Source of the DNA: Gracilariopsis chorda
Lineage: Eukaryota > Rhodophyta > Florideophyceae > Gracilariales > Gracilariaceae
NCBI GenBank assembly: GCA_003194525.1
Contig: NBIV01000216.1
Location: 1 to 64,000, forward strand
Reading direction: 5' to 3'
DNA length: 64,000 nt
The translations under genes were made by a program, and so were the position numbers. Positions within the stretch are counted from its first letter, which is position 1. Each line of letters starts with the position of its first letter. This document shows, piece after piece, positions 1 to 64,000 of the stretch. The notes under the pieces are model-generated. The model ran no database searches. It was not told where the DNA came from and worked only from the letters and a program-made list of their open reading frames with translations.

Positions 1-249
1 GGGAAGGGAAGGAGGAAGAGGAGGAACGGTGCTTGGAGGTTTTACGAGCGGGGTAGGAGGAGGAGGGGTGGGATGAGGAACGGAGGGGAGGGGAGGGCGG
101 ATCTCGTGTTGAGGCGGTGGGGGTGGAGAGATGGGCGACGGGGTGGCGTGGTAGGGGATGGAGGAGGTATCTGAGGAGATGGAGTGGGTGTCTGAGGAGG
201 GTTGGGGACGTCGGGGGCGGAGCCAGGAGAGAGCGGAGGCGGAACGCAT
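1..249 (-). CDS. N-terminus of an unidentified Pro/Ser-rich protein (partial, runs off left edge)
   Basis: Reading the minus strand from an ATG at 249-247 gives 83 codons without a stop up to the window edge. The peptide begins MRSASALSWL and becomes rich in Ser, Thr and Pro, with stretches such as SSDTHSISSDTSSIP and PPPPPQHE. The codons keep a mixed composition rather than a simple repeat. The sense strand just upstream is strongly C-rich (252-320), as upstream of several better supported genes here, which favours this frame and start. No domain is visible because the body of the protein lies outside the window. A non-coding C-rich leader remains possible. Confidence 0.4.
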   Translation of the reverse strand, partial: MRSASALSWLRPRRPQPSSDTHSISSDTSSIPYHATPSPISPPPPPQHEIRPPLPSVPHPTPPPPTPLVKPPSTVPPLPPSLP

Positions 250-1716
250 CACGGGGTGGGGGGCAATGGTGGGAATGGGAGGAAGGCGATGAGGGCGGGG
301 GGGTGGGGGGAGTTTTGAGTTGAGACGTAGGTGGGGGAGAGGCGGGCTATGATAGGGGGGAAGTGCGAAACGAAGGGCAGGGCGGTGGTGCGGCGGGGAG
401 CTGTGGCAGCACGCTTGTATGTATGTACCCTTCGGTATGACAGTGTGCGCGGTTGGTTGGCTGGCGGCGGTGCAGCGGCGCAGGCGCAATGCGCACGTGT
501 ATGGCCCGCGCGTTGACAGCTCAATCGGCGCTGCGAAACGGAAGGGGGGCCTGGGCGATATATTGACGCCACCGGTGACGTGCCGCGCGGCACTACTGGC
601 GCGCTGATGTGGCGCGCGCTGTGTGGATTGGCAGCGCGCGCAACGAGCGAAGAGCTGCGCTGCCGTGCACGTAAAGGCACTTGCACTGTCACTGGTGTCG
701 TCGGCGTTCACCGGTGCTGTGCGCCACGCCCGAATTTGGGACGTCTGTCTTCTCCTGCCGCCTCCGCTGCGCCGCCTTACGTGGCGCTGCGATCAGTGCT
801 GCCCCCGCTGCTCATGTCTGTCTGCAACTCACCCAGTGGCATCCCATCTTACTTCTCTCTCTTCCGCCGAAGCATACATCTCGCACTAAGTTACCGTTCT
901 CCGTCTTGAGATTGAGCGCTAGCCTTTAAGGGCGCTATCCCCGACGGTCTATCAAGCTTAAGGATTCCCCCCCATACCTTCTGCGCTCGCTGCCACATCT
1001 CTGTCACATGGTCCCATATACGCTTAAATCAAATCCACACAGCTCACTCCTGCTCATCCCTCTCGAGTCTCTTCCGCATCCACAGTCCACAGGCCACACC
1101 CCGCGCCCGGTTCTCAGTCTCCATTCGCCGCCCGAGAGGAGCACTCCGCCCCATTCGCCACTCACGCGACCCTCACACACTATCTACTTCGTCACCACTC
1201 CCACAGTCACCACCTGTGCTTTGCAACTGTCCCTCTCCCATGTCGCTCTCTAACTTATCCGCCTCCAACATATCCATCACCCTCTTCCATCCGTTATCGC
1301 GTGTTTTCCACCATTTAAACCCACTTTCTCCATTCTTTTCTAAGCTTAACCCTTACCACTTCTAGCACTCTTCACAAGCTCATCCCAACTCAACAACCAA
1401 ACCTTACAGGAAATGCCCCACATACATGTTTACAACAGCCGTCATTGCTGATGTAAACACCTTTTCTCATCAACTTGTCAATTCAAACTGCCGTCACCTC
1501 AACGTAAACGTTTAGCTTCGCGTGCAAACAACGCCTCCAAATACACACTCTTAATCACAACCCCCCCTCCGAACCCCCATTCTAGTGCTCTCCATGCCTC
1601 AATCACTCCCACCATTACGCTCTTTATACCGCTTCACACGCACACACATCCTTCGCATTCGCCCGCCGTCATGCCTCTTCCCTCTCTTCTCCCGCCCTTC
1701 ATCGCGCCACAAAACC
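250..1716. promoter_or_regulatory. Divergent intergenic region between partial gene and GT47 gene
   Basis: No gene is supported here. The first ~70 bases are G-runs on the plus strand, i.e. C-runs on the sense strand of the left-hand gene. An inverted CCAAT box (ATTGG) sits at 627-631 inside GCGCGC-rich sequence. From about 1000 to 1716 the plus strand is pyrimidine-rich with many CCC, CTC and CAC triplets and looks like a promoter and long 5' leader for the GT47 gene. Short open frames here have low-complexity translations. Confidence 0.5.
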
Positions 1717-3332
1717 ATGCGGTCCGTCATCCCCCGTACACCGTTCTTGCTCCTTCTTTTTATCTTTTGCTGCGCGCTACACTTCCTTCTCACGCGTAGC
1801 CTCCCCCTGTCTCGTAACCTCTCCCTGTCTCAAACCATCTCCTCACCCACCCTTACAGACAAGCTTGAACAATGGCTCCGACCCAGCTTTGCGCAATCAA
1901 ATCTTCGAATATACGTCTACGACATCCCCTCCGAATATAATGCCGACCTCGTTAAACGTAGCATCGAACGTCCAGGTCTCATTCGAGACCCCCGTTGCGA
2001 CACAAACTTCTACTCCAGTGAATATCACTTCCATCATTTCCTCCTAAACAGCCCGGTACGCACTCACGATCCGGAACAGGCTCACTTTTTTTACGTTCCG
2101 ATATACACAACCTGCGACCTAATGAAACAACCGAAAGAGTTTGATCGCGTAGCATCCAACTTTCAAAACGCCATGCACTGGGTTACAACCCGCTTTCAGT
2201 ACTGGAATCGCTCCGAAGGCCGCGATCATGTTTATCTGTTTGCTCAAGGCAATTCAGCTCGGCTGGCTGGCGACTGGCAAAAGTTCAGTAATGGCATCTT
2301 CATGGTTCATAATGGCGAGTTTACGGCACCGGAGTACACGCCCCACAAAGATTTCACCATTCCACCTGAACTGCGCCATTACCTTCAACCCTACTGGCGA
2401 GACATACAGGGCACAAAGAAGGACCCACCCAAAAAGTATCTCGCTCACTTTGGTGGTCAGGTAAGTTTTCCATCCTTACCTCCCGTATCTCTTTCGTGTG
2501 CTGTTTCGTATCTTGGGCGTGTGAACTTGTGATCGGCATCTTGTCACAAACAAGCGTGCTAGCCACCATTCATACCCTCTCTCAACGCATCATTTCATAC
2601 ATCATTCCACATCTCTTGCGCATCATTTGACATTATAATGTGCTTGTTTGAAACGTCCTACTAACCACAACTTGTATTTCATTCGTTTCACAAAACTGCG
2701 GAAACGAACATCTTATGCGCTTACAGGTGGTAAAGCAGTCGGTCAGTGATCACAGGGGAAGGAACTACTCCGGTGGCGTTCGACAGTTTATCAGCGCCAA
2801 GTTCTCCAAGCATCCAGATTACAGGATAACGGGCATCAGATCCTCAAAATATCTCGACGACATGATGGCAAGCCGCTTTTGCTTGGCCCCGGAAGGTAGG
2901 TGAACATATACAAAGCCCTCCTCCCATACGGAAGAGCAAAACTGCCTTACTAACAAACTCTTCGTCTCCTCAACATGGACAATGAATACAGGATGGCATC
3001 CGTGGAGCCCAAGGCCTTACTATGGCGTTCTCATGGGGTGTATTCCGGTCATTATTTCAGAAGTCCAGGAGTTGGCCTTCGAGGATCTTATCGATTGGGA
3101 TTCTTTTGTAGTATGGGTACGTCCGCCCGATGTTAGAAACCTCGACTCCATTCTGCGTTCCTTCTCGGAGGCGGAAATTAAACGAAGAAGAAACGCTATG
3201 AAAGAGGTCTGGAGATTGATGTGGTACACCGAAAATGGTCTGGCAAACCAAGCGATTTTGCAAGAGCTCTACACGCGAAGATATGCCAGTCCACCGAAAC
3301 GACATTTCAGCACAATTAGAGACTCTGCATAA
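1717..3332 (+). CDS. GT47 exostosin-family glycosyltransferase, 3 exons
   Basis: Probable Golgi type II membrane glycosyltransferase of the exostosin family (GT47), which transfers sugars during polysaccharide or proteoglycan synthesis. Exons are 1717-2460, 2727-2895 and 2992-3332; introns begin GTAAGT and GTAGGT, and the frames join exactly to give 417 residues. The N-terminus is a short basic tail plus one hydrophobic anchor (FLLLLFIFCCALHFLL). The lumenal part starts with LRIYVYDIPSEYN. It carries the family blocks AHFFYVPIYTTC, a conserved FCLAPEGWHPWSPR spanning exons 2 and 3, and GCIPVIISE, the usual nucleotide-sugar binding region. The ATG at 1717 was chosen because it precedes the anchor directly; an in-frame ATG at 1594 would add 41 residues coded by leader-like pyrimidine-rich sequence. 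The acceptor sugar cannot be deduced. It ends 177 bp from the convergent Sec16 gene. Confidence 0.85.
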
Positions 3333-3509
3333 TGTACGGAGTTAGTCTGTGCTCTGTTTAACTGAGTTAAAAACTTCTACTTGTTGCACACAAATCATTG
3401 AGGGTAGTAGTGCGAAGACTGTGTATGGCAGACTAGCATTTCAAAACTGAACCTGCTTGTAGTTAGGTGTTTTACGCATACCTATCTCGTTCCACTGTAC
3501 AACAAAATA

Positions 3510-6500
3510 TCATGCCATCATGCGAGGCTGTCGGCCTGTCGAGAACCTGCCAGAGGGGTGGGCTGGAGGTTTCAAAGATTGAACGTGACCAGTGGGTTGA
3601 TTAGAAGCCAGACCATTATGAGACGAAGACGTATCCGAGAGTGAAGTAGTCAACTGATCACTAGTCTCGACAACACTGGTTGTTGAACTCGCTCCCTGTG
3701 CCATGTTTGAATCACCGGTGCTGGTCGACGGGATTGGAGTTGGTGTAAAAATATTGTATCCACCGCCTGTCGCTGCGGTTATGCCGCCGTAGGCGGGAAC
3801 CGCTGGCCGGGCTGGCGTTGGCAAAGCGGGCGTAGACATTGACGGCTTGCTCTTGTTGAATGTATCAACATATGCCCTCCTACCAGGACGCCCAACTCGT
3901 CTGTACTTGTTGCTGTCGTGGTTGTTAGTGCCCGATGATGAGATTTTAGATGATGAACCTGCGGAATACGGGACGGGGGCACTTGCAGCGGAAGCAACCG
4001 ACGCTGCGCTTCCATCGTCCCCTCCAAAACTGTTGTCCAAAGAACCCGGACCTGAAAATGGAGGCTTAAGTGAGGCGGGTGCCTGGGTGTGTTCAGTATA
4101 TGGGTAATTGAAACCGTTTGAACCAAGTGCGTCTTGGGCACTTTGAGAGCGAAGAAGTGTAGGTACATTGTGAGCACTTTGCTCGGTGCTGGGGAGAGGG
4201 TCGTAACTTAAGCTTGCCTGCACACGATTTCCTTCGCCGCCGAACATGTCATCCTCATCAGGGGGTGGTGGTGGAACATCTTCTTCTTCGGTAGGTTCCT
4301 CTCCTTCTATTACCCATCTGCCCCTTTTCTTGTCAAATACGAACTTGTTTTCTTCTCCCATGTGAGCTCTGGGAGGGCCACCAAACGTGGCGGTCAACTT
4401 CTCCTTCAGACGCTCCCGCCATCCTTTCTTCTGCGTTGGCTTGTCTGTTGTAGCTGACGTATCGGTTACGTTCGAAGCTCGGGCTGGCTTCTTAGGGTGA
4501 AGGGGTGGCTTCTTTTCCGACGTCTGAGACTGCAGTGTCATATCTGATGCTGATCTGCGGTGAACAATTGCATCATTGTTCTCTTCTCTGGTAGCCTTTT
4601 GCAGCGGAACTCCATTCAATACAGCATGGCCCGATTTTCCTACGACAGCAAGAGGAACGCTCTTTTCGCTTCCAGATTCTTGAGACCCTGAATGTGGCAT
4701 TCCTCCGTTCTTAGGAACCGTCAACGCTGGAGTACTGTTGAAGAATGCGCTGGGAATAGCACCGACTGATGACGACCGCATATGGTTTGGTGCGAGCCCT
4801 TGCATGTTAGTCATCAAGCCAGAACCACCATCCAGCCCAATTGGTGCAGGATGTTGAGCCATAGATGGAGGAACACGTGAGGGAGGTGGGGGTGACAAGT
4901 CATAGTCCGCTGGGGCAATAAGACCAACTGTCTTCGAAACAAACTGATCCCATTTTTCTTTGCCACTCTTCTCAATCTTTGTTGCTTGAGTATTGGTGTT
5001 TGAGTTCTGGTTGATGAAGCCAGCAGGCTGAAGGGAATTGTATCCTGCACCCCACTGGGAATCAACAGAGAGATGAGGAGGGTGATTGAAAGGCATGGAA
5101 ACAGAAACTCCAGTGTTTCGCTCTTCATACGGCATAGCGGTTGTCGTAGCGAAGGACGCTGTGCTTGGAAGGTGATCCTGGCTTCTATCTGCTGAAGTGC
5201 TTGGTATCGAATGACGCTCTTTTGACGCCCGAGAGAAAACAGAAGAAAGCGATTTTCCTAATGCAGTTAGTTTTGTTAAGTTTCCAACCTCTTCTCGCAA
5301 ACCAAGATGAGCCCGCAGTCTTTGATCAAATGACTCTAAAGACGAAAGAAACGGAGCCGTAAACTGCGCTGCAATGGCGCTATTCCGAGACTCAAAAATA
5401 ACTCGAACTTGTTTGGAGATTGAATCACAGTGTGCCAACGCAATATCCGGATGACCTACAGAGGCAATCTCTTGTGCCAATAACAGACGGAATGGCAACA
5501 GATGTGGAAATGCAGCCCCACTTCTAGCATTCATCGCTGCCTCGTAGACAACAGATTGTAGAATTGAGCCAGGTGATCCTAGGGAGCGCGGTCGTCCAGG
5601 TGGAGTGCTTGGATTCGCACCTAAGAGGCAGATTCCTTTCGGATCAAGGCGGCCCAAACGACCAGATAGCAGGTAACAAACATGTGCCCCCACCATATCT
5701 GCATGTTGTGTGAGTAGGGCATCACCCACCTGCTCTATAAGGTGCAAAAACCGCGTTTCCCTCGCCTTGCTTGTCGTGACTGATGCACCGCTAGTTAGCA
5801 GAATCCCAACATTCTTCCTCCACTCGTCTAATCCAGCTGGCGAAGTTATTCTCCTTGTGATCTCTGCGTCGTTTTCGGCTAGCGAAAAGCAAAGCGTTTG
5901 CAAAGCGGATCCTTCTTGAAGAATGTTCTTCGCATAATCACAAAGAATAGAAGTGTAAAGCTTCGTGTCGACCATTCCTGACAGAATTAAAGCTAGTGAC
6001 CACATTCCAGATTTCTTGGCAAAGTTCACCGCTTCGACACCTTTCCCTTCAGTTAGCAACCTTTCCACCTCGGTAGCCACTCCTCGTGTCTCATCGGCTG
6101 ACTGTCCAGTATGAGATGGCAACAGGTCCTTTGCTTGTCCTTTTAATGGAGCTGACTGCAGGTCGTTCCTGCCGAAGAGTGGAACTGATGTTGGACCGCA
6201 AACAGCGTGGCCTGCCTCTTTTCTCCAATCTTCACCTTCCGTTCGGCAAAGCAAAGCCAAGGTTCGCCAAAGAGCAGCACGTCCCTCAGCAGCTGGACCT
6301 TCCAGGCCGGCGGATAATTGTGAAAGCTTGTCGCACATCTTTGCGTATGGTTCAAGGTCTGATGTCTTGAGAGGATAGGAAAGAGGATGAACTGCCTCAG
6401 AAGCTGCAATCCAATCGTCGTCGGCGCCATCCCTCCCAAGAGGGCTCATGTCATATAGCTGAACAGTATGGCCTGAGCTCTGAGCATCGGATGATGAAAT

Positions 6501-9500
6501 CAGTTCTGTTTGATGTTGCTGTCTTGGAAAGACTGCTACCATTGATCCAGCAAAGCCCCAGGTCACAATCGGTCGAGGCCCGGGGTGAATCATATCCCCA
6601 GACGGACTTGTGTCCATAATAGAGAAAGGGTACGAGAAGAATGTAGCGTCTAGGTAAGTGCTGTCGTGTTGCGTGTCCGCAGGCGTTCCCGCAGCTGCTT
6701 CCGGGGCATCCGTATAGTACTCTCCGTAGGCGTATCCGGGAAGTTCAGAAGTATACTGTGGATAGGTTTCCGTCGCGGATATACTCGGATGACTCGGTGA
6801 CGCTGCCAGATTCGGCATTGTGTCATCGGGTTCTAGACGACTGTGCTCAGGATGAACTTCAGGGATGTTCACATTCTGGGTAGCCGAAACAGATTTGTCT
6901 GTGGTTTTCTTACTTCCCTCTTCAGCCGTACCAGCTCGAACTGACTGCACATTGGAGACGGTTTCTGCGTTTGTGTGAGGGGGTGCTTCGAACGGAGAGA
7001 AACCTGATGGGTTGTACGAGTCAAAAGCGGCTTGAGGTAAAGATGACTGCGGGACTGAAACCGGCCCATTGCTGCCAAAGCACGGATCCATTGGGGCATT
7101 TTCGAAGACTTCCGTCATATGGCCTTGCGCACTCACAGGATTTGGAGCATATGGGTTCACGGAATTTGTCAAGGTTTCGGAATCTGTAACATGCGTTCCC
7201 TCGATTGCCTGGGAGTAACTGTATCCCTCTTGTGCTGGTATGCTTCCTTGGTGATTGTATGTGCTGCTCTGGTAGGCTTGGTATGGATATGACTCTTTAG
7301 CGGGCATATCACCATCTTGATTCTTCGCAAAGGCGTATGGATAAGGCACTGGGCTAGGATTTTCAATAGAGCCCGTCGCGGAGTCTGAGATTGAGTGGTC
7401 CTCAGGTCCCGAGGCCTCCGGACTGGGGTGGCTATGTGCAGTGTTCGCCGTAATATAAGTCTGTTTGGGAGCATATGCTCGCAGGTCAATGTCATATGCG
7501 CCGGCGGGTTCATGAGCCCGAGGAATTGAAGCCTGAGAACTTTGGGGGTTGTGGTCATGATCGTTGTCGTTGTGAGAATCAAGTGGACGATCGGTAAAAG
7601 GATACTGCGGGGTTGGAGATTCTTTTCTTTCACCCCACGTACTCGTTTCTGTCGAGCTTATCACTCGATTCGGCGCGTATGGTTTCTTCTCGTCACCAGG
7701 TTCAGTCGTTGGTGCTAAGAAGGAATCCAGATGTGTTTCTCTGTTATCCCCACCAGCACTTTCCAATACCTTATTATCAAAGGAGCTACTTTCGATTCCA
7801 AGGGAGGCCTGCGTTTGCAAAGGTTCCTGACGTGGTCCTATGCCCGTATGAAATTCTGGCTGCGCATTGGAGATATTCGGATTTGTGGACAGAAGCCGTT
7901 CTTGGTGCGGTGCATGAATCATGAATTCATTTTCTAACATGTTTGGATGACCTTGATTGTTCACTACACTCGTTGCGTCTTGTATTTCACCGCCATGCGA
8001 AGAAAAAACTACTTCAGCAGAGGAAGTTGCCCTGTTGCTCAAGTCTTTGCTTCCACCGTCTGTTGGTACCGGTTCCTTTTCTATACGGCTTCCTACGCTT
8101 GGGTCAGGACATAGAGATGAGTCATGCGGACCTTCGCCACCTGACTTGCTATGGGCAATACCTATTTCTCTGACATCTTCTCCTTCAACGTTCGCATGAT
8201 CTAATGAAGGAAGGTAGGATGGGGTTTCAGATTCGGTAGATTTCTTGTCTGAAGCGTACTCAACGGGATTTAAGCTTTCCATGCCGGCTGGAGTTAATGG
8301 CTTGTAACTTTCATTCTGAATGGCTTTGCCATTGATGGCTACAGGAGTCGGCTCGCTTGCTCGGTCCAGATGTGCAGTATGAGTGAATGTCCCTGGCAAC
8401 CCGTCATCCATTCTTGGTTTCGACTCTTCTGGTTCGTTAAATGAGTAATCGTCGAAAGGCTCGCCGGCGTTAGTGTCCATTCTCTCAGATCTCGGTTTCT
8501 TCATGTTATTCTTGGCCTCTGTCTGAAACCATAACGCATCTGGGCGTGGATCTTCTGTCTGCGAAATTTCGAGATCGAAACCATCCAGGAAAGGCTGTTC
8601 GGTTTGAACAACATCTCCAGTGGGTGCAAATGGATCATACCCGGGAAAATCAGATTCCTGTTTGAAGGCAAATCTTCCCTTACTTCGGTCCTCTTCTGCG
8701 TCACGAACGGGTTCAGTACTCTGCGAAACCGGAATGGATGGTGCTACGGGTGCGCTTGTCGAATCTTTGATCTCCGACGCATTACCATCGTTCAGCTTTT
8801 GAGTCCAATAAGAACTCGCATACGCTGCCTGTGTTGATATATGCGTATCTTCATCTTCGCGCTTGACTTCCGGAGTTACAAACGTCTCAGCGACCATTGT
8901 TAAATCTTGATTCATATTCTCAGTTTGAGGGGCAGTCGTTGTCTTACGCGGCACGAAGTCTCTAGAACGCACGTCCATATTTTCAAACGGCGTTCTATGC
9001 GGAGACCCAGCAGTATGCGGGTCTTTGGGTACCACTGGATGCACCGGCTCTCGCGAAACTGGCTGAAGAACGTCTTTCATCGTTTTAGACGGGTTCGGTT
9101 GCGATAAATGTGCAATTTCTGAGCTGTCTTCCCATCCTCCCCATGAACCAAAACCAGGACTTGCAGCATTTGTTTGGACGAACGAATGCATTACCGCGTC
9201 CTTAGGTGGGACTGCTAACGAAAAGACATCGCCTTCTTGAACACTCACCTTATCGTGTTCCTGTTGGACATCTTGTTCGTTCCTCTCACCTAATTTGGTA
9301 AGTACTTCTGTAGATAACTCTTCTCTTGTCTCATTGCCAAGCTCGTTATGGCGAAGCTGGGTAGAGCGATCCTCCCTTCTAGGAATTGACGATGCCGAAT
9401 CGATACTTGGGTATACGGTTGCTCCAAGATCTGATGCTTCCCGATTCTCGTCTTTCCGGACCATATGCGCATGAGGTTGAGCACTTTCAGCATCGGGTAC

Positions 9501-12341
9501 CACTGTAAACTCGCCATCATCCCAACCTCCCCATTCCTTTCCGGTGCTTTGTGGTTGGTAGCTCACTCTAAAGGAATCCATTATCTGATCCTTGGCTGTG
9601 TCACAGTGTTGAGCGGATTGAGTGACGTCTCTACCACTCAATTCAGGCTCTTGTCGTTCAAAGCGTTGACTCTCTTCCTCAATCCCGCTCCGCTCCCCAG
9701 ATACGCTTGTTTCTTCCTTTCCTTCAGCTGGCATGTCCGCTCTAGATTTCGCATTCACCGTATCTTGGACATTTAGACTGAACTGTTCACGAGACGACTG
9801 TTCCTGAAAAGCGCATTGCTCAAAACCTTCAGAGGTGCACTGAAATTGACCTGTCTCATGCCGTGCCACAGAAAATGCTTTATCGATATCTTCCCGGTTC
9901 TCCAGGGGAACTTCGTTCGAACGAGGTTCAATAAAGTCCGTTTCACATCTTGCATCTCTCGACAGAGCGCTAGGCTCAAGATATGCGTAATCCTCGTCCA
10001 CTGCTTCCTTCTTGAAAGATACAGTTTCATTGTGGACTTCCCGTACAGATTCAAACACCTGTGTTTGCATAGAAGGGGCAACGCGGAAAGGATGTGCATT
10101 CTGTGAGTCGCTTTCGACTTGCGCTTCATCTTTCGCATTCTGAGGTACCGCTAGATCGGAATGATGTAGCGGCACAGTCTCAGTCTCTTCTGCTTCTTCG
10201 ATAGAAAGAGATGCGCTTCCTTCTTCTGGAATCGCAAAGTCATCAGCATCACCCCATCCTCCCCAACTGTCATCCTCAATTTGTGGGACATCGTCAGGAA
10301 CACCAAAGTCGATTACTTGCTGGTTTGTACTGACTTCACCAGATAACTCAAGATTCGACGCTTCATGTTGCTCCTCTGCCGCTTCATCCGCAATCGTGTC
10401 TTGCTCAGCTGACAATTGGGGGCCGCCAGCACCCAGGTCGTCATCTTCTGCCTCCGGTTTTGCGCTTAGTACTTGTTCTTGGTGGATTTGATCCGCTAAC
10501 ACTGGTGTGTCCCGCTGTGCTGACACGTCCGTCTCGGAATTAGGTGGTACGTTAACAATGTCCTCATTTTCTTCAGAAGCAATTGCATTCTGGTCAATGG
10601 TAAAAGAATCTCCTCCGTCGTCATCCCAACCTTCCCACGCCTCACCTTCTTCTTGCTTCTCATTCTGTCCAAGAGCTTGCTCAAAGGTAGCAAGCACTTC
10701 ATCTCTCTCGCAAAAGCCTTGTTCATCGGTCTCAGCCTTGTCTCCTTCCTTCACAGCATTTCTGGAATCATTGCTAGTTCCCGTTTGCTGAGATTGGTGC
10801 TGTAATGATCCATCCCTAAACAACGTATACGAATGCTGCTGGTTATCTTCCGCCGGCATGTCATTAGCTGCATTAAAGTGCCCCATTGAATTCGAGTCTG
10901 GGCTAGGCTGCTTAGGGCTTTCAGCATCTTGAGGTACGTTGAAGGTGTGATCTTCCGGAACAGAAACTTGCCCATAAGTTTCCAGTGCATTGAAAGCATC
11001 ATTCTGGAAGTCGTTTCCGGGGCAAACTCCCGAAATCCTAATCTCCAGTGACTGGTGGTCTGTATCGCACTGCTCCGAAACGGTGTGTGCTGTTTCGAGC
11101 TGACTTCGCGTGGCTACAGTGGAATCAGTCTGGTCTTCACTCCACTTCAAGCTAGCTGGATCATTCGCGGGTATTTGTTCTCTTAAGTCGAGTTCAGAAC
11201 GCTGTTGTTCTTCTTCTACAAGACCTGACTGGGTCGGGCAAGGTTGATCTGGCGGCTTTGGGATTTCTGAAGCTTCTGGCAGCATGGAAAACGAAGACAC
11301 ATTCTGTTCTGCCGATGGTTGAGATTCATCGAAGCCACCCCAGGTGCCCCAGCCATCTTCATCTATACCCGCGTCATTGGCTTGCTCGTGTGTCGGAATT
11401 GGAGATTTTGGTCGCTGAGGACTGGTTGCACTAGGTGGCTCTTTGCTGAGGTCCGCATCATGGTCAGTCCGTTCAACTACTTTGGCCATAGTTTCGCCAA
11501 TTGATTGCACGGCTAAATCCGTTTCTCTAGCACGCTCCTTGTTCTCTAGTTGAACGGGTTCTCCGTGCATTTGCACAGGGGATGTAGCTCCCATCGCTGC
11601 TTCGGAGCCGTTTCCTTTTTCGTTCGCAGCAGCAGTCGCACGCCTATCGCCAGGATGCTCCTCCACACTCTCTGAAGACTGTATGCTAACTGGCGCCGTA
11701 GGGGTTTCATCGGACATGATATCATTCTTTTCTTCAGGGATCGTTATATCCCCAACGTCCCCCCATTCTCCCCATGTGCCCTCATCGGCTTCTGGATCAC
11801 TGTCGTCTAGAGAAGGATCGTCCCCCCAGCCGTCGGCTCCATCCCAACCTGTAAGAAAAGAAGGAACAACCGGTGTTGCAGAAGGTCTCGCTGGCTCAGG
11901 TTGTCTTGGTTCTTCTTGTAGCGAGAGAGAAGCTGGCTGTGCGGAGTCAGAAAACGTGGGCGTTCGTGGTGCAGAAGAATTCCTAGACGAAGTCGGGTTT
12001 GATGATGTGTTGAGATTCAAGCTTGATATTCGCGGAGTCCGACTAGGAGTAGAGTCATTTTTCACAGAGGTTGGTCTCGAACGCGCTCCAAGCCTAGACG
12101 ACAAAGGGGAAATGCGGCGACGCGGTGAAATGGTAAGAAGACTGTCCCAGTCCTCTTGCGCGGGAGCGGGGCGCGGTGTTGACGGAGCTGAGCTGTTAGG
12201 AGTGCTTTTAACTGACGGGGTGTCTGTATTCTGGAGACGCGACATTCCGGTGATGACGCCCCTCGTCGGCTGAGACTGGGTGGACATCAAGTCAGCAAAG
12301 CCCGCTCCTTGACGGTTGCGTGTGCGGCGCGCTCCTTTCAT
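3510..12341 (-). CDS. SEC16: Sec16, ER exit site scaffold (2,943 aa, single exon)
   Basis: Scaffold that organises COPII coat assembly at ER exit sites. The frame is open for 8.8 kb without introns. Residues 1-1900 are disordered and acidic, with seven Trp-Gly motifs (see separate entry) and Pro/Tyr-rich parts. About residue 1927 the segment WGFAGSMVAVFP matches the start of the Sec16 central conserved region. It is followed by an alpha-solenoid part (roughly 2000-2380) containing HPLSYPLK, ALWRTLALLCRTEG, EAVNFAKKSGMWSLALILSG and PFRLLLAQEIASVGHPDIALAHCDSI, as in the domain that binds Sec13 and Sec31 partners. Near residue 2670 the C-terminal block GEENKFVFDKKRGRWVIEGEE matches the conserved Sec16 C-terminal peptide. 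The start is the first ATG after an upstream stop-free stretch; it gives MKGARRTRNRQGAGFADL. It is longer than yeast or human Sec16. Confidence 0.9.
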   Translation of the reverse strand: MKGARRTRNRQGAGFADLMSTQSQPTRGVITGMSRLQNTDTPSVKSTPNSSAPSTPRPAPAQEDWDSLLTISPRRRISPLSSRLGARSRPTSVKNDSTPSRTPRISSLNLNTSSNPTSSRNSSAPRTPTFSDSAQPASLSLQEEPRQPEPARPSATPVVPSFLTGWDGADGWGDDPSLDDSDPEADEGTWGEWGDVGDITIPEEKNDIMSDETPTAPVSIQSSESVEEHPGDRRATAAANEKGNGSEAAMGATSPVQMHGEPVQLENKERARETDLAVQSIGETMAKVVERTDHDADLSKEPPSATSPQRPKSPIPTHEQANDAGIDEDGWGTWGGFDESQPSAEQNVSSFSMLPEASEIPKPPDQPCPTQSGLVEEEQQRSELDLREQIPANDPASLKWSEDQTDSTVATRSQLETAHTVSEQCDTDHQSLEIRISGVCPGNDFQNDAFNALETYGQVSVPEDHTFNVPQDAESPKQPSPDSNSMGHFNAANDMPAEDNQQHSYTLFRDGSLQHQSQQTGTSNDSRNAVKEGDKAETDEQGFCERDEVLATFEQALGQNEKQEEGEAWEGWDDDGGDSFTIDQNAIASEENEDIVNVPPNSETDVSAQRDTPVLADQIHQEQVLSAKPEAEDDDLGAGGPQLSAEQDTIADEAAEEQHEASNLELSGEVSTNQQVIDFGVPDDVPQIEDDSWGGWGDADDFAIPEEGSASLSIEEAEETETVPLHHSDLAVPQNAKDEAQVESDSQNAHPFRVAPSMQTQVFESVREVHNETVSFKKEAVDEDYAYLEPSALSRDARCETDFIEPRSNEVPLENREDIDKAFSVARHETGQFQCTSEGFEQCAFQEQSSREQFSLNVQDTVNAKSRADMPAEGKEETSVSGERSGIEEESQRFERQEPELSGRDVTQSAQHCDTAKDQIMDSFRVSYQPQSTGKEWGGWDDGEFTVVPDAESAQPHAHMVRKDENREASDLGATVYPSIDSASSIPRREDRSTQLRHNELGNETREELSTEVLTKLGERNEQDVQQEHDKVSVQEGDVFSLAVPPKDAVMHSFVQTNAASPGFGSWGGWEDSSEIAHLSQPNPSKTMKDVLQPVSREPVHPVVPKDPHTAGSPHRTPFENMDVRSRDFVPRKTTTAPQTENMNQDLTMVAETFVTPEVKREDEDTHISTQAAYASSYWTQKLNDGNASEIKDSTSAPVAPSIPVSQSTEPVRDAEEDRSKGRFAFKQESDFPGYDPFAPTGDVVQTEQPFLDGFDLEISQTEDPRPDALWFQTEAKNNMKKPRSERMDTNAGEPFDDYSFNEPEESKPRMDDGLPGTFTHTAHLDRASEPTPVAINGKAIQNESYKPLTPAGMESLNPVEYASDKKSTESETPSYLPSLDHANVEGEDVREIGIAHSKSGGEGPHDSSLCPDPSVGSRIEKEPVPTDGGSKDLSNRATSSAEVVFSSHGGEIQDATSVVNNQGHPNMLENEFMIHAPHQERLLSTNPNISNAQPEFHTGIGPRQEPLQTQASLGIESSSFDNKVLESAGGDNRETHLDSFLAPTTEPGDEKKPYAPNRVISSTETSTWGERKESPTPQYPFTDRPLDSHNDNDHDHNPQSSQASIPRAHEPAGAYDIDLRAYAPKQTYITANTAHSHPSPEASGPEDHSISDSATGSIENPSPVPYPYAFAKNQDGDMPAKESYPYQAYQSSTYNHQGSIPAQEGYSYSQAIEGTHVTDSETLTNSVNPYAPNPVSAQGHMTEVFENAPMDPCFGSNGPVSVPQSSLPQAAFDSYNPSGFSPFEAPPHTNAETVSNVQSVRAGTAEEGSKKTTDKSVSATQNVNIPEVHPEHSRLEPDDTMPNLAASPSHPSISATETYPQYTSELPGYAYGEYYTDAPEAAAGTPADTQHDSTYLDATFFSYPFSIMDTSPSGDMIHPGPRPIVTWGFAGSMVAVFPRQQHQTELISSSDAQSSGHTVQLYDMSPLGRDGADDDWIAASEAVHPLSYPLKTSDLEPYAKMCDKLSQLSAGLEGPAAEGRAALWRTLALLCRTEGEDWRKEAGHAVCGPTSVPLFGRNDLQSAPLKGQAKDLLPSHTGQSADETRGVATEVERLLTEGKGVEAVNFAKKSGMWSLALILSGMVDTKLYTSILCDYAKNILQEGSALQTLCFSLAENDAEITRRITSPAGLDEWRKNVGILLTSGASVTTSKARETRFLHLIEQVGDALLTQHADMVGAHVCYLLSGRLGRLDPKGICLLGANPSTPPGRPRSLGSPGSILQSVVYEAAMNARSGAAFPHLLPFRLLLAQEIASVGHPDIALAHCDSISKQVRVIFESRNSAIAAQFTAPFLSSLESFDQRLRAHLGLREEVGNLTKLTALGKSLSSVFSRASKERHSIPSTSADRSQDHLPSTASFATTTAMPYEERNTGVSVSMPFNHPPHLSVDSQWGAGYNSLQPAGFINQNSNTNTQATKIEKSGKEKWDQFVSKTVGLIAPADYDLSPPPPSRVPPSMAQHPAPIGLDGGSGLMTNMQGLAPNHMRSSSVGAIPSAFFNSTPALTVPKNGGMPHSGSQESGSEKSVPLAVVGKSGHAVLNGVPLQKATREENNDAIVHRRSASDMTLQSQTSEKKPPLHPKKPARASNVTDTSATTDKPTQKKGWRERLKEKLTATFGGPPRAHMGEENKFVFDKKRGRWVIEGEEPTEEEDVPPPPPDEDDMFGGEGNRVQASLSYDPLPSTEQSAHNVPTLLRSQSAQDALGSNGFNYPYTEHTQAPASLKPPFSGPGSLDNSFGGDDGSAASVASAASAPVPYSAGSSSKISSSGTNNHDSNKYRRVGRPGRRAYVDTFNKSKPSMSTPALPTPARPAVPAYGGITAATGGGYNIFTPTPIPSTSTGDSNMAQGASSTTSVVETSDQLTTSLSDTSSSHNGLASNQPTGHVQSLKPPAHPSGRFSTGRQPRMMA
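9121..11860 (-). other. Seven acidic W-G-x-W motifs in the Sec16 N-terminal region
   Basis: Translation of the Sec16 N-terminal half shows GWDGADGWGDD (near 11850), GTWGEWGD (11775), DGWGTWGGFD (11350), EAWEGWDDD (10632), DSWGGWGD (10262), KEWGGWDDG (9527) and GSWGGWED (9136). Each sits in acidic disordered sequence, often followed by FTI, ITIPEE or FAIPEE. Spacing is irregular (about 25 to 245 residues), so these look like short linear docking motifs rather than a tandem DNA repeat. Confidence 0.8.
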
Positions 12342-13048
12342 GGGATAATAGTTAGCAATAAGTTGATGTGAGCGGGGTGAAAAGGTGGATAAGTAGTCTG
12401 TACAAGAGGGAGAAGGCAATAGGATAAGAGCTGGGCTGCTACAAGCAAGCTACGCAAAGGTGCGACGAAGGATCTTATGCAGCTAGTTTGAGTACGCCAT
12501 ACCGTATGGCGTCTGCATGCTTGTCTGTGCGGTGTTCCTGGCAGAGCAGCGGTGTAAAGCCACAAGGTCTTCTCCGGTTACGCTGGCGCCGCGTCGCCCT
12601 ATTAGAGCAACATGCGGAATAAGGCGATGCGGTGATTGGTGTTTTTTTTATGAGCAACGGCGCTTCGCCGCGCTGTTAAAAGGAACTGCGCCAGAAAAAT
12701 ATGACGCAAAAGCCGCCCAATCAACTTTTGGCAAATGACTGCCATGGCAGACCAGCCACGTCGTCTGCTACCCACTGCACACTCCTCAAACTCAAACGCA
12801 TCATAATTGGCTCCTCATCTCGCTCTATCTCGAGCGCACCGTCAGAACGCATTCGTTCGCTTCATCAGTGAGATGTCACGTCTTCCAAAGTCCTAGAGGT
12901 ATCGCTCAGCCGGAAGGTTTGCCAAAAGCGAAATGAAAGGGTGTAGAGCATTACTTATAAACTAGTTCCGTTACGCTCCAGTAACTATCAGCCGCTATCG
13001 TGAACAGCATACTTTCCAAAGAGGCACTTTCCCCGTCTTCCGATCAGC
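12342..13048. promoter_or_regulatory. Divergent promoter region Sec16 / ERCC1
   Basis: 707 bp between two divergent start codons. An inverted CCAAT box (ATTGG) lies at 12635-12639 and a forward CCAAT at 12717-12721, about 80 bp apart in the middle of the region. No coding frame is convincing. Confidence 0.5.
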
Positions 13049-13852
13049 ATGTCCACCGCCTCCGGAAAACACACCATTGCAACCAGTGACGATGAACAGC
13101 ATGAAGAGCCTAAGGGGCTCGCTAGAACCAATCCTCAGAAGCGACTGAAGCCGTCTTCCTCAGATCCAGTCGCTGTCGCACTAGCTCACGCGCGTTCAAA
13201 GGTTGCCTTGCTCGTACACCCCAATCAGCTGCGTAATCCTATGCTCCGACACATTCGCCACGTACGAAAACAACCTCATAACGGAATAACTGCTGATTTC
13301 GTGTGCGGGCCTACCACTTGCGCTCTATATCTTTCCTTGCAGTTTCACAGACTGCACCCAGACTACATATACAAGCGCGTTCGAGCTTTGGGCACGAGTT
13401 TTAAGCTGCGCATCCTTCTTGTGCTTGTCGACGTGGCCGACCATCGTGCCTCTCTTCATGAACTCACCAAGATGTGTCTTATTAACAGTATGACCATTAT
13501 CTGTACAGGATCCGAACGAGAAGCGGCTCGCTACCTAGAAACATTTCAGAGCTATGACGGGAAGGGTGCAGACAGCATTCAAGAGCGTGTTGCCAATGAT
13601 TACGCTTCGAAGCTTAACGCTGCTTTAAGTTCCGTCAGAGGCATTAATCGAACCGATGTCAACACTCTCGCATTTACGTTCGGTAGTTTTCGCGGAACTG
13701 CCGAAGCATCCAGGGAGGAGTTGCGACAGTGTCCTGGCATCGGTGAACGTAAGGTTTCCAGATTGTTTCAGGCTCTGCATCAACCATTTCAAGGGGACTG
13801 GAAAGAAATGGATGAAGACCAGCAAGAAGACTTTGAAGGAGAAGTCCCCTGA
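13049..13852 (+). CDS. ERCC1: ERCC1/Rad10/Swi10 DNA repair endonuclease subunit
   Basis: Non-catalytic partner of the XPF/Rad1 nuclease that incises 5' of lesions in nucleotide excision repair and crosslink repair; nuclear. The 267-residue protein has a disordered, basic N-terminus. The central nuclease-like domain (about 48-170) contains LLVHPNQLRNPMLRHIR, a block matching human ERCC1 residue for residue in many places, then PDYIYKRVRALGTSFKLRILLVLVDV and AARYLETFQSYDGK. Residues about 195-262 form the tandem helix-hairpin-helix domain (VNTLAFTFGSFRGTAEASRE, CPGIGERKVSRLFQALHQPF). Single exon, ATG at 13049. It is convergent with the HDAC gene. Confidence 0.95.
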   Translation: MSTASGKHTIATSDDEQHEEPKGLARTNPQKRLKPSSSDPVAVALAHARSKVALLVHPNQLRNPMLRHIRHVRKQPHNGITADFVCGPTTCALYLSLQFHRLHPDYIYKRVRALGTSFKLRILLVLVDVADHRASLHELTKMCLINSMTIICTGSEREAARYLETFQSYDGKGADSIQERVANDYASKLNAALSSVRGINRTDVNTLAFTFGSFRGTAEASREELRQCPGIGERKVSRLFQALHQPFQGDWKEMDEDQQEDFEGEVP

Positions 13853-14489
13853 ACATGATCGAAATGGTGTTGAACAAGGAAACGTTCATAACTACGAAGA
13901 AGTCAAACTGCTTTCCGCTTCTAGCTTCGCTTTGCGAAATGCTTGGCTGTGGTTATTGCGTGCTTTAGATCTTTTGTATCTTAACCCCATACTACCTGCG
14001 AGTATGTGGACTTCTTCATGCACCCTGAAGCAGGGAGTAATCGTCACCAACTCCAGTTAGCCACCCATCACATGCACGTTTTACTGAAGCGAGTCATTTC
14101 TCATGTGACAAGTTCTTGGAAAACTTCATCAAAAGTGCAGAGTACCTTACAGAGAGTGACCTCTCTGATTTGTGTGTATAACTGGTTTACGGGTTGCCCC
14201 TGTTTCCAAACCTAGAGGAGAGCTATCTACCTGAGATATACATCTCTTCCAAGGATAACCAGTGATTCAGTGGTCACCGTGTAAACATCACATTGCCAGG
14301 CACTCCACTTTGCACGGCATCCTTCGATCTTTTGAAGCGGGCGGTATACACTCTTATCACCCCACCCCAGCTCCGTGTGCACGAGGATGTTCAAGAATCT
14401 AAAACAAGTCTCTTGTCTATAAGACCGCAAGGTCTATGCCATTGTGTTTTGTTCTTGCCTTTAACATTTGGTCGTCAGCTCCCACGTCT
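13853..14489. other. 3' intergenic region, ERCC1 / HDAC (convergent)
   Basis: 637 bp between two convergent stop codons. Nothing beyond presumed 3' untranslated sequence is visible. Confidence 0.4.
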
Positions 14490-15965
14490 TTAGCTAGCAT
14501 CCATTCCGTGGTCTTCGTCATCATCGTAGAACTCGCCATCAGCTTGCCTGTGATCAACGTGTGTGCTTACGTCTGGGTCCTGTTCGTCTTCATCATCTGA
14601 AAAGAAAAGCACGGATGGAATTTCTTGCATCTGCACTGACGGTGCAGCACAAAGGCATCGCAGATTTTCAATGACCTTCTCCTTCACACTATCTATGTAG
14701 CGCGGAGTGTTCATATTCTTGACGGAATTATCTTTCTCGAAATGAAGCTTATGATCGGGTGCAAAGTACTCCCAGTAGTCGTTGAAAGGAATTGTATCAT
14801 CCAGAGCAGTATCAAGAAGCACGCCTGTCTCATATGCCCAACATCGAGCCACATTGCAGATGTTGTAACCGCCGCCTCCTAGAACCAATGTTGGGATTCC
14901 GAATTCTTTGACGAACTGCAGACAGTTTGCGTGTCCTTTGATTGTCATGTTAAAAGAGCCCAAAGTGTCATTTGCCAAAGAGTCGGCTCCACACTGAAGA
15001 ACAACAGCGGAAGGACGAAACATTTCCATGACCTTCTGGACAATGGGTTTGAAGAGGCTTTCATAGCTTTCGTCGTCCATTCCGTCTTTGAGTGGCACGT
15101 TCACAGCGTAGTACTCTCCTTTTCCAAAGCCATGATCCCAAATAGAACCTGTTCCTGGAAAGAAATTGTCTCCGTACTTATGAAAGGAAACAGTCATGAC
15201 CCGATCAGTAACATAGAATGCCTCTTCCACCCCGTCACCGTGATGAAGATCAATATCTATGTACAGCACTCGGGGAAAGAACTTGAGGAGCTCCAGAATT
15301 CCCAGTACAATGTCGTTCGTGTAGCAGAAGCCAGAGGCCTGAGCCTTCTTGGCGTGATGCAGTCCACCCGGCCAGTTTATCACTACGTCCGAAGACCCGG
15401 ATAGAAGTTTCCGAGCTCCATCAATACTTCCTCCGCTGTACAACTGGCAAAATTCGAAAAGTCCGTCGAATAAAGGACAGTCAGCGTTCTTTCCCACATG
15501 GTACTGATCAAGTTCTTTTCTGAAGAGGGTTCGATTGTCCGGGGTCACGCGTGAAAGAAATTCGATGTATTCTGGTGAATGAAACTGTATCAGCTCCTCT
15601 GGGGTTGCAAGCCTTGGCCTGTATACTTCCTGTTACATTCATTTCATCAATATTCAGAGTATGTTAGAATCGATTATTCGACATCTTCTGGCTTCCATGA
15701 GGATAGGGAATAATAACGAACCATCTTGCGGTATATGCCTGGTGTGCTTGGAGGAAATGAAATCATTTTGAAGGTGTGTTAGTTGTTGCATCATTTTTGA
15801 GTTAGAACCGCCGAAGGATGACACTCGAAGTAAGTAGATAAAGATACCGTATGCCAAAACAAGATTATGCGTCATACTAAGCCGGTGGGGTTGCATAACA
15901 TGGTCTTGACCAAAGTAGAAACCGCCAATATCATTGTCCATGAAGTATGCAACTCTCTTTTTCAT
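14490..15965 (-). CDS. Class I histone deacetylase (RPD3/HDAC1-3 type), 3 exons
   Basis: Zinc-dependent lysine deacetylase, expected in the nucleus. Exons on the minus strand are 15965-15848, 15738-15722 (17 nt) and 15629-14490, joining in frame to 424 residues. The chemistry is intact: GGLHHAKK (two active-site His), [16 protein letters not shown] and GADSL (zinc ligands), and GGGGYN (catalytic Tyr). The start [19 protein letters not shown] lines up with HDAC3 residue by residue, and the acidic tail (EFYDDDEDH) also resembles HDAC3. Odd: aligned to HDAC3, the inositol-phosphate contacts are all changed: His17 to Tyr, Gly21 to Asp, Lys25 to Gln, Arg265 to Thr, Arg301 to Cys. An extra upstream coding exon cannot be excluded, but the ATG at 15965 gives the family's usual N-terminus. 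Confidence 0.92.
15722..15738 (-). other. 17-nt microexon of the HDAC gene
   Basis: The minus strand reads ACACCAG, then GCATATACCGCAAGATG, then GTTCGT. Joined to exon 1 (ending GCATACG at 15848, donor GTATCT) and exon 3 (starting GAAGTATACAGG at 15629), it codes AYGIYRKMEVYRPR, which is what class I HDACs have at this place. Reading through either intron gives residues that do not fit. Flanking introns are 15739-15847 and 15630-15721. Confidence 0.88.
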
Positions 15966-16379
15966 CTTTGAAAGGTAACGGACAACAAATATGGTCCTGC
16001 TGGTACGGATAACAAGCAAAGAAAACGTTTAGAATGTTGGACGTAGTATTTATCCTGAACAAGTTGAGGGGGAGCTTTTATATACTATGATTCACATTCT
16101 TTGCAAGTCCGTACTCAAAATTTACAGTAATCTTCACAAAAAAAAGTGCGCAGTGAGCAAAGAGAGACTAGCCACGGTCGTGATTTGTAGATGGCTTGCG
16201 ATGCTTTAAGAATGGCAGATATGGCATGACCTGACGAACTTAGTTCTACTCGGAAAGCACAAATTGGGTGTTCGACTTCGTATAAGGCCATGGCTCTGCT
16301 CGAGTCCCGACCATACAGATATTAATCTTTCAAACAGAGATTCATGGTGAAACCAAGGCTAAGGGTTACCAATCTGGAA

Positions 16380-16420
16380 CAGTGGTTTTGGACCACTGTG
16401 CAAGATCGGCGCCTTGCACA
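16380..16420. repeat. Two overlapping inverted repeats (alternative hairpins)
   Basis: CAGTGGT (16380-16386) pairs perfectly with ACCACTG (16392-16398) over a 5-nt loop. TGTGCAAG (16397-16404) pairs perfectly with CTTGCACA (16413-16420) over an 8-nt loop. The two share 16397-16398, so the full stems exclude each other. No neighbouring gene explains them. Confidence 0.6.
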
Positions 16421-17320
16421 GCCAGCCGTGAAACTACTTGGGTCCACAAATAAGGCTGCTGCCACTTCTCACTCACTTGTCAGCCTTATTTTGCCCCCGT
16501 TCATGAGACAAATACCAGCGTGCGATAACCCTCGGTTCTGTCTGGCTACTTCCTCTTTGCTGAGGGTTCAATATGCCTGATTACGGCATACTGATAGTGG
16601 TTTCTTACGAGAAAGACCTCTGTCTCCCAACAAAGGCTAACGATTTCTGTGGCCACTGGCGGCCTATCTCCGCCAAAGTCTTACCTCTTCTTTCTGCTGG
16701 GGCAGGAAGCTCGCATCTCCTAGATTCCGTCCGCTTGGCACAGCGAAGCACATAGTGCTCAGCACTGTTGGCAGCGTATGTATTGCAGTCGCATTGTGAC
16801 GGTTATCCTTCTATGTAGGTAGCAACAGGATGAAGCTTCGTGCTATTTCTGCTAACCTTTTCTTGTACCAAGTTTAAAAATTTGATCGCATTCGTGGCGT
16901 GATCTTGGCCGCGAACTCTTTTTGCTTCCTAAGACTTGATGTGAGTGGCACGTACAAGGTAAACAAACGTCTCTCTCTCCCTCTCCCCACGACACCGTAT
17001 TTAATTATCAGCAACTTCCAGGTTAAGGTTCTCCGCTAGAGAAGTGATACATGCCGGAGCGCCTTGTCGTGCTGTGCCCCTCTGCCGGCGGTATCTAGAG
17101 GATGAATGAAGAAATTAATTGGAGGAAGTAGGCGATAAGCGTCGGTAGCGAAACGCCCTGCGGTCGAAAACACCTAAGAAATCTAAAACTTCCTTCTTGA
17201 AGCTCAGTTAGTGTAGTACAGCTACTGATTAGTAGTTAGGGGCTGCGGTATAGGAGAGTTATACGTTGTTGGGTGTTTAGCAAACCCATACGTACTAGGA
17301 ATCCACGTACGCGTTTTCAA

Positions 17321-17340
17321 AGAGAGAGAGAGAGAGAGAA
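17321..17340. repeat. (AG)n microsatellite
   Basis: Uninterrupted AG dinucleotide run of about 19 bases, in presumed 3' flank of the TLDc gene. Confidence 0.9.
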
Positions 17341-17490
17341 GTGATCGCGAATTCATCGCGTCCCGCGCGAATCGATCCGCTGTGGAGCCGGATACACTGC
17401 ATAGAGACGAGTTGTACTGGGTTATAGTTGAGAGAAGATATGCCATACCTTACTGAATACGCAACACGCAGAAACTGACTCCTTGGACTG

Positions 17491-18423
17491 CTACTCTAAA
17501 CTGAACGGAAGGGCATCATTGAAAGGAATCTCTTCCCCCTCTTCATAAACGCCAGCGAAAATCTTAAGTTCTGTTAAAACTGTGCCCTTCCCACTTTCGT
17601 TTTCTCCAAACAAGCAGTTGTGTCCATCTGGTCTTCGTTCGTAATACGAGCCGAGCTTGCTATATGCAATGCGGTCACTTTGATCCTCTTCTCTATCCAC
17701 CCTTGGTGGCCGCAATGGTATAACAAAACTGTCTGCTCCGAACTTTGGCCCGGTGTCCGGTTCATCCACAACTGCTAGTGCGGCCCCACCAACTTTCCTC
17801 ATTTTCATAGCGGGTTTCGATGTATCACCATCAGGCCACGTAAATAGAAAGGCCGCTTTTGATCCCCTACTCTCACCATACCCAACAAAGCCCTTAGGAT
17901 TGTATCCACCAAACACGGCTTTTTGGGAGCGTGCGAAGACAACACTGGCACCCTTCCGGTTAAGCCGTTCATGGAACGCTTCACTGCTCCATCCATCTCT
18001 GTTGGCGTCATAAAGAAGCTGTAGAGGACGTTTTTGCAGCTGAGTGCGAGCAAGAAGGGGTCGGAATAGACGAACTTCATCGACGTCTTCGGGTAGGAGT
18101 TCAGCGAATTCGTCTAAAGTGGCCGGATAAAGCTCTGGGAACCGATCCCTGTCAAAGCGCTTCAGTCCAAACGGCTCTTTCTCTTTGGGTCCAAATAGGA
18201 AGGTGTATACTTTTTCGATGATGTCCATTTCTGCTTTTCCAGAGTCACCGGTTTCGGAATCTTCAGCACGGATAATGAAGTGCGCATTTTGACTCTGGTA
18301 GTGACTGGACCGAGACGCTCTTCGCGGTCTGAAACGCTGACCGAAGAATGAAGAACATAAAAGATATGAGCGTGTGGAGTAAAATGGATGTGTTGAATGT
18401 GATGGAGCGCAGAACGCCGCCAT
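17491..18423 (-). CDS. TLDc-domain protein, probably plastid-targeted
   Basis: TLDc domains are linked to oxidative-stress resistance and V-ATPase regulation in other eukaryotes; the role of plastid versions is unclear. The 310-residue product starts MAAFCAPSHSTHPF and continues Ser/Arg/Phe-rich for about 55 residues to IIRAEDSE, like a plastid transit peptide with an early Phe. The TLDc-like part (about 95-310) has LLYDANRDGWSSEAFHERLN, VFGGYNPKGFVGYGESRGSK, AAFLFTWPDGD and a C-terminal SLFGEN-like strand (NCLFGENESGKG) before VYEEGEEIPF. Upstream of this ATG the frame stays open but has a TTTGTTTGCAG acceptor-like site 62 bp away, so a spliced upstream exon adding a hydrophobic stretch (TPLTISLLAMAAF) is possible; that would turn the leader into a signal-peptide type. 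Confidence 0.65.
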   Translation of the reverse strand: MAAFCAPSHSTHPFYSTRSYLLCSSFFGQRFRPRRASRSSHYQSQNAHFIIRAEDSETGDSGKAEMDIIEKVYTFLFGPKEKEPFGLKRFDRDRFPELYPATLDEFAELLPEDVDEVRLFRPLLARTQLQKRPLQLLYDANRDGWSSEAFHERLNRKGASVVFARSQKAVFGGYNPKGFVGYGESRGSKAAFLFTWPDGDTSKPAMKMRKVGGAALAVVDEPDTGPKFGADSFVIPLRPPRVDREEDQSDRIAYSKLGSYYERRPDGHNCLFGENESGKGTVLTELKIFAGVYEEGEEIPFNDALPFSLE

Positions 18424-19480
18424 TGCCAGGAGAGAGATTGTCAAAGGAGTGACGCAGCGGTTCAAAGCAAAAGAGTGCGTATCCTGCAAACAAATCGGTT
18501 TCTCTCGACTTCGTGATGCCACCCCAAATGCAATGTAAAGATCAACGATTTGAGCAGAAGCATAAAAAGGTCTTGAGGTCTATACTAGTAGGACCTGTTC
18601 ATGTACATGGATACACATGTCACGGCTTCACAAGTATCGTGGGTGGGTCCCACATGAACGGAACTTAAGTGGTGGTTGATGCATGAGACGAGCACGTCTG
18701 AGCTCATCAGACTGACTGCTGAGGGTGAAAGGGTTAAGGGTTACCAAGGGTAGACCGCTAACCGCTGGTTCGCACTGAGCGCTGCACCCTGCTATGCAAA
18801 ACTGGGGAGGTATGCCGAGGTGTCGTGTACTAAAAAATCCCAAAGCTCGAATCCAATCAGATCGCAACAGGCTTTGTGCTATTGGTCTAGGTGGGATTTG
18901 TCTCCTCTTTGTAAAGTGCTCCACTTTTGGTTTCATAGATATCACAGAGAAAGGTCTACAGGGATAGAAGGCTTAACTGTGTTCAAGAATACGGATCTCA
19001 CCAGACCCCGATCATTGATCTTCCGCTCATATGCAAGAGAGCTATTAAAAGTCAACTATGAGTTTGACAGTGTGAATGACCCTGGCCTTCAGAAGCTCAA
19101 TAGCGTCCCGATTAGGCCCATGGGGCGGAACGCTATATAAATCGGATGAACGTTGAGTGGTTTCAATGGTAGTTGTGTTTTTCGGAAGGTCATGGTCGTG
19201 TAGGAGTACCTCGTAAGAGAAAATATCATTCGAACTAACTCTTGCTTACCTGCATGGAAAGCAAGTAAGCGAATAACTCTTGCATGTATGTTAGCAGATC
19301 CATGTGCGGCCGATGACTTTACTAAAGAAGATTATCCCTCAAAGATTGCAGGTTTTACCAAGAGACGGCGTTGTTCACTGCGGATGCCGGAGCACGATTT
19401 TCATCACGCCATAACGATCAACCCGAAGCAGACCAAGATTTGGCCACAGATGTCAACATTTTGCACTTCCTTTCATGACT
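18424..19480. other. Intergenic region TLDc gene / cysteine-rich gene A
   Basis: About 1.06 kb upstream of the TLDc start and downstream of gene A. Contains AAGGGTTACC at 18736-18745, extended to AAGGGTTACCAAGGGTA. No gene recognised. Confidence 0.4.
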
Positions 19481-20452
19481 TTATGCATGCTTCCCCAGTT
19501 TCTTAGCCGTTCCATCTAGCCTATCTTTAGCTTCCAACGCTTTTACGAGGTTTTGATTAACTCGGTCACGGCCCGCAGCGCAATCCATGCTTCCACTGCG
19601 GCCAAGCTTGGCCGCTTCGCCAGCTTTGCTGCACCACTCTTTCCGATTTTTTGTGTGCTTCTCGCTAGCGGCCTTAAGTTCGTTGCAGTCTCGGCAATCA
19701 GTGTGATCCCTTTCAGCGTTTTCCTTGTTCTCCTTCAGTTTTTGTTCTGCGTGCTTAGCTTCCATGTCAGCCTGTCGAGCTTCTTTCTTGAATTCCGCTG
19801 CCAATAGTCTGTTCTTGAAGACCTTAGCAGCATCCTTACTGACTTCAGAGGCTTCACGCGCAGCTTCTGCGGCAGATTCGACCACAATCTGAGTGTCTTG
19901 TTCAATGTCAGCAATTTCCTCGTTTGAAAGCCCATCTCTGAACGGCTCGATTGCCTTGAGTGTATCGCTCACCGCAGCCACATCTGCTTGGATCATAACC
20001 GCCATCTCTAGTGACTGAGCGGTATAAGTCGTAGCAGCTTCACTAGCATGAATGGAGTCGACTGCTGCATTCTCGGCAGATTCGACAGTGTCCAATACGT
20101 GATCAAAAGTAGTACATCGTCCCGCATCGGGAGTCAAATGGCATCGAAACGGTATGCTCTCACTTGGAATTGCGTTCTCTACAGCCGTGTACATGGCGCA
20201 TTTACTGCGTTTGCACATGGCGTAACCCAGACAATCGCATCGGTAGCCCGGCTGACATTTACCGAGCAGACACAGTCCATCACTACCAGGCTTCATGCAC
20301 ACTCCAGAGGGTTCCATCTGCGAGCATGGACAGGAGTCTTCCTTGAACACGCATCCAACACCTTGACTAGCTTGAGAGTGAACAAGTACTAGAATATTCA
20401 CTAGACCAGTAGCGAGGAGAATGATCCGGAACGAAGACCAATCGAGAACCAT
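19481..20452 (-). CDS. Secreted cysteine-rich/helical protein A (tandem paralogue)
   Basis: Function not recognised. The 323-residue protein has an N-terminal signal peptide (IILLATGLVNILVLVHSQA). A compact domain with ten cysteines follows (GCVF, CPCSQ, PSGVCMKP, LCLLGKC, YRCDCLGYAMC, SKCAMYT), plus two more around FRCHLTPDAGRCTTF. Residues from about 115 on are Ala/Glu/Lys-rich and likely helical, with a second small Cys cluster (DCRDC, EWC, MDC) near the end. No membrane anchor is seen at the C-terminus. A paralogue on the same strand starts 3.8 kb away; the cysteine domain is about 80% identical by eye and the helical part much less. Extracellular matrix, cell-wall or ligand-binding roles are guesses. 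Confidence 0.75.
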   Translation of the reverse strand: MVLDWSSFRIILLATGLVNILVLVHSQASQGVGCVFKEDSCPCSQMEPSGVCMKPGSDGLCLLGKCQPGYRCDCLGYAMCKRSKCAMYTAVENAIPSESIPFRCHLTPDAGRCTTFDHVLDTVESAENAAVDSIHASEAATTYTAQSLEMAVMIQADVAAVSDTLKAIEPFRDGLSNEEIADIEQDTQIVVESAAEAAREASEVSKDAAKVFKNRLLAAEFKKEARQADMEAKHAEQKLKENKENAERDHTDCRDCNELKAASEKHTKNRKEWCSKAGEAAKLGRSGSMDCAAGRDRVNQNLVKALEAKDRLDGTAKKLGKHA

Positions 20453-23220
20453 ATTGTTTTGCGCTCAGACAGTATAAAGAAGGATGCTTAATCCTTGACC
20501 GATTGAATGTTTATGTGCTGCAAGAGACCGACAAGCTGAGCGAAGTTAATGGATTGATGGGGCGGGATCTGAATCCCTGATGGCTCTTCACGTGCATTTA
20601 TAGTGATGAAATGAGGTAAACGCCTAGTTGGTTGCGAAAGGAGTGCAGCTCCTTCCAATTGCAAAGAACTTAGTAGAGGGAGAACAAGGCCCGTGGGGGT
20701 GGCTTGGGATGAAAAAGGTGACATATGATAGAAGGAGACGTGAATGGAGATCTGGTTTGTATAACGAACATGTGGATGCGGGATTGGACAGAAAGTTGAT
20801 GCTAGGTGCAATTGATAGAGCCAGCGAAAAAGAAGGAAATAGAAGTAGACTGTGATACCGGTCACTAGAAGTAGTGACTTCAGACCACGTCGCGTGATTA
20901 ACGGAGTGCTCTGTCACACGAAAGAAATTGGAGCCAGTTGGCCGTGACTGTCTGCGTCCGAGGCTCTGCGTGGCGTGCGCCATGCATCAAATGATTGAAA
21001 TGGAAAGGGTCAGCAACGGGAGAAAACGATCCGTCAAGATATGCAGATTATGGAACATTTCCACGGGAGCCATGTAGAAGACTGTCTTTTTCTTTCTTTT
21101 TTATGGGCACACTTTACCTGATTACGGTATTGTGGTAGAATCTAACTCTACAGGGGAGCTTTTCTTCGTCTAGCATGCTAAACTCTATGTACGTAAAGCT
21201 CCTCGGAAAGAAAGATTTTCTCTGTCCCGTAGTATCAAGCTCTGTTCATGTCCCCGGAATGTAGCCGATGACTGCTGCTTGCTCTCACCTTGCAGCAGCC
21301 GTGTTGCGCTCACTAGCTACTATCTCGGAACATGGAAAGGTCAGCACCAAACTTCTACGGGAATACCCGGGATCGGATCCATTTCGTTCTGACGCGGCTC
21401 GCCTTTTCCATTCTTTTCTCTGCTATTCCTTCCCTTTCCACCAGAGGGCGTCAGCTAAGGGGCACACCACGACAAGGCGGATTCCAATGTGCCTCGTTTT
21501 CGTCGTCTAGAAGCACTAACGACGTTCTACCCACCCTTTCCTCTTTACCCTTGGCGATTTCGGGTAGTTGAACCGACCTAACACACGTGCTTTTCTTCAA
21601 TCCTGGCGCAAGTTCCGCAAAACCCCTGTAAAACCATTCAGATCCTTGTACGGGCGGGCCTGTTTTCTTCCATTATCCACGCAATACTGAGATGCCGCGT
21701 GAGGTAAGACTGCCGCCTCAGTTTCCGTAGGAAACTCCTGACCCTTCCGGGAAAATTCAGGGAAAGGCTGGCAAGATCTTCCGGGAAGCGCGTGCGTCGT
21801 GCCTACCGTTTCGCACAGCTTAGCGGGGGCCTTTTCTGGACAGTGCCACCCAGGTCGCTTGGGGCCGTCGGTCTGCCGACTGCCTGGTCGCTTTTAGAGA
21901 CATCCCGGGTCGACGAAGGCGACCAGTCCGCCGATCGCCTGGACGAGTTTAACGACATCCCGGGTAAGAGGACTGTCGTCAGAAGGCCTTGAAGAAAAGG
22001 CTACTCCCGATCTTAGTTGGTAAACCAAGTACGGTTTTGTTTATTGCGATTGCTTGTCAGTGGGCAATGCCTTGAAAGACATGGAAAACGTATGCATATG
22101 GCGAATCCCACTCAGTACCACATGCATTTCCGCACGTCGATGTGTGTAGACCTTCCGAAAAGGCTACAAAAGACTATGAAAAAGATATGCCGGACGAGGA
22201 AGCCAAATGGAGACGCGACTGGGATTTTAGTCTTCGAATAGATTATCTTATTAAACGTCTACATCGTAGAAGAGTTAATCCCATTGCCTCGGAATTAGAG
22301 GCACGTTTCAGTAAACACACACACAAACGTATGTGTGTATGCAAACATGTTTATGCGCACGTGCTACCACCGAAAATTGGTACTTCTTATCAATGAACGC
22401 AACATATGGTGTCGTACTCGAAGAACACCTCTCTGTCAAGGTAGACTGGCACTTTTTCGTCCACTTCGTCACCATTGTTGTTGCTAGAAGCTCCTGCCTC
22501 TTTCCAAGACACCGTAGTTCTATTGTTCTTCAGATGTTTGTTTTGCTAGATTCAACGCATTATATGGTACTTATTAGTTTGGAGTTCTATAAAGTGATGT
22601 TGTCGTTGTTGTTGTCTTACGGGCCATGTTCCCAATTCCGAATACACGGTGGGGCTTCGTAGTTGTTCCCTCTATTCTACATCTAAAACTTTCTATGGTT
22701 GGTGCTCCGCATCTCAACTAAATGACTAGTCCCAATGCAGTGAAAGTCTTACAAAGAGATAAACCGTATTCAAGTACTTCCGAAGCACTTCTTATATGAA
22801 TCGTTTGAAGATGATGAATGTAGGGAAAGTTCGATATTCCATAGGGATCTTGAAACAAAATCTTCAGCTGTATTCAATGTAGTCCAGGTACCCGATCATC
22901 CATCAGAGATGGAAAACGTAAAGGGTGCGGCAAAGGTGATCGAAGCACTACTGGACCCGTGCTCCTGCTTTTCATGGCCCAGGGCAACGTGATCATGTTG
23001 AGCCACCTCAACGCAAGCCGGAGTAGAATTCGACAACTACGCTGATGCGTCTTCTTCTCAAGAACCGCTTGCGGACCCTCATGTATTTCAAAACAATAGA
23101 AGAACATAGCATAACAAAGATTGCATTCTTTACGTTAGCGCCCAGTGAACTATCAAGAGGTAGCAGCTGTAGAAAAAGCCCGTAACAAAGGCGTTACGGC
23201 GGCATATGTGAATGTTCATT
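20453..23220. other. 2.8-kb spacer between the two cysteine-rich paralogues
   Basis: No gene can be supported. It holds an imperfect 40-bp direct repeat (21871-21965), a small perfect dyad GTTTCC-GTA-GGAAAC near 21722, and an open frame at 22073-22396 (+) of about 100 codons. That frame has charged, protein-like composition (DMPDEEAKWRRDWDF, LIKRLHRRRVNP) but no good start. The part next to 20453 and the part next to 23220 should hold the promoter of A and the 3' flank of B. Confidence 0.4.
21871..21965. repeat. Imperfect 40-bp direct repeat, two copies, period 55 bp
   Basis: Copy 1 (21871-21910) and copy 2 (21926-21965) both follow the pattern GTCyGCCGA, GCCTGGnCG, TTTA, GACATCCCGGGT. A nested inverted repeat CTGGTCGC/GCGACCAG spans the junction. 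The period is not a multiple of three and both frames are interrupted, so it is not coding. Confidence 0.7.
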
Positions 23221-24213
23221 TCAGTCCTCTCTCCCGTGTTTGCCAGACTGGCCAATCCTTTCAATCTTGCTCTCGATTCTAGCTTTAGCCTCAGCACTCT
23301 TGGAACAGTTTTGCTTCACACGGTTATTGCCTTCATTGGCGTTTGAACGGCCATTTCTTGCGCGCTGTGCCGCTTCTCCAGCTTTAACACACGAGTCCTT
23401 GCGAGAGTCTGTTTGTTTTTCATTTTCTTCTTTAAGCGCACCACATTCCTCGCATGTCTTTTGCTCCTTTTCAGCTTTTTCTTTGGCCTCTTTCAGCTTG
23501 TCGTTGGCGCGTTTTGCTTCCTTATCACATTTGTTGGCCTTTTTCTTGAAGTCGGCCACCACTCGACGTTCCTTGTTCACCTCGGCGGCATCTAGACTCA
23601 CCTCCAGAGCCTCGCGAGCAGCTTCTGTGACTGACTGTCTCATAGCTTCGACATCTTTCTCAATTGCATCTGTTTCTTCGTCAGAGAGTTCGTCCCTGAA
23701 CGGTTCGATCGACTTCAGAGCAGCATCCACGGTTGATATGTCGGCCTGAGCCTTGATAACCATATGATAGGCTTCAGAGGTGTATGAGGAAGCCAAATCG
23801 TTGGAATGGGAAGCTTCAACTAGTGCATTATCAGCTGCCTCAAGTGTATCCATAATGTGAGCAAAGGTGGTGCACTGCCCAGCATCGGGAGTGAGATGGC
23901 ACCCGAAAGGGATATCCTCGCTGGGAATTGCGTTCTCCATAGCTGTGAACATTGCGCATTTAGAGCGTTCGCACATGGCGTAACCTAGACAGTCACATCG
24001 ATAGCCGACTTCGCATTTGCCGAGTAGACACAGTCCTTCAGTTTGGGGCTTCATGCAAACTCCAGAGGGTCCTGTTTGAGAGCATGGACAAGAGTCGTCA
24101 CTGAAAACACATTGGACACCTTGAGTGGCCTGAGCAATGACGAAACGAATCGAGTATATGACACAAATGGTAAGAACTGCGGTCCGAAGAGAGGATTGAG
24201 AAGCAAGGATCAT
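23221..24213 (-). CDS. Secreted cysteine-rich/helical protein B (tandem paralogue)
   Basis: 330 residues, same design as protein A: signal peptide (AVLTICVIYSIRFVIAQA), ten-cysteine domain (GVQCVF, CPCSQ, PSGVCMKP, LCLLGKC, YRCDCLGYAMC, SKCAMFT), ENAIPSEDIPFGCHLTPDAG, then a long Ala/Glu/Lys helical region with KTCEECGALKEENEKQ and DSCVKAGEAAQ. The C-terminal half keeps the spacing of charged residues but differs in sequence from A, as expected for a structural coiled-coil part under looser constraint. Single exon, ATG at 24213. I do not recognise a named family. Confidence 0.75.
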   Translation of the reverse strand: MILASQSSLRTAVLTICVIYSIRFVIAQATQGVQCVFSDDSCPCSQTGPSGVCMKPQTEGLCLLGKCEVGYRCDCLGYAMCERSKCAMFTAMENAIPSEDIPFGCHLTPDAGQCTTFAHIMDTLEAADNALVEASHSNDLASSYTSEAYHMVIKAQADISTVDAALKSIEPFRDELSDEETDAIEKDVEAMRQSVTEAAREALEVSLDAAEVNKERRVVADFKKKANKCDKEAKRANDKLKEAKEKAEKEQKTCEECGALKEENEKQTDSRKDSCVKAGEAAQRARNGRSNANEGNNRVKQNCSKSAEAKARIESKIERIGQSGKHGRED

Positions 24214-25360
24214 GATGTATGTGGTTGAATGTATGTCAGGAGAGTATTCAAGGTGAGTGAGTTAACGACGAGTGAAGAGTTACCAGAGCTAAATATCAGA
24301 GATGATGTGAGAGAATAGGAGACTGGATGTTCTGTGGTGGGAGAAATGATGAAGGTCCTGAGGAGTTTGTTGGGCTCTTTTATGGCATAGCGACAATCGG
24401 AAGAAGAGGAGTCGATGACTTTGGGATTGCATATTCTTCCAATTGAAAGGGGTCAGGAAGATAGAGTTCATAGTCCGTGATGGTTGTTTGGATTAGCACG
24501 CGTGACACAATCAAAGCGATAGGGTGGGCGGGAGACTGACGTCTTGGCAGACATAGGAGGTCGTGTTGGTAGGTTTGATGTAGGATGCAATTGAAGTGAT
24601 TACGGAGCATCGATCGAGATAAATAACGGGGCGTTGGGACATGCAGCGTATCCGGGTTGATGCGCCATATTCAGAACCGACGTGTTGTTCACGTTGCGTG
24701 TTCACGGTGCAAATGAATTAGATATATCTATTCATCGCCAGTAGGAGATATCCTTGTGGCGTCGACCTTGAATCGCGTGGATTCCGATGATAATCGCGGG
24801 TGGAAGAAGGGGGCCGCCACACAACCGTGACTAAATTGGAAACGCGAGGGGAGCTTAGGTAAGCGCCGTGAATATGGGTGCTTTGTTGTGGCCCGATTTC
24901 TTCAGCCAAACTACGTGCCGCAGTACTCCTTTCAGATATTCTCGCATGAGGCCTGGACAGTGTCCGTAAAGTGAAATTGTTTGCGTTTTGCAAAGATATC
25001 TTTCTTTTCTCGAGATGAGCATCATAGTGACGGGGAAACTACTGTTTGGAGAGCTCAAAACAAACCATGTACAGTATGAATCATTCCATGATGTTCCGTT
25101 GTAGCTTCACTATCTAGATATAGGCACAGCTGCAGTATTCTGAAGACCATGCGCAGCATGCACAGAGAATGAAGGAAAGTAATACAACATACACGCACCG
25201 GCACCTGTGCAACTGTCTTTCCTACAGTACGTCCAGCATTTGTTTGTTGATTCCAAGCCAAAAAAAAATATCGTCCTCGGACTTCCTCCGATTCAGCTTC
25301 TAGCTTTCGTTCTGGCTATCTCGGGCGGTTCCAGCCACTGCGATCACCCTGACTTGGGGC
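24214..25360. promoter_or_regulatory. Divergent intergenic region, cysteine-rich B / M3 peptidase
   Basis: 1.15 kb between divergent starts. No clear motif beyond scattered A/T-rich and GA-rich stretches, and no coding frame I can support. Confidence 0.35.
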
Positions 25361-27599
25361 ATGCAACTCTTCGTGTCCGTACTTTCGTCAGTCGCGCTTC
25401 TCCTGCTCGTAATGCTTTGCATCAGGCCGGCAACAGCTTTTGGTTGTACTAGATACGCTCCCCTTCTATTCGCTGCGCCGTTCACGTTCCGTCAAGTCCG
25501 ATCCAATAACGTCGCGTGTGTAGGTGCTTCAAGCTCTTTCTGTCCAGCCGTTCGACAGTCTCCTTCGCCAGCTGTTCGATCCCAAATTCCCAGAATGGTA
25601 ACCACAGCTCCAGCTGTTGATAAATCGGAGGCCGACGGCATAACAGGTCCTACATGGGAGCTGGAGTACGCAGCAACAGACGATTCCCTCCTCAACGCTG
25701 ACATTGAGGAGGGTGGACGTCTTATTGCTCTCATCAATGAAGCGGCAGAAGAAATAAAGCACTTTGTCCCTGAGGCACGAACAATCACATTAGAACAAGC
25801 CGGCAAAGGCGACCTGATCCCAACCCTTGCAGAAATGCATCGAAACTACTGGGACACGGCCGTTTTATTGAGAAATGTATACACATACGCTAGCTGCGTC
25901 TCCTCCGTCGATGGTTCTGATGAAAGCGCAAAGAAGATATCCGGGAAGATGCAAGTTGCATTCTCTCGCTTACAGCAAGCTTTTGAGCCTGCGCAACTCA
26001 TCCTTGACTTGTGCCCCGATGACGTTTTTGATACCTTTTTGGCAGCGGATAAGCTGGCGAAGGACGCGGAATACTCGCTTCGTCACTCCAGAAAGATGAA
26101 AGAGCATCGCCTAACGCTGGCCGAAGAGAACATGATAACCAGTTTGAAGGTTACTGGTCACTCTTCATGGGGCAATATGTATACTGACATCTCATCTGTG
26201 CTTTCCGTTGATGTTGCTCTCCCAGACGGTACTAAGAAAATGGGCTTTGCAAGCGCAGAAGCGCTTCGCGACAACCCGGACGAGAAGATAAGAAAAGCTT
26301 CGTGGGAAGGCATTCGAAGTGCATGGCTCCCACATCAAGAAACGTGCGCTGCTGCACTAAATGCAATCACAGGGTGGAGATTAGATCTGTACGAGAAGCG
26401 TGGATACAGCTCCTTCCTTACTAGCTCGCTTCATTCGAATCGTGTAAAGAATGCCACGCTTGATGCACTGTTCGAAGCATTGGATTCAAACACGGAAGTT
26501 GGAAGACGCGCAATGAAGATTCAAGCCAAAGTACTTGGCAAAACTGCCTTGGAGCCGTGGGATTTGTTTGCCCCCGCCCCCGTAAGAAAGAATGTTGGCC
26601 GCACCTATACATTTGATGAAGGTATTGAGCTTATTGCCAACGCAGTAGCGGAGGTAGATGAGGAAGCCGGCGCATTCGTCAAGATGATGCGCGATAAGAG
26701 GTGGATTGAAGCCTCAAAGGGAGATAAGAAGAGGCCTGGAGCGTAAGTTTTGGCACTGGTCTTCATTCACTCCGCACACTCCTTCATTCTCACGGCGAGC
26801 CGGTAGACTGACTTGTTTTTATTCATGTTTCGTTGATGTCATATGACGGGGCAGGTACTGCACAGGTTTCGCGAAATCTAGGACACCTCGCGTATATTTG
26901 AGCGATTACAATGGAAGGGCTCAGTTGCTGTTGACGCTGGCCCATGAACTGGGCCACGCTTTCCACTCATGGCAGATGCGAGATATGCCTCGTCCGCAGG
27001 TTTCGTACCCGATGAACCTGGCTGAGACAGCCAGTATCTTCTTTGAAACAGTGGTTGGAAGCAAATTGTTAGAGCAAGCTGAAAGCGCAGAGGAACGATT
27101 CAATATCCTTTGGGGTGAAGCAGAAAGCGCCCAGGCGTTTCTACTGAACATTCCAGCGCGTTACCGCTTTGAAGAGGGGTTTAACTTAAAGCGAAGGAAT
27201 GGAAGCTTGTCCGTGACTGAGATTGATGAGATGATGGTTGCGGCTTGGGAGCGGTATTACGGTGACGCGCTATCATCCACGAAGCGAGTAGGAGTGTTCA
27301 GCCAGAGCAAGTTGCACTTTTATTTAACCGGAATATCGTTCTACAACTGGCCGTACAGCTTTGGGTATCTGTTCGCGCTAGGAGTGTACGCCAAGTACGA
27401 GCACGGGAACCGCGACGTTTTTGCCAAAATGTATCGTGAGCTTCTCAGAGACACCGGGCGCATGGACGCGGAAGATGTGGTTGAGAAACACTTGGGTGGG
27501 CGAATTGATGAGAAGGGCTTCTGGGAAGAAGCAATCTCTGTGGCCGAGCACAAGGTGAACTTGCTGGAGAGGGTGGCGGCTGAAATAGGCAGTGTGTGA
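25361..27599 (+). CDS. M3 family zinc oligopeptidase with signal-type leader, 2 exons
   Basis: Thimet/oligoendopeptidase-F type metallopeptidase that cuts short peptides such as cleaved targeting peptides. Exons 25361-26742 and 26855-27599 join in frame (donor GTAAGT, acceptor GGGGCAG) to 708 residues, with RPGAYCTGFAKS across the junction. The zinc site is LAHELGHAFHSW (about residue 491), with the third ligand in NLAETASIFFE. Other family blocks are SSWGNMYTDISS, RGYSSFLTSSLH, and FYLTGISFYNWPYSFGYLFALGVY near the C-terminus. The first 26 residues form a clear signal peptide (VALLLLVMLCIRPATA) followed by FGCTRYAPLLFAAPF. This resembles the bipartite leaders of secondary red plastids; in a primary-plastid alga it would mean the secretory route. 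Confidence 0.9.
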
Positions 27600-27877
27600 G
27601 AGGAAAGCAGGTGGGCATTGTCAGTAAGAGAAGAAACGATTGGAGGTAGGAAAGGAATAAGAAATGAGTGTAAAACGATGAGAAACGAAGAGCAATATGC
27701 ACGAATACAGATGAGGAGGAGAACTTTCTACAGATCAAATACAGTGGTGTTGCTAAACAAAGTTTCGGAGGGTTATCCCTGTACCGTAATGTAAGAGCGG
27801 GACCCTTTTTACACGGGAAGGTGTGTGTGTACGTTGTGATGTGAGGATAGACTGAGACAGGAAGAGGGATAGAGTAC

Positions 27878-28282
27878 TCACGGAGAGGAATGATAACGGG
27901 GATCAAAAGCTTCTATCAAGTCATCGTGCGCTTTGCCGGCTTTGATAAATTGTGCAAAGCCACCCTCCAGGATTACAACTTCCGGTACAGACTGAAGTCG
28001 GCCATCCTTTCTTGCCTTGTCCAAAGCGTACCAAAACCTGACAGCACATGTAGGACCGCGGAGCTGGGAATACATACAGTGAAAGACGACGGTGTCTTTG
28101 CCCTTGACGTGCTTGAGATAAAGGGAGGGATCGCGGCGAAGGTCGGGGGCGGGGATGTGTACTGATGACTTTATGTGACCTCCGATTCTGTCATCCTCGC
28201 GAACGTCTATGACAACAGGCGGGTTGGAGGAGCGCAGCATAGAAGCCAGGGTGTCTCGAGAAATGTAAGACGGGGCGCTCAT
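27878..28282 (-). CDS. Rhodanese-fold ACR2/CDC25-like phosphatase or arsenate reductase
   Basis: Small 134-residue single rhodanese domain. The active loop is HCMYSQLRGPTCA, fitting HC-x5-R and the plant CDC25;1/ACR2 signature HCxxSQxRGPxCA; those enzymes reduce arsenate and can dephosphorylate CDK in vitro. Other blocks are VVIDVREDDRIGGHIKSSVH and VVILEGGFAQF. The start at 28282 (MSAPSYISRDTLASML) matches the family length. Oddity: the stop codon lies inside a good donor site (CC then GTGAGT at 27881). Splicing to one of the acceptors near 27750-27850 would replace the last residues with a short new tail. Convergent with the M3 gene, divergent from ribokinase. Confidence 0.85.
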   Translation of the reverse strand: MSAPSYISRDTLASMLRSSNPPVVIDVREDDRIGGHIKSSVHIPAPDLRRDPSLYLKHVKGKDTVVFHCMYSQLRGPTCAVRFWYALDKARKDGRLQSVPEVVILEGGFAQFIKAGKAHDDLIEAFDPRYHSSP

Positions 28283-28981
28283 CTGGAGGGGGGGTAGGGA
28301 TGGAGCGTGGGGAGGACAGTACAGTTGAGGACAGGAAGGGATACGGGGAATGGATGAAGTGGACAGAAGAAGATACAGCGTTTTAGAGCGAAGTAAGATA
28401 TAGGTGTGAAGCGATGCGAGAACGAGGTGGGGCGGTGTTGTTGGTGTGGGATGTGTTGTGGAGGGGGGTGTTGGCGACAGCGAACCGGAGTGGAGGTTTT
28501 GAAGGGCGCGTCGTGACAGACGATGGGCGCAGCGGGCGTGAGCTTCGCACGCGCGACGCGGGCACGACTGTCTTGGGCTGCGGACCGTTACGGAGAGCGC
28601 GTGCCTGAGCTGTTTTCGCGGTGGCGCATGGGCGCCGCTGATTGGATGCGGCGGCGGATGGCGCGCGCGCCGATTGGCGGCGCTTGGGAGCTGTGACTGT
28701 ACCCTTGGTAGCTGTTCGGGAAACTGCAAGTGCGCGGTGCGGCGCGTTCTCGCAGCGAATGATGAGTTGTTCGCACCCTGGTGGTGTGCGCACCGCTTGA
28801 TGTTCATCTCGCGCAACTATCCACAGCGGTGCAGACGGCGCTCGCTGCGAGAAAGAGGGCTGTGATCAGTAGCGATAGCGATAGCGATTGCGATAGCGAT
28901 TGCGATAGCGATTGCGATAGCGATTGCGATTGCGATTGCGATTGCGCTGGCGCTTAAGACGCCGCGCGGACTGACTGCGGC
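28283..28981. promoter_or_regulatory. GC-rich divergent promoter, ACR2-like / ribokinase
   Basis: Two inverted CCAAT boxes (ATTGG) at 28641-28645 and 28673-28677, separated by GCGGCGG and GCGCGCGC sequence, and a hexanucleotide repeat abutting the ribokinase start. No gene. Confidence 0.55.
28871..28946. repeat. GCGATA/GCGATT hexanucleotide repeat
   Basis: About twelve and a half 6-bp units, first mostly GCGATA, then alternating with GCGATT, then pure GCGATT. The tract ends 35 bp before the ribokinase ATG, so it lies in the 5' leader or core promoter. Confidence 0.9.
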
Positions 28982-29962
28982 ATGTGCGAGCGTGACGTGT
29001 TCGTCATCTCTTCCATCAACAAGGATATTACGCTTTCGCTAGAGCGTTTCCCGGCGCGCGGCGAAACCACTCTGGCACAGTCCACCACCACCTCGCTCGG
29101 TGGCAAGGGCGCCAATGCAGCCGTAGCAGCCGCAAAGTCGTCGTACGCACGAAACACGCTGTTTGTAGGTGCGATTGGGGCGGACGGAAAATCTCTGCTG
29201 TCGCAGCTGCAGTCGTACGGCGTGGATGTGTCCCATGTGAGCGTGTTGGAGCAGTGCGTGACTGGCTTGGCGGTGATCGTTCTCGAGTCGCGCAGCGGTG
29301 AAAATCGCATCATTGTGGAGCTGGGCGCGAACTGTCGGTTTGAAACGCGTATGTGTGCGGCTGTTTATGAAGCGTTTTCAAGGGCGGTTGTGGTGCTACA
29401 TTTCGAAATGCGACATGACGTGGTGCAGCAACTTGCTGTGGATGCGGCTCGCATGGATGCTTTGGTGGTGCTCAACGCCAGTCCGGTTCCGACCAAGAGC
29501 TCCGTTCTGTTTGATGAGGCGGCGCGTATTTGGAGCCATGTGCACGTGTTGATTGTGAATCAAGTGGAACTTGAACAGCTGACGGGTGTGAAAGCGGAGC
29601 TGTCGGACGACAACGCATCGCTGTGTAGCGCGTACGGCGCGGGCATGGAGTCGTTGCGGAGGCGGTGCGAGAAGGACGCCAAGCTCGTGGTGACGCTGGG
29701 TGGCCAGGGCGTGGTATTCTCGGAACGCGACGGGCACTTGCAGCACGTTGCGGCCGTGAAGACGGACACCGTCGTGGACACCACGGGCGCGGGCGACACC
29801 TTCACCGGCTACGTGGCCGCCGCGCTGAGCCAGCGACTGAGCTTTGCAACGTGCGTGCGCGCGGGCGTGGCCGCGGCTTCGCTGTGCGTGCGGCGGCGCG
29901 GCGCGGCGGCGGCAGTGCCGGACGGCGCGGAGGTGCAGGTGCTGCTGAGCTCTCTCAATTAG
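28982..29962 (+). CDS. RBKS: Ribokinase (PfkB family)
   Basis: Phosphorylates D-ribose at O5 for entry into the pentose phosphate pathway; usually cytosolic. 326 residues, a normal length. The N-terminal PfkB signature is SLGGKGANAAVAAAKSS with VGAIGADGKSLLSQLQSYGVD. The active-site block is VVDTTGAGDTFTGYVAAAL, with the catalytic Asp in GAGD. NQVELEQLTG and LVVTLGGQGVV are the ribokinase-type substrate and ATP-binding strands. The gene is strikingly GC-rich, mainly at third positions, compared with genes on either side. The start follows the hexanucleotide repeat directly. Single exon. Confidence 0.92.
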   Translation: MCERDVFVISSINKDITLSLERFPARGETTLAQSTTTSLGGKGANAAVAAAKSSYARNTLFVGAIGADGKSLLSQLQSYGVDVSHVSVLEQCVTGLAVIVLESRSGENRIIVELGANCRFETRMCAAVYEAFSRAVVVLHFEMRHDVVQQLAVDAARMDALVVLNASPVPTKSSVLFDEAARIWSHVHVLIVNQVELEQLTGVKAELSDDNASLCSAYGAGMESLRRRCEKDAKLVVTLGGQGVVFSERDGHLQHVAAVKTDTVVDTTGAGDTFTGYVAAALSQRLSFATCVRAGVAAASLCVRRRGAAAAVPDGAEVQVLLSSLN

Positions 29963-30575
29963 CGTAATTACATCGCGCGCCGCACATTTGCGCGACGCTG
30001 TCTTGGCTGCGTGGCGCGCAGCACTGCGGCAGCGCGCGCGGCGCCCGTCTGCCGCGCTTCGTTGCTCTTCTCGGCGCTTTCTGCCAGCGCTGAACGTCGC
30101 TCTGCCGCACACGCCCTCCACCGCTACGCCTCCCTACAAAAGCAACGTCGCAACTCGTCCGTCCCACGGCTGACCCGTCGCCCACGCACACCTTTGCTCC
30201 AGCCGTTGTCTCCGCAACCGCTACACTCCCCCCCCCACCCCCCACCCCCACCCCCACCCCCACCCACCCATCACACTCCCCCACCGCCCGCTAGACTTGC
30301 TCGTAGCTCCGCAGACTGCTGCTCCCATCCAGCACGTCTACACCCCTGACCCCCCCTTTCCCCCTTCCCCGCGCTGAACAGACCACCGTAGCAAACCACC
30401 AACTCCCGAGTCGAGTAGCACCACCACCCACCCCCCAACACCCCTCTTCACAACACTCGCAGCACACAACAGCACCCCCTCCCTCCCCCACCCACCCCTC
30501 CTCCCACCCCCCTTCCCCGACGCTCATTCACCGACGTAATCGTCGTCAAAGACGCTTGCTACTTCCCCAATCAAC
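29963..30575. promoter_or_regulatory. C-rich promoter/leader of the PNUTS-like gene
   Basis: 613 bp. The plus strand carries long C-runs interrupted by A or T at about 30228-30290 and 30420-30520, continuing towards the ATG at 30576. No coding frame. The tract matches C-rich leaders upstream of other genes in this window. Confidence 0.5.
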
Positions 30576-33485
30576 ATGGCGAACACCCCGCACCGGCAAC
30601 ATAGATACACCCCTATACAACCGCTTAGAACCGTCGCACAACCCCCTCCCTCAATCGACCCCTCAACTCCCGCAACGAGTTCCACATCTACTCCCCCTCT
30701 ACATCTCGCACACAGTCACCCCGTACAACGTGCTCCATCGAGCACAAATACAATACCTGTGACGCACAATCTCATGTTATCGAGTACGCCTGTACAAAAC
30801 ACCTCCCTTAATACACTCCCGTCTTCTACTCATTCCACCACCAACAGCACTGCGCTCGATGCATCCGTCGTTCACGGCGTTCAACAAGTTTCCATTTCTC
30901 CCGACGCACAGCTTGTGCCCACTGCACAAGCGCGTTCCGAAATCAACACCAGTCGAAAGCAAACTCATTCGACTGAGTCTCTTCCTGTACAAACACAGCA
31001 GCTGCACCCACCACATCTGCATGTTGCTCCAATCGACCATCTACCACATGTACAAACCCTTACAAACCCCACCACCATCACCATCACCACCACCACCACT
31101 TCCTCCTCTACCAAACAACACCTCCCTAACATTCAACAACCCGACTCTAAACCCGGTCCAACCCCTTCAAATATCACCCCCACCCCCTCCAAATCCAATC
31201 CCAATACCACAACTTTATCCGCGCAAATCCCCAATGCACTGTCGAAACCGCCGAGTCACTTGACACCAACGTAAGTTTTACAAACTCTCTCAACTACTTT
31301 GTTATCTTACTACTCCGCAGGATCTCGTCGTCTCCGCCATACTAACTGCTTGGCTTTCATGTGTCGTTGCTTTATATCCGTTTGACTGTGAAGAAAACGA
31401 AATGCTGCTTCTCTCGAACACAATCAACAGCGAGTTTCTCATGAGCAACAACAATTGGAACCCTCTTCAATTAAACGTCCAAAGCTTGCTACCCACCGCT
31501 CACAGGTATCACCAATGGCACTGGATCAAACACAAAACCAAAAGCAACAACCTTCGCAACCCGGACGCTCCGCTACCGCACCGACTCCAGCATCTCCCAA
31601 ATCCGCATCTCCCAAATCCGCATCTCCCAAGTCCACATCGCCCACTACTTCAAACCAAAGCTCCGTCGCTTCATCCGCAAGTGATGCCCCGCCCAATGAA
31701 GCGCCACCGACTGTAGCGCTTGTCTCTCTGCCGATGCTACGTAGCAGCCCCGTCGACGCTGCCCGTTCCGCCTCACCGCCTTCCAAACCGCAGAAAAGCG
31801 TCACTTCCGCTCCTATGCTCATCAGTAAAAGGGTTGAGGATGTGGTGTCCGACGCTTCGTCCCCAGCAGATGTTTCCAATCCCGCAATTGAAAAGCAAGC
31901 ATCAGACGCCGATTCCACTTCCAAGACGTCTCCCAAGCCCGAGAAGAAGAAGAAACAGAAGACTATATCGTGGGCGCAGCCTGAGAACCTTGAAGAAGTG
32001 CATTATATTGATACGAGATCGGACTTGATCAGGTCTTGGCATCCGGACTTTCAGATTACTCTCCCTTTTGCACCGGCCACTTTGCAGATGTTTCTAGCAG
32101 CGCGGGCGGCTGAGGCGGCCGCTCAGAACTCTGGAAATGAGGACGGTGGAGCTAACAAGGGCGCTCCTCAAATCCGCAGTAAACCCAAGTTATCGACATT
32201 TGAGGAAGCTCGAAAAAGAGAACATGAAATGGAACTGGAAAGAGCGAGACGCGCTAGAGAGGAACAGAACAGACGGCTGGACGCTATGTGCGCGAAACGT
32301 CCATGGCGTAAACCGTTTGCCATTGTCCTGCCCGCTGAGTGTAGAAAGGATCCTGCGGAAATTGAAGAGTTTAACGTTATTGAAGAGGATCATCCGGCTC
32401 CTGTGCTGCAGATTGAGCGAAATCGAACGACGCCTTTGTCACCTGTTCTTAGGAATCGAGTACCACGAGCTTCGCATCTTGTGAAAGTACCGGTCATTCC
32501 TCTTTCTGATGGTAATTCAAAGGAGGAAGATACTTACAGGTCGCAAGCATCGACGTACACTTCTCAACAGAGTTCGCAAGATTATTACGCCGGGACGAAT
32601 TCAACTTCTTATGCTGGTAATAAGGATGGTGCCAATTATGTAGGTCAGACTAATCCGTCTTATGGCAGTAATCGTAACTATAGCTCACGCAACGTGATAT
32701 CACAAACTGAAGATCGAAATTCTCAGGCTAACTATAATGACGGTTCAAAAGAAACTAGCAACTACCAAAATCCTATTCTTGGTTTCAATCGAACTAATGT
32801 GCAACACATCTTGACGCTGCTCAAGGAATCGGGGGTACTCAACGCAAAGACTAACGTCTCAAATCAAAGCCAAGTAATGCGTCATGGCCGTATACCCTCT
32901 TATGGACAACAGAGTAACGATGATCGACATGCTTCTTATGACGCCCCGAGTGAACTCCGTGGCCGGGATTCCAGATCTATCGACCCTTCTGGGTATCGAG
33001 CAAATGATGAACGACAAGACCAGGATGTCCAGCGTAATAGATCCCCGCCCCATCCGCCCCGTCCACCAGGGCAGGTGGAGCCTCCACAAGTGATGGGCCA
33101 TGGGCCACAAATGAAACCTCCACCATTTGTCCCGGGGATGCAGCCGCCTGGCCCAATGGAAGGCATGCCGTTTCCGATGCCACCTCTGCACCCTCCACCA
33201 CTTGGAATGCCGCCAAACGTGTTGCCACTCGGATTTGGACTTCCATTACCGCTGGGTATGCCCCCGATGGGTATGCCTCCGATGCCCATGCCACCTGGTG
33301 CGATGCCCATGAGCGGCCCTGGTCAGGATATGGGAGCGAGCCGTAGAGGAGGTATCAACAATGGCAGAGTTGAAAACGCTATGCGGCCAAAGCAGAAACC
33401 GATGAAACAAAGAAAACGATGCAAGTATTTTGGCACCAAACAAGGATGTCGTGATGGAAACGCATGCATGTTTGCGCATAATTAA
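30576..33485 (+). CDS. PNUTS/PPP1R10-like protein phosphatase 1 regulatory subunit with CCCH finger, 2 exons
   Basis: In animals PNUTS targets PP1 to RNA polymerase II termination complexes in the nucleus. Exons 30576-31270 and 31394-33485 join in frame to 928 residues. Residues 1-400 are disordered Ser/Thr/Pro/Gln. At 421-425 KTISW in a KKKKQ context is an RVxF docking motif. It is followed by EEVHYIDT, in the same order as the PNUTS stretch KTVTW plus the following hydrophobic pair. Next come a charged helix (EEARKREHEMELERARRARE) and RPWRKPFAIVLP, the counterpart of the PNUTS PW-x-PRPLVLP block. The C-terminus is Pro/Met/Gly-rich and ends in one CCCH finger (C908-x8-C-x5-C-x3-H), as in PNUTS. 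The N-terminal TFIIS-like domain of animal PNUTS is not visible. The SPKSA minisatellite lies in exon 2. Confidence 0.75.
31591..31635 (+). repeat. 15-bp coding minisatellite (SPKSA repeats)
   Basis: Two identical CATCTCCCAAATCCG units and a third variant, coding consecutive SPKSA pentapeptides in the disordered part of the PNUTS-like protein. Confidence 0.85.
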
Positions 33486-35296
33486 TCAACTGATGATATC
33501 ACAAGTATACAAGGAACAGAGCGATGCGCTTTCGTTTGTCGTGACGCATGGCAGACCTATCGCGAGTTGTGAATCATCAGAAGTTGACTCATGGCACGCT
33601 CAAGGGCCTTATTAGGCTATTACGATTTCTTTTAGGAAGGAGCAGTCCGTTAAGGTACGAAGGCAAGGATCTGTCATGCTTTTCTGGAGCGTCGGATCTT
33701 TGCAAAGGACCTCGGTAACTATTCGTAGCATTGTACGAGTGTGTTTCAGGATTAGTTTTACGAGATGAAGCTGTTCCTTTTCAGGATCAAGAGCTTGCAA
33801 ACTGCCGTCCATAACGATTGCCATCAAACTGATCATTCGAGAGTGGTGAAGAGTTTGGTGTTCAAACGTCGCTGCGTCTGTAGATGTTTCCGCGTTGCTG
33901 TTCCTTGGTAATCAATCTTAGTGAAGATTACATTCGGCTTGAGAACGACTTTCAATTTTACCAATATATCAGTTGCCGAGAAAAGAGAAACAACAGCACC
34001 GCCACATTGTTTCCGGGAACCCACCTCGTGTCATGGGGCAAAGGCTAATGGGTATGTTGTTACTCCTGGGAACTGAAAAGACGGTACGAACATGGCATTG
34101 TGTGAATCAAATGGTATGTCGTATCTGTGTGGTTTGCATCATGCTTCGCATTGCGTCGAAGAGATGTGCATGATGGTTTGATTAACTTGATGTAGTGACT
34201 GTTGATCGGGTATCAACTAATCTGTCCATACTGTTTTTCTTTGCACTCAATTCCGCTACAGCCATCTTTGCACTGCAAGCCTACCTGTTAACCTTTACCC
34301 TTTTTTTCAAACCTTGTATGGTCGTGTGTGGGTTTAGAACGAAACCATTGTTTCGAGGGGGATTCTTAAATCGTCACACGGGACCACTACACAGGCGAAA
34401 GCTTGGACATGGTATGCTAGATTCGTTGGCATGTCAGTTATTAGTTCGTAGTAGATTGTTGTACATAAGCCATAATAATTATAAACATCTATCTACCCTC
34501 ACTGAGCGATAGGTTATAGGTTAAGAGGGTTAGCAGTCTTCTTTGGTAGTTTTTCTACAGAGCATTTGAAAGAACTGATGCTGTCGTGCTCCTGTTACGA
34601 TGGCCAGATATTGGGATACCCCGTCCTCTACGTTGCAGTTCGGAAATCGCTCACGACAGAAAAAATGTTTCATGTCGAGGCTCTCGTGTGTCTGCCGCGA
34701 CAGGTCACTAGACAGCCGTTTTTCTTTTCGTTTCTTTTTTTTTCAGCTCGAAGGCAACCTAGGTGTTTCTCGTGAACGTCTTCTGTGTGTGTTTGTTATT
34801 TTAAATAATGCAAACGGTTCATGGAGACACGACCAGCTCTGTAGCTTTGGTACCGTAGGTACACAGTTGAAAATGGCGCTATTGCTAAACGGCTTGTATC
34901 TATGAACACCTTCTTTCCTGTTCATTCAATCTCTGCACGCAGGAGACCCTGGTGACTTTGTCAAGGTCGGCTGCACTCAATACCCTTCTGAGTAGCTTAC
35001 AACGGAAGAAACGTTCTGCCTAGAGAAGTTCTAGGGTTTTGCTAAGCTCAGAAATCAGCACCGACACGGCGAACGAGCAATACCCGTGGTGAGTACAGAG
35101 GGAACACTGAAGAACCCATTTGCAGAGTTCGTGTTGCAACTCCTCCAGCGTATCGAACTGTCCTCGTTTTTCTTTGTTTTACACAACATTCAATTTCGAA
35201 AGGTTCTGTCGTGATATCGTGATACCATCGGCATTCCCGAAGCGTTGTCTTGCTTTTCAATTGAGCACGTTAACATTCTTTCCACGGACATTCACT
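33486..35296. other. Intergenic region PNUTS-like / FkbM gene
   Basis: 1.8 kb with no supportable gene. A classic acceptor-like run (T-rich stretch then CAG) lies at 34732-34745 but no matching coding exon was found; it may belong to a 5' untranslated intron of the FkbM gene or be chance. Confidence 0.35.
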
Positions 35297-36465
35297 ATGG
35301 TCTCTACGAGACAGAGTATGCGCTATGAAGCAGATGATAAGGCTTCGAAAACTCGGGTTCAGCTTCTTCCCTTATGTTCCACACCATCAAAGAAGAGCTC
35401 CTTTGGTAAGTCCAAACGTACAATGGCTTACCATGGGTGTGGAAAATGGTCCGTTCTTGTTGCCCTAAATCTCTTTGTGTTCTGTGCGTCAGCTGGATTT
35501 GTCCTGTCAAACAGAAACTCTAATGCTCTCAAACCCGATGTTCGTGAGGAAACGCGAGCAGAAGCACCGGCTATGCGCGGTCGTCTTGATTGGGATGATG
35601 AACCCCTTCCACAATTCTGCAGTGACATCATTGAGTTCCCGCAGCCCCTTCGGAAAAACTGTTCTACAGCTCCAGATATAAAAGGGGCTCCAAGATGCAA
35701 TCCGGAACGTAAGATGATGTTCTCGCAGTACGGAGAGGATTACTACCTGTACACAAGACATTTCTCTAAGCTCAAAAGACCCGGTGTATACTTGGACATC
35801 GCTACAAACGAGTAGGTCAGAAAGCAGTTCATGAATTTTCTCACGGAGTTCGCAAACGAGCATTACTGACGAGCTATTTACTCTTCCACATCGCTTGCTT
35901 CTCATGTAGTGCCATATCCATATCAAATACGTACTTCTTGGATCGCTGCTTATCATGGAAGGGAATCTGCGTAGAGGCCAATCCCAAATACTACGAAAAA
36001 ATCCATCGGGAACGTTCTTGTGCATTGATTCCTACTTGCGTTAGCGATCGGGACGGGGTTACAGTTGAGTTCGCCCTATCTGGTCCAGGAAGTGGAGTGG
36101 TGTCCACTCATCGACAAGGTGACCAAATTCAAGATCGAGCTACAGCAGTCGTCAGGAAGAAATGCGTATCGATCGAGTCGCAACTGAAAAGATACGGAGT
36201 GACGGAGGTTGACTACTTGAATCTTGATGTTGAGGGCCATGAGCTTACTGTCCTCAAGAGCTTTGACTTCAGTAAGGTCAACGTGAAAGTCATTTCTGTT
36301 GAAATATCGTCATCCTCAAAGGAACCGATCGACAATCTGCTGACTCAAAACGGGTTTGTCAAACATAATAACGAAGAACCAACCGATGGTATGGAGGGAA
36401 TGCCCATCTTTCCTTCAAATGTGTTTTACGTTCACTCTGATGTGGTTTTTGGTCACCCTGAATAG
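35297..36465 (+). CDS. FkbM-type methyltransferase, type II membrane protein, 2 exons
   Basis: SAM-dependent methyltransferase of the FkbM family, which O-methylates sugars or other small groups. Exons 35297-35811 and 35910-36465 (donor GTAGGT, acceptor TCATGTAG) join in frame to 356 residues. An N-terminal basic tail and one membrane anchor (SVLVALNLFVFCASAGFVL) suggest a Golgi lumen enzyme. The catalytic domain starts FSQYGEDYYLYTRHF. The SAM-binding region YLDIATNDAISISNTYFLDRC spans the intron, and SWKGICVEANPKYY and VDYLNLDVEGHELTVLKSFDF are typical FkbM motifs. With the GT47 gene it suggests modified surface polysaccharides, but the substrate is unknown. Confidence 0.88.
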
Positions 36466-37975
36466 GTGCAATCACTGAGCTCACCGCAAAATGGTGAGAC
36501 GATACTAACTAGCACCATGAATTAGAACATCATTGGAAAGCCTTCGAAAGAGTCTTGAGAAAGCACTTACCCGCAGGGCTGTCTGCCTCTGTAAAATCTT
36601 CGCATGTCAAAAGTCGTCGTTCTACAGCACTTCAGTTTAGTAGATTCCACCCATATTATCGTTTCCCACACAGTTCTAGTTTCCATCTTCCATTAGAGAT
36701 TGAACATAGTATCTGGTAAACACGGCACCAGTTTTACCAGAAGATGTATTGGGCATCTAATTCAGTTCGTCAGCATAGTGGATTGCGTGTGCTTTGAGAA
36801 TGATGATTGAGGACGAGAATTCTGTTCAAGTCCCTATGGACGCCTGAGGCCTTTAAGTAAACTCGGGATTATAAAACGAAGACGAAAATCGTTCACTACT
36901 CCATGAAACCATTTTGTATACGGGTATAAATTCGAACCTCCTAGTCCGCGTAAGAGAAGAGGAAAGTCGATCAGAAATATAATTAGGCAGTGGCCAACCA
37001 GGTTCCTTGGTTTCCTGCGGAAAGAGAAGCATTTCTAGATGATACTTCTACCCATAATGCAGCAATTAAGCATTGAGGGCCCATAATAAACAACAACAGC
37101 AACAAATTCGAACTGGAATAAAAGCACCGCAGGTCTGAGACCAGGTCCCAGAATTGTCAAGTTGAGCACCTTTTCTCTAATTCCTTATTATAGGGTCACG
37201 GAAACTCTAATGTCCGAGACCTCATCGTGTTGACGGCAGCTGCCTTTCAGAAAACTGAGTAAACCACATCAACTTTCTGTTTCCTTGAGACTTGACATAT
37301 TCCCTCTTTTTATATCCTACAGCAGTCAAAATAAAACGATCTCGAACTACAGATAAGAACGCGCGATGGAAGAGGATAGGCGAAAATAGGTCCTTAAATT
37401 CTCGTACAAAGCAACAGAGAACCGCTGGGTATCTGCCCTCGTATTCGTTCTTGCAACCGTTGGTGTAGACACCCATCTTAATTGCCTTGTAAACTTCTGC
37501 AGGTCAAGGGGGCTCAAGACACAAGCTGATCCGCACATGCAAAGTACAACCGTCTTCCCTTCCACTGAACAAGGGAACCAACGGAAGCTAAATGGACCTC
37601 CAAAAGAGAGAAGAGTTCCGAACTTTAGATAGATCGAAGTTTGGTATATGCTTTCTATGTGTAGGAGAAGAGGAAGAAGAAAAAGAAAGGCGTCTTTTAG
37701 TATTGAAAATACTGCGTAGAAGGCTACTGTCTGCACCGAAGGGGAAAAGTTTAAATCGAGGGTTAAATGCTTAACTGTACTGCGACATGGCATGTACAGT
37801 TTTTCTCAAAACATATGCTCTTTGCCACGTTCCACGAGGGCTTGAAAGGTCTCACCTTAGTGAAGAGACTCCGCATATCTGGCATGTACCCTTCGTCGTT
37901 CGTAATATGACCTTTCACAGAATACACCTCGGAGTGCGTCGCCTATGATAATCAAAGGCTTGGCATACTTCCTGT
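36466..37975. other. Intergenic region FkbM / BTB gene
   Basis: 1.5 kb without a supportable gene, tRNA or obvious repeat. Confidence 0.35.
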
Positions 37976-39523
37976 ATGCGATTTAGATCTTCAAACGTAC
38001 CATCAGCATATCTTGAGAGCTCAACAAAAAGCTTTGAAATGAGAAATTCTGGCGTTCTTCGGGACGTTGGGGGGAATATAGAACTGGCTCTTACTCTTGA
38101 TAATTGGCATCTCTACAGAGGAAAGTTACATCCAAGGACGGAGGCTCTTAAGCGACAATGTCATCTGTTTGCCGATGTGGGTAACAACGATTTTCTCGTC
38201 ACGTTTGAGTTTCCTGGAAATGGAGGCTCACCGAAGAAGGAGATGTATATACATCGTTCTCTATTAGTCTCGACAGGAGGAGCGCTCAGGACTCTTGTGA
38301 CGAGTGGCTTTAAAGAATGTAGCAGTAAGACTGTTACTCTGCATGATTCATTCGACGTATGGAAGCTAATTCGTACGTATCTGTACCGCCAGCCGGTGGA
38401 CATGAGAGACGTGACCACGGAGACGGTGATGGTTGCTCATCGCTATGAGTTAGTTGAACTGTTCTGCGCATGTTTCCTATGGATCGAAGTATCCGGCATC
38501 TGGAAAGGAAAGGATCTTGTTGAGGACTGGTTGGAAGTTGTGAGCCTGGTACAACCACCACGTGCATTCTGTGAGTACTTTGCGCTGCAATTCTCGCTCA
38601 GCTTTGATTCTGTGGTGAAGAAACTAGAGAAATGTAACTGGAAAGAGGGCACGCAGAACATCTGGGTTTCTTTTTTCTCAAAGGGTATGTTTGCAGCATG
38701 CGTGAAGTACATCACCAGAACGAGCGCCAAGGATTACACATTTATTCTGCTTGATGCGCTGTTCACTGATGTGGAACGCGAGGCTAGCGACGAGCAAATC
38801 AAGCACGTGTTGGATTTTTTCGATTGGCGAAGTGCGTCGTTCAACAACGCTCTGAGCAGCGTGGCAGCGCTCAAATGGAGCCCGCGTTCATGGAGGGCAC
38901 TAGCACTAAACTCACAGAAGACAGCAGCGAAAAGCAGTTTCGATATGAGAGTGCGATGTCGAGTGCCGATCAGAATTCTACGTGATAATTGCGTGTGCAC
39001 TTACAAGGGCCGGTATTTATCATCGAATGACGAAGTGGGCACTGTGAATGCATCGATTCGAGTGGTATACTTAATTGTGCATCATGACGAATTGGATGAG
39101 CGCGGGGATCTCGGGCCAATGATGGTGACAGTGCGCATAAACAGCAAGCACAGAAACGTTAGAGCGTACTATGTAACGGGAAACGTTTTCTTGATTAGGG
39201 AACCATGCGCCTGCAGGGTTTCAGAGCATAAAGATTTTAAGTTCATGGAGGGTGAAGACAGCTTTTGCGACCGTATGCACAAGTTCAAATATGGAATTTC
39301 GGTGACGTTCATGATGGTAGAAGAACTAACGCGGGAAAACGCTCATTCTTGCGAAAAATGCATGTGGGTGGTGGGAGTGAGGATGCGCTTCACGAGGATA
39401 GAGAAAGCTTCCGATCCGACGTCACATTGGAAGGGGTGCGAAGAGCCCGATGAGTTCGAGTTTAGCGAGCTACCGGAGATGCGAGCGCACCGCACTGTGG
39501 TATCCCGTGGAAAGTACCCTTGA
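37976..39523 (+). CDS. BTB/POZ-domain protein
   Basis: 515-residue single-exon protein. A BTB-like fold occupies about 60-165: FADVGNNDFLVTFEF, MYIHRSLLVSTGGALRTLVTSGFKE, KTVTLHDSFDVWKLIRTYLYRQPV and VAHRYELVELFCACFLWIE, which corresponds to the usual substrate-adaptor dimer domain for Cullin-3 ligases. A BACK-like helical region follows. From about 320 a beta-rich C-terminal part (RCRVPIRILRDNCVC, VYLIVHHDELDE, MVTVRINSKHRNV, CMWVVGVRMRFTRIE) may be a ligand or substrate domain, but I do not recognise its family. The start may be the ATG at 37976 or the next one at 38039. No targeting signal. Confidence 0.75.
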   Translation: MRFRSSNVPSAYLESSTKSFEMRNSGVLRDVGGNIELALTLDNWHLYRGKLHPRTEALKRQCHLFADVGNNDFLVTFEFPGNGGSPKKEMYIHRSLLVSTGGALRTLVTSGFKECSSKTVTLHDSFDVWKLIRTYLYRQPVDMRDVTTETVMVAHRYELVELFCACFLWIEVSGIWKGKDLVEDWLEVVSLVQPPRAFCEYFALQFSLSFDSVVKKLEKCNWKEGTQNIWVSFFSKGMFAACVKYITRTSAKDYTFILLDALFTDVEREASDEQIKHVLDFFDWRSASFNNALSSVAALKWSPRSWRALALNSQKTAAKSSFDMRVRCRVPIRILRDNCVCTYKGRYLSSNDEVGTVNASIRVVYLIVHHDELDERGDLGPMMVTVRINSKHRNVRAYYVTGNVFLIREPCACRVSEHKDFKFMEGEDSFCDRMHKFKYGISVTFMMVEELTRENAHSCEKCMWVVGVRMRFTRIEKASDPTSHWKGCEEPDEFEFSELPEMRAHRTVVSRGKYP

Positions 39524-40110
39524 GACTGTATACGAGGCGGAAGCACAACGGCGAACATATCCATGATGGATCATCCCTCACGGACGCATCGCGGTCAGCC
39601 TCCACAAGATATTCTTCATGAGTGAAAGTTTACCTTCGGCAGCGGAGATTCTCAAGGGCTGGTCACTCGGTCCACGCGCGACTGAACAGAACAGCATCTT
39701 GCGATTGTGCGGTAGCGCCCCCTCCGGCGACAGCTATGCCACCATCACATCCTTTGCAGCCTTACACACATTTCTCTCCTTTTCCGCTTCTTTTCTGCCG
39801 TCCAACAGCACCACGATACACGTGGCGCGACACGCTACGCGCTCGCCTTACAGTCACCGCCGCCACTGGCCGCACGCACGCCGCGAAGCGATGCGTCCGG
39901 CACCCGCCCCCAACCCCCGCCCCTCACCCCCCCCCCCCCCCACCCCCCACCGCACTCCCTCACCCTCGCTTACCCCATTCACCTCTACGACACCTTCACC
40001 AACCCCCCCTCCCCACCAAAACCCCCCCTCCCACCAACCCCACAAACCCCCACCCCTACCCCTCACCCCTTCCTTCCCTTCATCCCCGCGTATCCCATCG
40101 CCGATACTAA
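39524..40110. promoter_or_regulatory. C-rich promoter/leader of the TFIIIA-like gene
   Basis: 587 bp. The segment 39900-40080 is an extreme C-rich run with A and T interruptions, directly before the ATG at 40111. It can be read through as Pro-rich peptide in two frames, but that follows from the composition. No separate gene is supported. Confidence 0.5.
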
Positions 40111-42207
40111 ATGAAAAACGCCTCCAATGTAACACACACGGAACATGTTTGTTCAACTTGTTCGAGATCCTTTGCCCGAGTCGGTCACCTCAATCGCCAT
40201 ATGCGAACTCACACCGGTGAACGTCCCCATCGCTGCCAGTTTCCATCGTGTGGCAAGACTTTTCTTCGCAAGGATCATCTCACCCGCCACCAATATTCCC
40301 ACAAGCAGGAGCGCCCCTTCCCCTGCCCCCACCCCTCCTGCGATAAATCCTTTGCCACCGCCCAGAGATTGACTCGCCATAAAATGCTTCACAACAAGCC
40401 ACACCCGTTCAAGTGTAACAAATGTGATCGCACTTTTCTCAAGCGTCAAATGTTGATCGCTCACCGTAGTGCCCACGATGAAGACGAACCTGCACCATAC
40501 GTTTGTGACGTGCCCAACTGTCAGTCTTCCCCTGCCCAAAACCCCCGCCAACAATGGGTTAAGTCCAAACCCAACCCATCACAAATTTTCACATGCCCAG
40601 CGGAAGGCTGCTCCTCACTGTCCTTCCAAACGCTTTCCGACCTAAACAAGCACGTACAACGCACTCACCCCTCTCAAAAATATTTTAAGTGCAACCTATG
40701 TGCTCGTCGAGTTCGAAGCGCTCCTGCGCTAGCACGGCACTTTGCTGCTTGCGAAGCAGGTTCCTTCTCTAGGCAGCATCGCTGTTCTTACCCGGGATGT
40801 AGTGCCGAGTATTCATCGTCGGGTAATCTTGGTACACACGTGAGGTCCAAACACGTCAATCCCGACGCTTTCTTGTGTGACCAGTGTCACAGAAGGTTTT
40901 CCTTGAAGAGTTCCTTGGAAAGACACAAACGCACTTTACATCCGCAGCAGAATAGTGTATGCGTTGATTGTAATGTTGAGCTCCCCGACGCGGAAGCTCT
41001 TAGAAAACACTTGTACGAACAGCATAACATTCAGGAATCTGCTGCTGGATTGCCGAGCATGCTGAGTAAGCGAACGATGGACCTCAATGAGCCCCTAGAC
41101 TCGCAACAAAATCAGCATGCATATGAACACGATCGAAGTGCGCTTGTTGCTCCCGTAACTGGTGAATGTCCGCCGCACGAGAGCTACGCTCCACGAGAAC
41201 ATCCTCCGCCAAATCCAGCTTCAATGGGCGTTCCCACAAACTCAAATCCCTTTGCAATGGTGCAAGGCTCAAAGGGGGAACTTGTTGGAGAACAGCAAAG
41301 TAGCTCGCAATCCATACGCATTCCTGGACTACGGCCGAATCTTGATGTCGACAATAGAGTTTTTGATGAACGTCTGAATACGCAACCAGGGAGAGGCGTT
41401 CAACAGCAGCCCAGTGCATTGCCAACAAACGCAACTTTTCAAACACACATGTCACCGGTTGCGAAGCGGCGTTGCTTGAGCCCGCCGCTGCCGTGCCGTG
41501 CAACAAACCTAAGGGGCAAGACACCGACCGATATTTTGCAGATTAACACGAATCATCTGCAAAGCTTTGCTCATGACAACATGTCCTTCCGAGGTTGGGA
41601 AAGTACTGGTCAACCCGCTTTGCGGATGAGCTCCCCACCGGACAAGTATGGCAGCAAGGCCGATGTTTCACCAAGTGCTATTAGCACTCTCTTTGCCACG
41701 GACGAAGCCAGCCGCGAAGGCTCCTTTCGGCAGAGCGCAATTCAACGCAACCTCATGAACTTTGGAAGAGTCGAAGGTGTGCCGAATGCCGCTTCCGGAA
41801 GAAGTACAATGATGCGGCAACAAACGAAGTTTGGAGACCTCCAACGGCGCGTGGAGGGAGAAGCAAGTGACGTGAACGAGCTCATGTATCGAGTGCAGGC
41901 CACTCCTACCTTTGGAAGCCAGAGCAAAATGCCAGCTCTGCCTCTAGAGACTTCCACTAGTGGGCTGCCTGATCTTTTTGTTAGTACGAATGGTCAAGTG
42001 GATGCCTATTACGGTGGTGAAACCCGACAGTTTATTCCCCAAGATCCTGGACCGGTGACCGGCAACGCTGTTGCGGAGCAGATACATGCTCAAAGAAATG
42101 CCTCGCATTCGGACGCTAGAGCGTCTGCGACTGCCCAGCTCCTCAACACTTCGGAAACCAAGAATGTTGATAGACTAGGTATTCGTATAATGACTGCCCG
42201 CGCTTAA
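40111..42207 (+). CDS. Nine-finger C2H2 protein, TFIIIA-like
   Basis: Likely 5S rRNA gene transcription factor/5S RNA-binding protein TFIIIA. Residues 14-310 of 698 carry nine zinc fingers: eight C2H2 and one C2HC (finger 6, with Cys in the last ligand place). Short linkers join fingers 1-4 (HTGERPHRC, HKQERPFPC). A 45-residue spacer separates finger 4 from 5, as in plant TFIIIA. Finger 1 starts CSTCSRSFARVGHLNRH and finger 9 is CVDCNVELPDAEALRKH. The rest is low-complexity and Ser/Gln-rich, about 380 residues, much longer than the TFIIIA norm, without a recognised domain. The count and arrangement support TFIIIA, but another multi-finger regulator is possible. Single exon. Confidence 0.75.
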   Translation: MKNASNVTHTEHVCSTCSRSFARVGHLNRHMRTHTGERPHRCQFPSCGKTFLRKDHLTRHQYSHKQERPFPCPHPSCDKSFATAQRLTRHKMLHNKPHPFKCNKCDRTFLKRQMLIAHRSAHDEDEPAPYVCDVPNCQSSPAQNPRQQWVKSKPNPSQIFTCPAEGCSSLSFQTLSDLNKHVQRTHPSQKYFKCNLCARRVRSAPALARHFAACEAGSFSRQHRCSYPGCSAEYSSSGNLGTHVRSKHVNPDAFLCDQCHRRFSLKSSLERHKRTLHPQQNSVCVDCNVELPDAEALRKHLYEQHNIQESAAGLPSMLSKRTMDLNEPLDSQQNQHAYEHDRSALVAPVTGECPPHESYAPREHPPPNPASMGVPTNSNPFAMVQGSKGELVGEQQSSSQSIRIPGLRPNLDVDNRVFDERLNTQPGRGVQQQPSALPTNATFQTHMSPVAKRRCLSPPLPCRATNLRGKTPTDILQINTNHLQSFAHDNMSFRGWESTGQPALRMSSPPDKYGSKADVSPSAISTLFATDEASREGSFRQSAIQRNLMNFGRVEGVPNAASGRSTMMRQQTKFGDLQRRVEGEASDVNELMYRVQATPTFGSQSKMPALPLETSTSGLPDLFVSTNGQVDAYYGGETRQFIPQDPGPVTGNAVAEQIHAQRNASHSDARASATAQLLNTSETKNVDRLGIRIMTARA

Positions 42208-42411
42208 CGAAGCAAACGGGTTTTTGCTGTTGCAGCCCGGAAGCCGACTGCTGTTTACGTGTTTGCTGTAGGCTAGTTTTTACCTAGTAAAACCTTGATA
42301 TGTGCTGTGAAGCACATGAAAATTACATACCAGTCAGAAAGTTGGTGTTGCTTTTCGACATCCATGTGTAGGGGTTGGTTGCTACTTCTATCGACTACAG
42401 GATAACGCCCA

Positions 42412-45400
42412 CTACTTATTAAGCGCGGCCAGGCGTGCTCGCAATTGTTGGACCCGACTCCTCTTCCCACCACTGCTCGAAGAGGTGGACGAGAGCTTTT
42501 CAGTCAGACGTGAAAAACGCGAGGTGGACTCGGATGTAGTCCTCGTGAGGGCTCCTTCTTGGAACATATTCACTTCGGTTCCATTCTGGGAGCGAACACT
42601 TTGTTGCCAATGGGCAGCTTCTCCAGCGAAAAATCCGTCGCTGCTCGTGGCTTTTGGCCGCATGGGTTTTTGGGATAGTGGAACGCGTGTGTCTGGCGAA
42701 AACAACAGGTCGTCATCGCTCAAGGATCCAGACGGCTTTGAATCACTTCTTGCATGAGCGGGGCTGGTGTTTCGCAAAAAGCTATGATTGGCTGCAGTGG
42801 CCCCGTTCCTTGCGGAAAGAACTGCCTTCACAGTACCGGTTGCTTTTCGCAAACCATAGGTCTTCTCCACGGAGTCCACCTTTTCGACTGGTGGTTCGAC
42901 CGGCGTGGAGAACGATGTTGTAGACTCTGGCGTCATGAATAGTTTCTTTTGCACGGTCTCCCGCGGCGCCAGTGGAGTCGGGTGCTCCTCTGCCAACTCT
43001 TCGACGGAGCTCTGGAGGCTTTCCGCTCCATCCCTGACGTCGACATTGATGGCAGAGCTGATTTCATCATCGCTACCTTGGGGCACATCCGCATGACCGA
43101 GCTGTTTCTTAGAGGTTTCGTCTTCTATCGGAGTTTGCGTCTGAACTGCCTCGGGTGCAGGAGATGATGGATTGGGCAACAATGATGACGCCGCATGAGA
43201 TGTACTCGTGGCCACGGTGGACCTTGATCTGCACTCCGTTAAGCCGTTGAAGTTAACCTGGCTACCTGAACGCGATGGAATCGAAGAGGCGGCCTGGGGT
43301 TTGGATGCCGGTACAGCCGGCGCTACAGGTATGACAGAGCGCTCAATTGCATCCTTACGCCTCATGACGCGTCTCGGGGTCTGCGTGCGCTGGATGCGAG
43401 GAGGCTTTCCAGAGGTCACCTGAGGAGGTCGTCCCTTGTCACTCTTTGGTGTATGTTGGTCACGTCTTCTAGTGCGAGTACTTGATCCTTCCTTCTTCGG
43501 TTGAGGCTCCGTGGGTTTCTCCGTGGGTGTCTTGGGGCGCGCTGAGCGTTCTGCGGGCTCACGCTTGACAACAACGCCGGCAGTGTCCACGGCATTCGCG
43601 GCTCCTCGTGATGTCGGCTTGTCAGTGTCTTGCAAGCTCTTCCTTACATCCTCCACGGTAGACAGACTTGATGGAGATGACGGGTACAGCTCCGTGGTGC
43701 ACCGGGTCTTTCCAATCCTAGAAGCGTGAACAACGGTGTCATCGCCAGACCTCGTAGCACTATACGATGGAGGAAGCTCAGCAAACCTGACACTGCGCGC
43801 AGTCTTCGTCGCAGACGACGTGGACGACGAAGGTGTGCACAACACTAATGAAGCGGAGTCGGACTCCAAATCCGCAGACTTTGTGCTGGATTGGGTGAGT
43901 GCGTTGAACGAATCAAACGAACGGGAAGAGCCGTCATTCTTCCGTCGTCTGGCGCTACGTGCAACCGAAGAAGACTTGTTGCTGCTGTTCGCCGCAACAG
44001 AGCGCTCCAAAAGCTGCGAAGCCTGCCGTACATCACTCGCAGAATCATGTTCGACTCTTCCCTTTTGATGAGCCTGTGTTTGCGAAGCGATAATCCTCTC
44101 AGCGTCCGCAGCGGCCTCAATAAACCACGACGGTTTGGTAGTATTCGGGGAGGGGATACAAGGTACCTCCTCACCCATGAGGGAGCCGTCCGAGTCAATA
44201 GGTTCCAGAAGTTTCAGCGAAGCGTCCGACTTGGCAGCAAACTCATTGGCTTCCTTGGTGAGTCGTTGCGAATTGTCCAGCACTTGTTTGTGCTTCCTGA
44301 GGGCGGCCTCGACAGTGGCGCGTAAAGGATTAGTAAGATGCTGTTGTTGTTGTTTCTGATTAGTCTTTTGGATAGAATGTTCCTTATCATTGATTGCCTT
44401 TTCTTCGTCAGTTACAGTTGATGAAGCAGATGTAATGTCGACATCGGAGCGATGCGTGACAGGAGGTGGAGGGGACGGTGACGCGGCGAGGGTAGCTGGA
44501 CCACGGCGAGCACGAGTAGAAGTGGTGCTGTTTGTGCGGTCACGATGGTGCGGCTGTGCAGCGGCAGAGATTTGATCCATGCGATGCGCCGCGACCTCAA
44601 GTTGTTCAGTGGCAGCGCGCACCAGCCCGACAATATCATGTGCGGAGGCATCCGTAACACGCACGCCAGGCACTTGGCCGGCCTGGGCGGCACGCTCAGC
44701 AGCAGCCAAATCATGGCACAATTGGGGACCATTTTGAGCAGTATGATCAGCAAAAGCGAGCAGCCGTTTAAGGTCAGCCGAAAGCTGTTCGCCATCCACC
44801 GATTCAACGGCGTCGCCCAGCGAAGAACCCGACTCGGTGCTTTCAATGGGCGAGGTCTTGAGCTCATCTTGCAAAGTATCGGACGAAGCGGAGGTGTTCA
44901 ACTGCGAAGCGGTGGGGGCGTCGGTGGGATTGGCAGCCGTGGTAGTGTTGACTGGCGGTGCATCACCTCCACGAATGTCGTTTCCATTCTCGTCGAAGCC
45001 CATGTCAGCCAACTGCATCTTGAGACATCGCAACTTGGCTTCAAAATCGGTGATCTTCTCTCGAAGAGAGTCGGCTTCAGAATTGCACATAGTAGCGCCC
45101 TGCTGCGCCATATTGACGGTACGGGCCATAGCCAAGCGCTGGGCGTCAACAGTAGCGCGCATAGTGGTAGCATTGTTTGCACGATTGTGGGCGGCCGCAA
45201 TCAAACCCGCTCCAAGAAACCTCCTCGAAGCGCAAGTGGCCGAGGCAGACGAGGAGAGCGACGCGGCAGCACCCCGTGCCGAAGCGGGCTTCCCCCTCGA
45301 GTGGAAGGAATGAAAAGAACGAATGGAACGCGACGAAGAGGCAACCGAGGCGGAATCATCCGGGATGGGGGGCGAAGAGACGGCGAATCGTGTGGGGTTG

Positions 45401-45825
45401 GCGTACGGGGGGTGTCGAACACAAGCGTGTTGCACGGCAAGACAGGAAAGCGTCCATATCAAATCGAGAAACCTATCACCTCCGGCCGCAGCCACAACGC
45501 TCTTCCTGGCGGCGCCCTGCGGGATGAGCTTGTTCTTCTCCAGCAGCGAGAGTCTAGCGTCGACCACCTTTTTAAAATCGCGCTCCTGCGCGCGGTCGAG
45601 GATGGGGAAACAGGGCTTGAAGAGGGGCTGCACGACGGAAGGCTCGATGACGGAGAGCAGGAAGTGCAGGACGGCGGCGGCCGGGGCGAACGAAGACGGT
45701 TTAGCAAAGGTGGTATCGGTGATGGTGTGGCCGTAGCGGGCGCGAAAAGCGGAGGGAGAGCCGGCTAGCAGGGTTAAATTCTCGACGATTAGTTGTGCGG
45801 GGGTGGGGAGTGCATGAGTGGACAT
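42412..45825 (-). CDS. HAUS6: Augmin subunit HAUS6-like protein
   Basis: Augmin (HAUS) recruits gamma-tubulin to existing microtubules for branching nucleation in the spindle. The 1,137-residue product has a HAUS6 N-terminal-like domain in residues 10-145: AAVLHFLLSVIEPSVVQPLFK, CFPILDRAQERDFKKVVDARLSLLE (the CWP-x-DKK-x-EFRK region of HAUS6) and GGDRFLDLIWTLSCLAVQHA. A coiled coil (MRATVDAQRLAMARTVNMAQQ, ITDFEAKLRCLKMQLADMG) follows. The long C-terminal part is Ser/Thr/Pro-rich and disordered, as in other HAUS6 proteins. ARSVRFAELP near 43790 fits an RVxF PP1-docking motif. The ATG at 45825 was chosen because sequence upstream is GC-rich leader. The frame stays open above it, but no family similarity appears there. 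Confidence 0.72.
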   Translation of the reverse strand: MSTHALPTPAQLIVENLTLLAGSPSAFRARYGHTITDTTFAKPSSFAPAAAVLHFLLSVIEPSVVQPLFKPCFPILDRAQERDFKKVVDARLSLLEKNKLIPQGAARKSVVAAAGGDRFLDLIWTLSCLAVQHACVRHPPYANPTRFAVSSPPIPDDSASVASSSRSIRSFHSFHSRGKPASARGAAASLSSSASATCASRRFLGAGLIAAAHNRANNATTMRATVDAQRLAMARTVNMAQQGATMCNSEADSLREKITDFEAKLRCLKMQLADMGFDENGNDIRGGDAPPVNTTTAANPTDAPTASQLNTSASSDTLQDELKTSPIESTESGSSLGDAVESVDGEQLSADLKRLLAFADHTAQNGPQLCHDLAAAERAAQAGQVPGVRVTDASAHDIVGLVRAATEQLEVAAHRMDQISAAAQPHHRDRTNSTTSTRARRGPATLAASPSPPPPVTHRSDVDITSASSTVTDEEKAINDKEHSIQKTNQKQQQQHLTNPLRATVEAALRKHKQVLDNSQRLTKEANEFAAKSDASLKLLEPIDSDGSLMGEEVPCIPSPNTTKPSWFIEAAADAERIIASQTQAHQKGRVEHDSASDVRQASQLLERSVAANSSNKSSSVARSARRRKNDGSSRSFDSFNALTQSSTKSADLESDSASLVLCTPSSSTSSATKTARSVRFAELPPSYSATRSGDDTVVHASRIGKTRCTTELYPSSPSSLSTVEDVRKSLQDTDKPTSRGAANAVDTAGVVVKREPAERSARPKTPTEKPTEPQPKKEGSSTRTRRRDQHTPKSDKGRPPQVTSGKPPRIQRTQTPRRVMRRKDAIERSVIPVAPAVPASKPQAASSIPSRSGSQVNFNGLTECRSRSTVATSTSHAASSLLPNPSSPAPEAVQTQTPIEDETSKKQLGHADVPQGSDDEISSAINVDVRDGAESLQSSVEELAEEHPTPLAPRETVQKKLFMTPESTTSFSTPVEPPVEKVDSVEKTYGLRKATGTVKAVLSARNGATAANHSFLRNTSPAHARSDSKPSGSLSDDDLLFSPDTRVPLSQKPMRPKATSSDGFFAGEAAHWQQSVRSQNGTEVNMFQEGALTRTTSESTSRFSRLTEKLSSTSSSSGGKRSRVQQLRARLAALNK

Positions 45826-48800
45826 TGCGGAGGGAGGTGCGTCGAACGTGCGGGGCGGGGGGAGGGGGTATGGTGTATATTTTTGTGTGGCGCCTGGGTA
45901 CACACGGGGGGGGGAGGGGGGAGGGAGAGGGGGAGGGGGGAGTGGGGGAGTGGGAGGTGGGTGACCAGAGGGCAGGGGCGCCACGAACGATGAAAGGTCA
46001 AAACGGCAGCGGAGGAAGCGCACGCACGCCAAAAAAAGGAGGCGACGGGCGCGGCACTGGGAGCAGTGTGGAAGGCAGCAAAAAGGGAGTTGCGGGGCGG
46101 GAGCGAAAAGCGGGCGGGCCCTACAAACGGGCGCCCAGGACGCGAGAAGAAAAGGCGCCACAAGATGCGGAGCTGGGAAGCGCGACGTCGCGGAGGCCGG
46201 GAATGTTTGACGGACGTTTTGGGAATGTGGCGCGGATGAAAGTGAGGCACTTGCACCGTGCGGGCGGGGGCACGTTTTGTGGGCCGTCAACCGCGAAGGC
46301 GCTCCATAGCGCGGCGCGCGCAAACGGTCGCAAACGGCGCCGCGCGCGCGCATTCCCGAATTGGGTAAGCCGCGTGACGAGCCATCACGCGCGCGCGCGC
46401 GCGCCGCACGCCGCCGCGCTTACAGCACTCTGTGCCGCGCGCCGCGCTTACAGCCGGCTGCTTGGCGTAAAGTTATGATGCGTTGCCGGGCGCGTGCCGC
46501 ACGAGTCGCGAGCGCGCGGCGCGGCGTGTTTGCGTGAAGGCGCGCGCTCTCGAGACCAACCAGCCCACGCCAGCGCGCCTGCCAAAGCCCCAAATTCCCG
46601 AATGCGCCGCACCTCGAGACAAACGGCGCATGTCAGCCGCACAAACGCAGCGCCGCTGTCACGCCGCCCGCGCGCGCACTTGCAGCCCCACGTGGCCGCG
46701 TGGCCACCTCGCACACGTCGCACAGCCCCCCCCCCCCCCGCCGCGCGCTCAATTCAACTGTGGTGCGTTGCACGCGCCCGCTGACAGCCGCCGACGCGAC
46801 GCCCGTGTCCCGCTGCGGGTGCCGCCTGACCGCCGTGCTACGTCTTGCGGCGCACCGCCTACACCAGCACTTCACTGTACAGTACCTCCTCATCAACGCC
46901 GCCGCCGTCGCCGCCGCCCGCGCCCGCGCAGAGAAGGAAACCGTTTCTGTAAAATTTAAACAGCCGTCGTGGCTGCCCTCCCTCATCGCCCGTGCGACAA
47001 GCACGTCGCTCGCCTGCGTTTGTCGCAACCCGTCTCGCGCCGCGTCGTGCCGCCCGTGTTGCGCGCTTTTTTCTTGCACCCCACCATAATCCCAACCCCC
47101 CTCTCGCGCGCTTTTCTTCGCAACTTGAATAACAGCTTAGCTTTGACACAACTCCGCAACCTGTAGCGGTTGAACGCTTAGCGGTAACCACTTACTCCTG
47201 TGCCTTGTGCTTTGTGCGCGTGCATCAGCGCATCTCAAACGCCACCCCATCATGCGTACATGATGCATCTACACGCCTACGCTATCGCCACGCTCGCTCA
47301 CGCAGCTGTTTGATGAGTCTAGTACACATTGTTTGTTTTGTAGCGTACACACGTACCCTCTTGACAGTGCGCATCAACTCAACACAGGACGGCGCTCCGC
47401 CGTCGTCGTCGACACAAAGCTAACGTTGCGCCTGCCACACCGAACCTTTTCTAACTTACATCAAATCAACAAAACAATGGCCCATCACGCAACCCACAAT
47501 CAGCATGTGCTTCCACATGATCTTGTGTTGGCACCTTTCTGGTCAAGCCGCCCCCCCCGCCCCCCCGAAGAAGAGGGCTAAAAATATTCCGCAAAATAGT
47601 TTTGTTGTCAAAAGTGTCACACGTTTTGGGAAAATGCTCGCAACGGCCAACCTTGTATGCGCTGCCGTTCTAACGCCACGCAATGACGTACACAAAGCGC
47701 GCCGCTACAGCTCAAAACACGCAGCTCAGCGCTGCAGCCACCAACCGTCCCCCATTCCCAGCTCCCATCACTTGCTCTGCGCTCCACCCGTCCCGCCTCA
47801 TACACACCACAACCACCCCACCCCGTCCACATACACACACCACGTCAAGATACAAACGCCCCCATTCCAAAACATTCCCGCTCAAAACCATCTGTGCCAC
47901 AACAACAACTTGCCTGCACTGCCGCCCACCTGCTACAACAGCCCCCGACGACAAACACTTGTCCGCAACCTTTCGTACCGCCCACCACTTGTTCAAACGC
48001 ACTTGCGCTCGCCGAAATGCTTCCCGTTCCACGCAAACCACATACACCGCCCTACGCCAACAGAAGAGCCAATAATAAAAGCACTCAACGCGCGCTGTAA
48101 CTTCGAGTCGTCGTCAATCATCTCGCATCTTATTGCCACCAAAGCCAAGAAACTCCATGCCCGTCAAGCATGCATGCCACACCGCACGTTTCCACAGCGC
48201 GGAGCAGCCGTCGACACGGCCGCCCGTCACTTGCCGCCATGTACCCAACGGTATGAGCTTTTTGTCGCGTCACAGCGGCTCTTTCGCCGCGCCTTCTCGA
48301 TCTTCAACCTCACACAGTGATGAGTGCGCTGCGCGATCTCTTATCACACCGAACCCTAAATCGCGAACAACACAAAAATCATTCATGAATTTCTGTGTTG
48401 TGCCCAATCTGCTTTTTTTTTTTAATGCGCACGGCAGATGGCACCGATGTTTGGGCGCTTGTACGTTTGGTGGCGCACGTGCCCGGAGCTGACAGCAACC
48501 TCAATTCTTGTGCTGCCTTCTCTTGCGAACGCGCGCCATGTTGCGCCACACGTGGCACACTAATCATACACTTCTTGGGAGCCTTGGTATCCTGCGCACG
48601 CTTTCTTCGGTACAGTACCCTCAAATCCTCTTTGAGCACATGTACCCTTGGTAACCCTCCCTTTGAAGTACTGTGCAAGAATCCACCGTGGATGCAAACC
48701 GCGTCGGCGCAGTTGCCCCGCCACTGTCTACCATTCCGTACATAAAGAAGGTTTCATAACTTGACCCTGGCTACAATTTGTGAAAGATTCAGCTACTACG

Positions 48801-48890
48801 ACACCTCCCGCCCAACCCGCTACCAACGCTTACAACAGCCTTTAAGCTCACTTCTTCAATCGCTCTTGCTCCCGATTCAACCCTCACAGA
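45826..48890. promoter_or_regulatory. 3-kb divergent region HAUS6-like / NUBP1
   Basis: No gene is supported. 45900-45965 is a G-run tract on the plus strand (C-rich on the HAUS6 sense strand). 46300-46960 is CpG- and GCGCGC-rich, with ATTGG at 46360-46364. From 47550 the plus strand becomes C/A-rich up to NUBP1. Long open frames such as 47505-48320 have low-complexity His/Pro/Thr translations that change frame without conserved blocks. Confidence 0.4.
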
Positions 48891-49913
48891 ATGGTGTCCA
48901 CAGACCCCCCAACACGAGAAGATGTACCAGAGAACGCCCCTTCTTCCTGTCCAGGCACAACATCCTCTTCGGCTGGAAACACGTCCGCTTGCGTCGGATG
49001 TCCAAACCAGACCGCTTGTGCCTCGGGCACGCCCAACACACAAGCAGAGCAAGATGCCGCCATGATTGCCTCCCGTATTCGCCATTCCGTTCGACACAAA
49101 ATACTCGTTCTGTCGGGAAAGGGAGGCGTCGGAAAAAGCACTGTATCCGCTCAACTCGCCCTCTGTCTGGCCGCTATGGGAAAGCAAGTCGGTTTGCTGG
49201 ATGTGGATGTGTGTGGCCCTAGTATACCCCACATGCTCGGTGTGCCTGCAGAAGAGGTACGCATGAGCAATTCTGGATGGAGTCCGGTTTATGTTGAGGA
49301 AAATCTCGCTGTTATGAGTATTGGCTTTATGTTACCGTCTAGGGATAATGCTATCATTTGGAGAGGTGCTAGGAAGACTGGTCTTATAAAACAGTTTTTG
49401 AGAGATGTCCACTGGGGAGAATTGGATTACCTTGTCATTGATTCCCCGCCTGGAACGAGTGACGAACATATTTCCTTGGTACAAATGCTCAACCAATCTC
49501 ATATCGATGGTGCAATAATAGTCACCACCCCTCAAGAGGTTTCGTTGCTTGACGTAAGAAAGGAGATCAACTTTTGCAGAAAGAGTGACACGCGCGTGTT
49601 AGGCGTCGTCGAAAACATGGCTGGCTTTGTATGTCAACACTGTGATAACTGCACTGATATTTTCTTTCCCAGTAGCGGGGGAGCACTTCAGATGTGTCAG
49701 CAAATGAATGTTCCGTACTTGGGAAAGATTCCCTTGGATCCGGCTGTGTCAAAGGCTTCAGAACTTGGAAAAAGTGTTTTTGAACAACCCAAATCCCTGG
49801 GTGTTAAAGCGCTTCGAGTTGTTGTTGAAGCGGTTCGGAAAACTGTTGGTGACCATGCTGAAGGTGACATAAATCTCGATGGTGACGGAAACGGTGCCCG
49901 GTTAGTGCAGTGA
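48891..49913 (+). CDS. NUBP1: NUBP1/Nbp35 cytosolic Fe-S cluster scaffold ATPase
   Basis: P-loop scaffold of the cytosolic iron-sulfur assembly pathway that forms [4Fe-4S] clusters for cytosolic and nuclear proteins. 340 residues. The N-terminal cluster site is C20-x13-C34-x2-C37-x5-C43, exactly the NBP35 spacing. Walker A is GKGGVGKST (about 76-84) and the Mrp signature is [15 protein letters not shown]. The bridging cysteine pair is CQHC in [10 protein letters not shown]; the usual form is CPxC, so Pro is replaced by Gln while both Cys remain. [18 protein letters not shown] is also typical. ATG at 48891 follows a polypyrimidine leader. No transit peptide, consistent with the cytosol. Confidence 0.95.
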
Positions 49914-50723
49914 GGGAGAATGGGACATGATAAGCAACTTGTTCTCACTTGATACTGGGCCAAAGGTTGGAGCTTTTTCTTTGGTACACGCATACATCAC
50001 TGCAGTTGACTGTCGTGTCATTGAAAGCGAGTGCCCTCTCTGGTCCAGACAAGAGAGTCCAAACACCTCCGTGCGTTTCACAACGCAGAGTAGAGCCATC
50101 TGGAATGATCACTTGTTTTTTGCGCTTGATGAACCCAAATCATTATAATGAACATCAATGCAAATAGCAGCGGGCAGCAGAAACAGAACTGGGAAAAGGT
50201 ATGCGCAATTCACTGAAAAGGTTTTGCGGTTGAAGAAAGAGGGATTAGTACGCCCGTCCATGTACGCGATGAATGCTCTGCTTTCGCTGCAAAATCGGCA
50301 CGAGTGTGTTGCCGCCAGGAGAGACCTGACTCTTCTCTGAACGCAGGGGTATACTTGCCTTCTAGTCGGACGGTATTCGGTGGCGTGATGCTTTTTGTAA
50401 GCAACAGAGTTCTCCATCAGCTTGAACGCCGTACGGTGCACGGAAGGATGGAGGTGTGCGATATCGGATAATGCCATACGTTTAGAAGTTCGTTCGAGCG
50501 GCGGGTGTGGCGCGTGCATGCGATAGCGCGGGCTTCTTTTTGGTGTCTCTTTTTATTGATTGTGGCTATACGAAAGGGCATGCAAGCTTTGAAGGAATGT
50601 AGAGGTGTAGTTGGACAAGAGCTAAGAAGGTTACGGTGTAGGGATAAGGAAACAGCAAGAAGAACAAAAAGTAGTAGCAACTAGATATTTGAAGTAACGG
50701 TTCAGGCAGCAGAAAAGGTATGT
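49914..50723. other. Convergent intergenic region NUBP1 / UBE2C
   Basis: 810 bp. A plus-strand frame at 49927-50148 reads VRFTTQSRAIWNDHLFFALDE, which is C2-like in style. It stops (TAA TGA) and continues in the same frame from 50158 to 50340. This could be an unrecognised exon, a broken gene, or chance in 3' untranslated sequence. Confidence 0.3.
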
Positions 50724-51182
50724 TCAGGAAAGCGGGAGTCTCTTATATCTTCTCTTGGCAAGTTTGAGAAACTGTTCGCGATTGTTCCAGAGCTGCGCGG
50801 CTTGATTGTTGAGAGGAGAGTCATTATTCGGAGTATCCAACAGACCCTGAATGGACAGCAGCAAAGTGGAAACTGTATAGGTTGGGCTCCACTTATCCTT
50901 GAGAATATCCAGACAGATGTTTCCGCTCATGTCGATGTTGGGGTGGAAGATCGGGGTTTCGAACTTGACCGTGGGGGCTGTGAGGGGATAGCCTGCTGGG
51001 AACTGCATGTCTAGGGTAAACTGCATCCCGGCGTATACGCTTGAGTCGGAGGGACTTATGGTACCCTTCCATCGGAGCATGTTATCGCCGTCGGGAAAGG
51101 CGCTGATGCCTGGGATGGAGTCCATCATGAGCCCCATTAGATCCGATTGGAGACGCTTGGTGACCTGTGCCGTGGAAGACAT
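50724..51182 (-). CDS. UBE2C: UBE2C/UbcH10-type ubiquitin-conjugating enzyme E2
   Basis: E2 that starts ubiquitin chains on mitotic substrates with the anaphase-promoting complex. 152 residues. MMDSIPGISAFPDGDNMLRW corresponds to the UBE2C block GISAFPESDNLFKW. HPN is at 80-82 and the catalytic Cys is at 90 (NICLDILKDKW). LLSIQGLLDTPNNDSPLN is the usual UBE2C block. The N-terminal extension is shorter than in human UBE2C. The first ATG is at 51182; earlier in-frame codons are not ATG. Head-to-head with kinesin-6 across 585 bp. Confidence 0.93.
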   Translation of the reverse strand: MSSTAQVTKRLQSDLMGLMMDSIPGISAFPDGDNMLRWKGTISPSDSSVYAGMQFTLDMQFPAGYPLTAPTVKFETPIFHPNIDMSGNICLDILKDKWSPTYTVSTLLLSIQGLLDTPNNDSPLNNQAAQLWNNREQFLKLAKRRYKRLPLS

Positions 51183-51767
51183 GACGAGCAAGAGAGCCAA
51201 ACAGCAGAGAGATAGACGGGGTGGGGAATTGAGAGAGCTTGAGTGCGGTCAACGAGGGGAGGAGGCGGGGAAGGGGACGGGCGGCCGCAGGGTTGAGGGA
51301 CAGTAGGCGCCGAAATATAAAGGCGAGCGAAGGGAGGGGGAGCGAAACTGCGAACGGGAGTGAAATCGTCCCGAAGGAGAGCGTAACGAATCGAGCGTTT
51401 GAAGGCACGAACAACAGCCAGTCGACGCGCACGCGGCCGTTACTCGTGGACGTGCATGCCGATGGCGTCGAGTGCAGGTGCACTTGAAGCTCGTGTGATC
51501 AACTGAAATCGCCACGGCGCTTTGACTTTCGCCGCGTCAGGCGCTGTGATTGGCCCGCGCTACGTGGCTTGACCGTTACAGATGCTGCCCCTCCTCGTGT
51601 GACCGTTTCAGCCCGCGTCCTCTTCGCTTCGTGCCGCCGTGCGCTGCTTTCACCCCCGTCACCCTTGACCTTCGCTCGTCTGTCTTACCCTTACCCTGTT
51701 CATCCAGATCCTCGTGGCCTCCCTCACGGCGTTCACGCCTAGCCGCCCTACTACCTTTCTCCCCGCA
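51183..51767. promoter_or_regulatory. Shared divergent promoter UBE2C / kinesin-6
   Basis: 585 bp between the two ATGs. It contains an inverted CCAAT box (ATTGG, 51549-51553) and TTTGAA (51398-51403), the core of the animal CHR cell-cycle element. Sequence near 51527 (TTTCGCCGC) is a near-match to an E2F site. GC-rich. Motif roles are inferred from animals and may not carry over. Confidence 0.45.
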
Positions 51768-54026
51768 ATGCTTGCGTCAACTTCGCCAAGTGCCCATCCC
51801 CTTGATCCACGCGATCTTGGCAGCGTTGTGCGCAGCCTCAGTTTTGCTCCCACACCAGCTCCACCCCCGAACAAGACAAACCAATCTGCAATCACCGTAG
51901 CACCTGATGAACCTCCCGAACCCGAATCCGGCGCCATCCGAGTCGTACTGCGAGTGCGTCCGCTGAGAGAATGTGAAAAGAATCAGCCCACATGTATTGT
52001 ACCGTCCAAACGTGGCACAGGCCTATTCCGCATCCGACCTACCGTTCCAAATAATCATGCACGCTCCATCAAGAACGCCGGATACGCCGCGTATCGCTTC
52101 GAGCACGTATTTGATGAGCACGCTGATCAGGAACGCATTTTTGAAACCACCGCGCTTCCCCTTGTACAATCGCTCTTCCAAGGCGATAACGCCGTCGTAT
52201 TTGCGTATGGAGTTACCTGCAGTGGAAAGACATGGACTATACAGGGAGATAATCAACATCCGGGCATTCTACCCCGTGCGCTTGATGTCATCGTCAATTC
52301 CATCGCTATGGCAAAGGGACAAGGTTTGATGCAGGATTCTCAACTTAGTGAAGACGTTGCTCTGCTTACAGAGCGTGACGCCAAACGCAGGCGACGAAGG
52401 GGCAGACCCCGACCCCCTGTTCAGCCAAGAAAAGTGCATGATTCCAACTACATCCCTGTAGACCCGAATGTGGACTACCAAATCTTCGCATCGTATATTG
52501 AAGTCTATCAAGAGCGATGCTATGATCTTTTCGAATCTAACACGACGAGCATTGACGATTCCTACAATGAAGTGAAACAAGAATCGTTTCCTTACTCCAC
52601 CGCTTCAAACGTTTCAAGAATTGCTACAAAGCGTCAGAAATCCAAACGAACTGTTCTCAAGCTCAAAACAAATACGAATGGGGAAGTTTACGCAGACGGA
52701 CAAAGCGAGGTTCAAATCCATTCTCGAGCCGATATTTGTCGATTGCTAGAATTCGGTCAACACAATCGAACCATGGCGCGCACCAACGCCAATGAGCATA
52801 GCTCACGTAGTCATGCTATATTTATAATTACCCTCAAGCAGAGCACCAAGAACGAATCTCTCCAGCGTGCCACTCGTGCTACCGTTTCAAGGTTTCATAT
52901 TGTTGATCTTGCTGGAAGCGAAAGAACTTCGCGAACAAATAACGATGCTGCACGTGTTCAAGAAGCGAAGTCTATCAACACCTCTCTTATGAACCTTGGC
53001 AGGTGTCTCCGCGTACTTCGCGCGAACCAGAAGTTAGCAAAAGAAGGTTCGACGAGAGAACCGGGCCAAGTCCCATTCCGATGCAGTTCTCTCACGCGAC
53101 TTCTAAAAGATAGCTTGACCAGTGGTAGAGCTGTGATGATCGTCAATGTATCTCCTGTCCTTCGTGATGCTGATGAAACTATTCACGCACTTGGGTCTGG
53201 ATACATCGCCAAACAGGTTCAAACAAAACCTCGTCCAAAGAGGACCGTACTAACGGATCGAACGAACTTGATCCACAAACGCCCGAGGGCGTTAGGAAAA
53301 CCTCCACAAAAACCGGAAACAAGCGTCAATCGGACGAAACTGCAGCCTGAACTCAGTACTTCAAAGAGAAGCACAGGCAAACGAGGGCGCACAACACCAA
53401 GCTCCACAGAGCGAGGACAAACTCTGAGCAGCCAGAGAAAAGACTTCATTGCGCTAAAGAAAGAACACGATGCATTGCAAAAGCTGTACGATGAATCAGC
53501 TAAAGAGATTCGGATATTAAGAATGGAACTTGAGGAATGCTTGCTAGAGAGAGAAGCTGAGCAAAAAGAGGCTGACTCAGAAATCGATGGTCTCTTCAAG
53601 GAGAACACAAAGCTGAAAGAATGTCTGATAGACGCGGAGGCTAATTTCCGCCTGGCAGAGAGAGATATCCGAGAGGAAGTTGCAAATGAAGCGGAAAGTA
53701 TCATCAAGGAACTTCAGGAGCAGTATGAAAAACAACTACGCGAGCAGGAGCACCAGAATCGGGAAATGTCCGCAGCTTTACGAGCTAATGAAGATCGAAA
53801 AAGAGCTGAGCAGGTTGCAAAGAGACTTGCACGGGCATCCATCGCTGCGTTCGAAGGTGTCACCCTCAATTTCCCAAGCAACAATCACGGACTTATTAGC
53901 GAAACACCGGGACAAATATCTGAAACGGAGTGCACTGAGGAACTCGAACACGACCTGGATGACGATCTAGAAGAAGACACCGACCTGCTTGAGGACAGTG
54001 ATGAGGACGGAGGTCTTGGTTTCTAA
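51768..54026 (+). CDS. Kinesin-6 family motor (MKLP/KIF20-KIF23 type)
   Basis: Plus-end motor of the spindle midzone and cytokinesis. 752 residues from the first ATG. The motor domain is about 57-490: IRVVLRVRPL, P-loop GVTCSGKT (kinesin-6 style GVTNSGKT), HPGILPRALDVI, switch I NEHSSRSHA, switch II VDLAGSERTSRTNNDAARVQ, INTSLMNLGRCLRVLRANQ and FRCSSLTRLLKDSL. A long insertion between P-loop region and VDYQIFASYIEVYQ fits the extended loop 6 of this family; here it holds RRRRRGRPRPP, an AT-hook-like basic patch. A second insertion before switch I is basic. The C-terminal half is coiled coil (about 585-700) and the tail is acidic (DDDLEEDTDLLEDSDED). Single exon. Confidence 0.85.
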   Translation: MLASTSPSAHPLDPRDLGSVVRSLSFAPTPAPPPNKTNQSAITVAPDEPPEPESGAIRVVLRVRPLRECEKNQPTCIVPSKRGTGLFRIRPTVPNNHARSIKNAGYAAYRFEHVFDEHADQERIFETTALPLVQSLFQGDNAVVFAYGVTCSGKTWTIQGDNQHPGILPRALDVIVNSIAMAKGQGLMQDSQLSEDVALLTERDAKRRRRRGRPRPPVQPRKVHDSNYIPVDPNVDYQIFASYIEVYQERCYDLFESNTTSIDDSYNEVKQESFPYSTASNVSRIATKRQKSKRTVLKLKTNTNGEVYADGQSEVQIHSRADICRLLEFGQHNRTMARTNANEHSSRSHAIFIITLKQSTKNESLQRATRATVSRFHIVDLAGSERTSRTNNDAARVQEAKSINTSLMNLGRCLRVLRANQKLAKEGSTREPGQVPFRCSSLTRLLKDSLTSGRAVMIVNVSPVLRDADETIHALGSGYIAKQVQTKPRPKRTVLTDRTNLIHKRPRALGKPPQKPETSVNRTKLQPELSTSKRSTGKRGRTTPSSTERGQTLSSQRKDFIALKKEHDALQKLYDESAKEIRILRMELEECLLEREAEQKEADSEIDGLFKENTKLKECLIDAEANFRLAERDIREEVANEAESIIKELQEQYEKQLREQEHQNREMSAALRANEDRKRAEQVAKRLARASIAAFEGVTLNFPSNNHGLISETPGQISETECTEELEHDLDDDLEEDTDLLEDSDEDGGLGF

Positions 54027-54223
54027 GTCCCTGAAGCAAATAAATTCTTTGCAAGGCCTGGCTTCTTGAACTCAAACTCATTACTAACCCCCATACTTCA
54101 TGTAGCAGTGTGAAAGTTGCTGTACCACCAACACACGATCAAAAAGGTAAAGACATACTAGTAAGACTTCGTATCCACAGTGACTGCCTGCGCTTTCCAT
54201 TCTAAGACTCCGTAATATCTCTT

Positions 54224-55792
54224 TCAAGGCGCAATGGGGACCTCTGCAGGCATCTTCTCCTTGTCAATCTTTGTTTCACCTATGCTTGAACCTTCCCAGT
54301 CTTCAACAAATCTGGAATAAGGATACAGACTTGGATGACCATCACTCCAATTTATCGAAAGAGCATAGTTGCCGACCGGATTCATTTTCTTAGGCGTGAT
54401 CGTTTCTGGTATGTCGTCGGGGTTCAGCCTCACTCGACCGGTCATTTCATCAACGCATAGCGCACAACGGCATTGCCGCCGAAGAGTCGCTGGCCAAACC
54501 TGTTGTTCGTGTTCACTGTTCGGTTTCTTGATGACAATAAAGCCAGAGTCTTCGTCAAAAGACACTTCCGGTGTCCTCCGCCCTCCATGCTTAATCTTAG
54601 CTACTTCCCGAACGACAGAAGAAGCCATGTTCTTGTATTCCTCTGCAATCAAAGAACTCGGATGTGCCAGGACATATGGCACACCGTTATCGCTCCTTTC
54701 CGACAATTCGGCGTCAATTGGCATTGAGAACGCATTAACCAATCCATATTGCTCAACAAGACGTTGCTTATGACCCTTTCCAAAGACGTAATGCTCTTTT
54801 TGAGTATCCGGAGCAACAAAATAAGCCATATTTTCAACCACACCCACACTGGGCACACCTACTTTATCAAACATGTCGATACCTTTCACAACATCAACGA
54901 AAGAGAGTTTCTGTGGAGTTGTAACAATAAGTGCGGCGGTCATGTTAACTATTTGACTCAGTGTTAGTTGAATGTCACCTGTGCCAGGCGGCATATCAAT
55001 GATAAGATAATCCAGTGCACCCCACTGTGTTGTGGTAAGCAGTTGATTGAGTACATTCGCGATCATAGGGCCCCTCATAATTGCTGACTCTGGGTTCACG
55101 TACCCAAACGACATAAGCTTCACCCCGTTGCAAGTGAGTGGCTGGATTCGACCATCTGCAAATTGAACAGCCCTCTCGTCAGGTTCTACCAGTGTTGGAA
55201 GGCTTGGTCCGTAAATATCGGCGTCCATGATACCGACACGAGCTCCTAGTTGTGAGAGAGCAAAGGCGAGATTTACGGCAGTGGTGCTTTTTCCAACTCC
55301 CCCTTTGCAGCTCGCGACGGCGACAATGGCATTTACGTAATCCAAAACTCCTGTATCTTGAGAAGTCTGCTGCTTAGGTTCGGCGGCTGTCATAATAACT
55401 CTTGCGCGACCAACCCAATCCAAGCTTTCCGCCAACCGCTTGCAATCTGATTGAAACGCGTCTTTAATAGGGCATGCAGGTGTTGTGAGCTCAACGCTGA
55501 AGGAAACATCAAAAAGGCCGGGTATAGATTCCACTGGATGTAGTTCAATGTTCTTGATGAACCCAAGTGAGACGATGTTTTGATGCAGGTCGGGATCAAT
55601 GACTTGGGACAGGACATCCAGCAATGCTTGCTTACGATCGGTATCTGTGTTAGGAAGACAAGCAGCGGGTACATGGCGGCAGCGGTGGTATTTCTGAGCC
55701 TTGAATGGAGTCCATCTTCGTCGGAACGTGCGTAGTGATGGAGCGCGTAGAGCAGACCTGCAGGGAGTAAACGATGGTATTACAAAAGCCAT
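54224..55792 (-). CDS. HCF101: HCF101, plastid Fe-S cluster carrier ATPase
   Basis: Transfers [4Fe-4S] clusters in the plastid stroma, needed for photosystem I in plants. 522 residues, near the plant length. The leader MAFVIPSFTPCRSALRAPSL with Arg/Ser-rich continuation is a transit peptide with an early Phe. Residues 54-135 are the MIP18/DUF59 domain (IDPDLHQNIVSLGFIKNIEL, TTPACPIKDAF). The Mrp-type ATPase has Walker A KGGVGKST (163-170), DADIYGPSLPTL, MRGPMIANVLNQLL and DYLIIDMPPGTGDIQLT. The C-terminal DUF971 domain (about 405-500) includes CRCALCVDEMTG. This three-domain order is diagnostic for HCF101. Confidence 0.95.
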   Translation of the reverse strand: MAFVIPSFTPCRSALRAPSLRTFRRRWTPFKAQKYHRCRHVPAACLPNTDTDRKQALLDVLSQVIDPDLHQNIVSLGFIKNIELHPVESIPGLFDVSFSVELTTPACPIKDAFQSDCKRLAESLDWVGRARVIMTAAEPKQQTSQDTGVLDYVNAIVAVASCKGGVGKSTTAVNLAFALSQLGARVGIMDADIYGPSLPTLVEPDERAVQFADGRIQPLTCNGVKLMSFGYVNPESAIMRGPMIANVLNQLLTTTQWGALDYLIIDMPPGTGDIQLTLSQIVNMTAALIVTTPQKLSFVDVVKGIDMFDKVGVPSVGVVENMAYFVAPDTQKEHYVFGKGHKQRLVEQYGLVNAFSMPIDAELSERSDNGVPYVLAHPSSLIAEEYKNMASSVVREVAKIKHGGRRTPEVSFDEDSGFIVIKKPNSEHEQQVWPATLRRQCRCALCVDEMTGRVRLNPDDIPETITPKKMNPVGNYALSINWSDGHPSLYPYSRFVEDWEGSSIGETKIDKEKMPAEVPIAP

Positions 55793-57188
55793 TTCAGCTC
55801 TCGCCTGTGTCGAAAAAGTACCAGGGAAACTGTTCCTGTCAAGTTACGGAATCAGAACAAGAAACACACCACACGCAGATTGCTAAACTGCAGCTTCAAA
55901 ATCCTAGAGAGTTATGCTCTTTCCAACAGCTTACTCTACTAGCCTAACCTTTCTGAGAGATGATCTGCACAACAAGATGATTACCGAAATCATGATGAAC
56001 GAGGTGCAATCTGCGGCAGCTACAGATGACACGTTTTCTACCTGTAAAGCATTCTTCCGCTTCAGGCACCTCGCTTTCTTGACCTAATTCCCATCCGGTT
56101 TAGGAAGATTGAACAGTTGCGCACAAATCTATAGTACTGTTGGCATCAACGAAGGTAGAGCTGAAACGCTTGCTTGCCTTGGTATTAATTATTGCGGCGA
56201 GTTGCTTTCATAAAATTCTCTTGGCACAGAGATTGTGCTGCATGTCAAAAGAGAGTAGTCAAGGTTAGTTTGATATTCTGTAGTACAATCCAGAACGATA
56301 GACTATTTACACACAAAAAGTAGACCGGTGACATTCAAGGTTGGTGATAGAATAATGATATCAAAACAACCCTATACATCTACTACTAATACGAAATCAT
56401 ATCCTGCAGCAAGAGTTATAATCACCTGTAACCCCAAACACTTCTCGGTATGAATTCAGCGAGTAGTTTCCAAGAGAGAGAGCATTAAGAGAGTTTAGAA
56501 AAAAGTGCACCCTTGCTACTTCGAAGTGGTACGGTGCAAATATACAAGGCACTTCTGGTGTCGCTACTCATTTTCAAGCATCGAAAAAAAGCAGGAACGG
56601 GGGCATCCGTGAACTATTACTCGAAAACTGTTCCTACCTTACCTGACCGTCAGCGGGGAAGTTCCATAAACAAATATCCCCAGTACGGGTAAAGATGAGG
56701 ACAGGGTTCTGTGAATTGATGCGAGAAAGACACGGGATGGATGTTGGAGAAATCATCAAAAAGTGGCCGGAATGTATGCTGGTCTTCCTAGCGAGAGAAC
56801 GCTTTTTTCACATGAAGCGATCTACACTATGTAGGAATTAGACTGGTGTACCCGTAAAAGAGAGAGAGAGATACAACACAGCAACTGCGCTCAGATGGGG
56901 AGTCCGGTTGCAGCGGATGCTCCCCGTTTTGGTTGCGTTTTTGAGCATCAGGATGTTTCAGAGCAATCGAATGGTGAATTCTGAGAAGCCAAAGCGAGTA
57001 CCACTCGCAAAAGGCTACCAAGGATAGTTTGCCGAGCAAAAGGACCGAGTATATGCTTCTCGAAAGAGACGCCGAGAGCGAAGAGAAAAGAGGGATATAA
57101 GACCTTCACATCTATCATTCCCATTGCGAGAGATGTAGTCCTTGATCCATTTCGCCGCGAGCAAGCGAGAACCCATCAAGATACAGGC
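55793..57188. promoter_or_regulatory. Divergent intergenic region HCF101 / small TM gene
   Basis: 1.4 kb, A/T-rich compared with the rest. No gene, tRNA or conspicuous repeat found. Confidence 0.35.
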
Positions 57189-57830
57189 ATGGATTGCGAT
57201 GAATTGAAGGCGATTGACAAATCCGCAGAGTCGATCCACATGCACGTGGTACAGTTTCTTGATTCTGTTTCAGAAGAATACATTGACTTCCCGAAAGAAA
57301 AGGTGAAGGAGAAGCTGGCGCGGGAAACAATTGAGCAGTTTCGAAACGCATGTACCGACGCTTCAAGCGCGATTAAGAAGTGGACGAATACCAAGGAAGC
57401 AAAAATTGTTCAAAAGGCTATAGAAGCAGTCAAGAAGGACAATGAAGCGGACATTGAACTATACGAAAAGACGCTAAAGAAGTTCTATGAACGGAAGGAG
57501 CAGTATGACAAGTGCAGCCCGTTGACGAGATCATTGCTTTCCCCACGAGCTCGATCTGTGGAGAAACTGTGGGAGGAAGAACCAATGGCTACATATCCTG
57601 AGATGAACTGTATGGTGTTGTCACTAATTCTGTTTGGGTTGCTTTTAACGGGGTGGTTATTGGTTCACTTTGGAATTAGCTTTGATAAACGTAAGGAAGG
57701 ACGATATGCTCAGCAAGCCAAGACGGGTGGTCGAGGAGATGGATGTGCGTCGCTGTTTGGATGGTGTAACTTTTCTGCCGAGATTCCTATCCCGGTGTCT
57801 GCAGACCAATTGTACAAGACAGAGTTGTAG
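57189..57830 (+). CDS. Hypothetical one-TM protein with helical N-terminal domain
   Basis: 213 residues, not recognised. Residues 1-130 are charged and helical (EKVKEKLARETIEQFRNACT, AKIVQKAIEAVKKDNEADIE), perhaps a coiled coil. One hydrophobic segment near 145-167 (MVLSLILFGLLLTGWLLVHFG) is a membrane span. The remaining ~45 residues are Gly/Cys-containing (GDGCASLFGWCNF). No signal peptide is present, so the N-terminal domain is probably cytosolic with a single anchor. Real-gene evidence is the ATG, length and sensible composition; the family is unknown. Confidence 0.55.
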   Translation: MDCDELKAIDKSAESIHMHVVQFLDSVSEEYIDFPKEKVKEKLARETIEQFRNACTDASSAIKKWTNTKEAKIVQKAIEAVKKDNEADIELYEKTLKKFYERKEQYDKCSPLTRSLLSPRARSVEKLWEEEPMATYPEMNCMVLSLILFGLLLTGWLLVHFGISFDKRKEGRYAQQAKTGGRGDGCASLFGWCNFSAEIPIPVSADQLYKTEL

Positions 57831-58018
57831 AATGATATGAACCGTAATTGTAACTAACAGGCAGTCCAAACTAGTTTGGCGTCGTCCGCAGGAATGTTAT
57901 CTCTATGCTCCAGAGCTGACAAATGAGTTGTCAAAGCGGTGCAATCCGGTGCATTTGTGTTCAGGATCAATTAGCATGGTCGCCATATATTGTAAAGTTT
58001 GGATACGCCCCGCAAAGA

Positions 58019-58623
58019 TTATTCAACTGGAATAGGCAGGGAGTCCTCAAAAAGGATGCGTAGAGCACTCGCTTCTTCAGCCATTTCGTGAGACGAACGA
58101 GGTTCTCGATTTTTCTTAGCGTCGACAGGTACGGTTCGGGACAAATCTTCTTTGTTTAACTCTTCGTAGACTAGGTCATTGACCTCAAAATCACCGTTGC
58201 GGCGGGGAAGAATGTGGATATGGACGTGAGGTACGGTCTGACCAGCAGCGGATCCATCCTGAATCGCAAATGTAAGAGCTTCAGCCTTGAAATGTCGTTC
58301 AAGATGTTTGGACACTAGACAGGCTACGGTCCACAAATCTGATAGTTCTGAAGGATTCAAGTCTGATACCCGCGCGGCGACGCGACGACTCACGACAAGG
58401 CAGTGGCCTGGTGGGATATCATGCATTGAGAGCAATTGGTGAGCTGCTTGCATGGTTTGGAGAAACGATCAGATAGGGCGCTCTCGATGGATTATAAAGT
58501 AGACGCACCTGGGACAATTGGCTTGTGATTCACCATAGCGATGGCGTGGGATGAAAGATAGAAAGCTTCACTCCATCTGCAAACCCACGGTCCGAAGTTG
58601 AAGCCAGTACCAATGGTAACCAT
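58019..58623 (-). CDS. FHIT: FHIT-type HIT hydrolase (Ap3A hydrolase), 2 exons
   Basis: Histidine-triad hydrolase cleaving diadenosine triphosphate and similar dinucleotides. Exons 58623-58509 and 58407-58019 (donor GTGCGT, acceptor CCACCAG) join in frame to 167 residues. Exon 1 codes MVTIGTGFNFGPWVCRWSEA and ends AMVNHKPIVPG, matching FHIT's SFALVNRKPVVPGH. Exon 2 has LTFAIQDGSAAGQTVPHVHIHILPR with the H-x-H-x-H triad, then NDLVYEELNKEDL and a C-terminal helix EEASALRILFED. A single-frame reading starting at 58453 would lose the conserved N-terminal strand. Confidence 0.9.
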
Positions 58624-59442
58624 TGAAAGGAGCTAGCGCAGGGCCTACTTTTTCGAAAAGCGGCAGGAAACGTGAAGTTCAGAGCATTGAACAAGAGTCT
58701 GGTTCACGCCTTGTTCAAACCACGAAAGAAATAATACTGTACTACACTACCTATCGGCGACAGAACTGTACAACTCACTCCATGAACTGTGAAGTTATCC
58801 ACATTGAGAAACTGCTTGGCACCCCGCACGCGCTGTCGGAGAGACAGTAGCCTTGGTACAGTATCTATCCTAGTGCGGTCAGCAAGCGTCAGGCGACGCG
58901 GATGCGGAGGTGCCCCCTTTCGGCGGCAATTTGCGAGGCGGCGGCGCGAGCGACTCACCCAGCAGTATGCGGCCCAAAATTGGCGGCTGTGGAGGCGAAC
59001 GTGCATCACGCCAATGAGAGCGCGCGGTGTCTCTCTTCAACCACCTAACGCACGCCAGCTCAGTCTCCTCTGTAGCACACGCGGTGACACGATCTCAAAC
59101 CGGCTCTCGTCAACATTTTGGGACCGTGGAGTGCCTTGCGCCCGCCCGCCGGAGCTCACCGCTCGGCGCACGCGCCGCCAGCCCCCCACCCTGACAACTC
59201 CGAGATTGCTCTCAAAAGCGTCTCACCGCCTCCCTCCGGCCTCCGTTCCTACCTGTCCTTCCCAACGCCACGCTCTCTTCGCCTAGAGAAGCCTCTCCCC
59301 TTTTGTCTGTCCTTTCCCTTTCGCTTAGCTGTCAACCTGCACTGCCGCTCTCCCTCTCCCCGTTGACTGCACATTTTGGCGTTAACAGTTCCAATTCTTA
59401 TTCAGCTAACGAGTTGGTGTGTGTTTCGCATCTGATTCAAAC
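58624..59442. promoter_or_regulatory. Divergent promoter FHIT / TPR-Tic22
   Basis: 819 bp between divergent ATGs. A CCAAT box is at 59011-59015 next to GCGCGCGG. The part 59100-59440 on the plus strand is pyrimidine-rich, like other leaders here. No gene. Confidence 0.5.
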
Positions 59443-61585
59443 ATGTTTGTAAGTTTATATACTTTGATTCATTTGCTGCTCATCTCGTTTTTCATTCTCC
59501 CCCGCAAACTTGTTCTAACTGTTTTCAATCGTCACATCGTGCACGCAGAGCGTTTCGGGAAGAGGAGGTAGGAACTCCAAGGCCATTCGCGAATACAAGG
59601 CCGTAGGGAACAAGGCTATGCAGTTGGGTTCCTTCCAGAAGGCCATTCGTCTATACTCAAGGGCTCTAGAACTCGATCCTGGAAACGCCATTCTTTACAG
59701 CAACCGTAGTGCAGCGCATTTCAACATTCGCCAGTTTTCCGAATCTCTGGAGGATGCAGAAAGCTCCATCTTATGCGATGGTATGTGGTGGAAGGCTTAT
59801 AAACGCAAAGGCCTCGCTCTTATCCATATGCAGCGTTACGAGGAGGCTATCGAGGCTCTGGAAGAGGGGCTTAAAATTGTAGGGAAGAACGCTGAGATGG
59901 AGAAAAATCTCGAGTTTGCGCGCGCTTGCCAGGAACAGGCGCAGAATTTGTACATTTTGCCCGAACCGCATATGATGCAGCGTCTCGAAAGTGTACCCGT
60001 CTTTATCGTTACTGATGACGTCGGTCAGCCCTTCTTCGTGACCTATGATGATGGTCAGCAGGTTTGCACCTTCTACTTTGACCAGGAGGATGCTAAGGCC
60101 ACACTGGATTGGATCAAAACTGAAAACCCGGACCTGGGAGACACTGCACGTGTAATTCACATCACTCTGTATCAGGCTTTCAATCTAGCACAGGAGACTC
60201 AAAAGCAATACTACGAAGAAACCACGCGTGCTGCTGCAGAGGAGGACCGTGCTGCTGCGGCTGCCGCGGCGGAAAAAGCCAAGCAGGCTAAGGCTGCTGC
60301 CAAGAAGGCCGCCGCCGGTAAGGATAATGGAATCAAGAAGAACACGGATGGTCAACAAAAGGAAGTAGATGATTGGGAAGAGGGAGATACTGTAGTGGAC
60401 GGTGAGGAAGATAACGTTGATGATGTAATTGACGCCACTGCGAGCAAATCTGTTGACACGGCTGACGGGACTGTGCCCGGAAGTCCTTCTGGAGAACCTG
60501 CAGCTGCGCATGAAAGCGCTGAAGAGTCAAAAGAAGTTGATGAATCGGCAAAAGACAGCGGTAACGACGACGCTGAGAATGTGAGGGATGGTGAGGAAGG
60601 AAATGCGAAGAAAGACGGTAGCAAAGGCGAGGACGCTGGTGACAAGAAAGATGGCAGCGAGAAGAAGGACGATGACATTATCATTGACGATAATGCACCT
60701 CTCTCATTCCAGTTCAGACCAGAGCTTCGACAAGTTGAAGTCGCAGTTGACTTGCTCAACAAGCATCCGAATCCTCCCGTTCGCCCTATTCTCAGAGATC
60801 CTCCATCAGTGAAGAAGGCAAAAGCAGTGGCAAGAGCGGCAGAAGCAGCTAAGAAAGCCCCAGAGAATCCCGCAAAGGCTGAAGAGAGTGAAGCGTCAGC
60901 TACAAAGCCCGAAGAGACAAAGGAAACATCTCCTAGCGGCGGTGACGCCGGCGCAAGTGCCTCCAGAGCTGAACCGGGCTCTGCTGCTAATGAAGGTGAT
61001 GATGATGACGAACTGACTGTGGATAACTTTAATGGAATTCCCGTTTTCCAGGCTAAAGGCCTTACTCTGCTTCAGAAGAACAAGCAGCTCATTCCGCTCT
61101 TCTTCTCGAAATGGGACCTTGAAGCTGCCTGGAAGCAGCTTAAGGAATCGAACACAATTGACGTACCTGGAGAATGTGAGATTGAGGTTGGTACCTTGGA
61201 GGATGTGCTGAGACGAATGTCGGAAAGTAAGACAGATGAGTTTGAGTCAATCTTCTTTGTGCCATCACGGGAGGCGATGAAGGCTATCAACGTCAGGTTT
61301 CCCCTTGATGAGCTTGCACTGCCTTCGAGGCCGCCTATTGTGAAAAGGCCTGTTAAGAAGGCAGGGTTTTCGAAAGCACGTCAGATTGCAGCGCGTGGTG
61401 GCACAAAGGATGAGATCCGTGCGGCCATTCGGGAGGATTTAGAGAAGCACGTTGAGCGTCAACGCATGGCCGAGATCATAGCTCAGATTGAGCAAGCGCG
61501 ACGTGCTGGGGGTGTTGGACCTGCCACCGGTGTGAATAAGAAGGCTAAGAAAACCCCAAAGGTGAAGCAAGGTGTGCAGGCGTGA
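59443..61585 (+). CDS. TPR-Tic22 fusion protein, 2 exons
   Basis: Tic22 is a soluble chaperone-like plastid import factor of the intermembrane space. Exon 1 is ATGTTT (59443-59448), the intron 59449-59548 begins GTAAGT, and exon 2 is 59549-61585; total 680 residues. Residues 14-125 are a three-repeat TPR domain of HOP/Toc64 type: YKAVGNKAM, ILYSNRSAAHF and WWKAYKRKGLA keep the five carboxylate-clamp residues (K, N, N, K, R) that bind EEVD tails of Hsp70/Hsp90. Residues 142-216 are the first Tic22 half (MMQRLESVPVFIVTDDVGQP, FDQEDAKATLDWIKTENPDL). A charged Ala/Glu/Lys/Asp insert covers about 217-385. The second half (about 389-583) has LSFQFRPELRQVEVAVDLL, FNGIPVFQAKGLTLLQKN, LFFSKWDLEAAWKQL and EFESIFFVP. 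No transit peptide is visible; frames above exon 2 lack an alternative ATG. Confidence 0.8.
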
Positions 61586-64000
61586 GGGTTAAGACGTTGT
61601 CGCAAGCTGAAGATGACCTATACACGACTTGCTGAGATGAGACCTTGCATGAAGGTGAACAGTGACTGTGAAGACTCGCGCCGCACCTGCCTTTCGATTT
61701 GTATGGAATGCAGTTTGCATTTCCAAGCAGGGAGTCCTGTTCATGGTACGTTGGAGCGAAGTTGACATCATATTCGTCGGGAAAGTAGGGCGTGGTTTAC
61801 GTTGACTACAATGTCATGGAATTAACTTGTTATCATGTAGAAAGGCAGCACATACCACTGAATGGCAATGGGGTTTGCCTACAGCACACATGCCTGAAAC
61901 ACATGAGGGTCCCGGTTGACGTCGATGCTAGCACCGATGTTGTAGTGGTGGGAGTGATATGATGTGAGAAGGTTGTAAGTGCAATTGTTGTACGTAAATT
62001 TACAATACCGTCAGAGAAACGCCCTTTTTAACCGGTTTGTAGATCGTTACAGACCGGGGCGAAGACTTCACTTCGGCAACTGCGACGAAGGGTACGAAGG
62101 CAATGACGACGAGTTCGACGAGGGTTTGTAGCTCATGCCACAGAAAAATATAAGGGTTACCGCTAGCTATCCTACCCATTGCAAGGGGAATACAGAAGTT
62201 TGCGGGATCCTTTTTCGTGAGGAAAAATACATGTTGATGGCATGCTTCTGAAACTCATTGCGCCTCACCTGTTTTGCTCGGACACGAGCGTTTTGTGCAA
62301 GTTTCTCATGCGCGACATTGACCAGACAGCTCGTTCAGGTGCTTTCTTATTCATCCTGTACACGAACGGATTCGCTAGCAGGGCACTCTTGTTGGGCTGT
62401 ATCTTGCATTCTTTGCACGGAATGAGAAATCAAACGTTAACGACGAGGATTGCTCAACAGTTCCTGAAGCGTGTACAAAAGTTGCAGATAACTGTCTGGT
62501 TGGCTGGTTTTTGATGGAGTTCGTACCGTGCCTTCATGAAAGACGCGGTAGCTACGAACTCCAAGAACTGTATGTCAACGTTGGGACGGGTGGCTGTACA
62601 TGTTCCAATTTGTCGGAGTGAATTCGTTTGCTCGTGGCAAAGATGAAGACGCAAGGCTTTCTTCAATGACCTCGTAGCGCAGAGCAACAAGCAAACCTAG
62701 GTGTGGTTTATCGTTGCTGTAGCCGCAGTTCTGTGGCGAGCAAAAGCTGATCGATAAGCAGCACTAATCAACGCGTGAAACTCTGGGTTTATCCTTCAGT
62801 TTCTTTTTGGTTCCTTTGTTGTGGACCTCACGACTTTTAGTGAAGACACTGAAGGAGACTGTACTTTGTTGGAATACTAACCGGGAATTTGCTGTCTGCT
62901 TCCCGGATCAATGGTATGGCTTTTGAGAAGATATGTAAATGCCCCAACAGCTCTATAGAGGGCCACGACGGCTCCAACTTGGAGACACATTTCACCTGGA
63001 GGAGTCTAACGGCAGCAGATGGTATAGCAAAATATAATTGAAGGATGAAATGTTTTTAAACCTTGGACCAGCATGCCCAGTTGAATTTTGTACAACGCCA
63101 CGCCATCGTATTTTTTTCTTTCTTTGTACAGTAGTACGAGGATGTTGGCACCGTTGGTACAACAAAGTAGGTGCAGTGTTTACCAGGGTTAATAAAACGT
63201 AAACAGCGTACGGAATAATGATGGCATCGTTGACCGGTCAGATGGAGAGAGCGATCGCATAAAGATTCTTCAAATGGCTGCACGGTCGTTGGCAAAGAGC
63301 TCTCCCTTCAAACACGATCTCTTACGCAACGTTTTAGTGTTTTAATTCGTCCAAGGGCTGCTTGGTACAATCCGTGACAGGGCGGAATGACACGGTTGTG
63401 ATGCAAGAAAATGATGAAGTGTGGCAAAGTTGATGTTGCACTTGAGGGGGAGTTTAAGAGCTTGGTAGCACTGAAGAAGTTGGTGGATTTGTGGACACGG
63501 CGCTTTGGAATTTTGGTGTTTGTGTTAAGGGGCTCAAGCTGTTGACATTGTTGGGTACGGTTTATGCTACAAGGGAAATTGGCCGTTAGAAAGGCAGCAG
63601 ATACTGGTAGAAATCAAGAGCGCGCTATTGTATTCGCGTGACTGTGTAGCTATACATATGCACGTATAAAAGAGAGACTGTGTAGCAGATTTCAAATGAA
63701 GGTCTACTGGGTTGTGGCACTCCGCCACAAGTTGGGAAGGTCGGCAATGTTGAAAAGGGTTAATCCCTTGCGGGTAATCCTTGTACAGAAGCTTCCAGAG
63801 ACGCTTGAGATGAGGTTGTGCTTCGAGTGCGCCAAGCATGGCTGTGAGGCAAAGCCGGTTGGCAACTGCGGACCACTCACACTAGCCCAGTGGCGAAAAC
63901 GGGGACAAGTGCAGGGCGTCTGTACCAGACAAGTTTCAAATGGGATACATGCCAAGGCAGACAAGTCGCCGAGCAAATCAGTTGAGCAGTGGCGGAGGCG
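61586..64000. other. Right-hand region without a supported gene
   Basis: 2.4 kb. Short frames (for example 62242-62514 + and 63704-63976 -) show no recognisable motif. AAGGGTTACC occurs at 62152-62161. It may contain the promoter or 3' end of a gene beyond the right edge. Confidence 0.35.

Follow-up and report, generated by a model that had tools for sequence, protein, structure and literature searches.

What does a protein do, and where, when a chaperone-docking TPR domain is joined in one chain to the plastid-import protein Tic22? The question is raised by the locus at 59443–61585 (+) of the window, i.e., the 64,000 nt stretch of Gracilariopsis chorda DNA that was analysed (contig C216; the assembly has 1081 contigs and 91.3 Mb). 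An earlier note on this DNA had claimed that one frame links the TPR domain to Tic22, and had suggested a search with the Tic22 (PF04278) and TPR profiles. Both claim and search were borne out. A single open frame of 678 codons (59549–61582, +; P0001, to which the residue numbers below refer) carries the two domains, and the predicted protein, with exon 1 included, has 680 residues. It matches Pfam Tic22 (1.8e-29, 103.2 bits against a cut-off of 23) and TPR_1 (5e-14, 51.9 bits against a cut-off of 27.8), each in two stretches. In the profile search of the genome, both Tic22 stretches of the window passed the cut-off separately (59912–60196, 38.9 bits; 61019–61282, 66.1 bits).

By the curated Pfam cut-off the fusion belongs to PF04278. 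It scores 95.9 bits with TIGR00995, an NCBIfam Tic22 subfamily with a cut-off of 413.15 bits, and falls outside it, as do both Tic22 paralogues of the genome (93.4 and 53.6 bits). A search of the PDB with the Tic22 part alone (E ≤ 0.1) matched four sequences, all of them Tic22 structures; a chance match or a wrong family is ruled out, as both domains also lie above their curated cut-offs. Judged by profile, the fusion is a member of the Tic22 family, though a non-canonical one.

The clamp-type TPR domain occupies residues 13–114 (59585–59890, +) and aligns without a gap to residues 4–105 of STIP1/HOP. Residues K17, N21, N52, K82 and R86 (codons at 59597, 59609, 59702, 59792 and 59804, +) fall on residues 8, 12, 43, 73 and 77 of HOP, and their letters were checked. 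K8, N12, N43, K73 and R77 of HOP TPR1 are what we take to be the carboxylate clamp residues, and with five of five matched, the earlier claim of a complete clamp holds. Pfam TPR_1 detects two TPR repeats, and the alignment to HOP supplies a third. HOP/STIP1 was also the best match of solved structure, over query residues 13–150, among the best 60 of 114 sequences at E ≤ 0.01. For comparison within the genome, frames of at least 120 aa were taken from 30 TPR_1 loci, of which two lie in the window, and compared by BLASTP (E ≤ 1e-3). The full K-N-N-K-R clamp was seen in no other match among these frames. Two frames (L011 and L036) have K-N-N-R-R at the clamp positions, and a module in L008 has N-N-K-R, its first clamp position lying beyond the alignment. 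The closest other TPR frame of the 30 loci compared is L011, at 30.6% identity.

Both halves of Tic22 had been described in the earlier note. The Tic22 core is indeed present, but in three pieces parted by two low-complexity inserts. Piece 1 (59951–60187, +) lies in the upstream Pfam match and aligns with the paralogues and with cyanobacterial Tic22. Insert 1 (60236–60697, +; about 154 residues) is rich in acidic residues (46 D/E versus 21 K/R), has a coding preference of 0.39 in frame, and faces a gap in all other aligned rows. The short middle piece 2 (60698–60784, +) contains FQFRPELRQV, which aligns with FRFYPDSKQV of the paralogue on contig C25 and FRFMPPAKQM of L044. Insert 2 (60785–60982, +; about 66 residues), delimited by alignment and composition, is rich in Ala, Lys and Glu. 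Piece 3 (60983–61333, +) holds the downstream Pfam match, and is followed by a C-terminal tail and stop codon (61334–61585, +) with 21 K/R versus 8 D/E. The strongly basic character of this tail (61334–61582, +) contrasts with the acidic insert 1.

When the fusion was aligned with the two paralogues and five cyanobacterial proteins, the Tic22 core was seen to span LPEPHMMQRLESVPVF to FVPSREA and to be 25–32% identical to the five cyanobacterial proteins. The identity of the Tic22 part to cyanobacterial Tic22 is at most 36% over 203 columns. The end of the TPR falls near the expected end of the signal peptide in cyanobacterial Tic22. The long inserts and the basic tail are missing from the other aligned Tic22 proteins, and could provide reach or surface contact. 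By a codon table trained on eight long open frames of the window, themselves unproven genes, the frame of the fusion ranked top of six in six of seven segments, both inserts included; the exception was the 29-residue middle piece.

The Tic22 profile gave four matches in the genome, representing three genes (on C25, on C119 and in the window). Those on C25 and C119 have Tic22 as their sole Pfam family at E ≤ 0.1 and carry no TPR. The C119 frame has 127 residues ahead of the Tic22 match. Upstream of the C25 match is an ATG-started, Ser/Pro/Arg-rich stretch beginning MAF, which is in another frame and would therefore need splicing to join Tic22.

Potential partners of the clamp were sought among 14 Hsp90/Hsp70 matches (3 and 11), and the C-terminal ends were inspected in nine long frames (3 and 6); five Hsp70 matches that were short or broken were set aside. 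Of the nine, two, both of cytosolic type, end in -EVD, which a clamp requires of its partner: the Hsp90 on C102 (NMEEVD) and the Hsp70 on C250 (ISEVD). Four others have KDEL or HDEL-type ends, and three have neither type of end. None of the nine combines an -EVD end with an organelle-type N-terminus. Since -EVD ends were found only on cytosol-type Hsp90 and Hsp70, the partners of the clamp, if the clamp works, are predicted to be cytosolic. Of the cytosolic or organellar Hsp70/Hsp90 proposed in the earlier note, it is the cytosolic alternative that is favoured and not the organellar. The cytosol-type Hsp70 (L050, G000:C250:41282-43114) ends DVEISEVD; the usual end of cytosolic Hsp70 is IEEVD or EEVD.

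The genome has four amidase frames. Three were inspected and end within about 30 residues past the amidase match, and no TPR in one frame with an amidase, as in Toc64, was seen in these three (the C164 frame was left out). Of the 34 TPR_1 matches of the genome, C31 has some, more than 100 kb from its amidase frame, and C69, C2 and C164 have none. The Omp85 channel family has two matches. The AIG1 profile has nine; it also matches in 12 of 14 control prokaryotes, and the AIG1 matches therefore do not identify Toc GTPases. Some of the AIG1-type GTPase matches are clustered, three on C14 (G000:C14:477847-482043) and two on C45 (G000:C45:223618-227877). Seven PBS-linker matches were found on seven contigs, in keeping with a mesophilic red alga; the accessible text of PMC6811547 describes this family as expanded in mesophilic red algae.

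Tic22 was found in 104 of 292 cyanobacterial genomes (117 matches). The frames of 116 of these are no longer than 351 aa, and one is 495 aa. A frame of 351 aa could just fit a TPR and a short Tic22, and the 33 frames entered in a Tic22 tree were therefore searched with the TPR of the window. Of these 33, 29 were from the 117 matches and four from a separate search of a collection of genome contigs, in which five cyanobacterial loci were matched; frame length was the only criterion for the remaining 87 matches. The TPR matched none of the 33 at E ≤ 1, while the Tic22 part matched all 33 at E ≤ 1e-3. The 495-aa frame starts without a TPR and continues after Tic22 with Gly/Asp-rich repeats. A TPR of the fusion type is absent from all 34 cyanobacterial Tic22 frames read. 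No relative of the fusion was found among the viral contigs. A bacterial origin of the fusion is not supported, either by the 33 tree frames and the 495-aa frame or, as judged by length, by the other 87 matches. The 495-aa frame is the second Tic22 of one cyanobacterium (L094/L095, G102:C1:1871700-1874300), and its repeats are presumably of the calcium-binding type.

For the tree, 35 cyanobacterial loci were offered and two (L046 and L091) were dropped at frame choice. The window row joined the C25 copy (99/84), with a warning of long branches meeting. Without C119 this pair was retained at 86/73; without C25 the window grouped with one cyanobacterial row (96/82), and by path L044 was nearest. 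The grouping of the window with C25 may be long-branch attraction. The only genome known to have the fusion is that of the window, the one eukaryote genome searched.

The first ATG of the frame within exon 2 is at 59618, and a start there would drop K17 and N21, while the ATGTTT at 59443, joined to the exon behind the acceptor CAG ahead of 59549, gives the full TPR. Predicted exon 1 (59443–59448, +) encodes only Met-Phe and is followed by a predicted intron of 100 bases (59449–59548, +; GTAAGT...CAG), which lacks a coding signal in its frame (-0.10) and hits a stop codon on read-through. The GTAAGT at 59449 is the only GTRAG site in 58454–59548, and of the eight other ATGs in this interval none is followed in phase by a donor of the tested forms. 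With this sole donor, and with ATGTTT in phase with the acceptor, the predicted intron is plausible.

In this gene model the first TPR helix starts after about 14 residues. The Met-Phe start comes directly before the TPR exon and leaves no room for a normal leader, in agreement with the earlier claim that a plastid leader is lacking; the predicted protein is without the leader that would mark an intermembrane-space Tic22. The short N-terminus is basic with Phe at position 2, features that recall the transit peptides of red algae. The next gene found upstream, a divergent neighbour, encodes a HIT-domain protein (58019–58453, -); its profile match starts at position 25, and its N-terminal part may sit in an upstream exon. 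Elsewhere in the window are a 2969-aa frame (3510–12419, -) with a Sec16 Sec23-binding domain (5.2e-25) and a 1313-aa frame (42412–46353, -) with the N-terminal domain of the augmin subunit HAUS6 (4.7e-14).

The reading we prefer, at a probability of about 0.45, is that the fusion is a nucleus-encoded, probably cytosolic co-chaperone docking to Hsp90/Hsp70, a holdase for plastid preproteins that works like a soluble Toc64. The clamp-type TPR would take the place of the leader in other Tic22 proteins and grip cytosolic Hsp90 and/or Hsp70 by the C-terminal -EVD. The Tic22 part would hold unfolded plastid preproteins brought by these chaperones and pass them to the import channel of the outer envelope, a soluble version of the role of the TPR receptor Toc64 of land plants. 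In its favour are the two domains in one open frame, the full set of clamp letters, the conserved Tic22 core, the -EVD ends confined to cytosol-type Hsp90 and Hsp70 among the nine frames inspected, the lack of an amidase-TPR frame among those read, and the presence of the Omp85 family. The predicted N-terminus, too, has no room for a normal leader; in the two other Tic22 frames the domain is preceded, in the frame or upstream of it, by a long stretch. Counting against it are the end of the Hsp70, ISEVD rather than the usual EEVD, the occurrence of the fusion in a single known genome, and the basic, Phe-2 N-terminus, a weak point of the cytosolic claim, though this stretch has no more than about 14 residues. 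The known Tic22 proteins work in the intermembrane space, across the outer membrane from the cytosol, and the link to plastid import is suggested only by Tic22 family history. The proposed steps of docking, holding and delivery build on the accessible parts of three papers, which describe chaperone-like activity of Tic22-III (PMC12895209), binding of Tic22 to the POTRA domains of Toc75 (PMC4811774), and reception of Hsp90-bound preproteins by Toc64 via its TPR (PMC5296341).

It is quite unlikely, although conceivable, that a TPR-Tic22 in the cytosol of red algae docks preproteins carried by Hsp90/Hsp70 straight onto the Omp85/Toc75 channel, possibly at POTRA domains that there face the cytosol. 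Such a protein would be the red-lineage counterpart of Toc64, and it might have persisted in complex red plastids, in the periplastid space. Contact with POTRA from the cytosol side needs the cytosolic POTRA orientation of Sommer et al. 2011, which is cited and questioned in the accessible text of PMC4195282.

A strong rival is a cytosolic or nuclear co-chaperone with no plastid role, in which the Tic22 fold has been redeployed, as a holdase of general use or an adaptor for quality control, without any part at the translocon, for example by sending mistargeted proteins to Hsp70/Hsp90. This is possible, though still doubtful. It draws on the same domain and clamp evidence and on the lack of a leader in the gene model, and the tail and inserts not shared with other aligned Tic22 proteins fit it too. 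Land plants have a divergent, longer Tic22-like protein, At5g62650, with no function assigned in the accessible part of PMC3652856. The Tic22 core of the fusion is nevertheless kept at positions common to plastid and cyanobacterial Tic22, suggesting that an old binding job has been retained.

The fusion is unlikely to work in the intermembrane space, entering without a normal leader and uniting the proposed Toc64-Hsp70-Tic22 complex in one chain. The accessible text of PMC12895209 relates that Toc64, Toc12, Tic22 and an intermembrane Hsp70 were once proposed to form a complex, a proposal that was later disputed. Some envelope proteins, Tic32 among them, are imported without a TP (PMC10063809, in its accessible text), and the N-terminal Met-Phe and basic residues would suit such a route. 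Against this, the residues ahead of the first TPR helix are very few, and no inspected Hsp70/Hsp90 frame has the required pairing of -EVD end and organelle-type N-terminus. Least probable, and very unlikely, is an artefact of the gene model or assembly, with a leader exon hidden upstream or with TPR and Tic22 on separate transcripts. The start of the TPR does hang on one predicted splice, but the two domains share one exon and a stop-free frame that is best of six in six of seven segments, the interval 58454–59548 offers neither a second GTRAG donor nor another ATG with a tested in-phase donor, and the HIT gene upstream is on the opposite strand.

Parts that work together are often united by gene fusion, and the fusion therefore suggests that clamp-type chaperone docking and Tic22 are functionally linked. 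According to the accessible text of PMC12895209, such a link had been suggested in plants but was subsequently contested. The fusion also makes it conceivable that Tic22 can act outside the envelope, and it offers one gene open to tagging, binding and removal. No description of a TPR-Tic22 fusion was found in the available text of the literature searched, subscription papers, preprints and domain-architecture databases lying outside that search, and it may be annotated elsewhere. Reception of Hsp90-bound preproteins at plastids without Toc64 was likewise not described in the accessible literature examined.

Compared with the Tic22 family (PF04278; plant Tic22-III/IV, Anabaena Tic22 4ev1, apicoplast TIC22 4e6z, 8xks chain I and 8xqw chain Q), the fusion shares the profile match and a conserved core in the same order, and differs by a clamp TPR replacing the leader, two large inserts and a basic tail. 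Toc64/OM64, with an amidase-like domain and a C-terminal clamp TPR, is similar in joining a clamp-type TPR to a plastid-import part, and the TPR of mitochondrial OM64 (6q3q) is among the structure matches of the fusion TPR (5.9e-10). The TPR of the fusion is N-terminal, however, and no amidase is among the 12 Pfam families listed for it, which sets it outside Toc64 as defined by the amidase-like domain. HOP/STIP1, SGTA and other cytosolic clamp-TPR co-chaperones are alike in that the fusion TPR is closest in sequence to HOP TPR1, but the fusion has Tic22 instead of DP, Sti1 or Gln-rich parts. At5g62650, the third Tic22-like protein of Arabidopsis, is likewise a Tic22 paralogue outside the canonical type and carries extra sequence (of its 529 residues, about 335 are homologous); the accessible text of PMC3652856 gives it for land plants only and does not mention a TPR. 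PPP1, a periplastid import factor of the red lineage, resembles the proposed role of the fusion in its place at the TOC step, on the side equivalent to the cytosol. As described in the accessible parts of PMC3228799 and PMC7617431, it is set apart by a Gln-rich, C-terminal conserved block, with no Tic22 or TPR mentioned there, and it indicates that the red lineage has its own import factors on that side of the TOC step.
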